Shown here: positions 1 through 64,000 of the stretch, in pieces
Position numbering within the stretch: the first letter of the stretch is position 1
Layout of the letters: each line of letters opens with the position of its first letter
Source: Sulfurimonas sp. HSL3-7
Lineage (GTDB): Bacteria > Campylobacterota > Campylobacteria > Campylobacterales > Sulfurimonadaceae
NCBI RefSeq assembly: GCF_039645985.1
Contig: NZ_CP147919.1
Coordinates: 1,674,001 to 1,738,000, forward strand
DNA: 64,000 nt
Direction of reading: 5' to 3'
Notes under the pieces: model-generated
Told to the model about the DNA's origin: nothing
The model's database searches: none
The model's input: only the letters and a program-made list of their open reading frames with translations
Program-made: the position numbers and the translations under genes

Positions 1-9
1 ATTTTACGA

Positions 10-762
10 TCACTGTTTTACCCACTCCCAGGCCAGACCCAGATACTCATGAAAAGCGAGGTCACTGCCCCGTAGACTCCTGCCGTTTGGCATCTGAAGC
101 CATTCGCTCTCGCCCCGTACCTGATAACCCGTCGGCGCGGCAATCGGATTTAACCCCTGTGCTTTAAAGATCTTGAATGCGCGCGGCATATGGGATGCCG
201 ATGTCACCAGAATAAACGGCTTCTCACCTGCCATTTTTTTCATTGCCACCGCCTCTTCGTAGGTATCTTTTGGTGTCTCAAGCATGATGATATCATCACT
301 TTCCACACCAAGCGCGCGTGCTGCTTTTTTCTGCATCGAAGCGTGGTTATAAGGGTCTTGGCCGCCGTAGCCCGAGACTACCAGTTTTACGTCTGCCAGC
401 CTGTTATAATGGCGTATTCCCTCACTCAGACGGGTCAGTGCCGTTGTAGTGACTTGCGAGGTGATCGGAAGCGCTTTGTCGCTGTTATGGCCGCTGCCGA
501 GCACCAGGATATAGTCAACATTCACCGGTGTCTCGATCAATGCCGGGTATTGTCGTTCCAGGGGTTTTAAAAGCAGGTCACTGACAGGCGCATAACTCAG
601 CAGCGCAATCCAGACAAAGGCAAGCGGCAAGAGTGTTTTCGCCGCTTTTATTCGTCCGATATAGAGTGCGACAAACCCGGCTGCGGCAATAAACAAGCCG
701 ATAGAGAGCGGTCCTAAAAGTTCACCCGCAATTTTTTTGACGATGAAAAGCGTATCGACCAT
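10..762 (-). CDS. ElyC/SanA/YdcF-family (DUF218) envelope protein
   Basis: The 250-residue protein has two hydrophobic segments (about residues 12-34 and 41-60) followed by a DUF218 domain from about residue 80. Family landmarks are the strand YILVLGSG, the VVSGYGG turn and the VTSASHMPRA segment. In Escherichia coli the relatives ElyC and SanA affect peptidoglycan precursor metabolism and envelope integrity at the inner membrane; their chemistry is unsettled. It is the last gene of a minus-strand operon and its ATG overlaps the murF stop by one base, so translational coupling is likely. The wall-precursor neighbours (murF, ddl) fit an ElyC-like role. The exact subfamily is an inference. Confidence 0.82.
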   Translation of the reverse strand: MVDTLFIVKKIAGELLGPLSIGLFIAAAGFVALYIGRIKAAKTLLPLAFVWIALLSYAPVSDLLLKPLERQYPALIETPVNVDYILVLGSGHNSDKALPITSQVTTTALTRLSEGIRHYNRLADVKLVVSGYGGQDPYNHASMQKKAARALGVESDDIIMLETPKDTYEEAVAMKKMAGEKPFILVTSASHMPRAFKIFKAQGLNPIAAPTGYQVRGESEWLQMPNGRSLRGSDLAFHEYLGLAWEWVKQ

Positions 763-2192
763 CAGATAAAATTCGGCGCATCGTTGGCAAAGAGGATGAT
801 ATCCCCTGCCCTGGTACGCTCACCCAACACTTTGGTAAGCTGACTCTTGTCACCGAGCATGATCTTTTCGGCAACAGTGAGATGTTTGTCAAAGAGGTCG
901 GCGTTGAGCTGACCCGTGACAATGGCCACATCGCACACCTTGTTGATCGCTTCGATCAGCTCTAGGTTAAGCTCCCTGGTGCTTTCAACCAGCCCCGGCG
1001 TAACGATTACCTTGCGGCCGGGGTGCAGAGAGAGAAGACGGACGTCTTCGAGCATCCCGTCGATGTTGCCGTTATAGCCGTCATCGAGAATGATCTTTCC
1101 GCCGGCATCGATGCGCTGAAGACGGTGTTCGACGCTTTTAAGTCCGCTCACCCCTTTTTGGATCTCCCCGGCTTCCATACCGAGAGCATCGGCAACCAGA
1201 ACCGTGGCCTCCAGGTTGATCGTATTAAAAGCGCCCAGAACATCGGTCTGAAGGTGCAGCGTCTCATCATGCAGCTGCATATCAAAAGAGAGCCCCTCCA
1301 GTGTCGCCTCGACATTGCTGACGCCGTCACCGAAAAAGGTCACCTTCTCATGCGGCTCCGATGTCACGGAGTTGTGCACGAAGGCTCTTTGCAAACGGTC
1401 CGACTGGATGATCTCAAGCTTGGTACGCTGAATGTTCTCGAGTGTCTTGAAATACTCAAGGTGTTGCGGACCGACCTTGCCGACCACAACAATATGCGGA
1501 TGCAGGAACTGCGCGATCGTGTAGATGTCGCCGCGCAGGCGCGCACCCGCTTCACAGACATAGACCTCGCAGTCGTCAGGCAGCTCCATGTTGACGTCGC
1601 GTACAAGACCGGCAATGGTGTTGACGCTGCGCGGGGTGGCGTAGACTTTGTACTTTTTGGAGAGCACCTGCGAAATGAAGTTCTTCATGCTCGTCTTGCC
1701 GTAACTGCCCGTCACACAGACGATCTTGAGCTCTTTACGGGCCATAAGTTTTTTCTGCGCCTCTCTCTTATACGCCATAAAGAGAAAGCTCTCAATTCCT
1801 TTGGAGCCTACATAAGCCAGAAAAAGCGGTAAAAAGACAAATGATGGTCCCGCCATCCCCTTGATAGCAGTGACCATATCGAGAAAGAAGGTCAGCACGA
1901 ACAGCAGGATCAAAAAGCGTTTTACACGCCAGGTGAAGACCAGCTTTTTGTCCAGTCTATAGTACCAGAACCCAAGCGCCAGAAGGTAGACAGCCAGCAC
2001 AGCCGTAAAATAGTCTGCCGCAACATAATAGAGTACGAAAGGGAAGATAAAAAGCGTAAAGTGCCAAAGCGGTTTGTGGTGTTTTAGAACGACACGCGAT
2101 ATCTTGTAATCGTACCACTGCAGATTGGTTATAAGGTAAAAGCCCAGGGCCATTACGAAAATGACATTGGTTATTAAATCCAGGATATCCAT
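762..2192 (-). CDS. murF: UDP-N-acetylmuramoyl-tripeptide--D-alanyl-D-alanine ligase with membrane-spanning N-terminus
   Basis: MurF adds D-Ala-D-Ala to the UDP-MurNAc-tripeptide using ATP, the last cytoplasmic step of the peptidoglycan precursor. The Mur-ligase P-loop GSYGKTS is near residue 162, followed by Mur central and C-terminal domains (DDGYNGN and VTPGLVES stretches). The first 150 residues are not the usual MurF substrate domain: they hold about five hydrophobic segments (roughly 8-24, 44-60, 64-78, 93-109, 116-130). I chose the ATG at 2192 because an AGGA lies about 8 bases upstream; an in-frame GTG sits one codon earlier. It lies 6-9 bp behind the hydrolase gene and two genes from ddl, which makes its substrate dipeptide. 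Confidence 0.88.
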   Translation of the reverse strand: MDILDLITNVIFVMALGFYLITNLQWYDYKISRVVLKHHKPLWHFTLFIFPFVLYYVAADYFTAVLAVYLLALGFWYYRLDKKLVFTWRVKRFLILLFVLTFFLDMVTAIKGMAGPSFVFLPLFLAYVGSKGIESFLFMAYKREAQKKLMARKELKIVCVTGSYGKTSMKNFISQVLSKKYKVYATPRSVNTIAGLVRDVNMELPDDCEVYVCEAGARLRGDIYTIAQFLHPHIVVVGKVGPQHLEYFKTLENIQRTKLEIIQSDRLQRAFVHNSVTSEPHEKVTFFGDGVSNVEATLEGLSFDMQLHDETLHLQTDVLGAFNTINLEATVLVADALGMEAGEIQKGVSGLKSVEHRLQRIDAGGKIILDDGYNGNIDGMLEDVRLLSLHPGRKVIVTPGLVESTRELNLELIEAINKVCDVAIVTGQLNADLFDKHLTVAEKIMLGDKSQLTKVLGERTRAGDIILFANDAPNFI

Positions 2193-2201
2193 CACCCTAT
2201 C

Positions 2202-2939
2202 CTACTGGTGCAGCGATGCGAGCACCGTCGTCTCTATCTGTTTGGCCACGGCGTCAGCCTGCTGCATAAAGAAGTAATGGTCCCCCTCAAACACGACAAG
2301 ACGTGAATCACGGATCAGTTTATTGATCTTCTCTGCCGTAAAAAGCGGCGTCGCCGTATCATCTTTTCCCCAGCACAGCAGTGCTTTGCCGCTGTAATCT
2401 TTGAATTCGGATCTGAAGTCTTCATTGACCACGTTTTTAAAGGTCTGATACATGATCTCGGAAAGTTTTTTGGCATCTTCGGCGACAAAGAGCGAACGCA
2501 GTTTAGAGAGACCGACAAACTTGACCATCTTGAAGAGTGCGATCTTCGCCTTGATCTTAAACGGTTTTGGTACAGGTATACCGGCACTGCCTACCAAAAT
2601 AAGAATCTGCGGATTTAGCAGCAGGGCCACCTTGCCGCCAAAAGAGTGGCCCAGGATGATATGGTCCTGGTTGGCATTGATCTGTGCGAGAAAAAGTTCC
2701 AGGATATTGGCATAATCCTCGGTTACCAGAGGACGGTTGCAGGTGCTGTTTCCAAAGCCGGGAAGATCGATATAGACGTGACGGAACGCATCCAGCTGCT
2801 TTTCAAACGCCTTTTTCATCAGCTCCTTGTTGGAACCCCAGCCATGCAGAAATATAAGTGTCTTGCTTTTTTCGGGATTGACAAGCTCATAGGAGATCTG
2901 AAAGGTCTGCTGTTTGTATTGAATCGACTTTATGGCCAC
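2202..2939 (-). CDS. alpha/beta-fold hydrolase
   Basis: A 245-residue alpha/beta hydrolase without signal peptide or membrane segment, so probably cytoplasmic. Visible landmarks are the oxyanion region HGWGSN (about 31-36), the nucleophile elbow GHSFGG (about 99-104, Ser in the centre), an acid in the strand ALLCWGKDD and the catalytic His in EGDHYFF near the C-terminus. The fold covers esterases, BioH-type enzymes and others, and the substrate cannot be read from sequence. It sits 2 bp after ddl and a few bases before murF in one operon, which hints at an envelope role, but this is only context. Confidence 0.8.
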   Translation of the reverse strand: MAIKSIQYKQQTFQISYELVNPEKSKTLIFLHGWGSNKELMKKAFEKQLDAFRHVYIDLPGFGNSTCNRPLVTEDYANILELFLAQINANQDHIILGHSFGGKVALLLNPQILILVGSAGIPVPKPFKIKAKIALFKMVKFVGLSKLRSLFVAEDAKKLSEIMYQTFKNVVNEDFRSEFKDYSGKALLCWGKDDTATPLFTAEKINKLIRDSRLVVFEGDHYFFMQQADAVAKQIETTVLASLHQ

Positions 2940-2941
2940 GG

Positions 2942-3982
2942 CTATTTCCCTTTTGCTTGATTGATGGAGTGGATGTATTGGTAATTCACCTGGGGACGGC
3001 GTTTTTGCGGCAGGTTAGCCAGCAACGTATGGATAACGCTTTGAAAATCGGCAAAAAGGTAGTTGGCCATCGAACCCGGGATCGGGTTGATCTCATTGAG
3101 CAGCACCTCGCCGTCAACGACAAAAAAGTCACAACGGATCAGTGCGCCTTCGAACATATTTCTGTATATCTTGGTAAAAGTCTGTTCCAGGTTGTGCACC
3201 AGGATACCGTCTATCTGCGCTTCGCTCACAGCCGAAGAGCGGGAGAAGTCCAGGTATTTTTTGTCAAAATCGAGAAACTCGTTCTTCTGCGGCTCTTCCA
3301 CGATAGAGAAGTGGATACCGCCGTTGGCACCGTAACCCGCCAAGTTGTACTCTTTGACACCCTCGATGAACGGTTCGATGATGAGATTGTCGTCAAATTC
3401 AAACGCGACATCGAGCGCGTATTCGATCTCTATCTCCTTTTTGATGACGCTTACCCCGATAGAGCTTCCCAGACGCGCCGGCTTGATGATGAACGGCAGC
3501 GGCGTCTTGATCTCGCGTTTGTCGTTGACGTTAAGGCTCTCGTAGGCAACGGTCTTCACCCCGATCGCTTCGGCGAACCATTTGGTGTGCATCTTGTCGA
3601 AACTGAACACCGATGCGGCCGGGCGCGGCCCGATATAATCGATATTGTAAAATTCCAGCAGTGCCGCAATAGTACCGTCTTCGCCGTCCGCACCGTGGAT
3701 AAGGTTCAACACCGGCATTTCCAGCCGCTCGCTGCCGAAGAGCTTTTTGTGGCTGAACGCGCCGATCTCCAGGAAAAGCTGCGGCATCTTCTTGTGGGCA
3801 CCCGAGGCGAAAGTTTTGGCGATCATATCTTTGGCTTCGATCTTGTAGAAGCGGTGGTCCTGGTCGCAGAAGATAAAAGAGAGTTCAAAATTCGTCAGCT
3901 TCTCTTGTACCGTGATCGCACTGACAATGCTGATCTCGTGTTCGTAACTGGCACCGCCAAAAAGTATTGCTAATTTCACCAT
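2942..3982 (-). CDS. ddl: D-alanine--D-alanine ligase
   Basis: Ddl is an ATP-grasp enzyme that joins two D-alanines for the peptidoglycan stem peptide. The 346-residue protein starts with the family signature ILFGGASYEHEIS and carries the ATP-grasp strand PFIIKPARLGSSIGV and the C-terminal metal-binding motif LLNEINPIPGS. Length is typical. It sits 6 bp after ruvA and 2 bp before the hydrolase, in the operon that also encodes MurF, which uses its product. An AAAGGA precedes the start closely; a GTG directly follows the ATG and could serve equally well. Confidence 0.95.
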   Translation of the reverse strand: MVKLAILFGGASYEHEISIVSAITVQEKLTNFELSFIFCDQDHRFYKIEAKDMIAKTFASGAHKKMPQLFLEIGAFSHKKLFGSERLEMPVLNLIHGADGEDGTIAALLEFYNIDYIGPRPAASVFSFDKMHTKWFAEAIGVKTVAYESLNVNDKREIKTPLPFIIKPARLGSSIGVSVIKKEIEIEYALDVAFEFDDNLIIEPFIEGVKEYNLAGYGANGGIHFSIVEEPQKNEFLDFDKKYLDFSRSSAVSEAQIDGILVHNLEQTFTKIYRNMFEGALIRCDFFVVDGEVLLNEINPIPGSMANYLFADFQSVIHTLLANLPQKRRPQVNYQYIHSINQAKGK

Positions 3983-3988
3983 AATCCT

Positions 3989-4555
3989 TTAGAGTTTTTG
4001 TAGTTGTTTCAGGGCTTCTTTGACCAGGCCGGCGGTATCGGTCGCACTGCAGCGGCTTAAGACCTTGGAGATCTGCTCTTTTTTGAAGCCCAGGCTCTCA
4101 AGCGCCATTGCCGCCTCACTTACGGCCGGGTTGGCTGAAACGCCGCCCTGTTCCATCAGCACCGCATCGAAACCGTTGAGCTCGACCAGAATGCGTCCGG
4201 CACTTTTGGGACCGATACCCGGCACTTTTTTGAGAGAGTTGATGTTGCCGCTTGCGATCACCTCGCCGAACTGCGACGGCGAGAAGGTCGAACAGATCGC
4301 CATCGCCACCTTCGGCCCCACGCCCGAGATCTTGACAAGGCGTTCGAAGAGAAGCTTTTCACTCTTCTCGACAAAACCGTAGAGCAGCTGCGCATCTTCC
4401 CTTATGACATGCGATGTCTGCAGTTTCACACGCTCTTTTGTAATCGCAGCGTAGCTCTGCAACGAGATAAAGACCTCGTAGATGAGGCCGTTCACATTAA
4501 TATGCACAAAGGTCGGCTCTTTATGCTCTATTGTTCCTTCTACGCCTACGATCAT
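3989..4555 (-). CDS. ruvA: Holliday junction branch migration protein RuvA
   Basis: RuvA binds four-way junctions as a tetramer and loads the RuvB helicase. The 188-residue protein has the N-terminal OB-fold beginning MIVGVEG, two helix-hairpin-helix stretches (ISGVGPKVAMAI and VPGIGPKSAGRI, about residues 73-120) and the small C-terminal domain that contacts RuvB (about 143-188). GGAG lies five bases before the ATG. It heads the wall-synthesis genes of the minus-strand operon. A short reading frame with a nearly identical beginning lies directly upstream and overlaps its start (4552-4641). Confidence 0.95.
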   Translation of the reverse strand: MIVGVEGTIEHKEPTFVHINVNGLIYEVFISLQSYAAITKERVKLQTSHVIREDAQLLYGFVEKSEKLLFERLVKISGVGPKVAMAICSTFSPSQFGEVIASGNINSLKKVPGIGPKSAGRILVELNGFDAVLMEQGGVSANPAVSEAAMALESLGFKKEQISKVLSRCSATDTAGLVKEALKQLQKL

Positions 4556-4641
4556 AGAAGCTCCATCTTATCAACTTTACTCAAGCCAGAGTGAGGTTCA
4601 CCCACTTCTGTACAGAGGTATCCTTCGATTCCTACGATCAT
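4552..4641 (-). CDS. 29-codon upstream reading frame repeating the start of RuvA
   Basis: The short frame begins with MIVGIEG, against MIVGVEG for RuvA, and 17 of the first 21 bases match the ruvA start. It then diverges and stops at a TGA overlapping the ruvA ATG (ATGA). An AAAGGG lies five bases upstream, so translation is possible. Seen: duplicated 5' end plus overlap. Inferred: either a relic of a partial ruvA duplication or a leader peptide coupling translation into ruvA. The 29-residue product has no recognisable domain. Confidence 0.4.
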   Translation of the reverse strand: MIVGIEGYLCTEVGEPHSGLSKVDKMELL

Positions 4642-4846
4642 TCCCGCCCTTTACGACAGTTCTACACATAGCGCCCTGTGCTCTCTGCAAAACCGTCTTA
4701 GATATAGCTTTAAAAAATAGAAGATACATTTTAATCTAAGATGGGTTAAAATAACGTAAACTCGCGCAAGGGCAGACAATCAAACACTTTATATCATCAC
4801 TTATTTTTAATTTCCCGGCGACGCGACGCTCTATTAGCAGGTAATA

Positions 4847-6253
4847 ATGTTCAAAAATATATTCACCAACAGTTTCGGTATCCTCTTTTCACGCATCCTC
4901 GGCTTTGCCCGCGATCTTCTGACCGCTTCTGTCCTGGGGGCCAATGTTTACAGCGATATCTTTTTCATTGCCTTCAAACTCCCCAACCTTTTTCGACGCA
5001 TCTTTGCCGAAGGCGCCTTTACCCAGGCTTTCATCCCCGCCTTCACCCGCTCCAAGAACAAGGCGGTCTTCTCCATCCACATCTTCAGCACCTTTTTTCT
5101 GGTGATCGCCCTTCTGACACTGGCGGTCAACCTCTTCCCCGAAGCGGCCACCGTTGCTATCGCTGTCGGCTTTGAAAAGGAGACCATTACCCTGGCCGCC
5201 CCCTATGTCGCGATCAACTTTTTCTACCTGCCGCTCATCTTTGCCGTCACCTTTTTGAGCACCTTTTTGCAATACCGCCACCACTTCGCTACCACCGCAT
5301 TCGCCACGGGACTTCTCAACATCGCGCTGATCGCCGCCCTGCTGCTCTCAAAAGAGGAGAGCGACGCGACCATTGTCACCTACCTGAGCTACGGTGTCGT
5401 TGCCGGCGGGCTTCTGCAGCTCTTTGTCCACCTTGCCGCGGTGAAACGGCTGGGCCTCAACAGGCTGCTCTTCGGCGGGGTCAAATACTTCAAGGTCAAA
5501 GCGCTCCGGATCAAAGAGGAGACGAGAAACTTCAACCGCCAATTCTTCCCCGCTATCTGGGGAAATTCGACGGCGCAGTTCTCCGCTTTCCTGGACACCT
5601 GGCTCGCCAGTTTCCTCGCTACCGGGGTGATCTCGTACATGTATTACTCCAACCGTATCTTCCAGCTGCCGCTCGCGCTCTTTGCCATCGCCACCTCCAT
5701 CGCCCTCTTCCCGCGGGTATCGCGTTATCTGAAAAACGGCAAACATACCGAAGCGCTTGCCTACATGCACAAGGCCTTCTGGTTCCTGGCCTTCATCCTG
5801 ACGTTCAGCACCCTCGGCGGTTTTGTGCTCGGCGAAGAGATCACCTGGCTGCTCTTCGAGCGCGGTGCCTTCAGCCGTGAAGATACGCTCAACACTTCCG
5901 CCATCCTCCAGATGTACATGCTCGGTCTGCTCCCCTTCGGACTCAACAAGCTGCTGTTGCTGTGGCTCTTCGCCCGGCAGCAGCAGATGAAAGCGGCCAA
6001 GATCGCCACCCTGACACTGGGGACCAACATTCTCTTCTCCCTGCTGCTCATCACCCCGCTCGGCGGCGTAGGATTGGCACTTGCGAGCACAATCAGCGGT
6101 TTCATCGGCTTCTTCGCCACGGCGCGCACCTTCAGCAGGCAGGAGTTTTTGGCTATAATCTCGCTCAAAAAAACAGTGATCCTGCTGCTGAGCAGTGCTG
6201 TTTTCACACTCTTTTTACTCTTTGCCAAGGAACTCATACATGCATATATTTGA
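4847..6253 (+). CDS. murJ: lipid II flippase MurJ (MviN)
   Basis: MurJ is an inner-membrane MOP-superfamily flippase that moves lipid II to the periplasm. The 468-residue protein is hydrophobic throughout with about 13-14 predicted helices. The N-terminal region contains the family stretches FSRILGFARD, FIAFKLPNLFRRIFAEGAF and AFIPAF, and later YYSNRIFQLPLALFAIA. It is transcribed away from the ruvA-ddl-murF operon and overlaps cysS by 14 bp. A plausible -10 (TAAAAT, 4747-4752) lies in the divergent intergenic region. Confidence 0.95.
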   Translation: MFKNIFTNSFGILFSRILGFARDLLTASVLGANVYSDIFFIAFKLPNLFRRIFAEGAFTQAFIPAFTRSKNKAVFSIHIFSTFFLVIALLTLAVNLFPEAATVAIAVGFEKETITLAAPYVAINFFYLPLIFAVTFLSTFLQYRHHFATTAFATGLLNIALIAALLLSKEESDATIVTYLSYGVVAGGLLQLFVHLAAVKRLGLNRLLFGGVKYFKVKALRIKEETRNFNRQFFPAIWGNSTAQFSAFLDTWLASFLATGVISYMYYSNRIFQLPLALFAIATSIALFPRVSRYLKNGKHTEALAYMHKAFWFLAFILTFSTLGGFVLGEEITWLLFERGAFSREDTLNTSAILQMYMLGLLPFGLNKLLLLWLFARQQQMKAAKIATLTLGTNILFSLLLITPLGGVGLALASTISGFIGFFATARTFSRQEFLAIISLKKTVILLLSSAVFTLFLLFAKELIHAYI

Positions 6254-7640
6254 TTCGGTCGCCAAGACAAAACGGGAGTTCATCCCCCTGAACCCCGAAC
6301 GTGTCACCCTCTATGTCTGCGGCCCGACCGTCTATGACGATGCCCACCTCGGCCATGCCAAAAGTGCCCTTGTCTTCGACCTGCTGCGCCGCGTGCTCGA
6401 GGCCAACGGCTACAACGTCGTTTACGCCCGCAACATCACCGACATCGACGACAAGATCATCAAGAAGGCGGCCGAACAGAGGCTGACCATCAGCGAGATC
6501 ACCGATACCTATACCGAAGCCTACCATCGCGACATGGCAGCGCTCGGTGTCGAGCGGCCGACGATCGAACCCAAGGCAACCGAGTCACTGGAGGCGATGT
6601 TCGAGCTGATCCGGAAACTGATAGACAACGGCCACGCCTACCAGACCGCCAACGGCGACGTCTACTTCGACACGGCAAGCGACCAGGCGTATCTCAGTAT
6701 CTCTCACCAGCAGCAAAACGAAGAGGACCGTCAGCACCGCGTTGAGAGTTCCAGCGAAAAACGCAACCCGGCCGACTTCGCCCTCTGGAAATCGGTCAGC
6801 GACGGCTCCGTCACCTTCGATTCGCCTTTTGGAAAAGGGCGTCCGGGCTGGCACACCGAGTGTTCGGCGATGATCGAAAAGCACCTTGCCGGTGAAGGGC
6901 AATACGCCATCGACATCCACGGCGGGGGCGCCGATCTCCTCTTTCCGCACCATGAAAACGAAGCCGCCCAGACCCGCTGTTCATCCGACCACGAGCTGGC
7001 CAACTACTGGATGCACAACGGGTTCGTCAATATCGACGGCGAGAAGATGAGCAAGAGCCTCGGCAACAGCTTTTTCATCAAGGACGCCCTCAAAGTCTAC
7101 GACGGCGAAGTGCTGCGTTTCTACCTGCTGAGCACCCACTACCGCGCCAACTTCAACTTCAACGAAAAGGACCTGCTCGCCGCCAAAAAACGCCTCGACA
7201 AGCTCTACCGCCTCAAAAAACGTCTCTTCGGCATGAAGGTGACCGATGAGAAGACCCAAACGCAGGCGAAACTGCTCGAAGCCCTCAGCGACGACCTCAA
7301 CGTCTCCCAGGCCCTTGCCGTCATCGACGAGATGGTCGCCCATGCCAACGAGACCCTCGACGCCAACCCCAAAGACAAACTGATCAAACGCCAGACCCTT
7401 GCCGATCTCGCCTTCATCGAAAGAGTACTCGGTTTCGGAACAAAGAACCCTTTCGAGTACTTTCAATTCGGCCTCGACGAAGCGACCAAAGCGAAGATCG
7501 ACGCCCTTGTCGAAGAGCGCAGCGAAGCGAAAAAAGCAAAAAATTTCGAAAAATCCGATGCGCTCCGCGACGAGATCATGGCCTACGGCGTCAGCATCAT
7601 GGACACCGCCCAGGGGACTTTCTGGGAGCGTGTTGAATGA
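6240..7640 (+). CDS. cysS: cysteine--tRNA ligase
   Basis: Class I aminoacyl-tRNA synthetase charging tRNA-Cys. The 466-residue protein shows the zinc cysteine in CGPTVYDD (Cys27), the HIGH-type motif HLGH (36-39), further zinc ligands in HTECSAM and FPHHENE, and the KMSKS loop. I start it at 6240 rather than at the longer in-frame ATG at 6195 because the family begins exactly here and AAGGA lies 9-13 bases upstream. The first 14 bases overlap the end of murJ, so the two are co-translated. Confidence 0.96.
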   Translation: MHIFDSVAKTKREFIPLNPERVTLYVCGPTVYDDAHLGHAKSALVFDLLRRVLEANGYNVVYARNITDIDDKIIKKAAEQRLTISEITDTYTEAYHRDMAALGVERPTIEPKATESLEAMFELIRKLIDNGHAYQTANGDVYFDTASDQAYLSISHQQQNEEDRQHRVESSSEKRNPADFALWKSVSDGSVTFDSPFGKGRPGWHTECSAMIEKHLAGEGQYAIDIHGGGADLLFPHHENEAAQTRCSSDHELANYWMHNGFVNIDGEKMSKSLGNSFFIKDALKVYDGEVLRFYLLSTHYRANFNFNEKDLLAAKKRLDKLYRLKKRLFGMKVTDEKTQTQAKLLEALSDDLNVSQALAVIDEMVAHANETLDANPKDKLIKRQTLADLAFIERVLGFGTKNPFEYFQFGLDEATKAKIDALVEERSEAKKAKNFEKSDALRDEIMAYGVSIMDTAQGTFWERVE

Positions 7641-7765
7641 CAGGCTTCGAGATCGTTGCGATTATCAGTGTTATCAGCATCTTCGCCTGGTTCATCATGG
7701 CCGCCAAAAACACCAACAGCCAAAACCAATTCATAGAAGAAGATGACTCAGAAGAGAAAGAGTAG
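7637..7765 (+). CDS. small single-span membrane protein (42 aa)
   Basis: This short gene starts inside the cysS stop codon (ATGA overlap) and encodes 42 residues: one hydrophobic helix (about residues 4-23), a short polar stretch rich in Asn and Gln, then an acidic tail of mixed Glu, Asp, Ser and Lys. The overlap start and clean single-span layout argue for a real small protein translated by coupling from cysS. I do not recognise a family. Confidence 0.55.
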   Translation: MTGFEIVAIISVISIFAWFIMAAKNTNSQNQFIEEDDSEEKE

Positions 7766-7937
7766 TATCCGACAAGAGAACTGTAAAACTGCACACAACC
7801 CTGTAAAGAGAAAACACCCCACTCTAACGTAAAAACAGGATTCTCCCATCAAAATACCGGCTCTTATCACACGACGAATCTTCACATATATGCTATACTC
7901 AGGTCTTATATATTAATTCCCAAAACAGAGCGCCCTT

Positions 7938-8804
7938 ATGAAACAAGTGATCAATCTCTACAAAAAGCACAAAATCACCGTCGACAGTTATATCGAGACA
8001 CTGATAAAGAGTTTCCCGAAAGACTATCTGGCAAACGCAGACTCTATCCTTAAAACCCACCATTTCATCCAGCTGATCTACGGTGTGGATGAGAATTTTA
8101 GACAACAGACCCCCATCGTGTGCCGCCGAGAAAAAGATGAGAAACAGATAGGCAGCGACAAAAGCCACTACTTCATGAAGATGCAGCTCGACGAGGACGG
8201 CTTCTATATCTCAAACCCCTACATCCACTACCGAACCGGTAAAGCGAGTGTATCGGTCGTCCATCACTCGAACGGCACCTATTATGTCTTCGATATCGAT
8301 CTTATCGCGCTGCTGCAGGATCTGAAGCTGATCGAATACAACAAAAAACATGACAAGTTCAAGCGGGGTGTCTACTTTCTGGGTTCATCTCTATTGACAC
8401 TGGTCTCGATAGCGCTCATCGTCTACGGCGGCTACAACTTCTTCTTCAAACTTCTTGTTGAGTTTACAGAGACCAACTTTCTCAACGATATCTTCAAGTC
8501 CATCATCGCCATAACACTGGGGTTGGCGATCTTTGATATGGCAAAACAGATCTTTGAACACGAAGTGATCTATGAGTCCTTCCACCATCCCGAAGACAAA
8601 CAGTATAAAGTGCTGGGGAAATTCATCATCTCCATCATCATCGCCCTCTCAATCGAGACCCTGATGGTGGTCTTCAAGATCGCGCTGGACGACTATTCCA
8701 AGATGTCCTCAGCCTTTTACCTACTGCTTGGAACGACCATCATGTTCGTTGCCTTGGGCTATTTTTACAAAACGATCAACCAGGCGACGGAAAAAGAGAA
8801 ATAA
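7938..8804 (+). CDS. membrane protein with N-terminal PDC/Cache-like region
   Basis: A 288-residue protein of unrecognised exact family. Residues 1-125 are soluble and contain a stretch (about 90-125) that reads like a PDC/Cache sensor core: YISNPYIHYRTGKASVSVV followed by YYVFDIDL. Four hydrophobic helices follow (about 145-167, 188-203, 225-248, 257-277). No transmembrane helix precedes the Cache-like part, so it would lie in the cytoplasm unless topology is unusual. It has its own likely promoter (-10 TATACT at 7894-7899) and is followed by a hairpin, so it appears to be a single-gene unit. No output domain is visible. Confidence 0.6.
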   Translation: MKQVINLYKKHKITVDSYIETLIKSFPKDYLANADSILKTHHFIQLIYGVDENFRQQTPIVCRREKDEKQIGSDKSHYFMKMQLDEDGFYISNPYIHYRTGKASVSVVHHSNGTYYVFDIDLIALLQDLKLIEYNKKHDKFKRGVYFLGSSLLTLVSIALIVYGGYNFFFKLLVEFTETNFLNDIFKSIIAITLGLAIFDMAKQIFEHEVIYESFHHPEDKQYKVLGKFIISIIIALSIETLMVVFKIALDDYSKMSSAFYLLLGTTIMFVALGYFYKTINQATEKEK

Positions 8805-8851
8805 AGCGGGTTATCGCCTCCGTTTGACGATTTTGTCAACCTGCCGCTTTT
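8803..8851 (+). terminator. candidate hairpin terminator after the Cache-like membrane protein
   Basis: Outer arms AAAGCGG (8803-8809) and CCGCTTT (8844-8850) enclose an inner stem TTGAC/GTCAA and are followed by a short T run. It starts within the stop codon of the preceding gene. Confidence 0.5.
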
Positions 8852-9093
8852 CTGCCTACGGCCTCTGGGCCCTAACGCAAGTATCTTTCAACTGATACAA
8901 CCGCCGCATTCCTTTCTCGATATAGCGTGCAACCTCTTTTCAAACGCTTTTATTTTCTTTTTAAATATATCTGTTTTTTACCATCAAGTATATTTCTTTA
9001 TATTGTGTTAAAAATAAGACTTCAAAGTGCTATAATAGTGTCAATCTAGCCCATGACACGCTTATAATCAGTATTGAAAGGAATGTTGATGCA

Positions 9094-9999
9094 ATGAAAC
9101 ACATTGAGGACCTACTGGAACCGTTGGATCTGATCTATTATGAGTATGATAAAAAAGCAGGTCTGCTCAGACTTGACAGGAACTGGTCGAAAGAGCATAT
9201 TTTTACAGAACTTATAAGCATCACCTATGCACTCAGTAAACACAATATAGCGTTTTTTGTTGACGAGAACAAATCCATTATCCTCGGGGCTTCGGACACA
9301 TTGGCTGCGAAGATCAGAAGATATCTCGGATCCTTTTTCACCCATATGCGAAACAGCAGAATGCCCCTCTATCTTTTAAGCGACAAAAAGGTCAAATGGG
9401 CAAAAAACATTCCGGTATTTGAGATCAAGCCTCTCATGCCCGAGATTGATCTCTCCGGCTATGACGCTCTGATCTTTACTTCCAAAAATGCAGTCACTTC
9501 CCTACATGCTCTCGACAGAAGCTGGACGGGCATACCCGCCTATGTTATCGCCCCCCAAACGGCAAAAACAGCAAAGGATCTCGGCGGCAGACTGGCCTTT
9601 GTCGGGAAAGCAAACGACGGGGATGCCTTCGCTATGGAACTGTTGGCAAAACTGAAAGATAAAAAAGTGCTTTATGTCCGGGGGTCAAAAGTCCTCTCTG
9701 ACCTGGTCAACACGTTGAATGCCAACAGTATCGTCTGCGAAGAGGCGGTTGTCTATGAGACCGTATGCAGAACGTTCGATCGCAAGACAAGACTCCCGAA
9801 AGGGGCAACGATCATATTTTCTTCCCCCTCGACCATAGAATGTTTTCTCAAAAACTTTGCCTGGGATGATACTTTCAAAGCTGTTGCGATCGGAAAGACA
9901 ACGGCAAAACATTTCCCCGGATACATCTCGCCGGTTTTAGCCGACACCCCCTCCCTCGAGTCATGTGTCAAAAAAGCCATAGAGCTGAACAGTCGGTAG
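9094..9999 (+). CDS. hemD: uroporphyrinogen-III synthase with about 90 extra N-terminal residues
   Basis: Residues 90-301 read as HemD, which closes and rearranges hydroxymethylbilane to uroporphyrinogen III for haem and sirohaem. Landmarks are PLYLLSDKK at the domain start, ALIFTSKNAV, YVIAPQTAKTAKDLG, VLYVRGSKVLSDL, VVYET, IIFSSPSTIECF and AIGKTTAKHF. Residues 1-89 precede the usual start and match nothing I recognise. The upstream ATG at 9094 has an AAAGGA 11 bases before it and a TATAAT at 9031-9036. The ATG at 9361, where ordinary HemD would start, has no convincing ribosome site. I therefore keep the long form. The extension is soluble with no signal peptide. Confidence 0.8.
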   Translation: MKHIEDLLEPLDLIYYEYDKKAGLLRLDRNWSKEHIFTELISITYALSKHNIAFFVDENKSIILGASDTLAAKIRRYLGSFFTHMRNSRMPLYLLSDKKVKWAKNIPVFEIKPLMPEIDLSGYDALIFTSKNAVTSLHALDRSWTGIPAYVIAPQTAKTAKDLGGRLAFVGKANDGDAFAMELLAKLKDKKVLYVRGSKVLSDLVNTLNANSIVCEEAVVYETVCRTFDRKTRLPKGATIIFSSPSTIECFLKNFAWDDTFKAVAIGKTTAKHFPGYISPVLADTPSLESCVKKAIELNSR

Positions 10000-10220
10000 C
10001 ATAGTAAGAAGCCTCACGGCAGGGCCATCCTTCAGGCCGCGTTGCGTTTCTGTTTGCAGCGCTCTCGGGCTGACGGCGGCAAAAACGGCAAACTCTCTTT
10101 GCTCTGAATTCTCACTCTCCATAGTATATATCGGTTTTTTTTGTTACAATAGCGCAGAATACGGAAGGTTTCTCTGCACTCTATGCAGGGTTCTCAGAGC
10201 TGCCATCAAGGATACATCAA

Positions 10221-10814
10221 ATGAAGAAACTCCTGCTTATTACGGTTGCCGCTGTTGCAATACTTTTTGCGGTGGTCGTCATGACCCATATCAACAACGT
10301 TCCAAAACTCGATGAAGAGGTCAACGCTACATGGGCCCAGGTGCAGAACCAGTACAAGCGCCGCGCCGACCTGGTCCCCAACCTGGTCGCGACCGTCAAA
10401 GGGTATGCTTCCCATGAGAAAGAGGTTCTCACAGACGTCGTCGAAGCAAGGGCCAAAGTGGGGCAGACGCAGATCTCGCCGGAGATGCTGAGCAGTCCCG
10501 ACGCGATGAAGCAGTTCGAGGCGAACCAGAATGCCCTCGGTTCGGCCCTGTCACGCCTTCTGCTCGTTGTCGAACGCTACCCCGACCTCAAGGCCGACAA
10601 GAACTTCCAGGCCCTTCAATCACAACTTGAAGGGACCGAAAACCGCATTGCTGTGGCCCGCAGGGATTACATCGCGGCGGTACAGAAATACAACGTCGAG
10701 CTCCGTACCGTCCCGGGCCGATGGGTGGCAGCGCTCTTCTACCCCGACGCCAAACAAAAAGAGAGTTTCAGCGCCTCGCCTGCCGAGCAGGAAGCCCCAA
10801 AGGTATTCTTTTAA
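10221..10814 (+). CDS. lemA: LemA family protein
   Basis: A 197-residue LemA protein: an N-terminal hydrophobic anchor (about 4-20), then helical coiled segments. The family signature is clear: NNVPKLDEEVNATWAQVQNQ, YKRRADLVPNLV, VKGYASHEKEVLT and YPDLKADKNFQALQ. LemA proteins are membrane-anchored, probably with a periplasmic domain, and of uncertain function; they are commonly encoded next to TPM-domain proteins, as here. It begins a three-gene operon with gaps of 3 bp and then an overlap. A -10 TACAAT lies at 10145-10150. Confidence 0.92.
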   Translation: MKKLLLITVAAVAILFAVVVMTHINNVPKLDEEVNATWAQVQNQYKRRADLVPNLVATVKGYASHEKEVLTDVVEARAKVGQTQISPEMLSSPDAMKQFEANQNALGSALSRLLLVVERYPDLKADKNFQALQSQLEGTENRIAVARRDYIAAVQKYNVELRTVPGRWVAALFYPDAKQKESFSASPAEQEAPKVFF

Positions 10815-10817
10815 ACC

Positions 10818-11678
10818 ATGCGATCAGCACTCCGAACGTTCACATTTCTCTTCCTTCTATTTTTTACCTCACAAGCCGCAGCGGCACCCTCTTTTCCGCC
10901 GCTCACCGGCAGGGTCGTCGACAATGCCGGCCTCTTAAACCCCGCATCGGAAGGGATGCTGGTCCACTTCCTGTCACAGCATGAAGCCAACACGACCAAC
11001 CAGGTCGTCATCGTCACGCTTGAGAACCTGCAGGGCTACGATATCGCCGACTACGGCTACCAGCTCGGAAGGCACTGGGGAATCGGACAGGAGGGAAAGG
11101 ACAACGGCGTGCTTCTCATCGTCGCCCCCAATGATCGCAAAGTGCGCATCGAAGTCGGCTACGGCCTGGAGGGGACACTGACCGACAAGCTCTCCCACGA
11201 CATCATCCAGGAGGTGATCCTCCCACGCTTTAAAGAGGGGGATTACACCGCGGGGATACTGCAGGGGACCCAGGCGATCCTCTCCGTACTGGAGGGGAGC
11301 TACACAGGCCCGAAACCTGTGCAGAAGAAAGGTTCCTCCTCATCTAACTTCGCCGGATTCTTTATGTTCGCTCTTTTTATCGTCGGCTTATTATCTAATA
11401 TTTTCGAAGGGGTCTCATCGAGACTCAGAGTCGTTTTCGGCTCGGTCACGGCTGTCATTGCGGGCATCATTGCCTGGGTCTTCACCCATGAGGTCATCCT
11501 CGCCTTGTTTACCGCCGTTTTCGTCTTTTTGATGACATTTTTCAGAACACCCAGCGGCGGCTACAGCGGCGGAAGCTCCGGCGGTTCGTGGGGAAGCGGT
11601 AGCGGCAGTTTCGGCGGCGGCAGTTTTGGCGGGGGCGGCGGCAGTTTCGGCGGCGGCGGCGCATCAGGGAGTTGGTAA
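10818..11678 (+). CDS. TPM-domain membrane protein (YgcG family)
   Basis: A 286-residue protein with a signal peptide (about 1-22), a TPM domain (about 27-150; landmarks GRVVDNAGLL, TNQVVIVTLENLQG, GKDNGVLLIVAPNDRKVRIEVG, LPRFKEGDY), two hydrophobic helices (about 175-190 and 210-240) and a Gly/Ser-rich tail typical of the family. The TPM domain faces the periplasm. It lies 3 bp after lemA and overlaps the next TPM gene. TPM proteins are implicated in membrane protein quality control, with no settled activity. Confidence 0.9.
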   Translation: MRSALRTFTFLFLLFFTSQAAAAPSFPPLTGRVVDNAGLLNPASEGMLVHFLSQHEANTTNQVVIVTLENLQGYDIADYGYQLGRHWGIGQEGKDNGVLLIVAPNDRKVRIEVGYGLEGTLTDKLSHDIIQEVILPRFKEGDYTAGILQGTQAILSVLEGSYTGPKPVQKKGSSSSNFAGFFMFALFIVGLLSNIFEGVSSRLRVVFGSVTAVIAGIIAWVFTHEVILALFTAVFVFLMTFFRTPSGGYSGGSSGGSWGSGSGSFGGGSFGGGGGSFGGGGASGSW

Positions 11679-12298
11679 TGGAACACACGATAAATGAACA
11701 GGAGAGAGAGCAGATCAGCGAAGCGATCAAAGCTTTCGAGCGTAAAAGCAGCGCGGAGATCGTCACTGTCATCGCCAAAAGGAGTGACGACTACCTCTTT
11801 ATCCCGATACTGTGGGCCGCGCTCGGCGCGCTCGCCGTTCCGGCCGTTACGATGGCCCTGGGAGTTGCACTGCCCCTGATCCAGCTTTACGGCCTGCAGC
11901 TTCTTATTTTCCTGCTGCTGGTATTGATCGGGCGTTTCGAGCGTCTCACGATGGCGCTGATCCCCCGTTCCGTCAAACGCAGGCGCGCCGCCGGAGCTGC
12001 CAGGAGCCACTTCATGGCCCTGCAGCTGCATACCACCAAAAAACGTGCGGGTGTCATGCTCTTTGTCAGCGAAGCCGAGCACTATGTCGAGATCATCACC
12101 GATATCGAAGTCGCCAACAAGATCCCCGACAGCGAGTGGGAGGCCATTGTGCAGCGTTTTATAGCCAATGTCAAAGCAGGCGATACCACGGAGGGCTACC
12201 TTGAGGCGATCGGGCGCAGCGGCGAGCTGCTGACCCCGCACTTCCCTTACGATCCGAAAGAGACGGATGAGCTTCCCAACCATCTGATAGTGCTCTAG
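11678..12298 (+). CDS. second TPM-domain membrane protein
   Basis: A 206-residue protein starting at the ATG that overlaps the preceding TAA by one base; a TTG two codons earlier is less likely. The N-terminal part (EREQISEAIKAFERKSSAEIVTVIAKRSDDY) matches the start of the TPM fold, two hydrophobic helices follow (about 46-65 and 70-88), then the rest of the domain (HTTKKRAGVMLFVSEAEHYVEII). The domain is thus split by the membrane segments, a layout seen in the YgcG-related group. No signal peptide is evident. It is probably in a membrane complex with the LemA and TPM proteins upstream. Confidence 0.85.
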   Translation: MEHTINEQEREQISEAIKAFERKSSAEIVTVIAKRSDDYLFIPILWAALGALAVPAVTMALGVALPLIQLYGLQLLIFLLLVLIGRFERLTMALIPRSVKRRRAAGAARSHFMALQLHTTKKRAGVMLFVSEAEHYVEIITDIEVANKIPDSEWEAIVQRFIANVKAGDTTEGYLEAIGRSGELLTPHFPYDPKETDELPNHLIVL

Positions 12299-12714
12299 TC
12301 GCCCGGGGCGGAAGCCCTCATACCGGTCAAGGCTTCGCAATCCAACAGTAATAACAAGCCCCAGAAAAAAACACTTTAAGTACGACATTTTTATGGAATA
12401 ACTTATTGAACCTGATGTATTATTCGGTTGACTATCTTTTGACATATTAAAATACCCCCTGCAAAGGGTATTAGACCCATTTATCCCGAGCTGTGCGAGT
12501 GATCGCTTTACAGTGTTTATTCTTGATCAAGCACAAGTACACCTAGTTGCGATCCTTATCTAAGCAATTCGGTTTATGCCCAGACTTTCACTTATCGGGA
12601 CACTGTGTCTTGACACCGGTTCTCCCGCCAAAAAGGCACCTTGTACCTGATTCTCGGCGGACAGCACTTCAGGGCACTTCAAAAAGATAGAACAGACAAC
12701 AAAGGAACCTATAG
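12299..12714. other. intergenic stretch without recognised gene
   Basis: Both strands carry frequent stops. I see no tRNA or family RNA fold. The last 140 bases contain short inverted pieces (a GCC-A5-GGC hairpin near 12628) and a repeated GCACTTC, which could be leader structure for the SulP gene. The GTG start of that gene has AAAGGA at 12701-12706. Confidence 0.4.
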
Positions 12715-14397
12715 GTGGAGCATCTATATAAACCTAAACTTTTCAGTGTGCTCAAGGAAGGGGTGACCCGTGAACAGCTTCTTGCCGATCTCTTTGCCGG
12801 TGTTGTCGTCGGTATTGTCGCCCTCCCTCTCGCCATCGCTTTTGCCGTCGCATCCGGGGTCTCACCCGACAAAGGTCTGATCACCGCTATTATTGCCGGT
12901 TTTCTCATCTCCGTATTCGGCGGCAGCCGGGTGCAGATCGGCGGTCCAACCGGCGCCTTTATCATCATTGTCTACGGTATTGTCGAACAGTACGGCATTG
13001 ACGGGCTCATCATCTCGACCGTCATGTCGGGCGTCATCCTTGTTATTTTCGGCTTGCTGAAGCTGGGGGCGCTGTTAAAATATTTTCCCTATCCTCTGGT
13101 CGTCGGTTTCACCAGCGGTATCGCGATGGTCATCTTCTCGACCCAGGTTAAAGACGCGCTTGGTCTGCCGATCGACAAACTCCCTTCCGGGTTTATCGAC
13201 AAATGGGCACTCTATTTTACGCACCTGCATGAGATTAATGTTTATGCCCTTGCCATCACCGCCGCCACCGTCCTGATCACGCTCTTTTCCGTCAAGTTTC
13301 TAAAAAAGGTTCCGGGCTCTCTTGTCGCCATTATTCTTATCACCACCCTTGTGCAGATCGCCGGCGTACCGGTCACGACCATCGAGTCGTTTTTCGGTGA
13401 TATCCCCAACACCGTCGAATTTGTCCTGCCCGATTTTGATCCAGGCAATCTTGCGGTCTATATCGCGCCCGCTTTGACGATTGCGCTGTTGGGGAGCATC
13501 GAGTCCCTTCTTTCAGCCGTTGTCTCAGACGGTATGATCAGCGGTAACCACCGTTCTAACACCGAGCTGATCGGCCAGGGGATTGCCAATATCGTCACGC
13601 CTTTTTTCGGCGGCATCCCCGCGACCGGGGCGATCGCGCGAACGGCGACGAACGTCAAAAACGGCGGGCGGACCCCTATCGCCGGGATCGTCCACTCGCT
13701 GACCTTGCTGATGATCATGCTTTTTTTCGGCAGCCTTGCCAAACTCATACCGATGTCGGCCCTGGCGGGAATCCTGATCGTCGTCGCCTACAACATGAGC
13801 GAATGGCGCTCTTTCCGCGCCATTCTCAAAGACTCCCCTTTTGACGTCATTGTCCTCCTGTCGACATTTTTTCTGACCGTACTGGTCGACCTGACCATCG
13901 CTATCGAGGTAGGCGTTGTGCTCTCCGCCCTGCTCTTCATGAAAAGGATGGCCGACATAGGCGCGAAAACAGAATCCCGCATCGACAGCGACCTCCTCGA
14001 AGACTACACCCACCTTCCAGAAGGCATTGCCATCTACGAGATCAGCGGACCCCTCTTCTTCGGTTCCGCAAAACAGTATGCCCAGACTATCAAGGAGATC
14101 GGCTTTAAAAGCAGAATCCTGATCATCCGCATGCGCCATGTCCCTTTTGTCGACTCTACCGGCCTGCACAATCTCCAGAACATGATCAAAACACTGCAGG
14201 CGTACGGCGTCAAGATCGTGTTGTCCGGCGTCAACCCTACCGTCATGAAAGATCTCAAAGAGCATCACCTCTCCGCCATGATCGGCGAGGCCAACATCCT
14301 CCACTCTTTCGACGATGCGCTCAACCACTCGATCAAAACACTCTCTTATGAGCAGGGCAAAGATCTAAACGCCGCACCAAACAAAAAGGAGTCCTGA
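12715..14397 (+). CDS. SulP-family anion transporter with C-terminal STAS domain
   Basis: A 560-residue inner-membrane transporter of the SulP (SLC26) family, which moves sulfate, bicarbonate or related anions. The transport domain covers residues 15-400 with the signature LADLFAGVVVGIVALPLAIAFA near the start and GGIPATGAIARTATNVKNG near 300. A cytoplasmic STAS domain follows (about 430-540) with the conserved VPFVDSTGL loop. The GTG start is set by AAAGGA eight bases upstream. Which anion it carries cannot be read; SulP proteins in autotrophs may import bicarbonate (BicA-like) as well as sulfate. A DUF2905 gene follows after 2 bp. Confidence 0.9.
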   Translation: MEHLYKPKLFSVLKEGVTREQLLADLFAGVVVGIVALPLAIAFAVASGVSPDKGLITAIIAGFLISVFGGSRVQIGGPTGAFIIIVYGIVEQYGIDGLIISTVMSGVILVIFGLLKLGALLKYFPYPLVVGFTSGIAMVIFSTQVKDALGLPIDKLPSGFIDKWALYFTHLHEINVYALAITAATVLITLFSVKFLKKVPGSLVAIILITTLVQIAGVPVTTIESFFGDIPNTVEFVLPDFDPGNLAVYIAPALTIALLGSIESLLSAVVSDGMISGNHRSNTELIGQGIANIVTPFFGGIPATGAIARTATNVKNGGRTPIAGIVHSLTLLMIMLFFGSLAKLIPMSALAGILIVVAYNMSEWRSFRAILKDSPFDVIVLLSTFFLTVLVDLTIAIEVGVVLSALLFMKRMADIGAKTESRIDSDLLEDYTHLPEGIAIYEISGPLFFGSAKQYAQTIKEIGFKSRILIIRMRHVPFVDSTGLHNLQNMIKTLQAYGVKIVLSGVNPTVMKDLKEHHLSAMIGEANILHSFDDALNHSIKTLSYEQGKDLNAAPNKKES

Positions 14398-14399
14398 CC

Positions 14400-14606
14400 A
14401 TGTCTCTAGGTAATCTGCTGATCGCGGCCGGTCTTCTGCTTCTGCTTGCCGGTATCGCCTACAAATTCGGTCTTCTCGGATGGTTCGGGAACCTTCCCGG
14501 CGATATTAAGATCGAAAGTGGCAGCACAAGGTTCTACTTCCCCGTGACGACGATGCTACTGGTCTCGATCCTGCTCTCCCTGCTGCTCTTTATCTTCAAG
14601 AAATAA
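14400..14606 (+). CDS. DUF2905 family small membrane protein
   Basis: A 68-residue protein with two hydrophobic helices (about 5-25 and 47-65) separated by a loop with the family motif WFGNLPGDI. DUF2905 proteins are widespread and of unknown function. It starts 2 bp after the SulP gene, so the two are co-transcribed. Confidence 0.88.
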   Translation: MSLGNLLIAAGLLLLLAGIAYKFGLLGWFGNLPGDIKIESGSTRFYFPVTTMLLVSILLSLLLFIFKK

Positions 14607-14712
14607 GGGCCGATCGAAAGCTTCCTAAAAAAACTGTTGTTCCGCATTTACTGGATTTTTATGTATAATCGTCCTATAGCCCTGTTACTTTGTGACGTTA
14701 GAAGGAGCCAAC

Positions 14713-15246
14713 ATGTTGCGATACCTGCTTCCCCTTGTTCTACTTATGATGGTCGGCTGTTCCAGCAAAGTTGATACCGACTACGATCCGTCATTTTCAA
14801 CCGAGCCGCTGAAGACGTTTTTCGTCATCCATAAAAGCCAAGACGGCGTAGAGACCCTCGATGAAAAACGGCTCAATCAAGCGATAAATCGTCAGATGCA
14901 GGCCAAAGGGTATGAAAGCACGGCTATGAATACGGCAGATTTTCATATTACCTTTCAGCGCGCCGTCGAAGAGGATGTCCCTTCCAATTTCAGCTTCGGA
15001 TTCGGATTCGGCACCTACTCCCGCGGTGTTGGCACTTCTGTCAGTACAACGCAAAATGTCACAGACGATGAGGAGAAGTTCGTCATCAACATGATCGACC
15101 CCGCGACCAAAAAGACCTTTTGGCGCGCCGAAGTCACTAAAAAACGCCGTGACTTCAAATCACCGCAGGCCCGCAGCGACTACATCGACAAGACCGTCGC
15201 CGCCATGCTCAAAGAGTTTCCGGTCCGACCGGTTACCAAACATTAG
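14713..15246 (+). CDS. DUF4136-like lipoprotein
   Basis: A 177-residue lipoprotein. The start is placed at the ATG with AGAAGGAG six bases upstream; an earlier in-frame start lacks this. Residues 1-17 are a lipoprotein signal with lipobox MVGC. The mature part reads as DUF4136: DYDPSFSTEPLKTFFV, LNQAINRQMQAKGYE, ADFHITF, then a Gly/Phe-rich segment and the strand KTFWRAEVTKK. It probably sits in the outer or inner membrane facing the periplasm. A -10 TATAAT lies at 14664-14669. Function unknown. Confidence 0.85.
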   Translation: MLRYLLPLVLLMMVGCSSKVDTDYDPSFSTEPLKTFFVIHKSQDGVETLDEKRLNQAINRQMQAKGYESTAMNTADFHITFQRAVEEDVPSNFSFGFGFGTYSRGVGTSVSTTQNVTDDEEKFVINMIDPATKKTFWRAEVTKKRRDFKSPQARSDYIDKTVAAMLKEFPVRPVTKH

Positions 15247-15273
15247 GCATACCGTGCCGAAGCGCAGCTACCG

Positions 15274-16338
15274 ATGGCCGATTCATTAAGCAACCTCTCT
15301 GAAAAATCGGGAATGCCGCCCGGCACGCTGGTCCATGTCGGCGATGTACTCGAAACCGAATCCACGATCTCGCTGGTCGACTACAACACAGAGCATCTTG
15401 TCGAAAAGCGTATCGACAGCATCGACGAGCTCATTGAGTACAAAGAAAAAGAGACCCTCACCTGGGTCAACATAGAGGGGCTCAGCAATGTTGCTCTCAT
15501 CGAATCGGTCGGGCAGCTTTTCAACATCCATCCCCTTGTCCTCGAAGATATACTGAATGCCCACCACAGACCCAAGTTTGAAGAGGCCGACGACTACCTC
15601 TATATCGTTTTAAAAAGCCTCTCCATGGAGGACGGCACCTTTTCCGTCAATTACGAACAGATCAGTATTCTGGTCTTCAAGAACTTTCTCTTCACCTTCA
15701 AGGAGAAAAGAAACTCGCTTTTTCTGCCGCTTTACAAACGACTCCAGAACAACAAAGCGCGGCTGAGGAGCCAGGGCTCCGACTACCTCGCGTACGCTGT
15801 TCTCGACATCATCGTCGACAAGAACTTCGCCCTGCTCGACGCGCTTGACATCACAACCGATGCGCTCGAAGACGAGTTGCTAAGCAACCCGACCTCACAG
15901 ACCCTTGTGCGCATTCAGCAACTCAAGCGGGAGTTGATCGGTGTACGAAAATCCATCTCCCCTCTCAGGGAGCTGCTGACGGAGATCATGCGCAGCGACA
16001 CCCCTTTGATCGGGAAAAAGACCCAGATCTATTTCCGGGACGTCCACGACCATATCCTCCACATCACGGACGAGATCGAATCCTACAGGGATATGCTCAC
16101 CGGACTGCTGGACATCTATATATCAAGCGTCAGCAACAGGATGAACGAGATCATGAAGGTCCTGACCGTATTTGCCTCCATCTTCATACCGCTCACCTTT
16201 GTCACCGGTGTCTACGGCATGAACTTCCAGTATATGCCGGAACTGGCATGGAAATGGGGCTATCCAGCCGTCTGGCTCTTTTTTATCCTCTTTACAATAC
16301 TCTCGCTGGTCTATTTTAAAAAGAAGCGATGGGTATGA
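15274..16338 (+). CDS. corA: CorA-type magnesium/cobalt transporter
   Basis: A 354-residue CorA protein that forms a pentameric Mg2+ channel. The N-terminal cytoplasmic alpha/beta domain (about 1-235) includes HPLVLEDILNAHHRPKFEE, the long stalk helix follows, and two transmembrane helices lie at the C-terminus (about 296-315 and 327-346) with the invariant YGMN selectivity motif between them. Length and order are typical. It begins 27 bp after the lipoprotein gene. Confidence 0.94.
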   Translation: MADSLSNLSEKSGMPPGTLVHVGDVLETESTISLVDYNTEHLVEKRIDSIDELIEYKEKETLTWVNIEGLSNVALIESVGQLFNIHPLVLEDILNAHHRPKFEEADDYLYIVLKSLSMEDGTFSVNYEQISILVFKNFLFTFKEKRNSLFLPLYKRLQNNKARLRSQGSDYLAYAVLDIIVDKNFALLDALDITTDALEDELLSNPTSQTLVRIQQLKRELIGVRKSISPLRELLTEIMRSDTPLIGKKTQIYFRDVHDHILHITDEIESYRDMLTGLLDIYISSVSNRMNEIMKVLTVFASIFIPLTFVTGVYGMNFQYMPELAWKWGYPAVWLFFILFTILSLVYFKKKRWV

Positions 16339-16441
16339 TCTACCCGGCGGGACGACATGCTTTCGTATTCCGCCGAACTCTTTTTGCTGATACGGCCGCC
16401 CAAGAAAGCTGCCTCTGCGCAAAATAAATGTACCATACGAC

Positions 16442-17680
16442 ATGCAAAACTATGATGTGATCGTAATCGGAAGCGGCGCGGCGGGGATGATCGCCGCCAT
16501 CACGGCGGCACGCCGCGGCAAAAAGGTTCTCCTTCTGGAAAAGCTCTCTAAGATCGGCGCCAAGCTCAAGGCGACCGGCGGCGGGCGCTGCAACCTGACC
16601 AACACCCTTTCCAATGAGGCGTTCATGGCCCGTTTCGGGCGCGAGGGGCGTTTTATGACCCCCGCGCTCAGGGCCCTCGACTACAAGGCGCTGATCGCTT
16701 TTTTCGAAGAGATTGGCGTTGAATCGCACTTTCCCGACGGCTTCCGCGTCTTCCCCAAGACCCACTCATCGCAGACTATCATCAATGCCCTGGAGGCAGA
16801 GCTTCTGCGTCTCAGCGTGACAATCATCTGTTCGCAGAAGGCCGAAGCCCTGCTCTATGACGAGGCGCATGTCAGAGGCGTCGAGACAGCAAGCAACAGT
16901 TATAGAAGCGACAACGTCATCATCGCCACCGGCGGTCTGGGTTACCCCATGCTCGGTGCCGAAGGTGACGGCTTCGAACTGGCCAAGAGTGTCGGCCACA
17001 AGGTCACCTCCCTCCACCCGGCCATGATGCCCCTCAAGACAAAAGAGAGCTGGGTCGGGAACTGCCGCGCCGACACCATCCCCAAAGTCGAGATGTTCGT
17101 CAACCTGCCCAAGTACAAAAAGCTCAAGGCCAAAGGGGACCTTATCTTCACCAAGAACGGCATACGCGGTCCCGTCGTGCTCGACTTCTCCCGCGAGATC
17201 ACTCCGCTGCTGAGCAAGTACGACGAGGTGCCGCTGCTGATGAATCTGACCAAGGGGATGAACGAAGAGCAGATCCGAGCCCATATCAAAGATGAGATCT
17301 TTAAAAACCAGGATCACACCACCCTCACCCTGCTTCAGACCCTGCTGCCCGAGGCCCTCTCGCTGGAGTTCTGCAAGCTCGCCGACGCCGACCCGGAGCT
17401 GGGCTTCAACAAACAGAGCGGTCCGAGCCGCGACAAACTCGTCAAACTCCTGGCGTGGACGCCGCTGACCGTCAACGGCCACGAAGGGTTCAAGATGGCG
17501 ATGATCACCCGCGGCGGGGTTACCCTCAAGGAGATCGTTCCCGAGACGATGGAGTCCAAGAAGATGAAGGGGCTCTACTTCTGCGGGGAGGTGATGAACC
17601 TCGACGGCCCCTGCGGGGGCTACAACCTCCAGTGGTCCTTTGCCAGCGGGTATGTCGCCGGGCACCTCTCTGAACTGTAA
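16442..17680 (+). CDS. HI0933/YhiN-family FAD-dependent flavoprotein
   Basis: A 412-residue flavoprotein of the HI0933 (YhiN, BaiN-like) family. The N-terminus has the FAD Rossmann motif GSGAAG (about 10-15) and the family stretch KIGAKLKATGGGRCNLTN. Near the C-terminus it has the second FAD-contacting region LYFCGEVMNLDGPCGGYNLQWSFASG. No signal peptide, so cytoplasmic. The biological substrate of this family is not established for most members. It stands alone: CorA ends 103 bp upstream and a repeat-rich noncoding region follows. Confidence 0.9.
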   Translation: MQNYDVIVIGSGAAGMIAAITAARRGKKVLLLEKLSKIGAKLKATGGGRCNLTNTLSNEAFMARFGREGRFMTPALRALDYKALIAFFEEIGVESHFPDGFRVFPKTHSSQTIINALEAELLRLSVTIICSQKAEALLYDEAHVRGVETASNSYRSDNVIIATGGLGYPMLGAEGDGFELAKSVGHKVTSLHPAMMPLKTKESWVGNCRADTIPKVEMFVNLPKYKKLKAKGDLIFTKNGIRGPVVLDFSREITPLLSKYDEVPLLMNLTKGMNEEQIRAHIKDEIFKNQDHTTLTLLQTLLPEALSLEFCKLADADPELGFNKQSGPSRDKLVKLLAWTPLTVNGHEGFKMAMITRGGVTLKEIVPETMESKKMKGLYFCGEVMNLDGPCGGYNLQWSFASGYVAGHLSEL

Positions 17681-17737
17681 TTCCGATTTTTTACAGTTTC
17701 GAAACTCTCTTTTTTTGAATGTTTTTTGATAGTAGGG

Positions 17738-17871
17738 ATGTCACTTTTTTCTTTGCTCGCACAAAGAAAAAGTAACCAAAAAAGAAAGTGCGATACCCTC
17801 CGGCCAAAAGTAACTACCCGAACTTTCACCTGTCAACCAATGGCATTCCGGCACTTCTGCCGGAATTGATG
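17738..17871 (+). repeat. interspersed repeat, copy A (inverted partner at 19662-19799)
   Basis: A two-part element: an A/T-rich hairpin section (TTTTTTCTTTG and CAAAGAAAAAG arms near 17745-17775) and a section beginning CCCTCCGGCCAAAAGT, running through AACTTTCACCT and ATGGCATTCCG to ACTTCTGCCGGAATT. Copy B on the other strand has the same order of blocks with about 85 percent identity over the second section by eye. Together they flank the UMF1 transporter in inverted orientation. One frame of both copies reads PPAKS...NFHLST.GIP.LLPEL, probably a by-product of nucleotide conservation. Confidence 0.75.
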
Positions 17872-18290
17872 CCAATACGCAAAAGAAATACAAACTTCAC
17901 TGAAAATATAGAATTGTATGACAGTCTATTATTCTTTACAAAGAGGCACAGCCGAGTTGTAAAAGCTTCAGCTTTTACATTTAATAGATGCGTCACCGCT
18001 TGGCTCTTTTCACAACATCTGCAGAGTGAGCTGGAACTCTATTTTACTCGTTAAAAAAATCACTTTGTCTGAGCGTAGCGAGTTAGGGATTTTTAGAGGA
18101 AAATAGAGTGGAAGCGAAGCAGTCGGTAGCCACCGACCTCGAAGCCGTTGTGAGAGCTTTTTTGCTTACTTTTTTTGCGGTGTATAAGTGCTAAAGCACT
18201 ATGCAGGGAGTAACTAAATTGCAAGTCGTAAAAAAGTAAGGGAGAAGTCGATAAAGCTACATTTTTCCATAAGGCTTATGGGCTATACAC
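17872..18290. repeat. hairpin-rich noncoding element
   Basis: About 420 bases with no supported gene but many perfect inverted repeats. They are TGTAAAAGCT/AGCTTTTACA (17958-17979), ACTCTATTTT (18036-18045) with AAAATAGAGT (18100-18109), GTCGGT/ACCGAC (18122-18137), CTTACTTTTTT (18165-18175) with AAAAAAGTAAG (18230-18240), and AGTGCT/AGCACT nested within the last (18187-18200). The density suggests a structured RNA or a complex mobile repeat. I cannot tell which from one copy. Confidence 0.55.
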
Positions 18291-18368
18291 TATGAAATGA
18301 TCAATTAAAAGTAATGACACAAGTCATTAGAGCCTCCCTTTTACAAAACCCGTGCTATCATAATCGTT

Positions 18369-19640
18369 ATGCAGATAAATAAACAGATCTACTCCTGGGC
18401 CATGTACGACTGGGCGAACTCCGCCTACGCCACTACCGTCATGGCCGGTTTTTTTCCCCTCTTCTTCAAAAGCTATTTCAGCAGCGAGACCGATGTCATC
18501 ACCAGTACGGCGCAACTGGGAGTAGCCAATTCACTGTCGAGCATGATCATCGTGCTTCTGGCGCCGTTTCTCGGGGCCATCGCCGATGTCGGCGGCTATA
18601 AAAAACGTTTTCTCTTTCTCTTTACCTATCTGGGCATCCTGATGAGCGGGTCGCTCGCTCTGGTGCAGCAGGGCGAGTGGCAGCTGGCCGCGTTTGTCTA
18701 TGTCCTCGGCAACATCGGTTTTATGGGGTCGAATATCTTCAACGACTCCCTTTTGACCACGGTCGCCAAAGAGAGAAGCTTTGACTTCGTCTCGGGTCTC
18801 GGTTTCTCGCTGGGGTATCTCGGCGGCGGGCTGCTCTTTGCCCTCAATGTCTTCATGGTACACAGGCCCGAATTTTTCGGACTGGACGACATGAACGAAG
18901 CGGTAAAGCTCTCGTTTGTAAGTGTCGCCCTCTGGTGGGCCCTTTTTTCGCTTCCGCTGCTGCTCTTTGTCAAAGAGGAACGCCCTCAACAAAAACGCAA
19001 CCTTAGCGCCACCGTTTTGGCAGGCTATCGACAGCTGCTCAACACCTTTAAGAAGATCCGCCATCTCAGAGGGCTGCTGCTTTTTCTGGCCGCCTACTGG
19101 CTCTACATCGACGGGGTCGACACCATCATCCGCATGGCTGTCGACTACGCCATGGCGATCGGATTCGAGCCAAACGCGCTTGTCCTTGCTCTGCTGCTCG
19201 TGCAGTTCATCGGCTTTCCGGCCACCCTTCTCTTTTCCAAACTGGCACAGCTGTACGACACCAAAAAGGCACTCTTTGTCGCCATCGGCACCTACCTCTT
19301 TATCACGCTCTGGGCCTCGATGATGCGGGAGGCTTACGAGTTCTTTCTGCTGGCCGCGATGGTCGGAATGGTACAGGGGGGCATCCAGGCACTCAGCCGC
19401 TCCTACTACGCGAGAATGATCCCGCAGAACCAGGCCGCCGAGTTCTTCGGCTTCTTCAACTTTCTGGGGCGGTTTGCGACCATCTTCGGACCGTTGTTGA
19501 TCGGCTTTGTCGCGGTGACGACGGAGAGCTCGCGTTTGGGGATCGCTTCGGTTTCTCTCTTTTTTGTGGCCGGAGGTATTCTGCTCTACTTCGTTAACGA
19601 AGAGAAAATCGCCAAAGAGGTCAGAAGCACGCTTGAATAA
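18369..19640 (+). CDS. UMF1/Atg22-type MFS transporter
   Basis: A 423-residue protein with about 12 transmembrane helices. The N-terminal YSWAMYDWANSAYATTV and the following FFPLFFKSYF match the UMF1 branch of the major facilitator superfamily (relatives of yeast Atg22). A second half signature is MVGMVQGGIQALSRSYYARMIP. UMF1 substrates are mostly unknown; amino acid efflux is known for Atg22. The gene is bracketed by the inverted repeat pair at 17738-17871 and 19662-19799, so the segment could have inverted or been acquired as a unit. Confidence 0.88.
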   Translation: MQINKQIYSWAMYDWANSAYATTVMAGFFPLFFKSYFSSETDVITSTAQLGVANSLSSMIIVLLAPFLGAIADVGGYKKRFLFLFTYLGILMSGSLALVQQGEWQLAAFVYVLGNIGFMGSNIFNDSLLTTVAKERSFDFVSGLGFSLGYLGGGLLFALNVFMVHRPEFFGLDDMNEAVKLSFVSVALWWALFSLPLLLFVKEERPQQKRNLSATVLAGYRQLLNTFKKIRHLRGLLLFLAAYWLYIDGVDTIIRMAVDYAMAIGFEPNALVLALLLVQFIGFPATLLFSKLAQLYDTKKALFVAIGTYLFITLWASMMREAYEFFLLAAMVGMVQGGIQALSRSYYARMIPQNQAAEFFGFFNFLGRFATIFGPLLIGFVAVTTESSRLGIASVSLFFVAGGILLYFVNEEKIAKEVRSTLE

Positions 19641-19661
19641 TATGTGTTGTTTTCGTCCGAA

Positions 19662-19799
19662 GATTAATTCCGGCAGAAGTGACGGAATGCCATCGGTTGA
19701 TAGGTGAAAGTTACAGCACTGACTTTTGGCCGGAGGGTCTGGCTCTTCTTCTTTTTCGTTAGGTTTTCTTCTTGAGCCAGCAAGAAGAAAAAGTAACAT
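19662..19799 (-). repeat. interspersed repeat, copy B (inverted partner of 17738-17871)
   Basis: Read on the minus strand, it has the same block order as copy A: an ATG-preceded TTACTTTTTCTTCTTGC hairpin section, CCCTCCGGCCAAAAGT, AACTTTCACCT, ATGGCATTCCG and ACTTCTGCCGGAATT. It begins 22 bases beyond the UMF1 transporter stop. The hairpin section here is longer than in copy A and its arms differ, while the second section is better conserved. Confidence 0.75.
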
Positions 19800-19908
19800 C
19801 CTATCTATCTAAAAACATTTAAAAGAAGTTCAGATCACGACACTATTCAACGCGAGACAAAGCCTTAAAGAACTGCTATAATTCCAGCAAAATTACCAAA
19901 GATATTTT

Positions 19909-20826
19909 ATGACCTTAGAAGATCTGCACCAGCTTTTGATTACCAATGCCAAGAACAAAACAGAGGAGTACACCCGCCTCTTCCACGGGCGCGGCCACTA
20001 TTACGGCGACTACAAGTTCCTCACCGTCGACAGCGCCGACAAGGTGCTATACGCCGCCTTCTTCGCCCCCGATGACGAGGAGCGGGCGATCGTTTCCATG
20101 CTTCAGGATTTTTACGGGACAGATAAGAAATGGCAGGCCATGGTCATCCAGCGCCGCTACCTCAAAGGGGCACCTTCCGAAGTGGTTGCCGGCGAACTGC
20201 CGGAGGAGACCTTTGCCTTCGAGAACGGGCTCAAGTACAGGCTCAATTTTCACAGCAACCAGAACATCGGCTTTTTCCCCGATATGAAGGTAGGCCGGGC
20301 ATTCGTCCGCGACAACGCCGAAGGCAAGAACGTCCTGAACCTCTTTTCCTACACCTGCCCCTTCTCCGTCGCGGCGATGGCGGGCGGCGCGCGTGCCGTG
20401 GTCAATGTCGACATGGCCAAGGGGGCACTGGCAACGGGACGCGACAACCACCGCTACAACGGGCTCGACATCCGCGGCTGCCGTTTCATGCCCTACAACA
20501 TCCTCAAGTCATGGAGCCGCATTCGAAAAGCTGGCCCTTATGACCTTATCATCATCGATCCGCCCTCATTCCAGAAAGGCTCCTTTGCCGCGACCAGCGA
20601 CTATGTAAAAATCATCCGCAGGCTAAATGAGCTGGCTGCAGAGAACTGCACCGTTCTTTCGGCTCTCAACGCCCCTGAGCTGGACACGGCCTTCATCAAA
20701 GACCTTTTCAGAGAGAACGCGCCCGAATTCACCTTTGTAGAGAGGCTGGAAAACATGGAGAGCTTCCCGTCAAGCGATGACGAACGCAGCCTCAAGAACC
20801 TTATCTTCCAAAAAGGGAAAGCATGA
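19909..20826 (+). CDS. class I SAM-dependent methyltransferase (RlmI/RlmL-C-like)
   Basis: A 305-residue cytoplasmic methyltransferase. Residues 75-120 form the beta-rich segment common to RlmI-like rRNA cytosine methyltransferases (FENGLKYRLNF, GFFPDMKVGR). The SAM-binding motif I is VLNLFSYTCPFSVAAMAGGA (about 138-157), an acidic strand follows (VVNVDMAKGAL), and the catalytic loop is DPPSFQKG. This points to a 23S rRNA or related RNA target, but the exact base is inferred. A -10 TATAAT lies at 19877-19882. Its stop overlaps the start of the next small gene. Confidence 0.85.
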   Translation: MTLEDLHQLLITNAKNKTEEYTRLFHGRGHYYGDYKFLTVDSADKVLYAAFFAPDDEERAIVSMLQDFYGTDKKWQAMVIQRRYLKGAPSEVVAGELPEETFAFENGLKYRLNFHSNQNIGFFPDMKVGRAFVRDNAEGKNVLNLFSYTCPFSVAAMAGGARAVVNVDMAKGALATGRDNHRYNGLDIRGCRFMPYNILKSWSRIRKAGPYDLIIIDPPSFQKGSFAATSDYVKIIRRLNELAAENCTVLSALNAPELDTAFIKDLFRENAPEFTFVERLENMESFPSSDDERSLKNLIFQKGKA

Positions 20827-21071
20827 AAGAACTCACACTGAAAGAGTACGCTGTCAAAAACAAGATCAGCCTTTTCAATGTTATGAAGATGGCGAAAAGC
20901 GGCCAGATCCCCTCCGAAACACGTACAATAAACGGCAAAGAGGAGATCTTCATCCTGAGCGACGAGGCACCCAAGGCCGAAACAGTAAAAGAAGATGAGA
21001 TCATCGACTACAAACAAGCCTACTTTGAGCTCAAAGCAAAATACGACAAGCTCCTGAAGCAGAAAGGCTAG
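20823..21071 (+). CDS. small helix-turn-helix-like protein (82 aa)
   Basis: An 82-residue protein whose ATG overlaps the methyltransferase stop (ATGA). Residues 3-40 read like a MerR/excisionase-type helix-turn-helix (YAVKNKISLFNVMKMAKSG, then a short wing TRTINGKEEIFIL). Residues 57-80 form a charged helix that could be a coiled coil. The role is unknown; translational coupling to the methyltransferase is clear. It is not typical of mobile-element regulators because it sits inside a housekeeping-like operon. Confidence 0.65.
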   Translation: MKELTLKEYAVKNKISLFNVMKMAKSGQIPSETRTINGKEEIFILSDEAPKAETVKEDEIIDYKQAYFELKAKYDKLLKQKG

Positions 21072-21098
21072 ACCATCATCCGCTTTACCGATGAGAGC

Positions 21099-22001
21099 AT
21101 GCTTGCCGTCACCAATGTTTTGAGAGAGCGGTTGAAAGAGCAGACAGAAGTTCAGTTCGAAGTGCTTAACCCCGACCTCTGCAGCGGGTGCTACGCCGGC
21201 AGCGAGGTGAGCTTAAGCGGCAGGAACTACCTTTACCGATCGCTGCGTTCTTGGCTCGATCTGGCCGCAAACCTCAACTGCCGAATGATGACACCAAGAA
21301 TCGCCTCCGATGAGACCGTTATCCTCCGTTTCCAGAAGCTGGAGACGTACTCTTTTCATCAGGAGAACCCCGAAGAGAGGTCCGAGAAGTACGGCACCGA
21401 CTCCAGCTTCTCCGCCATCAACAAAAACGAAGAGCCCGCCTTTCTCTCGGCCTACCTCCACGCCCTGGACCTTGCCGAAACAGCAACTAAAAAGAGAGTC
21501 TTGAACCTCGGCATCAACCGAGGCGACGAATTTGCCCTCATCCGTGAGCTGCTGCCGAAAGAGTCCTTCGAGAGCATCGAGTTCGTCGGCATCGACCACT
21601 CAAAAAGCGCCATCCAAGAGGCCGAAAGCCGTTTTGAGACGCCTAACATGCACTTCTACAGCCACGACATCAACGCGCTCGGCGAGCTGGAGCTCGGCCG
21701 TTTCGACCTCATCATCTCCATCGGCACCCTCCAGAGCCCGGGCATCAACTACAAGCCCTTTCTGATGGAACTGGTACAGAACCACCTCAGCGACGACGGC
21801 GCCCTCATACTGGGCTTTCCGAACTCCCGCTGGATCGACGGGGAGATGGTCTACGGGGCAAAGATGCGCAACTACCGCGAGTCCGACCTCTCGCTCCTGC
21901 TTGGCGACATCGACTACGCAAAACGCTACCTCCAGCAGAAGAAGTTTTCCGTCCGCATCAGCGGCAAAGAGTATATCTTTCTGACGGCGGTCTCACGGTG
22001 A
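21099..22001 (+). CDS. SAM-dependent methyltransferase-like protein with uncertain start
   Basis: A 300-residue protein. The C-terminal half (from about residue 130) is a class I methyltransferase fold: RVLNLGINRGDEF as motif I, IEFVGIDHSKSAI as the acidic strand, NMHFYSHDIN, FDLIISIGTLQ. The N-terminal 125 residues have a CSGC pair and no recognised domain. The ATG at 21099 has no good ribosome site, while AGAAAGG at 21061-21067 is well placed for in-frame ATC codons at 21075 and 21078, giving a start MIRFTDESML. Only a TAG precedes that in frame. The stop overlaps the next gene (GTGA). Substrate unknown. Confidence 0.7.
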   Translation: MLAVTNVLRERLKEQTEVQFEVLNPDLCSGCYAGSEVSLSGRNYLYRSLRSWLDLAANLNCRMMTPRIASDETVILRFQKLETYSFHQENPEERSEKYGTDSSFSAINKNEEPAFLSAYLHALDLAETATKKRVLNLGINRGDEFALIRELLPKESFESIEFVGIDHSKSAIQEAESRFETPNMHFYSHDINALGELELGRFDLIISIGTLQSPGINYKPFLMELVQNHLSDDGALILGFPNSRWIDGEMVYGAKMRNYRESDLSLLLGDIDYAKRYLQQKKFSVRISGKEYIFLTAVSR

Positions 22002-22345
22002 GACACTACCTCAAACGCATCAAACGCCCGACGCTCAACAAAGAGGAGATCAGAGAGAAGGTGCTCCTACTTAAAGCCCAGTCGCACAACGAATACAAAG
22101 AGACGCTCATCATGCTGCGGCTGCTCTATAAGCAGGTGAAGAGCGAGAAGGAGAAAGCCTTCATTCGCCAGCAGGCCGCAGACATCGTCAAGATCAGTAT
22201 CGTGCTTGTCATTGCCGCCTTGCCGACAGGTACGATCGCTGTTGCATTTCTTGAGATCGGTTTCAGAAAGATCAACCGGACCATCCTGCCGACCTCTTTT
22301 TCCGAAACGTTTCGGCAGGAGTTCAAACAAAAAAACGACGTGTAA
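21998..22345 (+). CDS. small membrane protein, faint LETM1-like C-terminus
   Basis: A 115-residue protein starting at a GTG that overlaps the previous TGA. Residues 1-60 are basic and helical; residues 65-88 are hydrophobic (KISIVLVIAALPTGTIAVAF), followed by RKINRTILPTSFSETF. The ALP-G...ILP-SF pattern faintly resembles the ribosome-binding part of LETM1-like proteins, which I note without claiming membership. It ends the four-gene methyltransferase cluster. Function unknown. Confidence 0.65.
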   Translation: MRHYLKRIKRPTLNKEEIREKVLLLKAQSHNEYKETLIMLRLLYKQVKSEKEKAFIRQQAADIVKISIVLVIAALPTGTIAVAFLEIGFRKINRTILPTSFSETFRQEFKQKNDV

Positions 22346-22358
22346 CAGACGCTGGCAG

Positions 22359-23429
22359 CTACGTCAATGCCGGATAATCCAGATAACCTTTTTCATCCTG
22401 CGTATAGAACGTGGCAGGATCAGGCACATTAAGTTCACCACGTTTTCTGAAACGTTCCGGAAGGTCCGGGTTTGCCAAAAACAGTGCACCGAAGGAAACT
22501 GCATCTGCCCCGCCGTTTTGGATCACGTCATTTGCACGTTCCAAATCGTACCCGCCGTTCGTGACGAGCACCCCTTTATAGGCTTCTCGCAATACGCTCA
22601 GTTCAACGACCTTGGCACCGTGCTGGATATCCCCTTCCAAAGCATCGATGATGTGCAGGTAAGCCAGGTCGAAGTCGTTGAGCTGTTTGCATATGTAGGC
22701 AAAATGTTTCTGCGGGTCCGAATCGGACATGTCGTTAAAAGTTCCGCTCGGAGAGAGCCGGACAGCGGTCCTGCCGGCGCCGATAGCATCACAAACGCCC
22801 TGAACGATCTCAAGCAGAAACCGTGCCCTGTTCGCTACCGAACCGCCGTAGACATCATCACGACGGTTGGTGCCGTCACGCAGGAACTGATCAATAAGGT
22901 AGCCGTTGGCCCCGTGTATTTCAACACCGTCAAAACCGGCTCCGACAGCATTTTTAGCTCCTGCGACATAGTCCTGAACAACCTGTGCGATCTCATCGAC
23001 CGTCAATGCCCGCGGCGTTTCAAATGCTTTCATCCCTTCCGGAGTGTACGTCTCACCTGCCGGCTTGACAGCCGAGGCAGAGACAGGGAGCTCGCCGTTG
23101 TGATACGCCGAGTGTGAAATACGTCCCACGTGCCAGAGCTGCAGAAAGATCCGACCGCCTTTGTCATGGACTGCCCGGGTCACCTGCTTCCACCCTTCCA
23201 CTTGTTCCGGCGTATGTATTCCCGGTGTGCACGGATAACCGATCCCAAGCGTCGAGATCTGGCTGCCCTCGGTGATGATAAGTCCGGCGGATGCCCGCTG
23301 CGCATAATATTCGGCCATCATCGCATTGGGTACATTCTCCTGCACGCTCCGGCAACGCGTCATCGGCGCCATGAAGATACGGTTTTTGAGATCATACCCA
23401 CCAATTTTTATAGGTGAAAAAAGGTCCAT
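22359..23429 (-). CDS. Old Yellow Enzyme family alkene reductase
   Basis: A 356-residue FMN-dependent ene-reductase (NemA/YqjM family) that reduces activated C=C bonds of enones, nitro esters or quinone-like electrophiles with NAD(P)H. Landmarks are KNRIFMAPMTRCRS, QLWHVGRISH, the substrate His/Asn pair in VEIHGANGYLIDQF and the RRDDVYGGS loop. Length is typical of the NemA branch. AGGAG lies upstream of the start. It is divergently transcribed from a run of quinone-oxidoreductase-like genes, and a TAGATCTA palindrome (23452-23459) lies in the shared intergenic region. Confidence 0.94.
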   Translation of the reverse strand: MDLFSPIKIGGYDLKNRIFMAPMTRCRSVQENVPNAMMAEYYAQRASAGLIITEGSQISTLGIGYPCTPGIHTPEQVEGWKQVTRAVHDKGGRIFLQLWHVGRISHSAYHNGELPVSASAVKPAGETYTPEGMKAFETPRALTVDEIAQVVQDYVAGAKNAVGAGFDGVEIHGANGYLIDQFLRDGTNRRDDVYGGSVANRARFLLEIVQGVCDAIGAGRTAVRLSPSGTFNDMSDSDPQKHFAYICKQLNDFDLAYLHIIDALEGDIQHGAKVVELSVLREAYKGVLVTNGGYDLERANDVIQNGGADAVSFGALFLANPDLPERFRKRGELNVPDPATFYTQDEKGYLDYPALT

Positions 23430-23600
23430 AACACACTCCTGTAAATTGATTTAGATCTATTGTTTCATAAGAGGTGTTACATCATAATTAATAATAATAT
23501 CTAATTTTAGGGTGCAAAAAAAATGCTATACTAAAACAGATCCGACCAGCTTACCGGCGCACGGGAATAGGCATCTCAAGTACATTTGGAGCAACACGAC

Positions 23601-24590
23601 ATGAAAGCTGTCATATGGACAAGATACGGACCTCCGGACCTTCTTCGTCTCGCGGAAGTGAAAAAGCCGACGCCCAGGGACGATGAACTCCTCATACAGG
23701 TCCAAGCAGCGACAGTCAACAGAACAGACTGCGCAAGCATCAGAGCAAAACCGTTTTTTATGCGCCTAGTAACGGGTGTTTTCAAACCCAAAAAACAGAT
23801 TCCCGGGACCGAATTTGCCGGTGTGGTCGAAGCGGTTGGCAAAGAGGTCACCTCTCTGAAAGCCGGCGACAAGGTTTTCGGGTTTGATGACAAAGGCACT
23901 GAGTCGCAGGCCCAATACATGACGATCCATGAAGAGAGTGCCATATCAATGCCCGAAGACCTCTCGTACAGAGAGGCGGCAGGGTGTTTTGAAGGGGCCC
24001 ATTATGCCTATAACTTTATCAACAAAGTAGCTCTGAAAAAAGGACAAAGCGTTCTTGTCAACGGCGCGACCGGAGCGATCGGTTCGGCTGCCGTACAGCT
24101 TCTGAATTCTTTTGGTATTCGTGTCACAGCGGTCTGCGCCACGGAAAGCATAGCATTAGTTAAATCACTGGGAGCCGAAAAAGTGATCGATTATAAAAAA
24201 GAAGACTTCACCAGGGATGAAAATAAATATGCCTTTGTTTTCGATACTGTCGGCAAAAGCTCCTTTTTCAAATGCAGACATCTGCTCCAACCGGGCGGAG
24301 CCTATATCTCCTCAGACCTGGGTTATATGGCGCAGAATATTTTTCTGCCGCTCATAACACCGCTCATAAGACCGTTGACCGGCAACAAAATAACAATATT
24401 CCCAAATCCCGTCAATATTAGAGGGAGCATGCTCTTGGTCAGAGAACTCATTGAGCAGGGAAAATTCAAGGCAGTGATAGACAGAGAGTTTCCGCTGGAG
24501 CAGATCATAGAAGCCTATAAGTACGTTGAAAAAGGGCACAAAAAGGGAAACGTCGTCATCACGATAGGACATAACGCACCTGAAAAATAA
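23601..24590 (+). CDS. quinone oxidoreductase-like MDR dehydrogenase (first of two)
   Basis: A 329-residue NAD(P)-dependent protein of the zinc-free QOR branch of medium-chain dehydrogenases. The N-terminal GroES-like domain has MKAVIWTRYGPPDLLRL and PGTEFAGVVEAVG; the nucleotide-binding domain has LVNGATGAIGSAAVQLL and GAEKVIDYKKEDF. No zinc-ligand cysteines are visible. I start it at the ATG with TTTGGAG nine bases upstream rather than the TTG five codons earlier. A -10 TATACT lies near 23526. It leads an operon with the DUF4386 gene and a second dehydrogenase; detoxification of quinones or reactive carbonyls is the likely theme. Confidence 0.88.
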   Translation: MKAVIWTRYGPPDLLRLAEVKKPTPRDDELLIQVQAATVNRTDCASIRAKPFFMRLVTGVFKPKKQIPGTEFAGVVEAVGKEVTSLKAGDKVFGFDDKGTESQAQYMTIHEESAISMPEDLSYREAAGCFEGAHYAYNFINKVALKKGQSVLVNGATGAIGSAAVQLLNSFGIRVTAVCATESIALVKSLGAEKVIDYKKEDFTRDENKYAFVFDTVGKSSFFKCRHLLQPGGAYISSDLGYMAQNIFLPLITPLIRPLTGNKITIFPNPVNIRGSMLLVRELIEQGKFKAVIDREFPLEQIIEAYKYVEKGHKKGNVVITIGHNAPEK

Positions 24591-24602
24591 GGAGGATTTG
24601 AA

Positions 24603-25310
24603 ATGACTAAGCAGATCGCAGACATCACACTGCCGAATGTGGCAAGAATAGCGGGAGTCGGATATCTCATCATATTTTTTTCCGGTATCTACGCAAACTT
24701 TTTTGTGCTTGAAAGTCTTATTGTACCGGGAGATGCTGTAGCAACCGCCAGCAATCTTATGGCCAACGAGATGCTCTTTCGTTTCGGTATGCTCGCCTTT
24801 GTAATCATGGTCATTTTCGACCTGGTGCTGGCCTGGGCGCTCTACGTCCTGTTTAGGCCGGTAAACCAGACTCTTTCACTGTTTGCAGCATGGCTCAGGC
24901 TGGTCAACGGTGCTATTTTTGCCGTCGCCCTGTATCAGCTGTTCAGTGTTTTGCCGCTCTTAAGCGGTGCGGCCTACTTGCAGGTCTATACAGCAGGCCA
25001 GTTGGCAGACCAGGAGATGTTGCTGCTCAAAGCCTTTAACAACACATGGCTTATCGGCTTGATCTTTTTCGGCCTGCATCTCTTTGTCCTCGGTTATCTG
25101 ATCGTCAAGTCAGGTATCGTCCCCCGCATCCTCGGCCTCTTGCTGATCGTCGCATCGTTGGGATACCTGACAGACAGTTTTGCCAACATTCTTTTGCCGA
25201 ACTATGCCGACTACAAAGAGATGTTTTTACTTATCGTTGCTGTACCCGGGGTCATCGGGGAGTTGTCATTCAGCTTGTGGCTCCTGTTTAAAGGTGTCAA
25301 CGTCGAGTAG
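24603..25310 (+). CDS. DUF4386 family membrane protein
   Basis: A 235-residue inner-membrane protein with about six transmembrane helices. The start ITLPNVARIAGVGYLIIFFSGIYA and the middle LRLVNGAIFAVALYQL match DUF4386. AAGGAGG lies a few bases before the ATG, 12 bp after the first dehydrogenase. Function unknown; its place between two near-paralogous dehydrogenases suggests a shared physiological role. Confidence 0.85.
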   Translation: MTKQIADITLPNVARIAGVGYLIIFFSGIYANFFVLESLIVPGDAVATASNLMANEMLFRFGMLAFVIMVIFDLVLAWALYVLFRPVNQTLSLFAAWLRLVNGAIFAVALYQLFSVLPLLSGAAYLQVYTAGQLADQEMLLLKAFNNTWLIGLIFFGLHLFVLGYLIVKSGIVPRILGLLLIVASLGYLTDSFANILLPNYADYKEMFLLIVAVPGVIGELSFSLWLLFKGVNVE

Positions 25311-25353
25311 TGGCACATACCTGCTTTTGAATCAGCCAATTATGGAGGTGTCT

Positions 25354-26349
25354 ATGAAAGCAATTGTCTATGACAAATACGGTTTGACCGACGTTCTCCA
25401 ACTTAAAGAGGTCGATAAACCGATGCCGAATGACGACGAGGTACTGGTAAAAGTCCATGCGGTTTCCGTCAATGATTGGGACTGGCAGCTTCTACAGGGA
25501 ATACCCTTTGTAAACCGTATGATGGCCGGTCTGCTAAAACCGACAAAGATCCGGATACTCGGATGTGACATCGCGGGACGTGTCGAAGCGGTCGGCAAAA
25601 ATGTCCAAGCGTTCCGCGAGGGGGATGATGTGTTTGGCGACCTCTCGGGTTGCGGTTTCGGCGGTTTTGCCGAGTATGTCTGTGCCGATGAAAAGGCACT
25701 GTCCTTTAAACCCGAAGAGATGACATTCGAACAGGCGGCAACCCTTCCACAGGCAGGACTCCTCGCCCTTCAGGGTCTTCGCGAGAAAGGAGAGCTGCAG
25801 CCCGGACAAAAAGTCCTGATTAACGGTGCATCCGGAGGTGCAGGCACCTTTGCGGTGCAGATCGCCAAATCCTTCGGGGCTGAAGTGACCGGTGTCTGCA
25901 GTACGAAGAAGATGGCGTTCGTACGTTCCGTCGGGGCCGATCATGTCATTGATTACACGCAGGAAGACTTCACCAGAAACGGACACCATTATGACCTTAT
26001 TCTGGATATGCAGGCACACCATTCCATCATCGATTGCAGACGATCGTTAACACCAAACGGTGTTTATCTCTTGGTCGGAGGTACTAATGCCCGGGTTTTT
26101 CAGACCATCTTACTGGGGCCATTGATCTCCCTGACCGGGAGCAAGAGGATGCGTCTGTTGCTGCACAAACCCAACAAGAATATGTCTCTACTGCTGGCAC
26201 TTTTCAAAGCCGGCAAAGTCGTCCCTGTCATAGACAGGGTCTACCCTTTGAGCGAGACTGCTGATGCGATGCGGTATTTTGGAGAAGGACACAAAAAAGG
26301 AAAAGTGCTCATTACCTTGGATGAGACCAGCGCAAAGCAGAACGCATGA
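25354..26349 (+). CDS. quinone oxidoreductase-like MDR dehydrogenase (second of two)
   Basis: A 331-residue paralogue of the protein two genes upstream: MKAIVYDKYGLTDVLQL, GCDIAGRVEAVG, LINGASGGAGTFAVQIAKSFG and the same VIDYTQEDFTRN segment. The start is set at the ATG with GGAGG seven bases upstream; an open frame extends back into the DUF4386 gene but has no ribosome site. No zinc ligands. The C-terminal GHKKGKVLITL is shared with the first copy (GHKKGNVVITI), so the pair likely arose by duplication. Confidence 0.88.
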   Translation: MKAIVYDKYGLTDVLQLKEVDKPMPNDDEVLVKVHAVSVNDWDWQLLQGIPFVNRMMAGLLKPTKIRILGCDIAGRVEAVGKNVQAFREGDDVFGDLSGCGFGGFAEYVCADEKALSFKPEEMTFEQAATLPQAGLLALQGLREKGELQPGQKVLINGASGGAGTFAVQIAKSFGAEVTGVCSTKKMAFVRSVGADHVIDYTQEDFTRNGHHYDLILDMQAHHSIIDCRRSLTPNGVYLLVGGTNARVFQTILLGPLISLTGSKRMRLLLHKPNKNMSLLLALFKAGKVVPVIDRVYPLSETADAMRYFGEGHKKGKVLITLDETSAKQNA

Positions 26350-26373
26350 CAACATGTTGTTACATCTTTACAC

Positions 26374-26379
26374 TATAAT
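26374..26379 (+). promoter_or_regulatory. -10 element almost touching the patatin start codon
   Basis: TATAAT ends five bases before the ATG at 26385 and no Shine-Dalgarno sequence is present. With normal spacing, transcription would begin at or within the ATG, giving a leaderless message. Confidence 0.5.
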
Positions 26380-26384
26380 ATCCC

Positions 26385-27182
26385 ATGACTAAAAACCTCA
26401 AAGCAAACGACTTCACCCTTGTCCTCTCCGGCGGCGGTGCCCTGGGCATCGCTCACCTGGGTGTTCTGCATGACCTTGAACAGCAACATATCGTGCCAGG
26501 CGAGATCATCGGGACCAGCATGGGCGGCATCATCGGTGCCTGTATGGCCGTCGGCATGAAAGAGAAAGAGATACATGAACAGATAAGACGTTTTTCCGGA
26601 GTATTCAACTGGGTGAAGTTCTCCTTTTCCGGCAATGCGGTAGTGGACAATAAAAAGATTGCCAGGATTTTTGACAACATCTTCAAAGAGAAGAAGATGC
26701 GAGATACCGACATCCCCCTAAAACTTATCGCGACGAACCTTCTCAACGGCGACAAGAAAGTCTTTGACGCCTCGGACGATGTCTGCATCAAAGATGCCGT
26801 ACTTGCGACGATGGCGATTCCCGGGATATTCGAAGAGCATCTCATCGACGGCACGGTCTACGGCGACGGCTTCCTGTGCGAAAACCTTGGCATCAACGAA
26901 GCGACGTTTGACAACGTCCTTGCCGTGGACGTTCTCGGAAAAAATGCCTTCGACAAGGAGATGCCCGACAACTTCTTCAAGACGATGAACGTCCTGGAGA
27001 TGTTCGAAAAGTCCATAAGGCTGCTCATCTACAACCAGACCCGCTCACACACCGGACACAGCAGCAAAAACATCACCCTTCTTGAACCCGAAACGAAAGC
27101 ATACAAGACCTTTTATTTTCACAAAACAGAGGAGATAAGAGCACTGGGGCTGGGGCTGTTAAGCGCTAAGAGGTCAAAATGA
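26385..27182 (+). CDS. patatin-like phospholipase
   Basis: A 265-residue patatin-family lipid acyl hydrolase (RssA/YchK-like). The oxyanion Gly-rich loop LSGGGALGIAHLGVL is near residue 15, the nucleophile Ser45 lies in GTSMGG, and the catalytic Asp is in YGDGF. No signal peptide, so cytoplasmic. Its -10 lies directly upstream of the start codon. The substrate is not inferable beyond a lipid ester. Confidence 0.9.
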   Translation: MTKNLKANDFTLVLSGGGALGIAHLGVLHDLEQQHIVPGEIIGTSMGGIIGACMAVGMKEKEIHEQIRRFSGVFNWVKFSFSGNAVVDNKKIARIFDNIFKEKKMRDTDIPLKLIATNLLNGDKKVFDASDDVCIKDAVLATMAIPGIFEEHLIDGTVYGDGFLCENLGINEATFDNVLAVDVLGKNAFDKEMPDNFFKTMNVLEMFEKSIRLLIYNQTRSHTGHSSKNITLLEPETKAYKTFYFHKTEEIRALGLGLLSAKRSK

Positions 27183-27265
27183 GTCTAAAAGCATATAACC
27201 GCCCTCTTCCGCATTCTATTTCAATGATGAAGAAGTGGATTTTTATTTTTTAGAAACTGGAGGTG

Positions 27266-27805
27266 TCACATTACTTTTAAAGCGTTCGCTCCATAAGTGA
27301 CATACTCCTCTTGCGGAAAACTCTGTGCGTCAATACGCGCCGTGTCGCCGACAAGGGCTTTGGCACCGAGATAATCGCCCTCTTCTTCAAGCTGTTTTGC
27401 CTTGGCGTAGAGCTCCTTGATACGTCCGATCGCCGGCAGTTCTGGCTTTTTTCGGACAGCGATATAACCAACCATTTGGTCTGAAAGGAGTTTCGGGGTG
27501 ACATGGACGATGACCCAGTAGAAATTGCCATCTTTGCGGCAGTTCTTAACATACCCCTGCCAGCTTCTCCCGTCGTGCAGCGTCTGCCACATCAGCGAAA
27601 AACAGGCGGCAGGCATGTCCGGATGTCGGATGATGCTGTGGGGACGCCCTAGCAGTTCCTCTCTGGCATAGCCGGACATCTCTGTGAACTTCCGGTTTAC
27701 AAAGGTAATTCGACCGCCCAGGTCAGTTTCAGTGATCATCGGAAGGCCGTCGTAAAAAAACTCTTTTTGATCGGTAATGGTGGTTTGGGACAATGCTTCG
27801 GACAT
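27266..27805 (-). CDS. CetB/Aer-like FAD-type PAS domain protein
   Basis: A 179-residue protein with a single PAS domain (about 15-125) and no output domain. The stretch RPHSIIRHPDMP is the Aer-type signature containing the Arg, His and Asp that bind FAD in Aer, and NCRKDGNFYWV follows. In Campylobacter jejuni, CetB is such a PAS-only protein and works with the membrane receptor CetA in energy taxis. No CetA-like gene is in this window. The start is the ATG with AAGGAG six bases upstream; an ATG six codons earlier lacks one. The last 55 residues are helical and lack a recognised domain. Confidence 0.82.
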   Translation of the reverse strand: MSEALSQTTITDQKEFFYDGLPMITETDLGGRITFVNRKFTEMSGYAREELLGRPHSIIRHPDMPAACFSLMWQTLHDGRSWQGYVKNCRKDGNFYWVIVHVTPKLLSDQMVGYIAVRKKPELPAIGRIKELYAKAKQLEEEGDYLGAKALVGDTARIDAQSFPQEEYVTYGANALKVM

Positions 27806-28229
27806 GACAACTCCTTGTTGCATCGAATGAGCGGGAAGTATACGCCGAGCATCTCACGGTTCCGACACAATCTGCTCAATCGTTATATATTAAAAAACAT
27901 AATGAAATAATACAGGATATGATTTCATTAGAGACGAAAAAAAATGCCTATTATTTAGGCAGTGAAGATTTTCTCATATAAAACGCTTACAACCGGCGGA
28001 TGCTCGGTAAGCAGTTCGGGGAGTGTTTCGAAATAATAAATTACTTCCCACTGTACCGGCTGCAATTTATAATACAACAAAGTATATAGCAATAAATATA
28101 TGAGGGGGATGGAAAGATAAAAAATATCCGGAGTTATTATCCTTGGAAGCATCATCGTAAAAACGCACTAAAAAACCTATCCGACCGGTATCAGTGTCGG
28201 CAAGATCCATATCACTACCGGCCGCCCTG
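27806..28229. other. AT-rich stretch without supported gene
   Basis: A 66-codon minus-strand frame (27955-28155) encodes a hydrophobic peptide, but it has no ribosome site and reads like AT-rich noise. No RNA gene or terminator with a clear T run is visible. Confidence 0.35.
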
Positions 28230-28367
28230 CTACTCCCTGTCAAAATCCTTATGCGCTTTGGCAGCTGCCGCATTTTGTCTCTCATACGAATTATCCGGTT
28301 TGGTGCCTGCCGCTGTACAGCCGCTTAACATTACTAACATTGTCAACATCAACATTGGCGTTTTCAT
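28230..28367 (-). CDS. small lipoprotein (45 aa)
   Basis: A 45-residue lipoprotein precursor: signal MKTPMLMLTMLVML followed by the lipobox LSGC, then a short hydrophilic tail rich in Ala, Asn and Lys ending DFDRE. An AAAGGA lies five bases before the ATG. No family recognised. Very small lipoproteins of this shape occur as entericidin-like or envelope-stabilising peptides, but nothing here selects a role. Confidence 0.6.
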   Translation of the reverse strand: MKTPMLMLTMLVMLSGCTAAGTKPDNSYERQNAAAAKAHKDFDRE

Positions 28368-28532
28368 TTTTTTCCTTTAGTCCAATATGTAACAGCATTT
28401 TACTGTGTATTTGTTCAAAGCTTCTATTATCGTTATGACCCTATCAGCCGAAGCATCGCTCAGAATGAAGAGGCAATGCCTTGAATTATGAAGGAAGAGA
28501 AACTATAATTGGAATTTAACAACATAAATCTA

Positions 28533-28557
28533 CAGTTCCAAGTTGTACTTGGGACTG
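28533..28557. repeat. palindrome related to the one at 46265-46289
   Basis: Arms CAGTTCCAAGT and ACTTGGGACTG pair over 11 positions (one G-T) around a TGT loop. The core TTCC-AGT/ACT-GGGA resembles the TTCCCAGGTT/AACCTGGGAA palindrome near 46.3 kb, so the two may belong to one small repeat family. Confidence 0.5.
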
Positions 28558-28686
28558 CCTACATCGACTTCAAAACCCAAATACGATTTGTGAACTTATA
28601 AAACATCAATATGTATTCCCAACCTAATTCCAAACTTAGAAAATGCCCCATCCTCACCACTAACAAAACATTTACGCAAATTTCAG

Positions 28687-28692
28687 TATAAT
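28687..28692 (+). promoter_or_regulatory. -10 of the pyrD operon
   Basis: TATAAT lies 32 bp upstream of the pyrD ATG in an A/T-rich context, with no clear -35, as is usual for sigma-70 promoters in this phylum. Confidence 0.5.
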
Positions 28693-28724
28693 CGCAAAAA
28701 CTATAGGCAGAACAAGGCAGATAA

Positions 28725-29780
28725 ATGATCGCATACGACAGCATTAAACCGTGGTTATTCAAGTTAGAACCGGAGACGGCGCACCACCTTGCCGCGTCGT
28801 TTCTGCGTTTTGCCAATGTCTGCCCTTCTGCTTTCAACTACTGGACGCAAAAGCACTTCATCACCGATCCGGTCCTGGAGCAGGAGCTTTTCGGCCGCAC
28901 CTTTTTGAACCCTGTCGGTCTCGGCGCGGGGTTTGACAAAAATGCGACGATGATCCGCGGTATTCAGGCGATGGGCTTCGGGTATACCGAGATCGGTACC
29001 GTCACACCGAAGCCGCAGCCGGGCAACCCGAAGCCCCGTATGTTCCGCCATATCGAAGAGAAGACCATCCAGAACGCCATGGGCTTTAACAACGAAGGGA
29101 TGCTGGCAGTGCAGCGCCGTCTTCAGGAGCGCTACCCGTTCACGACCCCTATCGGCGTCAACATCGGCAAGAACAAGACCACCAGCGAGCAGGACGCGAT
29201 CAGCGACTACACGACGCTGATCAAAGCCCTGCATAAGCTGGGTGACTACCTCGTCATCAACATCTCTTCGCCGAACACCCCGGGCCTTCGCGACCTCCAG
29301 AACGAAGCGTTCATCACCCGCCTCTTTGAAGAGTCAAAGGCGCTGACCGAGAAGCCTATCCTGCTCAAGATCGCACCCGATATGGAAGCGCAGCAGGCGG
29401 TCGATCTGACGGCAATGGCCGTTGAGAAAGGTGCCGACGGCATCATCGCGACCAACACGACCATCGACTACTCGCTGGTCAAAGAACCGAAAGAGATCGG
29501 CGGCCTGAGCGGTGCCGTGCTCACCGAGAAGAGCTTCGCCATCTTCGATGCGGTTGCCAAAGAGCTCTACGGCAAGACCATCCTCATCTCGGTCGGCGGC
29601 ATCTCCTCGGCCGAAGAGGCCTACCGCCGCATCAAAGCAGGCGCTTCACTGGTGCAGGTCTACTCAGCGCTGATCTTCGAGGGACCGGAGCTGATCAAAG
29701 ATATCAACACCGGACTGATCGAGCTGATCAAAGCCGACGGCTACAGCTCTATAACCCAAGCGATCGGTGCTGCGCGTTGA
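28725..29780 (+). CDS. pyrD: dihydroorotate dehydrogenase (quinone), class 2
   Basis: PyrD class 2 oxidises dihydroorotate to orotate in pyrimidine synthesis and passes electrons to membrane quinone. The 351-residue protein has the N-terminal membrane-associating helices (residues 1-40) typical of class 2, then NPVGLGAGFDKNA, FGYTEIGTVTPKPQPGNP, NAMGFNNEG and the FMN-binding ISVGGISSAEEAYRRI. It heads a run of closely packed genes (M16 peptidase, dapA, enoyl reductase, pgsA, rseP). Confidence 0.95.
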   Translation: MIAYDSIKPWLFKLEPETAHHLAASFLRFANVCPSAFNYWTQKHFITDPVLEQELFGRTFLNPVGLGAGFDKNATMIRGIQAMGFGYTEIGTVTPKPQPGNPKPRMFRHIEEKTIQNAMGFNNEGMLAVQRRLQERYPFTTPIGVNIGKNKTTSEQDAISDYTTLIKALHKLGDYLVINISSPNTPGLRDLQNEAFITRLFEESKALTEKPILLKIAPDMEAQQAVDLTAMAVEKGADGIIATNTTIDYSLVKEPKEIGGLSGAVLTEKSFAIFDAVAKELYGKTILISVGGISSAEEAYRRIKAGASLVQVYSALIFEGPELIKDINTGLIELIKADGYSSITQAIGAAR

Positions 29781-31078
29781 TACGACTCTTTGCGCTACTA
29801 TTTTTACTGTCAGGAGCCTTAATGGCAACAAGCTTACCAAAGTACGAGACCAAGACCCTCAAGAACGGACTTGAGGTCGTCGTCATACCGATGCACAACA
29901 ACACCCAGGTCATCTCGAGTGACATCTTCTACAAGGTCGGAAGCCGCAACGAGATCATGGGCAAGACCGGCATCGCGCATATGCTCGAGCATATGAACTT
30001 CAAATCTTCCGAGAACCTCAAAGCGGGTCAGTTCGACGAAGAGGTCAAGAGCATCGGCGGTCTGAGCAACGCCTCGACCGGTTTTGACTACACCCACTAC
30101 TTCATCAAGTCAAGCACGGAAAACCTTACGAAGTCGCTTTCTCTTTTTGCAGAACTTATGCAGAACCTGAAGCTCAAAGACGAAGAGTTCCAGCCCGAAC
30201 GCGACGTCGTCACTGAAGAGCGCCGCTGGCGTACGGACAACAACCCGCTGGGTTACCTCTACTTCCGTATGTTCAACAACGCCTATCTCTACCATTCCTA
30301 CCACTGGACGCCGATCGGGTTTATGAACGACATCCGTACCTGGACGCTCGAAGATATCCGTTCATTCCACAAGACCTATTATCAACCTCAGAACGCCATC
30401 CTGGTCATCACGGGCGATATCGAGCCGAAAGAGGCCTTTGCCAAAGCGGAGAAAGAGTTCGGCAAGATCAAGAACAGCACCGATATTCCTGAGGTCAAAT
30501 TCGTCGAGCCGAAACAGGACGGTCCTAAGCGTGTGATGATCTACAAAGAGAGCGAAGTGGAGATGGTCGCCATTACTTTCCGTATTCCTGACTATTTGCA
30601 TCCGGACCAGCCGAAGCTCTCTGCCATCTCGGAAATGCTCAGTGCCGGCAAAAGCTCTCGCCTCTACGAAGAGCTTGTGGACAAAAAACAGCTGGTCAAC
30701 CAGATCTATGCCTACAACATGGAGAACATTGATCCGGGCCTCTTCATCTTCCTTGCCTCGTGTAACCCGGGGGTTACAGCCGAGACCGTCGAAAAAGAGC
30801 TGATCGCGCAGATCGAGCGCATCAAGAAAGAAAAGGTGAGCAAAGAGGAGCTTGAAAAGATCAAGATCAGCACCAAAGCCGACTTTATCTTCTCACTGGA
30901 CAGTTCATCGTCTGTCGCTGATCTTTTCGGCGGCTACCTTGCCCGCGGTTCCATCGAACCTCTGTTGAACTATGAAGACGCTATCAACGCGTTGAGTGCA
31001 AAAGATATTCAGGAAACAGCAAACAAATATTTTGATTTTACACAGTCAACGACAGTTATATTAAGAAAAGGTGAATAA
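29777..31078 (+). CDS. M16 family zinc metallopeptidase, secreted
   Basis: A 433-residue M16 peptidase starting at a TTG that overlaps the pyrD stop (TTGA). A signal peptide covers about residues 1-17. The inverted zinc motif HxxEH is HMLEH (His68, Glu71, His72), and the distal Glu lies in VVTEERRW (about 147-148). The C-terminal half is the second M16 domain, with LSAGKSSRLYEELVDK. Single-chain M16 proteins of this size usually act in the periplasm on peptides. The active-site set is complete. Confidence 0.92.
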   Translation: MIRLFALLFLLSGALMATSLPKYETKTLKNGLEVVVIPMHNNTQVISSDIFYKVGSRNEIMGKTGIAHMLEHMNFKSSENLKAGQFDEEVKSIGGLSNASTGFDYTHYFIKSSTENLTKSLSLFAELMQNLKLKDEEFQPERDVVTEERRWRTDNNPLGYLYFRMFNNAYLYHSYHWTPIGFMNDIRTWTLEDIRSFHKTYYQPQNAILVITGDIEPKEAFAKAEKEFGKIKNSTDIPEVKFVEPKQDGPKRVMIYKESEVEMVAITFRIPDYLHPDQPKLSAISEMLSAGKSSRLYEELVDKKQLVNQIYAYNMENIDPGLFIFLASCNPGVTAETVEKELIAQIERIKKEKVSKEELEKIKISTKADFIFSLDSSSSVADLFGGYLARGSIEPLLNYEDAINALSAKDIQETANKYFDFTQSTTVILRKGE

Positions 31079-31079
31079 T

Positions 31080-31976
31080 ATGAATATTGTTACAGGTGCG
31101 ACAACAGCACTCATCACACCGTTCAAAAACGGACAACTTGACGAAGCGACCTATGCAAAACTGATCGAACGGCAGATCGCCAACGGTATCGACGCGGTCT
31201 GCCCGGTCGGGACGACGGGCGAGAGCGCAACACTGACCCATGACGAGCATAAACGCTGTATCGAGATTGCCGTTGAAGTGTGCAAGGGGACAACAGCCAA
31301 GGTCCTTGCCGGTTCAGGTTCAAACGCCACAGCCGAAGCGATCGAGATCGCCAAGCATGCGCAAAAAAGCGGTGTAGACGCCATCTTCTCCGTCAGTCCC
31401 TACTACAACAAACCCTCTCAGGAGGGGCTCTATCAGCACTACAAGGCGATCGCCGACGCGGTAGCAGACCTGCCGTTCATGCTCTACAACGTACCGGGCC
31501 GTACCGGTGTCGATATCAGTGCCGATACGACAATCCGTCTTTTTGATGACTGCGCCAACATCTATGGCGTCAAAGAGGCGACGGGGAGTCTTGAAAGAAC
31601 AGTCGAGCTGCTTTCCCGCCGTCCCGGTCTAGCCGTATTCAGCGGTGACGATGCCATCGACTACCCTATCCTCGCCAACGGCGGTATGGGGATTACCTCG
31701 GTCACGGCGAACCTGTTGCCGGATCTTAAAAGCGAGCTTGTACACAATGCTTTGGAGGGTGATTACAAAGGGGCAAAAGAGATCAATGATCTGCTCTTCC
31801 CGATCAACAAAGTGCTTTTCTGCGAATCGAATCCTATTCCGATCAAAGCTGCGATGTACATCGCCGGCCTGACTGAGACGCTTGAGTACCGTCTTCCATT
31901 GGTACCGCCAAGCAGCAGGCATATGAAAATGATCGAAGAGATTATGAAAAACTACACTATCAAAGGAATGAATTAA
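31080..31976 (+). CDS. dapA: 4-hydroxy-tetrahydrodipicolinate synthase
   Basis: DapA condenses pyruvate with aspartate semialdehyde, the first committed step to diaminopimelate and lysine. The 298-residue protein shows GTTGE (44-48), the Tyr in LYNVPGRTG (Tyr136) and the Schiff-base Lys165 in GVKEATG. The ATG at 31080, directly after AAAAGGTG, is preferred over the GTG three codons earlier. It starts one base after the M16 stop and its TAA overlaps the next ATG. Confidence 0.96.
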   Translation: MNIVTGATTALITPFKNGQLDEATYAKLIERQIANGIDAVCPVGTTGESATLTHDEHKRCIEIAVEVCKGTTAKVLAGSGSNATAEAIEIAKHAQKSGVDAIFSVSPYYNKPSQEGLYQHYKAIADAVADLPFMLYNVPGRTGVDISADTTIRLFDDCANIYGVKEATGSLERTVELLSRRPGLAVFSGDDAIDYPILANGGMGITSVTANLLPDLKSELVHNALEGDYKGAKEINDLLFPINKVLFCESNPIPIKAAMYIAGLTETLEYRLPLVPPSSRHMKMIEEIMKNYTIKGMN

Positions 31977-32746
31977 TGCAGGGAAAAACTTTATTTGTCA
32001 GCGGTGGAACACGCGGGATCGGTAAAGCGATCGTCTACGCTTTTGCGGAAAAAGGGTGCAACGTCGCCTTTACCTATGCAACTAATGCCGATACGGCGAA
32101 CGAGATCATTGCCGACGTTGAAGCAAAGTTCGGTATCAAAGCGCGTGCCTACAAACTGGACATCCTTCAGCCGGATACCTACAAAGATGTCTACAAGCTT
32201 TTTGACGAGGATTTTGACCGTCTGGACTACTTCATCTCCAACGCAATCATCTCGGGCCGTGCCGTCGTCGGCGGGTTCGGCCCGTTCATGCGTCTCAAGC
32301 CCAAAGGGCTTAACAACATCTGGACAGCCACGGTAGACGCCTTTGTCGTCGGCTCCCAGGAAGCGGCGAGACGCATGGAGAAGACAGGCGGCGGCTCGAT
32401 CATCTCGATGAGCTCGACGGGCAACCTCGTCTACACGCCGAACTATGCCGGTCACGGTACAAACAAAGCCGCAGTAGAGACCATGGTCAAATATGCTGCC
32501 GCGGAGCTGGGTTCAATGGGTATTCGCGTCAATGCCGTAAGCGGCGGTCCGATCGATACCGACGCCTTGAAAGCTTTCCCGAACTACGAAGAGGTCAAAG
32601 CAGAGGTCGCAAAACGTTCGCCTCTGAACCGTATGGGCGAGAGCGAAGACCTTACTGGCGCCTGCCTTTTCCTCTGTGACAAAGGTGCTTCATGGCTGAC
32701 AGGTCAAACCATCATTGTTGACGGCGGTACAACCTTTACCTCGTAA
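31976..32746 (+). CDS. FabL-type enoyl-ACP reductase (SDR family)
   Basis: A 256-residue short-chain dehydrogenase. The N-terminal cofactor motif is GGTRGIG (10-16). The catalytic pair is Tyr157 and Lys164, separated by six residues (YAGHGTNK): this Y-x6-K spacing marks enoyl-ACP reductases, against Y-x3-K in ordinary SDRs. The GTRGIGKA loop resembles Bacillus FabL more than FabI. The likely reaction is NAD(P)H reduction of trans-2-enoyl-ACP in fatty acid elongation. The ATG overlaps the dapA stop, and pgsA follows. Assignment to FabL is inference from motif spacing; another SDR role is possible. Confidence 0.78.
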   Translation: MQGKTLFVSGGTRGIGKAIVYAFAEKGCNVAFTYATNADTANEIIADVEAKFGIKARAYKLDILQPDTYKDVYKLFDEDFDRLDYFISNAIISGRAVVGGFGPFMRLKPKGLNNIWTATVDAFVVGSQEAARRMEKTGGGSIISMSSTGNLVYTPNYAGHGTNKAAVETMVKYAAAELGSMGIRVNAVSGGPIDTDALKAFPNYEEVKAEVAKRSPLNRMGESEDLTGACLFLCDKGASWLTGQTIIVDGGTTFTS

Positions 32747-32902
32747 GGTGCTAGCAGCCTTGCGGCTGCCAAGTCGAAGATGTACGCCCTGATGCAGGTT
32801 GGAGCATCTTCATGATATAACTATTGTTCAGTGTAGATACCATTGTAACGATCTACTTTGAACTGTATTTATAGATTTTCTGACAATTATAAAAGGACTA
32901 TT

Positions 32903-33451
32903 TTGAACCTTCCAAATATTTTGGCACTTATTCGTCTCGCTATCGCTCCGGTCATGTTTTGGATCATCCTGAATCCCCAACTCTTCACAGACAACGGCTA
33001 CGACATCAGCTGGAGCTACTACTTCGCTTCCCTGCTCTTTGTATTGGCGAGCATTACCGACTATTTTGACGGCTTTATCGCACGCGAACTCGACCAGAAG
33101 ACGGTACTCGGTGCCATTATTGATCCCCTTGCCGACAAGATGTTGGTTATGGCGGCCTTTCTAGGTCTGATGGTCGCCGGCGATGCCTCGGTCTGGGCGA
33201 TCTACATCATCATCGTGCGCGAGCTCTTTATTACCGGCCTGCGTACCGTTGCGGTCTCGGAAGGTATTGATGTCTCCGCTTCATGGGCCGGTAAAGTCAA
33301 GACCGTCTCACAGATGTTCGCGATCGGTTTTCTGCTGATGCACTGGCCGTTTGCAAACCTGCTGCTCTGGATCGCCGTCATCCTGACTATCTATTCCGGC
33401 CTGGAGTACCTTATTGGGTTCTGGGGCTCATTCAAACAAAAGGCGGTATAG
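32903..33451 (+). CDS. pgsA: CDP-diacylglycerol--glycerol-3-phosphate 3-phosphatidyltransferase
   Basis: A 182-residue integral membrane CDP-alcohol phosphotransferase that makes phosphatidylglycerol phosphate. The full family motif D-x2-DG-x2-AR-x8-G-x3-D-x3-D is present (DYFDGFIAR ... GAIIDPLAD). I place the start at the TTG at 32903 (NLPNILALIRL, the usual PgsA beginning) because AAAAGGA lies six bases upstream; an open frame extends 15 codons further without support. The gene ends directly at the rseP start. Confidence 0.93.
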   Translation: MNLPNILALIRLAIAPVMFWIILNPQLFTDNGYDISWSYYFASLLFVLASITDYFDGFIARELDQKTVLGAIIDPLADKMLVMAAFLGLMVAGDASVWAIYIIIVRELFITGLRTVAVSEGIDVSASWAGKVKTVSQMFAIGFLLMHWPFANLLLWIAVILTIYSGLEYLIGFWGSFKQKAV

Positions 33452-34504
33452 ATGGGCTGGCTTGTCTCCTTAGTCGTACTCTCGGCACTGATCTTTTTTC
33501 ACGAACTTGGCCACTATTTAGCAGCCCGTTTTTTCGGTGTCTATGTCGAGGTCTTCAGTGTCGGTTTTGGCAAAAAGGTCGCCTCGTTCCGCCTTTTCAA
33601 CACCGAGTGGCGCATCGCGATGATCCCGCTTGGCGGCTATGTCAGGATGAAGGGTCAGGATGACCTTGACCCGACCGCGATCAGCAGCGATTCAGACTCT
33701 TACAACGCCAAGGCCCCATGGCAGCGTATCATGATCCTGGCGGCCGGTCCGGCGGCAAACTTTGTGATCGCCTTTTTTCTCTACCTCTTTATCGGTCTGG
33801 GATCACCGCAGGTACTGGCGCCGGTTGTCGGTGATGTTGTCAAAGACTCCCCTGCCTTTGTCGGCGGTGTGGAGAGCAATGACACCATCAAAGCTATCAA
33901 CGGCCGGGAGATAGCGACTTGGGAAGAGATGTCCACTATCATCAAAGAGTCCAGCGGCACACTCGACCTGACCATTGAACGGGGAAATTACATTCAACAT
34001 CTTCAGGTCACGCCGACAATACAGGAGACGACCAACCTCTTTAACGAAAGAGTACATCGGCGCATGGTGGGAATCGGCTCGGCCGGCGTTGCGACGACGC
34101 TTGACCTGAATCTGTTCGAGTCCATAGGCTATGCGGCACATGAGACCTATAAAGCATCAACACTCATCTTTAAAGGGGTGCAGAAGCTTATTACCGGCGA
34201 TGTCCCGGCCAAAGAGCTCGGCGGCGCCATCAGTATCGTCAAGATCACGGCCGATGCCAGCGAAAACGGCTGGATGGCCGTTTTCTTTTTTGCCGCCCTG
34301 ATATCCGTGAACCTTGGTGTGCTGAATCTCCTACCTATCCCGGCACTCGATGGCGGTCACATCATGTTCAACCTCTATGAGATGATCACTAAACGTATGC
34401 CGAGCGAAGCTGTTTTATACAAACTCACCATTTTGGGTTGGGCCCTGCTGCTTGGGCTGATGACCTTGGGTATCTATAATGATATCAACAGGTTAATGCA
34501 GTAA
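33452..34504 (+). CDS. rseP: site-2 metalloprotease RseP
   Basis: A 350-residue M50 intramembrane zinc protease. The HExxH motif is HELGH (His17-His21) in the first helix, a PDZ domain covers about 110-185 (VVKDSPAFVGGVESNDTIKAINGREIATWEE), and the third zinc ligand is in NLLPIPALDGGH near residue 300. RseP cleaves membrane anti-sigma factors and signal-peptide remnants. It begins the base after the pgsA stop codon, a pgsA-rseP arrangement that suggests joint expression. Confidence 0.94.
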   Translation: MGWLVSLVVLSALIFFHELGHYLAARFFGVYVEVFSVGFGKKVASFRLFNTEWRIAMIPLGGYVRMKGQDDLDPTAISSDSDSYNAKAPWQRIMILAAGPAANFVIAFFLYLFIGLGSPQVLAPVVGDVVKDSPAFVGGVESNDTIKAINGREIATWEEMSTIIKESSGTLDLTIERGNYIQHLQVTPTIQETTNLFNERVHRRMVGIGSAGVATTLDLNLFESIGYAAHETYKASTLIFKGVQKLITGDVPAKELGGAISIVKITADASENGWMAVFFFAALISVNLGVLNLLPIPALDGGHIMFNLYEMITKRMPSEAVLYKLTILGWALLLGLMTLGIYNDINRLMQ

Positions 34505-34534
34505 TAATCTACCTATGTGTGTAAAAGGATGACC

Positions 34535-35224
34535 ATGAACCAACTGGAATACAAACGTCACATCGACGCCATCATCGAAAAGATCGAGGCTGCGCGCATC
34601 AAAGTAAGCGAGCACCATATCGTCAAGATCGTTGCGGTAAGCAAATACTCCGATACCGAAGCGATCAAGCGGCTCTATGAGATTGGCCAGCGCGCCTTCG
34701 GCGAAAACCGGGTACAGGACCTTATCGCCAAGCAGGAAGTGCTCGATGAGCTTCCACTGGAGTGGCACTACATTGGAAATCTGCAGCGCAACAAGCTCAA
34801 CGCCCTTATCAAAGCCGACCCTTTCCTTTTCCAATCCCTTGATACTGTCGAACTTGCCAATGCCCTTCAGCGCCGTCTTCTTGACCGGGATACCACGATG
34901 GACTGCCTCCTGCAGATCAACTCTGCCAACGAAGCGACAAAGGCCGGTGTCGCACCTGAAAAAGCAAAAGATACCTATGCATACATCAGAGAGAACTGCC
35001 CCAACATCAACCTTAAAGGGGTGATGAGTATCGGTGCGCATACCGATGATCAGGATGTTATCAAAAAAAGTTTCGAGACCACCTACAAGATTTATGAAGA
35101 GCTCGACAATGCCACGATCTGTTCCATGGGGATGAGCTCCGATTTTGAGCTTGCAATCAGCTGTGGCTCCAACATGCTTCGTCTTGGATCGATCATGTTC
35201 CCGGGTGATCGCCAGGCTGTATAG
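34535..35224 (+). CDS. PLP homeostasis protein YggS (PROSC/PLPBP)
   Basis: A 229-residue fold-type III PLP-binding protein without known catalytic activity that maintains pyridoxal phosphate balance. The PLP Lys is Lys37 in VAVSKYSD. Other family landmarks are FGENRVQD, WHYIGNLQRNK, GVMSIGAHTD and MGMSSDFELAISCGSNMLRLGS. The start is the ATG after AAAAGGATG; a start six codons earlier is less supported. It lies 30 bp after rseP and probably ends this operon. Confidence 0.94.
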   Translation: MNQLEYKRHIDAIIEKIEAARIKVSEHHIVKIVAVSKYSDTEAIKRLYEIGQRAFGENRVQDLIAKQEVLDELPLEWHYIGNLQRNKLNALIKADPFLFQSLDTVELANALQRRLLDRDTTMDCLLQINSANEATKAGVAPEKAKDTYAYIRENCPNINLKGVMSIGAHTDDQDVIKKSFETTYKIYEELDNATICSMGMSSDFELAISCGSNMLRLGSIMFPGDRQAV

Positions 35225-35321
35225 TCTACGGCCAGAAGCCGTAAATTTCCGCATAAACCCCTCTAGCATCCAAATCATTTTCTTCTGCAACAATGTAATA
35301 TATGCATATCTTATATTATGA

Positions 35322-35381
35322 ATAAGTAATATTATAAGTAATTAAAATACCATATATAAGTAGTGTATAATTTTTACTTAT
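35322..35381 (+). promoter_or_regulatory. repeated ATAAGTA boxes around the promoter of the seven-haem cytochrome
   Basis: ATAAGTA occurs at 35322-35328, 35334-35340 and 35356-35362, and its inverse TACTTAT at 35375-35381. The last two face each other across a TATAAT (35366-35371). This arrangement suggests regulator binding at the -10 region. The cytochrome ATG lies about 115 bp downstream, so the message has a long AT-rich leader. Confidence 0.45.
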
Positions 35382-35487
35382 TTATATCAACTTTTTATCA
35401 CAACGGTATCAAACATATTTCACTTAAAGCTGTATTTAAACTCAACATGTAAAGATATAAAGATTTTTAATGCAAGGAGTGCATAAG

Positions 35488-37872
35488 ATGAAACGAAACA
35501 CATGGGGGATTTCTGCTTTTTTAGCGGGTGCCCTGACAATCTCAACTGCGTCTATGGCGTCGGCTTCTACAGGTTATGACCAGAATCCGCCATTCAAACT
35601 TAGCAAACTCAAAAGTGAAACGATTAACGTTGCCGGGAAAAAGGTAAAATCCTATAACCCTGTCAATGATGTCAACCTTTTTATCAACTATGAACTTGGT
35701 ATGCACTGTGTCGGCTTTGAAATGAGCTACTGCTGTGTTATCCCTCCATACAACTCGATCCAATCACAAGCGGTTAGATCGGGAACCAAAGGAGACCTTC
35801 CAAAGCTTCTCACACCAAACGATAATGTCAAGATGTATTACTACACCAAAGACAACTCGTACAGTGAAGGGAACAAGATGCGCTACTGGGGCGTCCTGAA
35901 AGATGTCGACGGCAACGGCCGCATGGACGATCCGGGCGACAACGTTGCCAACTATGTCTGGAAACACCTCTTTATCTATAAAGACCTTGAAGGGACTAAA
36001 CCGGCAGGTGCGACGAAAGAGAACCGTCTCTATGTCGGTAAAGACATCAAAGTACCTATCGATTCAGGCCCGACCGGAAAACACATCGCCGGCGGCTATC
36101 TTGAATACTCTGGAAAAGACGGCAGCAACGTTGTTTTCACCGATACCTTGGTACCGGCTGTTACAGACATTCCGCTTGTTCTGACAGCGTCACACCTTTG
36201 GGATGCACTGGGTCTTCCTCTCACTGCGTTTAATGACTCTACCCGTAGAGGTAGTATCCGTTCAGTGACCGAGAGAGACTTCCAACCTTTTCAAAAATCA
36301 ACTGTTCAACTTCATAATAACGAAGGCAAACCGCTGACAGACAAAAATGGCCAACTGATTGAGTATTTCGGTACCAACCCGGTTGATATCCCGAACTGTT
36401 ATGCTTGTCACTCCCGCCAGGGTAAAGCAGCAGAGATGGCGCGTGCCGAAGGTCTGACACAGTCGGACAAAGAGTACGCATACTGGAAAACCTACCCGGA
36501 TGAGAGTGAGTATATGGCACGCCTGAGTGAAGCTTCGATCAATATCCTTTCGCTTCATGATGCGCACCATGGTACGACCTTCCTCTCGGACTATAATGAC
36601 AAAGCCTCATCATCACGCCTTGGTAAGACAGGTGAGATCAACTGTGCCGACTGTCACGGTGACAATGTCTCGGGTAACCTCCAGGAGCCGCGTCCAGGTG
36701 CGACAGGGTACAAAACAGTCAAGGCAAAAACACTGACCGAAGCGATCCACAGTTTCCACCTTGCAATGGTACCGATGCCGGATGGCGGAAAACGTTCACA
36801 GGCTTGTCAATCGTGTCACCCGACACACTTCCAGGATCCTGCGATGAACGACGACTCCAACCCGTTCCGTGTGACTGACCGTTACGGCGAAGGCCGTTTC
36901 TCCAAAGGGGATATCCGTCAAAGCGGCGGTGGCTGTTACGTACGTCGTGACGCCCACTCCAACCCGGATGCCAAACCGCCTTTCTTCCTCAATGAGTACG
37001 GTAAATACCAGCTTAACGAGGTCTCTATGAAAGACGAACATGGCAAACCGGTTAAAGAGATGCGCGGTCTTTACTGTACAAACTGTCACACTAAAGTAGC
37101 GCAGAAGATGTACGAACTCGACGATCTTAAAGCGACACAAAAACTAGAGGGGAAATCTATCCGCGGCAACACGCTTAAAGAGATGATCAAAGCCGTTACA
37201 GATGGCGATGCGAAACGTTTCAACGCACTTGCCGACCCTAAAACCGACGGTAACAACGAAGTACTGAAATACTACTCTGAGCATAAGTCGGCGACACTGG
37301 TTAAAAACGTGGCAAAAGAGGGTCTTGACCTTAAACCGTGGAATCACCCTAAAGGCGGTGAAGTACCATACGCGGCAGCTTCCGGCGGTAACGACTGGTG
37401 GTTGAGTGCATCTGAGCCTCACTGTGCGGATTGTCACATCGCGCCGTTTGTCGAGAGCGAAGGTGGCCAATACTTCCCGATCGATCAGCCGAACAAACTG
37501 TCGCTGTATCGTTACTCTAAAGCACACGGCGACCTGGCATGTCAGACATGTCACGAATCGACGCACGGGCTTTACAGTACACGCTTCGACGGGCCTGAAC
37601 GTTCAGTTGATGTAACAACGCACGAGCAGGCACTGCAGTACAGCCCGGATGGCGAATATGCCGGACCGGTAACATGTGCTGCATGTCACAGTGTCAATGA
37701 CAAAGGTGTTCCGGTACAACTCACCGGTACCGCGTACGAGAAAGATTACTGGGCTTCTGTAACACTTGCACACTTCATGCGTTCAGGTGACCAGAAACTA
37801 TCGATCAAAGACCTTGTAAAGAAATATCCTTACAAAGAGTCTAACACTATCGTTAAAAAAGGATGGAAGTAA
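35488..37872 (+). CDS. secreted seven-haem c-type cytochrome
   Basis: A 794-residue protein with a signal peptide (about 1-27, ending SMASA) and seven CxxCH haem sites with first Cys at about 304, 386, 440, 530, 646, 685 and 730. The first 300 residues have no haem motif but a Cys-rich strand, GMHCVGFEMSYCCVIPPYNS (Cys74, Cys82, Cys83), after LFINYELG. It should act in periplasmic electron transfer. I do not recognise a named enzyme and the spacing is not that of nitrite, hydroxylamine or tetrathionate reductase families. The start is chosen for the AAGGAG nine bases upstream. It is a single-gene unit with its own promoter and a hairpin after the stop. Confidence 0.85.
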   Translation: MKRNTWGISAFLAGALTISTASMASASTGYDQNPPFKLSKLKSETINVAGKKVKSYNPVNDVNLFINYELGMHCVGFEMSYCCVIPPYNSIQSQAVRSGTKGDLPKLLTPNDNVKMYYYTKDNSYSEGNKMRYWGVLKDVDGNGRMDDPGDNVANYVWKHLFIYKDLEGTKPAGATKENRLYVGKDIKVPIDSGPTGKHIAGGYLEYSGKDGSNVVFTDTLVPAVTDIPLVLTASHLWDALGLPLTAFNDSTRRGSIRSVTERDFQPFQKSTVQLHNNEGKPLTDKNGQLIEYFGTNPVDIPNCYACHSRQGKAAEMARAEGLTQSDKEYAYWKTYPDESEYMARLSEASINILSLHDAHHGTTFLSDYNDKASSSRLGKTGEINCADCHGDNVSGNLQEPRPGATGYKTVKAKTLTEAIHSFHLAMVPMPDGGKRSQACQSCHPTHFQDPAMNDDSNPFRVTDRYGEGRFSKGDIRQSGGGCYVRRDAHSNPDAKPPFFLNEYGKYQLNEVSMKDEHGKPVKEMRGLYCTNCHTKVAQKMYELDDLKATQKLEGKSIRGNTLKEMIKAVTDGDAKRFNALADPKTDGNNEVLKYYSEHKSATLVKNVAKEGLDLKPWNHPKGGEVPYAAASGGNDWWLSASEPHCADCHIAPFVESEGGQYFPIDQPNKLSLYRYSKAHGDLACQTCHESTHGLYSTRFDGPERSVDVTTHEQALQYSPDGEYAGPVTCAACHSVNDKGVPVQLTGTAYEKDYWASVTLAHFMRSGDQKLSIKDLVKKYPYKESNTIVKKGWK

Positions 37873-37886
37873 TTCCTTCTTTCTCT

Positions 37887-37908
37887 GTTCAGGCCTTTCG
37901 GCCTGAAC
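37887..37908 (+). terminator. hairpin after the cytochrome gene
   Basis: GTTCAGGC and GCCTGAAC arms with a short CTTTCG loop region, 15 bp after the stop. The following bases are C/T mixed rather than a pure T run, so termination is likely but not certain. Confidence 0.55.
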
Positions 37909-38016
37909 ACCCTCTTCCCTAATCCCTGTTTCCGTAGCGGTCTCTGACACTCACCATTATTACGGAAAAGATGTAAACACTATTTTTTGTATTGTAAACC
38001 AGCTGTTTTATGATTT

Positions 38017-38048
38017 ACGATTTTTTTGCGATGATTACAACATAAAAT
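38017..38048 (+). promoter_or_regulatory. activator-type box plus -10 upstream of the decayed gene (box A)
   Basis: ACGATTTTTTTGCGA: RCGA elements at 38017 and 38028 (11 bp apart) enclose a T-tract, and a -10 TAAAAT starts at 38043, 26 bp from the box start. The same layout lies upstream of pchA and pchC. The reading frame at 38079 starts 62 bp from the box. Confidence 0.6.
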
Positions 38049-38078
38049 CTTCTGAATGAATTTTTATCGGAGATAGAT

Positions 38079-38398
38079 ATGTTACGCATAGAAATTTTTA
38101 CGGACTATGTCAAACACCAAAAAAGTCTCAAGGAGTATATTGAGATACGAACAACGATCCATGAACGGGGCGAGTTTGACGATGCGTCATTAAACAGGGC
38201 CGAAGAGAAGAACCCGATATTTACAAAGGAATGAATCGAACACTGGAAAAACTATACGAACGTAACATCGGTTTGACCATCGAATATCCCATCGATTTTA
38301 TCCGTCAGGTACTGAAGATGTAATGCAATACCTTGCCCCCTGTTCAGGTCTATGAAGAGTATAAACGCGTTCTTGATCACTACTATCATGATGTCTGA
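38079..38398 (+). pseudogene. decayed small gene in three frames
   Basis: A 51-codon frame with a ribosome site (CGGAGA) runs 38079-38234. It is overlapped by a second 30-codon frame (38231-38323) reading NRTLEKLYERNIGLTIEYPIDF..., and a third segment to 38398 reads PPVQVYEEYKRVLDHYYHDV before a stop. Protein-like composition continuing across frame changes suggests one gene of about 105 codons broken by small indels. I do not recognise the family. The alternative is two real mini-proteins. It lies behind box A, so it once belonged to, or still belongs to, the same regulon as the cresol genes. Confidence 0.4.
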
Positions 38399-38428
38399 CA
38401 CAATTATCTTTTATTTCTTTACACTTTT

Positions 38429-38460
38429 GCGATTTTTTTACGAGTTATTTTCTTTAAGAT
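38429..38460 (+). promoter_or_regulatory. activator-type box plus -10 upstream of pchA (box B)
   Basis: GCGATTTTTTTACGA: RCGA elements at 38429 and 38440, 11 bp apart, then a -10 TAAGAT at 38455-38460, again 26 bp from the box start. The pchA ATG lies 68 bp from the box. No separate -35 is visible; the box occupies that position. Confidence 0.65.
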
Positions 38461-38496
38461 AGATGCCGCACATTAATTATACAGGAGTATCAACTG

Positions 38497-39942
38497 ATGA
38501 AAGAGTATATGCCGTTTATCAATGGAAAGAACAAGCCCTCACACCCGGGAAAGGTAATCGACGATGTCAACCCTTCGACCGGAGAGGTCTTTGCCAAAGT
38601 GCATTTGGCAAGTAAAGAGGAGATCGAAGAGGCCATCAGTACGGCTTACGCGGCATCTAAGCTCTGGGCAAAAACAACGCCGAGAGAAAAAGAGGCGGTA
38701 CTTTTAAGAGCCGCCGATATTTTCGAGAGCCGCGAAGATGAGATCAGGACTATTCTGATGCGAGAAAGCGGTTCGGTCTATGCAAAAGCGATGTTTGAAA
38801 TCGCGCTCGTTGCTGACATTTTGCGTGTCGCTGCCGGGGAAGCCAGACGTGTTTTCGGCCAGACATTCACCTCCAACGATCCTGGTGTGTTCTCCTACAG
38901 CACACGCCGTCCATTAGGCGTTATCGCCGGGATATCGCCCTTTAATGCACCGATGATTCTAAGCACAAAGAAATTTGCCATGGCCATCGCTGCAGGCAAT
39001 GCATTTGTATTGAAGCCGTCAAGCCATACACCGGTCTGCGGTCTTGTTTTCGGTGAGATCTTTAAAGAAGCGGGTCTGCCGGACGGCGTTTTGAACATCA
39101 TCCCATGTTCAAGCGGCGACCTGGGAGAGACCTTTCAAACCGATCCGCGTATTGCCATGATCACCCTGACCGGTTCAACGCATGTCGGAAAATTGGTCGC
39201 GGCGTCGGCGGCGATGCACCTGAAGAGATGTACCGTTGAACTCGGCGGTAAGTCGCCGACCATCGTACTCGGGGACGCCGATGTTGATTATGCCGTCAAT
39301 ACCGCGATCTTCAGCACTTTTCTCCATCAGGGACAGATTTGCATGGCAGGTTCACGCATTATCGTCGAAGAGAATATCTATGATGCGTTTTGCGAAAAGT
39401 TTACTGCCAAGGTTAAAACGCTGAAAGTGGGCAATCCGGAAGACCCCACCACGATTATCGGGCCTCTTATCGAAGAGGCGCAATGCCACTTTATAGACGG
39501 ATTGATCGATGATGCAGTTGAGAAAGGGGCGACGCTGCTCTCCGGGCGCGAGCATGAAGCATGTTTTTATCAACCGACTGTTGTCGCCAATGTGACCGGA
39601 GAGATGCTGATCTTTCATGAAGAGGCCTTTGGCCCCGCTGCCGCGATCATCAAAGCACACGATATCGATCACATTATCGAACTTGCCAACAACAGCTTCT
39701 ACGGGCTCAGCTCATCACTTATTACCGATAATTTGAGTGCCGCATTGCAACTTTCCGAAGAGATCGAATCGGGTATGGTGCACATCAACGGGCCGACCAT
39801 CCAGGATGAAGCCCATATTCCGTTCGGAGGCGTCAAAGAGAGCGGCATGGGGCGCGAGGGAGGTCATTTTGCTATCGAAGAGATGACCGAACTAAAATGG
39901 GTAACCGTCGAAGCCGCAGGTAACAGGGACTACCCTTTTTAA
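38497..39942 (+). CDS. pchA: aromatic aldehyde dehydrogenase, probable 4-hydroxybenzaldehyde dehydrogenase
   Basis: A 481-residue NAD(P)-dependent aldehyde dehydrogenase of the benzaldehyde/vanillin/salicylaldehyde branch. Catalytic Cys282 lies in GQICMAGSR, the general-base Glu248 in VELGGKSP, the NAD-loop GSTHVG at 226-231 and Asn150 in ISPFNAP. In the cresol pathway this step converts 4-hydroxybenzaldehyde to 4-hydroxybenzoate. The substrate is inferred from the p-cresol methylhydroxylase genes 5 kb downstream and from the shared promoter box, in an order reminiscent of pchA-C-X-F in Pseudomonas putida. It is soluble, without signal peptide. Confidence 0.8.
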   Translation: MKEYMPFINGKNKPSHPGKVIDDVNPSTGEVFAKVHLASKEEIEEAISTAYAASKLWAKTTPREKEAVLLRAADIFESREDEIRTILMRESGSVYAKAMFEIALVADILRVAAGEARRVFGQTFTSNDPGVFSYSTRRPLGVIAGISPFNAPMILSTKKFAMAIAAGNAFVLKPSSHTPVCGLVFGEIFKEAGLPDGVLNIIPCSSGDLGETFQTDPRIAMITLTGSTHVGKLVAASAAMHLKRCTVELGGKSPTIVLGDADVDYAVNTAIFSTFLHQGQICMAGSRIIVEENIYDAFCEKFTAKVKTLKVGNPEDPTTIIGPLIEEAQCHFIDGLIDDAVEKGATLLSGREHEACFYQPTVVANVTGEMLIFHEEAFGPAAAIIKAHDIDHIIELANNSFYGLSSSLITDNLSAALQLSEEIESGMVHINGPTIQDEAHIPFGGVKESGMGREGGHFAIEEMTELKWVTVEAAGNRDYPF

Positions 39943-40011
39943 AATCCTGCCCCCTTTTGGGATCGAGCCTCTCTGGATCCTATTTAACTCTTTAACTGTA
40001 TAGGTTTCAAA

Positions 40012-40860
40012 ATGATCAATAAATTATCGGGTATCCCGATCAACAAAGCGTTGAAAAAATATATTTTTATTTTTATCGGGGCCTCTTCATTGGCCCTGGG
40101 CATTGTACTGTTTTTACTCCCAAATCACATCGTAGCCGGAGGAACACCCGGCATATCGATATTGTTAAACTACTTGACCGGTATTCCGGCGGGTATGCTG
40201 ATGTTTCTGATCAACATACCTCTCGTCTTGATGAGTATAAAATATATCAGCAAAGGGTTTGCGGTCCGAACCGTCTTTTCGATTGTCGTTTCATCTTCGA
40301 TGGTCGATTTTTTACGCGAATACATTCAGGTCGCCCCCTGGACGAACGATCCCATTTTGGGCAGTCTGTTCGGCGGCATCGCCATCGGCATAGGGCTCGG
40401 ATTTATCATCGCCGGCAATGCTTCGGCCGGAGGCCCATCTATTGTTGCAAGGTATATAGCGGATAAGATGGAATGGAGACAGAACAACGTCATTATCATA
40501 ATGGATGTGATGATCGTCCTGGCTGCCGGTATCGCTTTTGCAAGTATCGAGTACGCCCTGTTAAGCTTGATGAGCGTCTATGCAACAGGACGAAGTCTGG
40601 ACATGCTGATCTCGGGAAGGCCCTCGAAAAAAGTGGTCCATATCTTTTCAAAAAATGTCAGCCTCCTGCGTCACAATATCATTGAAAAGCTCGGAAGTGA
40701 AGACGTTGTGATGGAAGGGGTTGGATTCAATACGGGAGAGACCCGTAAAATTTTGATGCTTGTAGCCGAGAACAATACGATCCGTGTTTTGCGTAAAATC
40801 GTAAAAGAACATGATCAAGAAGGTTTTTTGGTGGTGATTGAAGCCTCGGAGCTTCATTAG
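40012..40860 (+). CDS. YitT family membrane protein with C-terminal DUF2179 domain
   Basis: A 282-residue protein: five to six transmembrane helices (about 15-195) with family stretches LPNHIVAGGTPGISILLNYLTGIPAG and GFIIAGNASAGGPSIVARY, then a cytoplasmic DUF2179 domain (about 200-280; GRPSKKVVHIFSK, EGVGFNTGETRKIL). YitT proteins are probably transporters or sensors of unknown substrate. It follows pchA by 69 bp without an own box, so it is probably co-transcribed. A role in aromatic uptake is possible but not shown. Confidence 0.85.
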   Translation: MINKLSGIPINKALKKYIFIFIGASSLALGIVLFLLPNHIVAGGTPGISILLNYLTGIPAGMLMFLINIPLVLMSIKYISKGFAVRTVFSIVVSSSMVDFLREYIQVAPWTNDPILGSLFGGIAIGIGLGFIIAGNASAGGPSIVARYIADKMEWRQNNVIIIMDVMIVLAAGIAFASIEYALLSLMSVYATGRSLDMLISGRPSKKVVHIFSKNVSLLRHNIIEKLGSEDVVMEGVGFNTGETRKILMLVAENNTIRVLRKIVKEHDQEGFLVVIEASELH

Positions 40861-40871
40861 AAAACCTGTCA

Positions 40872-40902
40872 ATCATACAGCACGACCGTCGTATGATCTT
40901 TT
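40872..40902. terminator. bidirectional hairpin between yitT-like gene and response regulator
   Basis: ATCATAC (40872-40878) pairs with GTATGAT (40891-40897), followed by CTTTT. It lies between two convergent genes. A further CACGAC/GTCGTG pair overlaps it. Confidence 0.45.
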
Positions 40903-40939
40903 GCTTTGTCGTGTATCGAGAAGCGGGTTTCGGCTCGCC

Positions 40940-41686
40940 CTACAGGGTGATCTTATACCCGATTTTAGAGTGACAGGTAATAAAATCTTTCGGCAGCTTT
41001 TGTCGAAGCCTGAACATCAATGAACGCAAAGCCCCCTCCCCCACAAGTTCACCGTCCCAGACAAAATCCTCGATCCGTTCCACCGTAACAATTTTGCCGA
41101 GATTTTTCATCAGAAGCTTGAGGAGTTTATTTTCTTTATCTTTTAATTTGAACGTTGCGCCGTTGAAAAGCAAAACAGAATTTTCATTATCATAAATATA
41201 TCCGTGACGCAGTGTAATAAAACGTTCACTGGCCTGTTGCTCAACGGCGAGCTTATTCTGCAGGGAGATATTTTCTGACTTGACATCGGTAATTTCAGAA
41301 GAGAGTTTTTGATTTTCGGAAAATGTTTTCAGGGCAATTTCAACAGCTGTTTTCAATTCGATCTCTTTAAACGGCTTGAGAATATAACCGTAGGGCTTGA
41401 TATTGATCGCCCTTTCAATCGTCTTGTTTTTGTCGTTAGCCGTTAAAAAGACGATGGGGGCGGAGAGGGTGCCTGAGATTGCTTCTGCAACGGCAATGCC
41501 GTCTTCTCTATCCTGGAGGGTGATATCCATCAGGATTAGATCGGGGTTTTTCGTCTTGGCTAGATGAAGCGCCCTCTCCCCGTTGGCAGCGATCCCCACC
41601 ACATCGTAATCAAAATGGATAAGTGTCTCTTTAATGTTCAAAGCAATGATACTTTCATCTTCGACAATTAAAATTTTTCTTTTCAA
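40940..41686 (-). CDS. response regulator, receiver plus OmpR/PhoB-type DNA-binding domain
   Basis: A 248-residue regulator. Residues 4-120 are a receiver domain (acidic pair Glu9-Asp10, phospho-acceptor Asp54 in LILMDIT, Thr in VFLTAND, Lys in YILKPF). A linker of about 45 residues looks coiled-coil, and residues 160-248 are a winged helix with KLKDKENKLLKLLMKN and SLMFRLRQKL. The start is the TTG overlapping the kinase stop (TTGA), with AAGGAAAGG just upstream; a longer frame into the kinase gene is unlikely. It is the natural candidate to bind the 11-bp spaced boxes at 38017, 38429 and 43105, since OmpR/PhoB-type proteins bind tandem half-sites of that period. Confidence 0.88.
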   Translation of the reverse strand: MKRKILIVEDESIIALNIKETLIHFDYDVVGIAANGERALHLAKTKNPDLILMDITLQDREDGIAVAEAISGTLSAPIVFLTANDKNKTIERAINIKPYGYILKPFKEIELKTAVEIALKTFSENQKLSSEITDVKSENISLQNKLAVEQQASERFITLRHGYIYDNENSVLLFNGATFKLKDKENKLLKLLMKNLGKIVTVERIEDFVWDGELVGEGALRSLMFRLRQKLPKDFITCHSKIGYKITL

Positions 41687-42999
41687 GCCTTTCCTTTTTG
41701 TTTCGGAATGAATGTAATAGCGCATTTGAAACCGTTTTCTGAGTCGGTCTCGATCTCGCCGTTTAACTGACATTCGGTAATCGTATTAATCAGCTGGCAT
41801 CCGAGTGATGTGGAGGTGCTGACTTTGTCACGGTTGATCCCGATGCCGTTGTCGTTGACACCGAACACAATCGATCCTTCTGCCCCGTTTTTAATAAAAA
41901 TATCAATTACACCGGTATCAGTATTTATAAAGGCGTGTTTGATAGCGTTTAAAAACAGCTCATGCACGATTAGGGCGACGAGAACTGCATAATCCATTGA
42001 CAAAAAGAGATCATCCGCCTCCAGACATACCGATATCTTTTTATTTTGAGCATACAGATCGATCATCGCCGATGAGAGCTGTTCGAGATGCGATCGCATG
42101 TTGATAGTTGCCAGGTCGCTGTTTTGGTAGAGCATTTCATGGACAAGAGCGATAGCGTAGATACGGCTTTGGCTTTTAGAGAGGGCATCTTTTACTTCCG
42201 AATTCGTCTCTCTTCGGCTCTGCATCTGAAGGAGTGAAGAGATCACTTCCAGATTGTTTTTGACGCGATGGTGTATCTCTTTGATAAGAACTTCTTTATC
42301 CTGAAGCGAGTTTTTCAACGCCATATTCTGCGCGGTAATAATTCTTCGTCTCTCTTTCTGCTCGGTTATATCCCGACCGAAGGCACAGATGAACTCTTTT
42401 TCACCGTTACGAAAGTAGTTCGTTGAGACGGAAACCGGCAAGGTACTGCCGTCTTTTCTCGTCTGCCTGCTCTCAAAACAGATAAACTGTTTCTGCTTGA
42501 TCTGCTCTAAAAATTTTTCCGTATTTTTATTGTAATCGGAATCGATATCGCTTAGTTTCATCTGTAACAGCTCTTCTTTGCTGTACCCCAACATTTTACA
42601 AGCCGCATCGTTGACGTAAAAGAAACGGGTGTCAAAGGTAAACCAATAAATCGCATCGGCACTGTTATCGAGGGCAAAGTTAAAAAGTTGAAGATTCTCT
42701 TTCTCTTTTTGCTGATATTTGGAAAGTTTGACCAGGGCATCTTCCGCGACCAGGGCCGTCCGTCTGAGAAGTACATAGAGAAAAAGTGCACTGAGAACAA
42801 AAAAGACAACCCCGAGTAAAAACGGCAGTCCGAAATTGTCATTTCCAGAATGAACCAGATTCATCGAGAGCCTGTCTACGATAGCAACGCCGAGCACCCC
42901 GGCAACAGCGAATCCCAATGCCTGAAGTTTGACCCGATTTTCATTTGATATTTTTAGGAGTGCGCTCTCTCGTCTGGGTATCAACAATCTTCCTCTCAT
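41683..42999 (-). CDS. sensor histidine kinase (PAS, HisKA_2-type)
   Basis: A 438-residue kinase with two transmembrane helices (about 27-46 and 58-78) and a very short periplasmic loop, a PAS domain (about 105-215; SADAIYWFTFDTRFFYVNDAACKMLGYS), and a HisKA_2 dimerisation box with EIHHRVKNNLEVISSLLQMQ (likely phospho-His244). A HATPase domain follows (NAIKHAFINTDTG, NDNGIGI). The short loop argues against direct periplasmic sensing; the PAS domain or the membrane helices may detect the signal. The ATG at 42999 lacks a clear ribosome site, so a TTG a few codons in is possible. It is divergent from pchC and coupled to the regulator. Confidence 0.88.
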   Translation of the reverse strand: MRGRLLIPRRESALLKISNENRVKLQALGFAVAGVLGVAIVDRLSMNLVHSGNDNFGLPFLLGVVFFVLSALFLYVLLRRTALVAEDALVKLSKYQQKEKENLQLFNFALDNSADAIYWFTFDTRFFYVNDAACKMLGYSKEELLQMKLSDIDSDYNKNTEKFLEQIKQKQFICFESRQTRKDGSTLPVSVSTNYFRNGEKEFICAFGRDITEQKERRRIITAQNMALKNSLQDKEVLIKEIHHRVKNNLEVISSLLQMQSRRETNSEVKDALSKSQSRIYAIALVHEMLYQNSDLATINMRSHLEQLSSAMIDLYAQNKKISVCLEADDLFLSMDYAVLVALIVHELFLNAIKHAFINTDTGVIDIFIKNGAEGSIVFGVNDNGIGINRDKVSTSTSLGCQLINTITECQLNGEIETDSENGFKCAITFIPKQKGKA

Positions 43000-43104
43000 T
43001 TTTAATCAATTTGTACACTTACATTGCATTATTTTACCTTATACGAAGCGTCAATCGTCAATTTTACGCTATTTAACGCCGAATTGTCCCATTACGCTTT
43101 AGAT

Positions 43105-43136
43105 GCGATTTTTATGCGATTTTTTTATTTTATATT
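43105..43136 (+). promoter_or_regulatory. activator-type box plus -10 upstream of pchC (box C)
   Basis: Two tandem ATGCGATTTTT units (43103-43113 and 43114-43124) give GCGA elements at 43105 and 43116, 11 bp apart. A -10 TATATT lies at 43131-43136, 26 bp from the first GCGA, the same spacing as boxes A and B. The pchC ATG is 62 bp from the box and has AGGAGG at 43157-43162. Confidence 0.68.
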
Positions 43137-43166
43137 TGTTTTGTTCAAAATTTACCAGGAGGTTAC

Positions 43167-43493
43167 ATGAAGAAGTTGGCTTTAGGTCTATTATTGGTGA
43201 CACCTTCCATCTTTGCGGTGGAATTAGGGAAAAACTTTGCATTTAAGAATGGAGAGCATGCCTACCAGAAGGTATGTGCCCACTGTCATACACTAAAAAC
43301 CGCCCCCCATACGATATTTACAAAAATGGATGATCAAGCAGGGATCGAAGCACGGGCGAAGGGGATTATGTACACCGTCAGACATGGAAGTAACGCAATG
43401 CCTGCTTTTAGAAAATCAGAGATCGATGATGCGGTATTGAAGGATTTGGCAACAAAACTGGCCGACGGCACAATCACTTTAACAGAAAAATAG
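43167..43493 (+). CDS. pchC: p-cresol methylhydroxylase cytochrome c subunit
   Basis: A 108-residue class I-type cytochrome c: signal peptide (about 1-17, ending SIFA), haem site CAHCH (Cys37, Cys40, His41) and the axial Met in NAMPAF (Met78). Size and the spacing from haem site to NAMPAF match the cytochrome subunit of the Pseudomonas enzyme, where it accepts electrons from the FAD of the flavoprotein subunit. The pchF-like gene two places downstream supports this. It would act in the periplasm and hand electrons to the respiratory chain. Confidence 0.85.
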   Translation: MKKLALGLLLVTPSIFAVELGKNFAFKNGEHAYQKVCAHCHTLKTAPHTIFTKMDDQAGIEARAKGIMYTVRHGSNAMPAFRKSEIDDAVLKDLATKLADGTITLTEK

Positions 43494-43504
43494 GGAGAGA
43501 ACAG

Positions 43505-44071
43505 ATGATTCGAAGAACATTTCTTCAAGGGTCTGCAGCAGCTGTAGCCGCGATGTGCATCCCTTTATCGGCGGCCGGATTCGGTATCGGTTCGACTAAA
43601 AAAAAGATAGCGGTTGTCTCTGAAGCGGCATATGAGACAGGGTACGTCAACGCCGTCTCCACCAAAGTGGATGACGTCGTCGTTCTTGGCTCAGACAGAT
43701 TGAAAAATCTCCATATCCTGTCGGCTGCAATGAAAGAAAACCGGGGTACCCTGTTCTGTGGTTTGCTAGTGCATAGCGATTTTACACTTTTACACCATGT
43801 CGCAGCAGCACATAAGGCAAAGATTGTTTCAGAAGCGGCACACACCCCGTCGCATAACGGAACCAGTCACACAGAAAACTCATTTGCAAGTATCTCCGTA
43901 AAAAAAGCATTTGATACATTTTCCTCGATCGCGAACGGCCAATACGGAACGGCGCTTTCATCGTACCACACTCTCGGCCCGCACAACACGCTGTCCGTTG
44001 CAAAGCAGATTGACTTTGTTTCCAATCACACAACGAAAAACGCTTTCGTATCGTTTGTAATTAAAGCCTAA
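43505..44071 (+). CDS. Tat-exported protein in the pchX position
   Basis: A 188-residue protein with a twin-arginine signal: Arg3-Arg4 in RRTFLQ followed by a hydrophobic stretch ending about residue 25. The mature part has a small alpha/beta pattern (KKIAVVSEA, DDVVVLGSDRL, GTLFCGLLVHSDFTLL), several His residues (LHHVAAAH) and a Ser/Thr/His-rich segment. I recognise no family. In Pseudomonas putida an open frame of unknown function, pchX, lies between pchC and pchF; this gene holds the same place with gaps of 11 bp on each side. Tat export suggests it folds before export, perhaps with the FAD subunit. Confidence 0.6.
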   Translation: MIRRTFLQGSAAAVAAMCIPLSAAGFGIGSTKKKIAVVSEAAYETGYVNAVSTKVDDVVVLGSDRLKNLHILSAAMKENRGTLFCGLLVHSDFTLLHHVAAAHKAKIVSEAAHTPSHNGTSHTENSFASISVKKAFDTFSSIANGQYGTALSSYHTLGPHNTLSVAKQIDFVSNHTTKNAFVSFVIKA

Positions 44072-44082
44072 AGGAGCATTAA

Positions 44083-45630
44083 ATGAGTAAGAAACTTACG
44101 GCATTACCTGAAACCGTTTCTCTTGAAACAATGAATAAAGCAATTGAAGAATTTGTAAAAATCCTGGGTGCCGATAACGTACTGATCGGCGATGAGGAGA
44201 TAGCCCCTTACAAAAAAATCATGATGGCAGTCAAGATCGAAGATCATATGCCTTCACTGGCGTTGCAGGCCTCGACAAAAGAAGAAGTTATCGCCATTGT
44301 CAGGGTATGTAACAAGTACGTCATCCCCGTCTGGACGTTTTCAACCGGTAAAAATATGGGATACGGTACCGCTGCACCGGCAAAGCCCGGAACTGTCATC
44401 CTTGATCTTCACAAAATGAATAAGATCATCGAGGTGAATCCCGACCTCTGTTATGCCGTACTTGAACCGGGTGTTACCTACCAGCAACTCTTTGACTACA
44501 TTCAGGAAAAAGGGTACAAACTATGGCTCTCCTGCCCGGCCCCGAGTGCCATTGCAAGTCCGGTCGGCAATACAATGGACCGGGGTGTCGGTTATACGCC
44601 ATACGGCGAACACTTCATGATGCAGTGCGGAATGGAGATCGTATTGGCGGACGGTTCATCCTTTAAAACCGGTATGGGCGGCATCAAGAACTCTACCAGT
44701 TCATCCGTTTTCAAATGGGGCTACGGACCGTCGCTGGACGGTATCTTTACACAGAGCAACTATGGTATCTGCGTTGAAATGGGAATGTGGCTTATGCCTG
44801 AACCGCCGGCATTCAAACCGTTCTGTATTACATTGGACACAGTTGAAGATGTTGAAAAAGTCGTCGAAGTTCTTCGACCGCTTCGTATCGCAAACATTAT
44901 TCCAAATGCTTTCACGATCGCCAGTACGCTTTATGAAGCAGCAGGTGTTGTCAGCCGTTCCGACTATGTTGACGGAAACCGTTCCATCACGGAAGAGGAG
45001 ATCGAAAAGATCAAAAAAGACACAGGAATGGGTACGTGGAACGTTTATGCGGCCTTGTACGGCACCGAAGAAGCGAATGAGTTGAACTGGAAAATCATCC
45101 AGTCGGTCATCAATGCCAACTTTAAAAACCATAAATTCCTGACATCCAAAGAGATGGGTGATGACCCGATATTCAAATATCGTGCCGACTTGATGCGCGG
45201 CTATATGACACTCCAGGAGTTTGGCCTCTATAACTGGAGAGGCGGCGGCGGAAGTATGTGGTTTGCCCCGGTATCGCCGGCGGAAGGAAAACACACCCTT
45301 AACCAATCGGCACTGGCTAAAAAGATTATGAATAAATACGGCTTCGATTATGTCGCCGAGTTTATCGTCGGTTGGCGGGACATGCACCATATTATCGACC
45401 TGCTCTATAACCGAAATGATCCAGAAGAGATGCAGCGCGCACATGACTGTTACGCTGAATTGGTAGATGCATTTGCGCAACAGGGTTACGGTGTATATCG
45501 GACAAGCAGTGGATTTATGGATCTGGTTGCTGAAACGTATGGTCCTGAAATTCACAATGTATTTCAAAAGATAAAGCGGGCACTCGATCCTAAAGGGATT
45601 TTGGCGCCGGGTAAATCGGGCATCTATTGA
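44083..45630 (+). CDS. pchF: p-cresol methylhydroxylase flavoprotein subunit
   Basis: A 515-residue VAO/PCMH-family flavoprotein that oxidises the methyl of p-cresol to 4-hydroxybenzyl alcohol and then the aldehyde, with water as oxygen source. The PP-type FAD domain is N-terminal (VWTFSTGKNMGYG). The residue linking FAD in the Pseudomonas enzyme (Tyr384) is Tyr383 in LYNWRGGGG. Its active-site residues Tyr95, Glu380, Glu427, His436, Tyr473 and Arg474 correspond to Tyr94, Glu379, Glu426, His435, Tyr472 and Arg473, all offset by one. That argues for PCMH rather than vanillyl-alcohol oxidase, which uses a His link. No own signal is seen; export may occur with the Tat protein upstream. A related 4-alkylphenol substrate remains possible. 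Confidence 0.9.
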   Translation: MSKKLTALPETVSLETMNKAIEEFVKILGADNVLIGDEEIAPYKKIMMAVKIEDHMPSLALQASTKEEVIAIVRVCNKYVIPVWTFSTGKNMGYGTAAPAKPGTVILDLHKMNKIIEVNPDLCYAVLEPGVTYQQLFDYIQEKGYKLWLSCPAPSAIASPVGNTMDRGVGYTPYGEHFMMQCGMEIVLADGSSFKTGMGGIKNSTSSSVFKWGYGPSLDGIFTQSNYGICVEMGMWLMPEPPAFKPFCITLDTVEDVEKVVEVLRPLRIANIIPNAFTIASTLYEAAGVVSRSDYVDGNRSITEEEIEKIKKDTGMGTWNVYAALYGTEEANELNWKIIQSVINANFKNHKFLTSKEMGDDPIFKYRADLMRGYMTLQEFGLYNWRGGGGSMWFAPVSPAEGKHTLNQSALAKKIMNKYGFDYVAEFIVGWRDMHHIIDLLYNRNDPEEMQRAHDCYAELVDAFAQQGYGVYRTSSGFMDLVAETYGPEIHNVFQKIKRALDPKGILAPGKSGIY

Positions 45631-45752
45631 TGGCTGCGCGTTATCGCGTAATAGCAGCGGCGCTGGTAAGGAGCACCGCTCAATAAGTAACGGATTACCC
45701 GAAAAAAGATACTATACCCAAAAATTACAACAACGTTGTCAGAAAGAGAACA

Positions 45753-46015
45753 ATGCCAACACGCAGTGACCGCTGGGAAGTTATCTACCGGACAACAGAT
45801 ACGAGAAAGGTCGGTTGGTATCAAGCGGTTCTGGAAATATTGTGTACACTTCTTCAGTACATTATGGCCGCACCGAAACATTCATTCATCACATCGGATG
45901 CGGCGCCGACCACCTACTTGAAAAAGGGTTCGGTGACATCACCCTGATCGATATATCTGTCGCAGCACTCCACATTATCAAAGAGCGCCTGAAGGAGAGA
46001 GGCCCTCTGCATTGA
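45753..46015 (+). pseudogene. remnant of a small class I SAM methyltransferase
   Basis: The first 25 codons (45753 on) read MPTRSDRWEVIYRTTDTRKVGWYQ, like the beginning of small methyltransferases that start with a Trp-containing segment. After a frame change the sequence reads HHIGCGADHLLEKGFGDITLIDISVAALHIIKERLKERG, a typical SAM motif I and II region, then stops. About 30-40 residues between the two are missing or out of frame and the whole C-terminal half is absent. So this is a truncated and shifted relic lying just behind pchF. Confidence 0.6.
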
Positions 46016-46116
46016 TCATGACCAGAAGCTTCTTCATTCCCCGGATCAGCATAAATCCCTATATCGTATTGACCTAAACTCAGGTTGTATTTATTGACAG
46101 AGCATAAGATTGAAAA

Positions 46117-46278
46117 ATGAAAGGAAGTTATAACAGAGGGGCTAAAGCTGTGAATAATGACTATTCTGAGAAATTAGATCGTTTGAGACATGTGAACATG
46201 AAACATTGCTCTGCAGAAATAAAGTTTATTGATGTCAAAAAGTTTTGGCAAAGTGGCAAATATTCATTCCCAGGTTAA
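46117..46278 (+). CDS. hypothetical 53-residue protein ending in a palindrome
   Basis: A 53-codon frame encoding a basic, hydrophilic peptide (about eight Lys, four Arg) with one Trp and one Cys. No family recognised. Its TAA lies at the centre of the palindrome 46265-46289, so the terminator-like hairpin overlaps the coding end. No strong ribosome site precedes the ATG. It could be a real small protein, perhaps regulatory, or the end of a decayed gene. Confidence 0.35.
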   Translation: MKGSYNRGAKAVNNDYSEKLDRLRHVNMKHCSAEIKFIDVKKFWQSGKYSFPG

Positions 46279-46289
46279 ACCTGGGAATG
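46265..46289. terminator. perfect 12-bp palindrome between convergent genes
   Basis: CATTCCCAGGTT and AACCTGGGAATG are perfect arms around a single A. It sits between the small plus-strand frame and the convergent DUF1104 gene, so it may act as a terminator. A related palindrome lies at 28533-28557. Confidence 0.5.
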
Positions 46290-46312
46290 GCTAGCAGATG
46301 CGATCAGAATGA

Positions 46313-46627
46313 TCAGCGGTTTTTACCGCCTCCCATACCTTGTCCCTGACCCATGCCTTGACCTTGACCCATACCTGGGCCTTGTCCCTTGTTTTGATAC
46401 TTGCGTACACGGTTCTCCGGCGGATAGGTCTGAAACTTTTTCAGCTGATCCTGTGTCATTGTCTTTTCACGGATCTTTAGCTCATTATGCAACTGGGTAC
46501 GCTCCTGCTCAGTGGTCAACGTACCGCGCATATTCAACAGTTCATCCGTACTTTTTGACGAAAAATCAGCCGCGTAGACCGCAGCGCCCAGTAACAATGT
46601 ACTTAAAACGATAGAGAACTTTTTCAT
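46313..46627 (-). CDS. DUF1104-like periplasmic protein with Gly/Gln/Met tail
   Basis: A 104-residue secreted protein: signal peptide (about 1-19, ending AVYA), a helical DUF1104-like core (ADFSSKSTDELLNMRGTL ... ERTQLHNELKIREKTMT), and a low-complexity tail of GQGQGMG units (about 80-100). DUF1104 proteins are characteristic of Campylobacterota and of unknown function; a LTXXQ-like periplasmic stress or metal role has been suggested by resemblance only. AAGGAG lies six bases before the ATG. The Met/Gln-rich tail could bind copper, which is speculative. Confidence 0.72.
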   Translation of the reverse strand: MKKFSIVLSTLLLGAAVYAADFSSKSTDELLNMRGTLTTEQERTQLHNELKIREKTMTQDQLKKFQTYPPENRVRKYQNKGQGPGMGQGQGMGQGQGMGGGKNR

Positions 46628-46873
46628 GGTCAACTCCTTGAATGGTGTACAATAATCATACTACAAAAATGTATAAATAGTATTACGTCCGAGAATATCG
46701 GGCCGAAATCAGATGGAAATATACCTTACTGTTTTGAATTTTTACCCTTTTTAACCTCGGCAGAACCGAATTACAGATAATACTTAAGAAATATTCTCCC
46801 CTATCAATACCATAGCTTATTAAGACATAGCGTTCTATAGTGATTATATAACTTTGCTTTATAGGAGGATATC

Positions 46874-47257
46874 ATGGACAGAAGCTATGTATTGTCAGCC
46901 TTCGGCTATGCTATCATCGGTTTGCTGCTGGGTATCTATATGGCGGCGTCGCAGGATCACGGGCAGCTGGTCACGCATGCCCACATAATGCTGGTAGGTT
47001 TTGTCGTCTCTTTTATCTACGGATTGTGTCACAAGCTCTGGATCTCCGACAGCGGTTCAACACTGGCCAGGGTACAGTTTTATGTCCATCATGCCTCATC
47101 AATTTTCCTTGGTATCGGCCTGTTTCTGCTTTATGGCAATTATGTGCTGTTGGAAACAATCGACCCCTATCTGGCGATCGCTTCCATTGCCGTACTGATC
47201 GCCTTGATCATGATGACGGTTATCCTGGTACAGTCAAAGGAAAAAACCGTCACTTAA
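46874..47257 (+). CDS. small four-helix membrane protein resembling a haem-copper oxidase fragment
   Basis: A 127-residue protein with four transmembrane helices (about 6-24, 34-52, 67-90, 96-118). Helices two and three carry His residues in HAHIMLVGFVVSFIYGLCH and VQFYVHHASSIFLGIG, a pattern like the haem-ligand helices of cytochrome oxidase or nitric oxide reductase subunit I. Related small proteins are common and usually unnamed. GGAGG lies just upstream of the ATG. Haem binding is inferred, not shown. Confidence 0.6.
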   Translation: MDRSYVLSAFGYAIIGLLLGIYMAASQDHGQLVTHAHIMLVGFVVSFIYGLCHKLWISDSGSTLARVQFYVHHASSIFLGIGLFLLYGNYVLLETIDPYLAIASIAVLIALIMMTVILVQSKEKTVT

Positions 47258-47266
47258 AAGTGCATT

Positions 47267-48526
47267 TTATTGCTGCAAGGCCAACAGTATTCGATAAAGC
47301 TGATGAGCATCCTTGTTTCCCGCAAGCTCTCGTATAGAGTGCATTGCAAAGGTCGGTAGCCCGACATCGATGGTGTCGATGCCGAGTCGTGTCGCCGTGA
47401 TCGGACCGATTGTAGAGCCGCACCCCATGTCCGAACGGGTCACAAACTCCTGGAGTTTAATATCTTGACTTTCTGCGGCCAGCGAAACCCTTGAGATGGT
47501 TCGCGAGTTTGAGGCGTAACGCTGGTTGGCATTGACCTTGACGACAACCCCGTTGTTGATACGCGGCGCATGGTTGTCATCATGTTTGCCTGCATAGTTG
47601 GGATGGACCGCATGTGCATTGTCACACGAGATCATGACCGATTTGCGCGTAAGCCGGGTATAACTTTCAAAATCAGCCGTCATACGGCGGAGCACGCTTT
47701 CCAGAAAGCTGCCGGCTGCCCCGGAAGTGCTCTCGCTGCCCACCTCTTCATGATCGCTGCAGACCATCAGGTATGGCCGTGAGGGGTGAACGCTGCAGAT
47801 CGTCAATAAGCTGACATAGCAGCTTAAGAGATTGTCCAGACGTGCAGAGGCGATAAAGTCATCCTGCAGTCCGACAAAGGCGGCTTTTTGCGTATCGTAG
47901 AGGCTAAGTTCATGCGAAAGCAGACTTGCAAAGTCATCATATCCTTCATGTTTCAACGCTGCTTTGATCCACTCGCTAAAATCAAACGCACCGCTTGTAA
48001 TGATAGGGACGATGTCCGTCTGTGCATTGACGGTGCGCTCTTTGTTGGCTTTATCGTCAAGATGAATCGCAAGTGACGGGATAATAGCGATCGCCTTCTG
48101 CATATTCACAAGCGCCTCTTTGATTCGACCTGTGGTGTCTTTATAGGCAACACGGCCTGCAATACTGAGGTCACGGTCAAACCACGGGTTCATCAGAAGT
48201 CCGCCATAAGGTTCGACGCCCAGCTGAACTAAACCGTTTTTCTCAATGACCGGTGAAGGTTTCAACTTCAGGTTCGGCGAGTCGGTATGCGCCCCCATCA
48301 TCACATAATCGTCATCTCCCGGGTAGGTAAAGGCGATGATAGAGGAGTCATTACGTGTCACATAATATTTCTGGCCTTTTACAAGTGCCCACTTCTCTGT
48401 CTCTTCCAGTTTGATAAAACCGGCATTCTCACACATCATCGCCATATTGCGCGTCGTATGGAACGGGGTCGGTGAAGCGTCTAAAAAGCCTAAAAGTCCT
48501 TCATTGAATTCATCTGTTGTCATCAT
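47267..48526 (-). CDS. M18 family aminopeptidase
   Basis: A 419-residue dizinc aminopeptidase of the M18 (aspartyl aminopeptidase, ApeB-like) family. Metal and catalytic landmarks are GAHTDSPNLKLKP (His and Asp), SDHEEVGSESTSGAAG (the Glu-Glu pair) and MGCGSTIGPI near the C-terminus. No signal peptide, so cytoplasmic and likely involved in peptide turnover. Start at the first of two adjacent ATGs after an AAGGGA. It is convergent with the small membrane protein upstream. Confidence 0.93.
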   Translation of the reverse strand: MMTTDEFNEGLLGFLDASPTPFHTTRNMAMMCENAGFIKLEETEKWALVKGQKYYVTRNDSSIIAFTYPGDDDYVMMGAHTDSPNLKLKPSPVIEKNGLVQLGVEPYGGLLMNPWFDRDLSIAGRVAYKDTTGRIKEALVNMQKAIAIIPSLAIHLDDKANKERTVNAQTDIVPIITSGAFDFSEWIKAALKHEGYDDFASLLSHELSLYDTQKAAFVGLQDDFIASARLDNLLSCYVSLLTICSVHPSRPYLMVCSDHEEVGSESTSGAAGSFLESVLRRMTADFESYTRLTRKSVMISCDNAHAVHPNYAGKHDDNHAPRINNGVVVKVNANQRYASNSRTISRVSLAAESQDIKLQEFVTRSDMGCGSTIGPITATRLGIDTIDVGLPTFAMHSIRELAGNKDAHQLYRILLALQQ

Positions 48527-48738
48527 CTCTGTTTCCCTTAAATCCGATCAATCTACATAATATATTATATATTTTTTTATATCTACGCTTTGTAGACGTA
48601 TGATCAAATTTTAACGTATTACAGAGCAATCCACTGTAAGAGTCCATGAAATCCTGTTTTTATTTCGGCACTGTTTCAAAATGAGGTAGAGAGCATAAGT
48701 GAAAACTGCAATGTTCTGCAGCTTCACAAAGGACGAGA

Positions 48739-50580
48739 TCAGTATACGCAGACACCATAAACTTTTATCGTCTCAATGACATCAGCAAGACCGGATATAC
48801 TTAACTCCACACTGTCAAAATCTTTGCTTGAATTGAAGCTGTAGTAAGCTTTCCCTGTCCCGTTCAAACCAAGCAGGTCTAAAGTCAGCAGTGAACTGCC
48901 GCTCACATCTTCTTGCAGCACCCCGTTTAAATAGGTCTTGATGGTAAGGTTGTCGACTAGATTGACCGTAAGCAAATCCCCCGTGTCTTGCACCACAAAT
49001 CCGACCGTGCTTCCTCCCGTGTGGACTTCATCTTCATCTTTGACAAGTATAACAGCAGAACCGGCCAATTCAAGCAGTGTCGTAACTTCTGCTGCTGTTT
49101 CGGCATCCGCATCAACAAGATCGGCATCACCCTCAATGCTAGGGCACAAAATCCCCAACAGCGTACAAAGCAAACCGCCAGCGCTGCTTTCTACAGATGC
49201 CCGATCATTTCCTAAGTTAATAATAGCCTCGGCATTACTACCACAGAGTCCCACCAAATTGGCTGTGTTATCACACACATCTCCCGTGCCGTCACCGTCA
49301 CTGTCAATCTGGTCGGCATTTGGTACGAGCGGACAGTTGTCCTCACTGTCAACTACCCCGTCATTGTCATTGTCATTATCACAGGCGTCACCGATACCAT
49401 CCAGGTCACTGTCCTCTTGCAGCGGGTTTGGAATCAGAAGACAGTTGTCGTTACCGTCATCGATCCCGTCGCCATCACTGTCGGTGTTGCTGTCACAGGC
49501 GTCCCCTACACCATCACCATCTCCATCTTCCTGACCTGGATTTGCTGTGATTATACAGTTATCATTTACATCGAGAATACCATCGTTATCATCATCAGTA
49601 TCGCAGCTGTTACCTATGCCGTCTCCGTCACTGTCAGTCTGATCGGGATTGGGAATCAAGACACAGTTATCACTTCCGTCCAGAATACCGTCATTGTCAT
49701 CATCTGTATCACAGGCATCTCCAGCACCGTCACCGTCGGTATCGGCCTGGTCCGGATTGGACACTAATATACAGTTGTCGGCACTGTCTTCGATACTGTC
49801 TCCATCATCATCATTGTCACAGGCATTCCCCGCACCATCACCGTCGGTGTCAGCTTGATCTGGATTGATAGTCACAATACAGTTATCGCTGTTGTCCAGA
49901 ATTCCATCATTGTCATCATCAGTGTCACAGGCGTCCCCTGCACCGTCACCATCGGTGTCCGCCTGATCCGGGTTTAGTATAAGAAGACAGTTGTCAATTC
50001 CATCTTCTATACCGTCATTATCAGTGTCCGTGTTACTGTCACAAGCATCGCCGATGCCGTCATTATCGGTATCAGTCTGATCAGGATTGCTTACGTTCGG
50101 GCAGTTGTCGTTCGGGTCCTTAAGTCCGTCACCATCACTGTCTCCGTTGCTGCCAGAGACAAATAATAATGTGTAGGTACTGATTGGGTGCAGACCATTC
50201 AAATCTGTTACTTGACGCGTAACGACAGCTCTGTATTCCGTATACGGAAGCATCTCGGCATCAAACGTGAAGTAAATGGTATTTTTGTCATGCATGATCG
50301 TACCCCCAACATGCACAGTATTATTGCCTTCCGTTACATAAAATGTTGTATCATTGATCGATGCGGGGTCCAACTCTTTACTGAAAACAATCATAATAGA
50401 CGCATTAACATCTACGTTTGACATTCCCTGTGTCGGGCTTGTTGAGACGACATATGGCTCGTTACCAAGTCCAGTTCCTCCCAGTAGTCTGTCTTCTGAG
50501 TCACATCCTGACAGCACAAATACGGTGCTAAGGATCAGACCCAAAACAATCTCTTTTATATTTTGTACCGAAAAATTCAT
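48739..50580 (-). CDS. lipoprotein with thrombospondin type 3 calcium-binding repeats
   Basis: A 613-residue lipoprotein: signal with lipobox LSGC (Cys about 26), an Ig-like Big_5-type domain (about 40-145; STSPTQGMSNVDVNASIMIVF), then about nine tandem TSP3 repeats (about 148-440) with the consensus DxDxDGxGDxCD and DNC, expected to bind many Ca2+ ions. The C-terminal 170 residues form a separate beta-rich domain with four Cys, unrecognised. AAGGAG precedes the ATG. It follows the OmpA-family gene by 12 bp, so both belong to one operon. It probably sits at the outer membrane or cell surface. Confidence 0.87.
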   Translation of the reverse strand: MNFSVQNIKEIVLGLILSTVFVLSGCDSEDRLLGGTGLGNEPYVVSTSPTQGMSNVDVNASIMIVFSKELDPASINDTTFYVTEGNNTVHVGGTIMHDKNTIYFTFDAEMLPYTEYRAVVTRQVTDLNGLHPISTYTLLFVSGSNGDSDGDGLKDPNDNCPNVSNPDQTDTDNDGIGDACDSNTDTDNDGIEDGIDNCLLILNPDQADTDGDGAGDACDTDDDNDGILDNSDNCIVTINPDQADTDGDGAGNACDNDDDGDSIEDSADNCILVSNPDQADTDGDGAGDACDTDDDNDGILDGSDNCVLIPNPDQTDSDGDGIGNSCDTDDDNDGILDVNDNCIITANPGQEDGDGDGVGDACDSNTDSDGDGIDDGNDNCLLIPNPLQEDSDLDGIGDACDNDNDNDGVVDSEDNCPLVPNADQIDSDGDGTGDVCDNTANLVGLCGSNAEAIINLGNDRASVESSAGGLLCTLLGILCPSIEGDADLVDADAETAAEVTTLLELAGSAVILVKDEDEVHTGGSTVGFVVQDTGDLLTVNLVDNLTIKTYLNGVLQEDVSGSSLLTLDLLGLNGTGKAYYSFNSSKDFDSVELSISGLADVIETIKVYGVCVY

Positions 50581-50592
50581 CGAAATCTCCTT

Positions 50593-51654
50593 TTACTTTG
50601 TCGCTGTGATAATGCTAATATCTACGCGTCTGTTTGCCGCACGACCTTCTTCCGTACTGTTATCTGCGATCGGCTCACTTTCACCTTTGGCGATGATCTC
50701 CATCTGCAGCGGGGAGATCCCCTTGATAATCAGAAAATTTCTAACGGAATTTGCACGTTGGTAAGAAAGTTCTAGATTATAGTCTTCCTCCCCAACATCG
50801 TCTGTGTGTCCTGTGATGATCAGCCGATCGTTTTCATTAATATTCTTAACGAGTTCCGCAAGCATCGCTTTACCTTGTGGAACCAGTTTTGCCTGATCAA
50901 AATCGAAAAGTGCATCCGATGCGAACACAATACGCTCGGCGGGCGGTGGCGGTGTGGTAATGACAATCGGCTCAGCGGCAACTTTCACCTCTTTGATGAC
51001 CACAACAGGTTCCGGTTCGGGCACTGCTTTTTCTTCGATTCCAAAACGGTATACCAAACCGACAGAAAAGAGGTGGATATCTGCACCGCCGGCAAGCGAC
51101 TCTTTCATATGATAGTCTTCCCACTCTCCGCGAAGGCCCCATGCCGGAGCAAGGTCATATTGAAAGCCGAGACCGTATTTGAAGCCCAGCTCGTTTTTCG
51201 TAAAATCTCCTGCATTCGAATAATCCTCTTTTAACCAAGAGTAAAGCAGCCCGCCCCGCGCTGTCAAAGAGAACGACTCATCATACAGCGGTAGAAGGAA
51301 AAGAAGGTCTATATTGACTCCTTGTGGCTTATATGAGCCCTTCGTGGAATTGGTTGTCGATACCGCCTTATAGGTAAATTCACCCAGATTGGCATAACCT
51401 CCTTCCACTGCAAAATACTCGTTAAACAGATACCCGCCGAACACCTTGAAACCAAAACTGTTTTCATCGTCGGTGTAAGAGACACAATCCCCGCCGCAAA
51501 ACCCTTCTTTAATAGTTTCACTGTCAATATCCGCCATTGAGTATCCCAGTCCCAAACCGATATATGGTCCTTCTGTGATACTCTTACAATGCCCGGCGGT
51601 CGTCAGGAACCCCAGTAAAACAGTCGTTAGAATAGATGTACTGACTCTTATCAC
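50593..51654 (-). CDS. OmpA-family outer membrane protein
   Basis: A 353-residue protein with a signal peptide (about 1-23), an eight-strand OmpA-type beta barrel (about 28-195; GPYIGLGLGYSMADID, FGGYLFNEYFAVEGGYANLGEF, ending SVGLVYRFG), a Pro/Val-rich linker with VPEPEPVVV, and a C-terminal OmpA peptidoglycan-binding domain (about 240-350; VFASDALFDFDQAKL, TGHTDDVGEEDYNLELSYQRAN, GRAANRRVDI). GTG start with AAGAAGGA upstream. It should span the outer membrane and bind peptidoglycan. It leads the operon with the TSP3 lipoprotein. Confidence 0.92.
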   Translation of the reverse strand: MIRVSTSILTTVLLGFLTTAGHCKSITEGPYIGLGLGYSMADIDSETIKEGFCGGDCVSYTDDENSFGFKVFGGYLFNEYFAVEGGYANLGEFTYKAVSTTNSTKGSYKPQGVNIDLLFLLPLYDESFSLTARGGLLYSWLKEDYSNAGDFTKNELGFKYGLGFQYDLAPAWGLRGEWEDYHMKESLAGGADIHLFSVGLVYRFGIEEKAVPEPEPVVVIKEVKVAAEPIVITTPPPPAERIVFASDALFDFDQAKLVPQGKAMLAELVKNINENDRLIITGHTDDVGEEDYNLELSYQRANSVRNFLIIKGISPLQMEIIAKGESEPIADNSTEEGRAANRRVDISIITATK

Positions 51655-52010
51655 AATTTATTCCTTCTTGTTATAATTAATCTACATTTATAATAATTTA
51701 TCATAAATCAATCATTTACATTATCAATCGGTATTCCTGATATATAGCTTTATTTGGAACATAAACATAACAAATTGATAACATTTTGATAAACAAACCT
51801 AATAATACCACTAGTTCGTAGGATTTTCAGATAACCAATCAATGCGAGGCAATACACTATGCCAGCGGTCAGGGCAAGCTTTAACGCCTGCTACTATATT
51901 TAATTGCATATTTTAAAATCAGTGTTCGGGATCACATACTGAACCAAAATGGATCACCAGTCTATTTACATTATGCGCTAATGGAACCTGAAGGTGCAAT
52001 TAGCGTCTTG
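51655..52010. other. AT-rich intergenic stretch
   Basis: No gene is supported. The part next to the OmpA gene is strongly AT-rich and should hold its minus-strand promoter. A GC-richer island at about 51841-51890 carries the inverted pair GGC-AAGCTTTAAC-GCC but did not fit a known RNA fold by eye. Confidence 0.35.
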
Positions 52011-55000
52011 TTACGGTAAAATCGTAAACGAATAGGCCGAACCAGCATCCGGTGATGAAGTCGGATAAGCAGTGTTGGCGCCTACGACAATATCCATTCC
52101 GCTAATATCTACTGATTTTCCAAAATAACCTCCGGATACGTCGATCTTGGCCATCTGAAGGTAATTATCCGTCCCGTCATTTTGAAAAAGGTAAGCCGAA
52201 TTTGCATGATGGGCACCGACAATGACATATCCCCCGTCTATGGCCACCGAGATTCCGAACTGGTCATTCCCTCCGGCATCATCGGCGCTGAGCTTGGCTA
52301 CTTGATTGAAACTGTCGCCGCCGTCGTTTTTAAAGACGTAAGCTGAACCGGCATTTGTTACCCCGTTGGGATCTTCGTACCAGGCACCGACGACCACATA
52401 ATCCCCGTCAATGTCGATCGAGCGTCCGAACAGGTCCCCCGCTTCCGCGTCGTCGGCATGGATTTTCGCCACTTCGTTGAACGTATCTGCTGCGGAATCC
52501 TTTTTGAAGATATAGGCTGATCCGGCATTGTTGATACCTAGGGCATGTTCGTAAAAGGCACCGACGGTAATATACTCCCCGCTGACAGATACGGAATAAC
52601 CGAAGTAGTCACCAGCTGTGGCATCCGAAGCGGTAAGCTTATCTACCTGCGTATAGTGATCCAGGCCGTCATTTTTAAAGACATAGGCAGCACCCGCACA
52701 ACATGAACTTCCTACGTATGCATTGTCCGCACCTGCAACAATATAATTGCCGCTTATGTCAACCACCCAACCCAAATGATCATAGACGGCGCCATCATTC
52801 GCAACAAGCTTGGCTATCTGCGTGTAGTTGTCCGAAGCGTCTTTTTTGAATACATATAAAGCCCCGCTGTCAAAAGATGCACTGCTATTATTATTGTCTT
52901 CGCCCATTGCGCCGACTACCACATAATCCCCCTCAATAGCTACCGAATTACCAAAATAGTCGCCTTCTGCACCATCGTCGGATGTCAATTCGGCAATCCG
53001 AATATAATGCCCGTTAATATTTTTTTTATAAACATATGCCGCACCGACATTACCAACACCGCCTACATCCGCAAGCCGAGCACCAACAACAGCATACTCC
53101 CCATTAATGGCCACGTCGTATCCAAAATCATCCTCTGTTCTAGGAGTGTCAGCTTCGAGTTCATTAAGTTCAATGACCTGAAAATCGCCATCACTGACCA
53201 CAACGGTACGGACAGCAGTTGCAATATTGCCTGCTGTATCACCAACCGTGTAGGTAACACTATAGGTTCCGACGATAGAGGTGTCGACATCGTCGCTTGT
53301 CTGTATGGATGCCGTAACATCACCGTCGATATTATCATGCGCCGTGGCCCCCGGATCGCTAAAGGTGTCGCCCAGCTGCAGATTTAAAGGATTATCCCCT
53401 ATAATCGTAACGACGGGAGGTGTTGTATCTGCTGTCGGATCACTGACCACAACGGTACGGACAGCAGTTGTAATATTGCCTGCTGTATCACCAACCGTGT
53501 AGTTAACACTATAGGTTCCGACAACAGAGATGTTGACATCGTCGCTTGTCTGTATGGATGCCGTAACATCACCGTCGATATTATCATGCGCCGTGGCCCC
53601 CGGATCGCTAAAGGTGTCGCCCAGCTGCAGATTTAAAGGGTTATCCCCTATAATCGTGATGATAGGAAACGTAGTATCAGGTACACCGCCCAGCGATACA
53701 AACCTGACAGCATCGGCGCTGGTGCCTCCCGTTTCCACATCACGCACAAGGGTAACATTGCCACTGGTGCCCGCATTGAATGAGAAGGTGCCCAGTAAAA
53801 CCCAGTCTCCCGAACCCTGATTCTGATCAATCCCTATCGGCGTAGAACCCCCGGCATGATTGACCGTATAGCTGGCGTCTGTATCACGATCATAGACGGT
53901 AGAACCGGTATACCATACATAAACCTCATAGTAGTCTGCCTCCGGCAGAACGGGTGTCCAGGTCGCGCTGCTGCCGATGGTTCTGCTGAAAACAGAACTG
54001 TCGGCATACTCATCCGGCGCCCCGGACTCGGACCAGGAACCGGTCGTGCTGAAGCCCGAATCATGATTGTCAACGATGATCGCGCCACTGCCTGCAGCCG
54101 GATTGACTGTAATTTCTATATCATCATATCCCTGCAGTTCTGTATCATCTGCACTCAGCCTGAGCACATAAGTTCCATCCTGGCTGAAGCTGACTGTCGT
54201 ATCTTCCGCAGCGGCATTGCTGAATGTTACGGTCCCGGGACCACTGACCTGTGTCCACACGACCGTATAAGGAGCAGGAAGACCGTCATCGGTCACCGTA
54301 CCGTTCAGGCTGGCACCTGCAGGCAGCGTGATCGTCTGATCGGAACCCGCATTTACTACCGGAGCATGGTTTGTAGGCACACCGCCCTGAGACACAAACC
54401 TGACAGCATCGGCGCTGGTGCCTCCCGTTTCCACATCACGCACAAGGGTAACATTGCCACTGGTGCCCGCATTGAATGAGAAGGTGCCCAGTAAAACCCA
54501 GTCTCCCGAACCCTGATTCTGATCAATCCCTATCGGCGTAGAACCCCCGGCATGATTGACCGTATAGCTGGCGTCTGTATCACGATCATAGACGGTAGAA
54601 CCGGTATACCATACATAAACCTCATAGTAGTCTGCCTCCGGCAGAACGGGTGTCCAGGTCGCGCTGCTGCCGATGGTTCTGCTGAAAACAGAACTGTCGG
54701 CATACTCATCCGGCGCCCCGGACTCGGACCAGGAACCGGTCGTGCTGAAGCCCGAATCATGATTGTCAACGATGATCGCGCCACTGCCTGCAGCCGGATT
54801 GACTGTAATTTCTATATCATCATATCCCTGCAGTTCTGTATCATCTGCACTCAGCCTGAGCACATAAGTTCCATCCTGGCTGAAGCTGACTGTCGTATCT
54901 TCCGCAGCGGCATTGCTGAATGTTACGGTCCCGGGACCACTGACCTGTGTCCACACGACCGTATAAGGAGCAGGAAGACCGTCATCGGTCACCGTACCGT

Positions 55001-55529
55001 TCAGGCTGGCACCTGCAGGCAGCGTGATCGTCTGATCGGAACCCGCATTTACTACCGGAGCATGGTTTGTAGGCACACCGCCCTGAGACACAAACCTGAC
55101 AGCATCGGCGCTGGTGCCTCCCGTTTCCACATCACGCACAAGGGTAACATTGCCACTGGTGCCCGCATTGAATGAGAAGGTGCCCAGTAAAACCCAGTCT
55201 CCCGAACCCTGATTCTGATCAATCCCTATCGGCGTAGAACCCCCGGCATGATTGACCGTATAGCTGGCGTCTGTATCACGATCATAGACGGTAGAACCGG
55301 TATACCATACATAAACCTCATAGTAGTCTGCCTCCGGCAGAACGGGTGTCCAGGTCGCGCTGCTGCCGATGGTTCTGCTGAAAACAGAACTGTCGGCATA
55401 CTCATCCGGCGCCCCGGACTCGGACCAGGAACCGGTCGTGCTGAAGCCCGAATCATGATTGTCAACGATGATCTCAGCAGCATACAGGAACTTAACCATA
55501 AAAAGCGCAATAAAAAATACACGTTTCAT
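52011..55529 (-). CDS. large secreted multidomain protein (golvesin-like, PKD, Cry22-like Ig, FG-GAP)
   Basis: An 1172-residue protein with a signal peptide (about 1-17). Domain order is: golvesin-like beta domain (about 18-145), PKD-type Ig (about 157-247), the same pair repeated (250-480), a third golvesin-like domain (482-610), two Cry22/DUF5011-type Ig domains of 83 residues each (about 612-780), and about seven FG-GAP/integrin-alpha-like repeats (790-1172; units such as GDYFGNSVAIEGDYVVVGA). Such architecture is typical of adhesins or matrix proteins. No LPxTG, autotransporter or T9SS tail is seen. A GGAAGGA ribosome site precedes the ATG, and a c-di-GMP-type riboswitch candidate lies about 100-160 nt upstream. 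Confidence 0.85.
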   Translation of the reverse strand: MKRVFFIALFMVKFLYAAEIIVDNHDSGFSTTGSWSESGAPDEYADSSVFSRTIGSSATWTPVLPEADYYEVYVWYTGSTVYDRDTDASYTVNHAGGSTPIGIDQNQGSGDWVLLGTFSFNAGTSGNVTLVRDVETGGTSADAVRFVSQGGVPTNHAPVVNAGSDQTITLPAGASLNGTVTDDGLPAPYTVVWTQVSGPGTVTFSNAAAEDTTVSFSQDGTYVLRLSADDTELQGYDDIEITVNPAAGSGAIIVDNHDSGFSTTGSWSESGAPDEYADSSVFSRTIGSSATWTPVLPEADYYEVYVWYTGSTVYDRDTDASYTVNHAGGSTPIGIDQNQGSGDWVLLGTFSFNAGTSGNVTLVRDVETGGTSADAVRFVSQGGVPTNHAPVVNAGSDQTITLPAGASLNGTVTDDGLPAPYTVVWTQVSGPGTVTFSNAAAEDTTVSFSQDGTYVLRLSADDTELQGYDDIEITVNPAAGSGAIIVDNHDSGFSTTGSWSESGAPDEYADSSVFSRTIGSSATWTPVLPEADYYEVYVWYTGSTVYDRDTDASYTVNHAGGSTPIGIDQNQGSGDWVLLGTFSFNAGTSGNVTLVRDVETGGTSADAVRFVSLGGVPDTTFPIITIIGDNPLNLQLGDTFSDPGATAHDNIDGDVTASIQTSDDVNISVVGTYSVNYTVGDTAGNITTAVRTVVVSDPTADTTPPVVTIIGDNPLNLQLGDTFSDPGATAHDNIDGDVTASIQTSDDVDTSIVGTYSVTYTVGDTAGNIATAVRTVVVSDGDFQVIELNELEADTPRTEDDFGYDVAINGEYAVVGARLADVGGVGNVGAAYVYKKNINGHYIRIAELTSDDGAEGDYFGNSVAIEGDYVVVGAMGEDNNNSSASFDSGALYVFKKDASDNYTQIAKLVANDGAVYDHLGWVVDISGNYIVAGADNAYVGSSCCAGAAYVFKNDGLDHYTQVDKLTASDATAGDYFGYSVSVSGEYITVGAFYEHALGINNAGSAYIFKKDSAADTFNEVAKIHADDAEAGDLFGRSIDIDGDYVVVGAWYEDPNGVTNAGSAYVFKNDGGDSFNQVAKLSADDAGGNDQFGISVAIDGGYVIVGAHHANSAYLFQNDGTDNYLQMAKIDVSGGYFGKSVDISGMDIVVGANTAYPTSSPDAGSAYSFTILP
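53203..53700 (-). repeat. 249-bp tandem duplication (Cry22-like Ig domains)
   Basis: Two successive units of 249 bp (83 codons) inside the large secreted gene are nearly identical; for example the block ACGGTACGGACAGCAGTT recurs at 53203 and 53452. Only a few substitutions separate them, changing DVDTSI to DVNISV and T to N. Confidence 0.75.
53697..55473 (-). repeat. 696-bp tandem repeat array, two and a half copies
   Basis: Copy 1 spans 54778-55473, copy 2 54082-54777, and a partial copy 3 about 53697-54081. Each full unit encodes a golvesin-like plus a PKD domain (232 residues). Comparing the lines by eye I found no base difference between copies within the shared parts. That implies very recent duplication or active gene conversion, and possible length variation in the population or assembly collapse. 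Confidence 0.88.
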
Positions 55530-55627
55530 TGTCTCATCCTTCCAATATTTTAGAATAGATGAATTTTGAACAGATGACTTCTAGCCAGCATTTCAAAACG
55601 ACATTTAATGTATGATAGTTGCTGAGT

Positions 55628-55687
55628 AGCCAGGCGTTCTTCTGGAGGTCCTTAGCTTTCCGTCCTGCCCTCACAGACAGTTTGGCT
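55628..55687 (-). ncRNA. candidate c-di-GMP-I (GEMM) riboswitch
   Basis: Read on the minus strand: P1 arm AGCCA, then AA, a P2 stem CTGTCT/GGGCAG closed by the GNRA tetraloop GTGA. Next come GACGGAAAGCT (GEMM consensus GACGCAAAGCC), AAGGACCTC (consensus ACGGGTCTC) and a closing P1 arm TGGCT. These are the main conserved blocks of the class I c-di-GMP aptamer in order. It lies about 100 nt upstream of the start of the large secreted protein, a common GEMM target type. P3 is weak, and no terminator is obvious. A second CTGGCTA about 35 nt downstream could compete with the P1 arm. Confidence 0.68.
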
Positions 55688-55897
55688 TTATTGCAGTTAA
55701 GAACATGATATCACATATAAAAATCAAAGTAAAGTAATCTAATACAAATCTCGATATAAAAGACAAGTCAATTGACCCGATCTAATAAAATAAAAAGTGA
55801 ACATATTCTATCAACAGAGCCGTTTTGAATAAATGTTTGAATAATGCTTATCCGGAGTCAGAGCTGGAATTGTATTTGCCGAAATTAACATTTTTTC

Positions 55898-56089
55898 CTA
55901 AAATTCAAGCACACTTTTCTCTTCGGTGAGAATAACACGGCCATCTTTAAAGTATTTAAACTCCTACTGAAGGCTTATCTCATAATTATGTGCCATATAG
56001 TACTGACTAATCATAACCTCAACAATATCGTGTCGGTTCAGATTGAGTTCAATTCAAAATTCTCTCAGTGTCGTTTGCCCTCCGAACAT
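55898..56089 (-). pseudogene. 64-codon relic with two in-frame stops
   Basis: One frame reads protein-like from MFGGQTTLREF, a TGA, IELNLNRHDIVEVMISQYYMAHN..., a TAG, then EFKYFKDGRVILTEEKSVLEF and a terminal stop. Only two stop codons break it and the frame is kept, so it looks like a recently decayed small gene. Family not recognised. Confidence 0.4.
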
Positions 56090-56095
56090 GCATAA

Positions 56096-56329
56096 GTATC
56101 CCGCACCGCATTCTTTTTCTTATACAATACCCTTGCAACGATAAACGACGCACTGAAAGAACTGCTTGTACAGGTAATTTTCCGGTCATATACAGGCTTA
56201 AAGCATGCATTGCTGACATACGTCAGCTACATCGCCTACTACCAACCGAAAAATGAGGAAGAATTCCTGTCCGTCAAAAAAATCGTGCTGAAAAAAATGA
56301 ATTCTCCAGGAAATCTCTGCCCAGACTGA
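56096..56329 (+). pseudogene. headless reading frame, probable gene remnant
   Basis: After a TAA, a frame of about 78 codons runs without ATG, GTG or TTG start near its beginning; it reads TINDALKELLVQVIF, LTYVSYIAYYQPKNEEEFL and VLKKMNSPG before a TGA. Composition is protein-like. It is probably the 3' part of a lost gene. The rest of 55.7-56.5 kb is AT-rich and shows nothing else. Confidence 0.3.
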
Positions 56330-56577
56330 TCCGGGACGATTGAGGAAAGGGAATAGAAACGGTATTTTCTAACTTTTCGGTATACCCAACACACGTTCCT
56401 AGTGAATCATCTAAGTTGATGGAAATCATGCAAATAGACTACACGATGAAGCATACTCAAGTTTTTTGCACATCGAGCGATACAAAGACTGCCAAAGCTT
56501 ATGTAAATGTTACCTTTTTGTAAACAAGGTTTAAAAAGCGAAAATTTTATCCTGTCAACGATACATTGATTTATACT

Positions 56578-59500
56578 TTACGCCACATCCACTGCTTCGA
56601 AATGTGCCAGTTCGTCGAGTACTTTGCTGTCCACCCTTATCGCAGAATCGATCACAACATTCTGCAATTTTGAGACAATGTTGAGCTGAAGCGGGCGGTT
56701 GCCCGGATAACGCCGGACCAGACGGTAAAGCTCTTCGAGCAATTCCGTGCTCTTGTCCATACGCAGGCGAAGTTTCAACATTTCAGGCGGCTTCTCAACG
56801 ATCTTTGTCACCACCTTTTTTGCCTCTTTTTTGACTTCGTCCAGGGTAAAAATCTTCAAAACACTCATGCGGGTAAACTGCTCAGTATGGGTCACTTTGA
56901 CTTTAAATGCAACCGGGTCATTCAGATTCATCCCTTCGAGCTGATCGAGTTTATCACTGAAGAGCATCATCTCGATATTGCCGTGAAAGTCCATCAGGTT
57001 GACGATACCGAACTGGTTGCCCTTCTTGGAGATCTTCTTGGTGATCTCTTCGACTTTCCCGATAAAGATCGCCGTCGAACCGTCGGTGATGTTGTCGATA
57101 TCGGAAGAGAGCGTGTATGTAAGTGCATCGATGCGCTCGCGGAAATCATCGAGCGGGTGGCCCGAAACGTAAAAGCCCAGCGTATCTTTCTCAAAATCCA
57201 GTATCTCTTTGAGCCCGAACTCCGCCTCGTCTTTCAGGGTAAGCTCAACGGTAGAGATCTCCTCATCATCACCGAAGAGACTGCCGATTGCATTTTTCTT
57301 CGCCTGTGAAGCATCTTTCGCTGTCTGGATAATCAGGTCCATCTGCCCAAGGATCGCACGGCGGGAGAGTCCGAAAGCATCAAAACCGCCCGATTTCGTA
57401 ATCGACTCGAGCACCCTCTTGTTGACCTTCTGCGGCTCGATGCGGTTGACAAAGTCCTGCATTGAACTGAACTCGCCGTTCTCACGAACCTCCAGAATGG
57501 ACTGGACGGCCGCTTCTCCGACGCCTTTGATCGCGCCGAGCCCGAAAAGGATGACATCCTGACCGTCTTTCTCGATCGCCGAGAACTCCAGCTGCGAATG
57601 GTTGATATCGGGAGGCGAGAGTTCGATACCCATGCGCTTGACCTCATCGATATACTTGACAATCTTGTCCGTATTGTCCTTCTCCGAGGTGAGCAGTGCC
57701 GCCATGAACTCCTGCGGATAGTAGGTCTTCAGCCACGCCGTCTGAAAGGTGACCATCGCATAGGCCGCCGAGTGCGATTTGTTGAAACCGTAACCGGCGA
57801 ACTTTTCGATCAGGTCAAAAAGCTCCGAAGCGGTCTTATAGTCGAGCCCTTGTTTTTGCGCCCCTTCGGAGAACAATTTGTTGTACTTGAGCATCTCCTC
57901 GACCTTCTTCTTACCCATCGCGCGGCGGACGATGTCCGCACCGCCGAGGCTGAAGCCCCCGATGGTCTGAACGATCTGCATGACCTGTTCCTGGTAGACG
58001 ATGACCCCGTAGGTCGGCTTCAGTATCTCTTCGAGGGCATCAAAGACATAGACGATCTCCTGGCGCCCGTGCTTACGCTCGATGAAATCATCGAGCATCC
58101 CCGACTCCATCGGACCCGGACGGTAGAGTGCCAGGACCGCGATCAGGTCTTCGAAGGTTGAAGGTTTGAGCCGTTTGTTCAGATCCTGCATTCCCGAACT
58201 CTCTATCTGGAACATCCCGACCGTCTCACCCGTCTGGATCACCCTGTATACCTCGGCATCGTTTTCATCGATCTCATGCCAGTTGATATCCCGGTCATAA
58301 CGGGTTTTGACCAGCTTGATCGCCGCATCGATAACATCAAGGGTCTTCAGACCCAGGAAGTCGAACTTGATGAGATCGACATCTTCAAGATAGTTGAGCG
58401 AATACTGCGTGACAAAGGTCGTTTCGCCCGAAGGCTTGTAGATCGGGGTCTTGTACCAGAGCTCCCGGTTGGAGATAACGACACCGGCAGCGTGCATCCC
58501 CGCATTGCGCTTTAGCCCTTCGAGTTTTTTGGAGAATTCCCAGACGCGTGCAGCCTGCGGGTCGGTCTCGATCAGTTCCCGGATCTTCGGCTCCTTCTGG
58601 AAAGCCCCGTCTTTGAAGCCCTCGCTGCCGGGTTTGCCCTTGCCGTTGAGGGTGATGCCCAGTTCGTCCGGGATCAGTTTCGCCATCTTGTCGGCCTGCG
58701 AAAGCGGCACGTCGAGGACGCGCGATACGTCGCGGATGACCCCTTTGGCCAGCAGGGAACCGAAGGTGATGATCTGCGCGACCTGGTTACGTCCGTACTT
58801 CTCGACGACATAGTCGATCACCTCGCCGCGGCGGGCCTGCATAAAGTCCATATCAATATCGGGCATCGATACCCGCTCCGGGTTGAGAAAACGCTCAAAA
58901 AGCAGGTCGTATTTCATCGGGTCGATATCGGTGATATCAAGGGCAAACGCAACCAGCGAACCGGCGGCGGAACCCCGTCCCGGTCCGACGGCCACGCCCA
59001 TATTCTTCGCCTCTTTGACGAAATCCCAGACGATCAGCATATAACCCGGGAACTTCATGGAGTTGATAACATCCATCTCAAATTCAAGACGTTCCCGGTA
59101 CTCGTCATGGCGTTCCTGCGGGACATGTTGAAGACGGTTTTCAAGCCCGACCTTGCAGCGGTGGATAAAGTACTCGGCGTCGTTCTTGTCGGCAGCACTC
59201 AGCCATTTCTTTTTCGCCTCCTTGTCGGCGTCTTCACTCAGCGGTGCATCGTCCTCATAGTTGATATCAAGGTTCTCGCGCGCAGCATATTCAGGGGTGA
59301 ACTTGAAGTTCGGCGGTGTCGGGTCACCGAGTTTCAGCTCAAGCTGGCACTTCTCGACGATCTCCTGGGTATTCTCCAGCGCTTCGGGGATATCGGCGAA
59401 GAGGCGGGCCATCTGTTCGGGCGATTTGAGATAGAACTCGTGCACCGAGTGGCGCATACGGTTGGGATCGTCATAGAGTTTATTCATCCCGATACACATA

Positions 59501-60189
59501 AAGGCCTCATGGTACTGTGCATCGTCGGGAAAGGTGTAGTGGGTGTCGTTGGTGGCGACAATCTTGATCCCCGTCTCCCGGCTGAGTCTTAGCACCTGCT
59601 CGTCGATATAGAGCTGGTCGCCGATGCCGTGGCGCATCAGTTCAAGGTAGAAGTCGTCGCCGAAGATCTCTTTATACTCCAGCGCGACACGTTTTGCCCC
59701 CTCGTACCCCTCTGCCCCGTTACGGACATTACGCTGGTTCTGGAGGTTGAGATGCCAGTTGACCTCGCCCTGCAGACAGGCAGAAGAGCAGATGAGCCCC
59801 TCGCTATGCTCGCGGAGCTCTTTCTTGTTGATACGCGGGAAGTAGTAGAAGCCGTCGATGTAGGCTTTGGAGCTGAGATACATCAGGTTTTCGTACCCTT
59901 TCTGGTTCTTGGCGTAGAGGCAGATATGGAAACGCTGTTTTGTACTTCTGTCGTCGATCATCTCGCCGTTGTGGATGTAGCCTTCCATCCCGATGATCGG
60001 TTTGATGCCCGCCGCTTTCATCTGCTTGTAAAAATCGATGGCACCGAACATGTTGCCGTGGTCGGTCATGGCCACCGAAGTCATTCCCAATGCTTTAACA
60101 CGCTCAACAAGGTTGGATATCTTGTTGGCGCCGTCAAGAAGGGAGTATTCGGTATGCAGGTGAAGGTGGGTAAAAGGCTGTACGCTCAT
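56578..60189 (-). CDS. dnaE: DNA polymerase III subunit alpha
   Basis: The replicative polymerase of the C family, 1203 residues, a usual length. The N-terminal PHP domain begins HLHLHTEYSLLDGANKI (about 9-25). The polymerase palm has GPGRGSAAGSLVAFAL and the catalytic aspartates in MPDIDMDF (about 430-470). The fingers, tandem helix-hairpin-helix and an OB-fold (STAIFIGKVEEITKKISKKG, about 1035) follow. The long conserved block FDFLGLKTLDVID is also intact. A minus-strand -10 (TATAAT, 60229-60234) lies 40 bp upstream. No inteins or breaks. Confidence 0.97.
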   Translation of the reverse strand: MSVQPFTHLHLHTEYSLLDGANKISNLVERVKALGMTSVAMTDHGNMFGAIDFYKQMKAAGIKPIIGMEGYIHNGEMIDDRSTKQRFHICLYAKNQKGYENLMYLSSKAYIDGFYYFPRINKKELREHSEGLICSSACLQGEVNWHLNLQNQRNVRNGAEGYEGAKRVALEYKEIFGDDFYLELMRHGIGDQLYIDEQVLRLSRETGIKIVATNDTHYTFPDDAQYHEAFMCIGMNKLYDDPNRMRHSVHEFYLKSPEQMARLFADIPEALENTQEIVEKCQLELKLGDPTPPNFKFTPEYAARENLDINYEDDAPLSEDADKEAKKKWLSAADKNDAEYFIHRCKVGLENRLQHVPQERHDEYRERLEFEMDVINSMKFPGYMLIVWDFVKEAKNMGVAVGPGRGSAAGSLVAFALDITDIDPMKYDLLFERFLNPERVSMPDIDMDFMQARRGEVIDYVVEKYGRNQVAQIITFGSLLAKGVIRDVSRVLDVPLSQADKMAKLIPDELGITLNGKGKPGSEGFKDGAFQKEPKIRELIETDPQAARVWEFSKKLEGLKRNAGMHAAGVVISNRELWYKTPIYKPSGETTFVTQYSLNYLEDVDLIKFDFLGLKTLDVIDAAIKLVKTRYDRDINWHEIDENDAEVYRVIQTGETVGMFQIESSGMQDLNKRLKPSTFEDLIAVLALYRPGPMESGMLDDFIERKHGRQEIVYVFDALEEILKPTYGVIVYQEQVMQIVQTIGGFSLGGADIVRRAMGKKKVEEMLKYNKLFSEGAQKQGLDYKTASELFDLIEKFAGYGFNKSHSAAYAMVTFQTAWLKTYYPQEFMAALLTSEKDNTDKIVKYIDEVKRMGIELSPPDINHSQLEFSAIEKDGQDVILFGLGAIKGVGEAAVQSILEVRENGEFSSMQDFVNRIEPQKVNKRVLESITKSGGFDAFGLSRRAILGQMDLIIQTAKDASQAKKNAIGSLFGDDEEISTVELTLKDEAEFGLKEILDFEKDTLGFYVSGHPLDDFRERIDALTYTLSSDIDNITDGSTAIFIGKVEEITKKISKKGNQFGIVNLMDFHGNIEMMLFSDKLDQLEGMNLNDPVAFKVKVTHTEQFTRMSVLKIFTLDEVKKEAKKVVTKIVEKPPEMLKLRLRMDKSTELLEELYRLVRRYPGNRPLQLNIVSKLQNVVIDSAIRVDSKVLDELAHFEAVDVA

Positions 60190-60360
60190 AGTATTCCTGT
60201 CAAAAATAGTAGTAGTTTAGTGAAAGATATTATAGTCTTTAGAGGTTAAAACTGGCTGTGTTTTGATGCGTCAATTTGTCTGCAAGCACGGCACAAGACA
60301 CCGGATTTTTACTTTGATAAGGTATAATCGCGGTTAAATTCCACACAGCCAGGACATCAT

Positions 60361-62301
60361 TTGTACTTAACAAAATCAAATCGTTTTAACCTTGTCTTTC
60401 TCTTTATTGCAACCTTTATCTTCATTTCTTTTATCTCGCGTACGGTACTGCTGAGCTACTCATTTGACCATGTCAGCCTCTCTGTTATCGAAATGCTCAA
60501 AGTCTACGGCATCGGCCTCTTTTACGACTTTGTCGCCGCATCGTATTACGTCATCCCTTTTGTCGTCTACCTCATCCTGGTACCGAACAAGATCTTCAAC
60601 TCCAGAGCCCACCATATCATCTCACTCATCATCTTTTTCGGCTTTGTCTACTCGGTCGTCTTTAACGCCTTCAGCGAGTGGTTCTTTTGGGACGAGTTCG
60701 GAAAGCGCTTCAACTTTATCGCGGTCGACTATCTGGTCTATACCAACGAGGTGATCAACAATATTCTGGAGTCCTACCCCGTACCGCTCCTTTTAGCGGT
60801 CGTTCTCTTTCTTACGATCTCACTCTTTGTCTTTTACATCAAAAAGACCCATGCGCTGCACAGTACGTTCAAGGATGAAAAAGGGTTTATGTCACGTCTG
60901 AAAGTGGGCGTTGTTCTGCTCCTGCTGCCTTTGATATTTTTCAATCTTTTGACAAAGCAGAGCCTTACGGCGGCCTTCAGCAACAAGTTCAATGCGGAAC
61001 TTTCCAAAAACGGGCTCTACTCCCTCTTTTCCGCTTTTCGCAACAATACGCTTGATTATGACGAATTCTACCGCACAAACGATATCAACAAGGTCTTAAG
61101 CAGCCTTCACCGTATGCAGACCCGCCGGGATGCGCAATTTCTCAATGATAATCTTAACGATATCACCCGCCACTATACAACGCAGGGCGGGGAGAAACGC
61201 TACAACGTCATGCTGATCATGATCGAGAGCATGAGCGCCGCCTATATGGGGACCTACGGCAACACGAAAAACCTCACCCCGGAAATGGACAGAACCATCA
61301 AAGAGTCCCTCTTTTTCAACAATCTCTATGCGACAGGAACCCGTACGGTCCGGGGTATGGAGGCTGTCACCCTCTCTATCCCGCCTACCCCGGGCCGCAG
61401 CATCGTTAAACGTCCTGACAACCACGACCTCTCTTCTGTCGGTTTTGTCTTCAAAGAGAAGGGGTATGACAACAAGTTCATCTACGGCGGCCACGGCTAT
61501 TTTGACAACATGAACGACTTCTTTTCGCATAACGGTTTCAACATCGTTGACCGCAATGACTTTACGAAAGAGGAGATTACCTTTGCAAATGTTTGGGGCG
61601 TCTGTGATGAGAACCTCTTCGACAAAGCGATTAAAGAGGCCGACAAATCATTCGCGCAGAACAAACCCTTCTTCAGTTTTGTCATGACCACGTCCAACCA
61701 CCGTCCCTATACTTTTCCGCAGACCTATATGACACAGACCGAATTCAAAGGTCGCGACGCCGGTGTCAACTACAGCGATCACGCGATCAAGAAACTGCTC
61801 GAAGAGGCGGCAGAGAAGCCGTGGTTCGACAACACCCTCTTTGTCATCGTTGCCGACCATAACGGCGGAAGCTCCGGCGAGGTGGATGTGCCGCTTCACC
61901 GCTACCTCATCCCGGCCTTTGTCTATGCACCGAAGATCATCGTAGCGCAGACCGTCTCGAAGCTCTCATCCCAGATCGACCTGATGCCGACCGTGATGTC
62001 GCTGATGAACTGGGATTACGAGGGCAAGTTCTACGGTAACAACATCCTCGCCGATGACTTCATAGAGCAGGCCTTTGTGGGCAACTACCAGAAACTCGGT
62101 TTCTACCGTGACAACCGTCTCACCGTCCTCTCGCCCGATGAGAGTGTCAAATCGCTTGAAGTCGAAGAGCTCAAACTCAAGGGGGTCAAATACAAAGAGC
62201 TCGAAGAGAATGAAGCCGATATCAACGACACCATCACCTACTACCAGAGTGCCAGCTACCTCTACAAAAAGAAGCTGACCCGCTACAAAGAAGCGCAGTA
62301 G
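60361..62301 (+). CDS. LtaS-like phosphoglycerol transferase / sulfatase-fold membrane protein
   Basis: A 646-residue inner-membrane protein: five transmembrane helices (about 10-210) and a periplasmic sulfatase/alkaline-phosphatase-fold domain (about 270-560). Metal-site landmarks are NVMLIMIESMSAAYMG (Glu), the nucleophile Thr region YATGTRTVRGMEA, and VADHNGG (Asp-His). Relatives add phosphoglycerol or phosphoethanolamine to glycans or lipids, such as OpgB and LtaS. The acceptor here is unknown. The start is a TTG with CAGGA 6 bases upstream, and TATAAT lies at 60323-60328. The radical SAM gene follows by 28 bp. Confidence 0.88.
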   Translation: MYLTKSNRFNLVFLFIATFIFISFISRTVLLSYSFDHVSLSVIEMLKVYGIGLFYDFVAASYYVIPFVVYLILVPNKIFNSRAHHIISLIIFFGFVYSVVFNAFSEWFFWDEFGKRFNFIAVDYLVYTNEVINNILESYPVPLLLAVVLFLTISLFVFYIKKTHALHSTFKDEKGFMSRLKVGVVLLLLPLIFFNLLTKQSLTAAFSNKFNAELSKNGLYSLFSAFRNNTLDYDEFYRTNDINKVLSSLHRMQTRRDAQFLNDNLNDITRHYTTQGGEKRYNVMLIMIESMSAAYMGTYGNTKNLTPEMDRTIKESLFFNNLYATGTRTVRGMEAVTLSIPPTPGRSIVKRPDNHDLSSVGFVFKEKGYDNKFIYGGHGYFDNMNDFFSHNGFNIVDRNDFTKEEITFANVWGVCDENLFDKAIKEADKSFAQNKPFFSFVMTTSNHRPYTFPQTYMTQTEFKGRDAGVNYSDHAIKKLLEEAAEKPWFDNTLFVIVADHNGGSSGEVDVPLHRYLIPAFVYAPKIIVAQTVSKLSSQIDLMPTVMSLMNWDYEGKFYGNNILADDFIEQAFVGNYQKLGFYRDNRLTVLSPDESVKSLEVEELKLKGVKYKELEENEADINDTITYYQSASYLYKKKLTRYKEAQ

Positions 62302-62329
62302 TGCCCTTCTCCACCACGGGAGACCCCAG

Positions 62330-63835
62330 ATGAAAAAGATCCTTCTCACCACACTTAACTCCCGCTATAGCCATACCGCGATAGCCCTGCGCTATCTCTA
62401 TGCCAATATGCAGGAGCTCCAAAGTGACACCCTAATCGAAGAGTTCACCATCAACGAGAACGTCCAGAGCATCGCCGAGCGCATCCTGGCCCATCAGCCC
62501 GAGATCATCGGCATCTCCGTCTATATCTGGAACGCCACCGAAGTGCACCAGCTCATCGAGATACTCAAAAAGATCGCACCGCAGAGCCGCATCGTCCTGG
62601 GCGGACCGGAGGCGGCCCACATCCCCCACCGTGTCGACTTCTCCAAAGCCGACTACATCGTCCAAGGCGAAGGGGATGTCGCCTTCTACCGACTCTGCCG
62701 TCAGATCTTTGACGGCACCGCCCCGCAAGAGCGGATCATTTCTCCTGTCATGGCCAACCTCAAAGAGATTGCCCTCCCCTACGACTACTACACCGACAGC
62801 GACGTCGCCAACCGCTACATCTATGTCGAGGCCTCGAGGGGCTGCCCTTTTCTCTGCGAGTTCTGCCTCTCGGCTATCGACGAAAAGGTGCGTAACTTCG
62901 ATATCGATGTGCTCTTGACAGAGTTCGAGAAGCTCTGGCAGCGCGGGGCACGCAACTTCAAATTCATCGACCGCACCTTCAACCTCAATATGAAGTTCGC
63001 CAACGCCATTCTGGACTTTTTCCTGGCCAAGGAGCCACCCTACTTCGTCCACTTCGAGGTGATACCCGACCATTTCCCCGACTCGCTCAAAGCGCGCATC
63101 GCACAGTTCCCTGCCGGGGCACTGCAGCTTGAGGTGGGAATCCAGACCCTCGATCCAAAAATCGCCGAGAACATCAACCGCCCGCTCCGGCTCGAGAAGA
63201 TCAAAGAGAACCTCTCTTTTCTCGAGAACGAGACCAAGGCCCATATGCATGTCGACCTGATCGTCGGCCTTCCGGGAGAGACGCTCGAGGGATTCGGACG
63301 CAACCTCAACGAGCTCTCTTCAATCACCTCCTGCGAGATTCAGATCGGCATACTGAAACACCTCTCTGGTACCACCATGTCTCGCCATGACAGGGAGTTC
63401 GGTATGATCTACTCCGACGTACCGCCCTACGACATTTTGCAAAACGACCTGATCAGCTTTGCCGAGATCCAGCAGATGAAGCGGTTTGCCCGTTTTTGGG
63501 ACCTGGTCTACAACAGCGGCAATTTCACCAATACCGTCGACCTTCTTTTTAAAGGAACAGGTGTTTATGAAGGTTTTCGTGACTTTTCCACCTGGCTTTT
63601 CGGTGAAACCCAATCTACCTGGAAAATCTCGCTTGATCGCCTGACCCAACACATCTTCGACTTCCTGACAAAAATAAAAGGGCTCGATAAGACCGACGTC
63701 ATCACGACCATGTTGCTCGACATCACCAAAAACAAGGGGCGAAAAGTGCCGCTCTTTATGCGCAATGTACAAAACAGCACCATGCCGAAAAAGCAGCCCA
63801 AAGCGAATAAACGGCAGATTCGACTTTTGGATTAA
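62330..63835 (+). CDS. B12-binding radical SAM protein (DUF4080 type)
   Basis: A 501-residue cytoplasmic protein. Residues 1-140 resemble a cobalamin-binding Rossmann domain (IIGISVYIWNATEVHQLIEIL, RIVLGGPEAAH). The radical SAM [4Fe-4S] motif CxxxCxxC is CPFLCEFC (about 176-183) and the barrel follows (FKFIDRTFNLN, LQLEVGIQTLDPKI, HVDLIVGLPGETLEGF). A C-terminal DUF4080 region covers about 370-480, and the tail is basic. The B12 domain lacks an obvious DxHxxG motif, so cobalamin may bind base-on or not at all. The reaction is unknown. Confidence 0.87.
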   Translation: MKKILLTTLNSRYSHTAIALRYLYANMQELQSDTLIEEFTINENVQSIAERILAHQPEIIGISVYIWNATEVHQLIEILKKIAPQSRIVLGGPEAAHIPHRVDFSKADYIVQGEGDVAFYRLCRQIFDGTAPQERIISPVMANLKEIALPYDYYTDSDVANRYIYVEASRGCPFLCEFCLSAIDEKVRNFDIDVLLTEFEKLWQRGARNFKFIDRTFNLNMKFANAILDFFLAKEPPYFVHFEVIPDHFPDSLKARIAQFPAGALQLEVGIQTLDPKIAENINRPLRLEKIKENLSFLENETKAHMHVDLIVGLPGETLEGFGRNLNELSSITSCEIQIGILKHLSGTTMSRHDREFGMIYSDVPPYDILQNDLISFAEIQQMKRFARFWDLVYNSGNFTNTVDLLFKGTGVYEGFRDFSTWLFGETQSTWKISLDRLTQHIFDFLTKIKGLDKTDVITTMLLDITKNKGRKVPLFMRNVQNSTMPKKQPKANKRQIRLLD

Positions 63836-63940
63836 AGTCCGATCCTTCAACATGATCACCTCTTTTTCTAAACCTTAAACTTTTTAAGCAGGTTGCTGAA
63901 TTTTTAATATGTGTACAGCCGCTGTGCTAGAATATAGATT

Positions 63941-64000
63941 ATGAAAAAAATTCTAGAGTGGATAGAGCAGAAAAAGCTGCAGCACGGCAACATCGTCGTC
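63941..64000 (+). CDS. start of a gene cut by the window end (20 codons)
   Basis: An ATG opens a frame of 20 codons to the window edge, beginning MKKILEWIEQKK. A -10-like TAGAAT (63928-63933) ends seven bases before it and no ribosome site is seen, so it may be translated from a leaderless message. Too short to assign. Confidence 0.5.
   Translation, partial: MKKILEWIEQKKLQHGNIVV

Follow-up and report, generated by a model that had tools for sequence, protein, structure and literature searches.

A p-cresol methylhydroxylase gene cluster in Sulfurimonas sp. HSL3-7 and a proposed Tat escort for its signal-less flavoprotein

Introduction

p-Cresol methylhydroxylase (PCMH), a textbook flavocytochrome, has for decades been placed in the periplasm despite a flavoprotein subunit that carries no signal peptide. 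In Pseudomonas putida, where the genes lie in the order pchA-pchC-pchX-pchF, the PchCF complex is periplasmic and no signal is predicted for PchF (PMC12724174, citing Hopper 1985). According to the title of Kim 1995, as listed in PMC12052999, the cytochrome is required for covalent attachment of FAD. The bisphenol F hydroxylase BpfAB of Sphingobium yanoikuyae likewise pairs a VAO/PCMH flavoprotein with a cytochrome; in the available portions of that report, the authors credit the signal peptide of the cytochrome and discuss no third gene (PMC12724174). At a related S. yanoikuyae locus (L137), the cytochrome gene is followed by a Tat-signal X gene, in the order F-C-X. A comparable arrangement is found in FAD-glucose dehydrogenase (FADGDH), where the gene for a small Tat-signal protein, the gamma subunit, accompanies that of an FAD dehydrogenase which lacks a signal and feeds electrons to a c-type cytochrome. 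However, that dehydrogenase belongs to a different flavoprotein family, its gamma subunit consists of five alpha helices where X has a predicted alpha/beta core, and we found no sequence link between gamma and X.

Here we analyze a window of 64,000 nucleotides from Sulfurimonas sp. HSL3-7 (NZ_CP147919.1, positions 1,674,001 to 1,738,000), in which positions 38497-45630 hold a PCMH gene cluster. We think it quite likely that this is a PCMH module whose flavoprotein would be exported by the escort PchX and which would oxidize p-cresol and pass the electrons to the respiratory chain.

Results

The flavoprotein gene at 44083..45630 (forward strand) encodes a 515-residue product that matches PchF of P. 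putida (PDB 1dii; E = 7e-204) at 56% identity, and the supported clade that holds it in our tree also contains 1dii. These results bear out an earlier sequence-only reading, which had taken the gene set for a PCMH pathway and claimed that seven named PchF residues recur at a constant offset of one. All seven are indeed kept in the alignment: Tyr95, Glu380, Tyr384, Glu427, His436, Tyr473 and Arg474 of PchF correspond to Tyr94, Glu379, Tyr383, Glu426, His435, Tyr472 and Arg473, and Asp440 is likewise kept as Asp439. The FAD-linking residue among them, Tyr384 (here Tyr383), is missing in the fused (see below), 9h40-type and EugO groups. Judged by these features, 44083..45630 is a genuine PCMH flavoprotein, and we infer that p-cresol is its real substrate. 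Given that vanillyl alcohol, eugenol, 4-ethylphenol and bisphenol F are substrates elsewhere in the wider family, the true substrate could conceivably be another 4-alkylphenol or a 4-hydroxybenzyl alcohol; we regard this as doubtful, since every PCMH active-site residue checked is kept and the protein lies in the PCMH clade.

The flavoprotein gene closes a C-X-F operon in the P. putida order. A small c-type cytochrome gene adjoins: 43167..43493 (forward) encodes a PchC-like, Sec-exported cytochrome c with the CAHCH and NAMPAF motifs reported earlier, a Cytochrome_CBB3 domain (E = 2e-12) and a match to the PchC chain of 1dii (E = 6e-6). Between the two lies pchX (43505..44071, forward), encoding 188 residues that begin with a Tat signal (MIRRTFLQ followed by a hydrophobic stretch). 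The sequence-only reading recognized this signal in what it called an unknown protein, and missed the escort role proposed here. All four genes it described are intact open reading frames with the boundaries it assigned, and its pchA...C-X-F set stands as regards the operon and the aldehyde dehydrogenase partner; it did not mention that the dehydrogenase gene lies 3.2 kb away from C-X-F. That gene (38497..39942, forward; Aldedh, E = 2e-162, full length) encodes a PchA-like protein, probably a 4-hydroxybenzaldehyde dehydrogenase. It is 67-93% identical to the aldehyde dehydrogenases of five other campylobacterotan PCMH loci and 57% identical to that of Aromatoleum diolicum; with most of the aldehyde dehydrogenases encoded next to pchF in proteobacteria, it shares 41-44% identity.

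The intervening genes distinguish this locus from that of P. putida, which also belongs to another phylum; the window X is only about 20% identical to pseudomonad X. A YitT-family membrane protein (40012..40860, forward; YitT_membrane, E = 4e-54) accompanies the aldehyde dehydrogenase, and has 74% identical counterparts as neighbors in Sulfuricurvum kujiense pSULKU01 and a Sulfuricurvum MAG. It is followed on the reverse strand by a response regulator with receiver and winged-helix domains (40940..41773; Response_reg, Trans_reg_C) and a PAS-HisKA_2 sensor histidine kinase (41683..42999; HisKA_2, PAS, HATPase_c). The kinase is 44-77% identical to those at related campylobacterotan loci, and the regulator is kept beside C-X-F and also beside a second, 9h40-type enzyme in family f7. 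By homology, we propose that the kinase probably senses a 4-alkylphenol and that the regulator probably controls the module.

Aromatic degradation had been described as rare in the phylum, and we detect PCMH in 8 of 397 Campylobacterota genomes, with a patchy distribution; C-X-F is conserved in Sulfuricurvum and a few others. A close relative lies on plasmid pSULKU01 (NC_014754) of S. kujiense, which belongs to the same family as the host, Sulfurimonadaceae. Its flavoprotein, aldehyde dehydrogenase, cytochrome and X are 92%, 93%, 80% and 58% identical to those of the window, and it has the same kinase, regulator and YitT genes. Unlike the window cluster, it is plasmid-borne, its aldehyde dehydrogenase and YitT genes lie downstream on the other strand, and an OprD porin gene adjoins the flavoprotein gene.

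We compared the cluster with about 70 relatives, setting aside one locus at a contig edge (L045) and one with an IS5-truncated flavoprotein (L154). Of 65 cytochrome-coupled loci, 61 have a gene for a Tat-signal X next to that for F, and one more has a frameshifted X. In the other three, all from Novosphingobium (L134, L147, L148), X is missing and F bears a fused Tat signal of its own, with the cytochrome still in place. After removal of near-identical flavoproteins, the corresponding tally is 30 with X plus 2 fused out of 33, and the background of Tat-like starts among other open reading frames of these loci is 8 in 1034. The partnership holds across four gene orders (C-X-F, X-F-C, F-C-X and X-C-F). 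Eugenol oxidase and the other cytochrome-free oxidases have neither X nor any Tat signal, in a small control set of four loci of which two come from one actinobacterial clade and one is a distant GlcD-type outlier. Counting against the escort role, X is present at three loci with no cytochrome within 2.5 kb (L138, L139, L142). In the tree, the fused lineage is nested within X-bearing lineages. A search for X elsewhere on the Novosphingobium plasmids gave matches to the signal only, and the same search missed a known X (L135). TatC is encoded in all 17 genomes tested, and the window PchF has no export signal that we could find in its sequence.

Because a Tat-signal X stands beside F, a fused signal appears where X is lost, and both are absent from the cytochrome-free oxidases, X is most likely an export escort. 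We propose from this comparison that PchX is a Tat "hitch-hiker" for the signal-less flavoprotein, which would act in the manner of FADGDH gamma. A full-text literature search for "pchX" returned no relevant paper; earlier suggestions on PchX may exist.

The X proteins themselves make up one family, which evolves fast. By their mature parts, 54 of 64 join one profile, as do none of 332 decoys, and the ten others are short or divergent and are not joined to the family by sequence. Among 34 aligned X proteins the RR pair is invariant and a C-terminal VSF is conserved. Pfam and NCBIfam offer no family, and the PDB no sequence match, beyond the signal. An AlphaFold model is reliable in places only (mean pLDDT 70); it has an alpha/beta core, and much of the segment 31-110 scores a pLDDT above 90. 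We assign no fold, since no Foldseek match reached E 0.001 and the best VIA Z was 6.0.

The folded core beyond the signal, together with the folding role also credited to FADGDH gamma, would suit a periplasmic assembly factor that uses Tat, acting in C-F pairing or as a flavinylation chaperone, or else a third redox subunit. We consider these roles unlikely: the alignment reveals neither a conserved CXXCH nor any other evident motif for a cofactor, X is dispensed with once F has its own Tat signal, and its length varies greatly (110-237 residues with signal) while RR does not. Export of F by the signal peptide of the cytochrome, which always has one and forms a complex with F, has been suggested for BpfAB and PchCF (PMC12724174, 2025, in the portions available) and would leave X some other periplasmic role. 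This we judge improbable, because the signal was fused to F exactly where X was lost and C remained. Furthermore, Sec translocates c-type cytochromes in the unfolded state and they acquire haem outside, so that the cytochrome cannot carry a folded FAD protein.

Turning to the product, the sequence-only reading had inferred oxidation to 4-hydroxybenzoate. The aldehyde dehydrogenase partner would form this product; ring-degradation genes, within a limited set of families, do not appear in this genome. Neither pobA nor protocatechuate 3,4-dioxygenase was found, and nothing reached the family cut-off for 4-hydroxybenzoyl-CoA reductase (two xanthine-dehydrogenase-type proteins score 295 and 380 bits against 994.55). 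For benzoyl-CoA reductase there is a single HGD-D protein, and for LigB only a weak relative. Two other Campylobacterota have a fuller 4-hydroxybenzoate route. As no such route is seen here, a difference from P. putida, oxidation probably stops at 4-hydroxybenzoate, and the module would therefore serve as an electron source, in detoxification or both. p-Cresol is also a product of the tyrosine lyase ThiH of thiamine synthesis, but detoxification of the organism's own p-cresol is hardly credible, as this genome has only weak radical-SAM matches and no ThiH over the cut-off, which among the eight PCMH genomes only G061 has.

Discussion

From the protein family, the residues, the operon, the Tat signal on X but not F, their co-occurrence and the fusion, we infer a physical X-F complex and an order of assembly. 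PchF would fold with FAD in the cytoplasm and then bind PchX, whose twin-arginine signal would take it through the Tat translocase. PchC would leave separately by Sec and acquire haem in the periplasm, where C and F would pair and the Tyr383-FAD bond would form. The enzyme would then convert p-cresol and water to 4-hydroxybenzyl alcohol and 4-hydroxybenzaldehyde, with electrons presumably flowing through cytochrome c to the respiratory chain, and the aldehyde dehydrogenase would yield 4-hydroxybenzoate.

More broadly, it appears likely that PchX is a hitherto unassigned, independently evolved family of Tat hitch-hikers that exports the flavoprotein, itself without a signal, of cytochrome-coupled 4-phenol hydroxylases in several phyla, with the Novosphingobium fusions as a natural by-pass. 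If so, the gene between the PCMH subunits gains a concrete, testable job, and the recent explanation by the cytochrome signal would be corrected. Escorted export would also account for the dependence of covalent flavinylation on the cytochrome, because both subunits would first meet in the periplasm. Biotechnological uses may need co-expression of X for a correctly placed enzyme. For a few Sulfurimonadaceae, one of which carries the cluster on a plasmid of oil-cavern origin, the module would add an electron source based on side-chain oxidation.

The PCMH module and its neighbors

All four genes that the sequence-only reading had assigned to a p-cresol methylhydroxylase (PCMH) pathway are found as it described them: a full-length aldehyde dehydrogenase (38497-39942, + strand), a cytochrome c with a PchC match (43167-43493, +), the Tat-signal protein PchX (43505-44071, +) and the 515-residue flavoprotein PchF (44083-45630, +), which shares 56% identity with P. 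putida PchF. When 73 family members are aligned, the seven PchF residues named by that reading all match with the numbering shifted by one throughout, and Asp440 is likewise conserved. The FAD-linking tyrosine of this alignment is present in 9/9 campylobacterotan PCMH rows and 32/33 proteobacterial rows (the remaining row is a gap) and is replaced by other residues in the eugenol-oxidase, 9h40-type and Tat-fused groups.

Between the aldehyde dehydrogenase and the other three genes sit a YitT membrane protein and, on the opposite strand, a PAS/HisKA_2 kinase and response regulator (40940-42999, -). Given that a related pair (45-50% identical) adjoins a different flavocytochrome in genomes of campylobacterotan family f7, gene context points to this pair as a likely phenol-responsive regulator. 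Plasmid pSULKU01 of Sulfuricurvum kujiense bears the kinase-regulator pair, cytochrome, PchX, PchF, an OprD porin, YitT and the aldehyde dehydrogenase, and the set is common to Sulfuricurvum MAGs. Upstream of the module lies an 800-aa multihaem c-type cytochrome with many CXXCH motifs (35470-37872, +). Elsewhere in the window are a probable lipoprotein of 613 aa (48739-50580, -) containing numerous Asp-rich repeats that resemble calcium-binding ones, and a 1172-aa secreted protein (52011-55529, -) in which three almost identical repeats of ~250 aa stand in tandem and further, shorter repeats come after them. A c-di-GMP-I riboswitch (55622-55696, -; 45 bits, E 1.4e-5) lies about 90 bases upstream of the latter's start; c-di-GMP control of this extracellular protein is probable.

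Distribution and end of the pathway

VAO/PCMH-type matches (E 1e-60 or better) occur in 27 of 397 Campylobacterota genomes. Only 8 of the 397, the window's included, have a match at least 60% identical. The remaining 19 are about 33-37% identical; nine of these were placed in the tree, where they branch together with PDB 9h40 as a clade of their own and lack the FAD tyrosine. Loci L088-L096 (families f2, f3 and f7) represent a second clade of campylobacterotan flavocytochromes that is related to PDB 9h40, with gene order X-F-C and the FAD tyrosine missing. The host genome (complete, 2.87 Mb) belongs to the same family as S. kujiense, the Sulfurimonadaceae, in which 7 of 228 genomes have PCMH; among other members of the host's genus, none of seven does. 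This patchy distribution, together with the plasmid copy, suggests that the module was acquired by horizontal transfer.

The proposed search for 4-hydroxybenzoate genes elsewhere in this genome revealed no visible route: no pobA at the family cut-off, no intradiol dioxygenase, a sole, weak LigB relative (E 2e-20), two molybdenum hydroxylases both far below the mark for 4-hydroxybenzoyl-CoA reductase, and only one HGD-D protein. In this genome the p-cresol pathway most likely stops at 4-hydroxybenzoate. By contrast, the Campylobacterota genomes G061 and G301 (loci L123 and L124) have a true pobA with a strong LigB dioxygenase relative nearby, in G061 no more than 17 kb from PCMH, which suggests that p-cresol is degraded more fully there, with 4,5-cleavage of protocatechuate.

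PchX accompanies PchF

PchCF is periplasmic, although its flavoprotein has no predicted signal peptide; the assumption in a paper from 2025 is that the signal of the cytochrome guides the flavoprotein out (PMC12724174). A role for PchX may already have been proposed in print. Surveying 74 loci from plasmids, genomes and MAGs (72 usable), we find a small Tat-signal protein adjoining PchF at almost every locus. Among the 65 cytochrome-coupled loci, 61 have a separate Tat-signal PchX, three have the Tat signal fused to PchF and no PchX, and one (Aromatoleum diolicum) has a frameshifted PchX. After clustering PchF at 85% identity to remove redundancy, 33 cytochrome-coupled loci remain, 30 with PchX and two fused. 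A Tat-like start is found in 8 of 1034 other ORFs of these loci. Gene order varies freely (C-X-F, X-F-C, F-C-X and X-C-F), so the association goes beyond a single operon fixed in one arrangement. In the A. diolicum PchX gene (L044:4477-5217), the frameshift falls after the Tat signal and may reflect either an error in sequencing or the decay of a putative escort. On P. aromaticivorans pBN3 (L154:2962-5338), an IS5 transposase gene abuts a 5'-truncated PchF gene and the PchX gene is gone.

Loci without PchX provide a natural experiment. PchF starts with its own Tat signal (for example, MSDLNLDRRGLLGAGIIGAASLGLGTGAS) in Novosphingobium ES2-1, THN1 and N. humi, where it lies directly 3' of the cytochrome gene. 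No PchX was found within 2.5 kb, and a search of the same plasmids, which also missed the known PchX of locus L135, gave nothing beyond signal-only matches. In the tree, these fused proteins cluster with PDB 9ffk inside the PCMH side and sit among PchX-bearing lineages. Neither an adjacent PchX nor a Tat signal is present in the Rhodococcus opacus eugenol oxidase (which matches PDB 5fxd along its entire length at 1150 bits) or three other cytochrome-free relatives, a small set of controls in which L143 is a distant outlier. Thus, loss of PchX coincides either with a Tat signal gained on PchF or with the lack of a cytochrome partner in the periplasm.

Nature of PchX and a proposed model for export

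Across 34 PchX proteins, the RR is invariant and a VSF motif is kept at the C-terminal end, with little else in common, and one profile of the mature part takes in 54 of 64 PchX proteins and none of 332 decoys. Family searches gave no convincing match beyond generic Tat-signal models. AlphaFold predicts with confidence that roughly residues 31-110 form an alpha/beta core, for which no significant structural match was found. The best-studied analogue, the gamma subunit of FAD-glucose dehydrogenase, consists of five alpha helices (PMC6719666), in contrast to this predicted core, and PchX may therefore be an independent solution.

PchX carries a Tat signal and PchF none, TatC is present in this genome, and in our survey the PchX-PchF partnership is persistent and fusion of the signal to PchF occurs. 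We propose that PchF would fold around FAD in the cytoplasm, exit together with PchX through Tat and, outside, meet the Sec-exported, haem-loaded cytochrome, whereupon the covalent FAD bond would form. This order would agree with the reported requirement of the cytochrome for covalent FAD attachment (Kim 1995, cited in PMC12052999).
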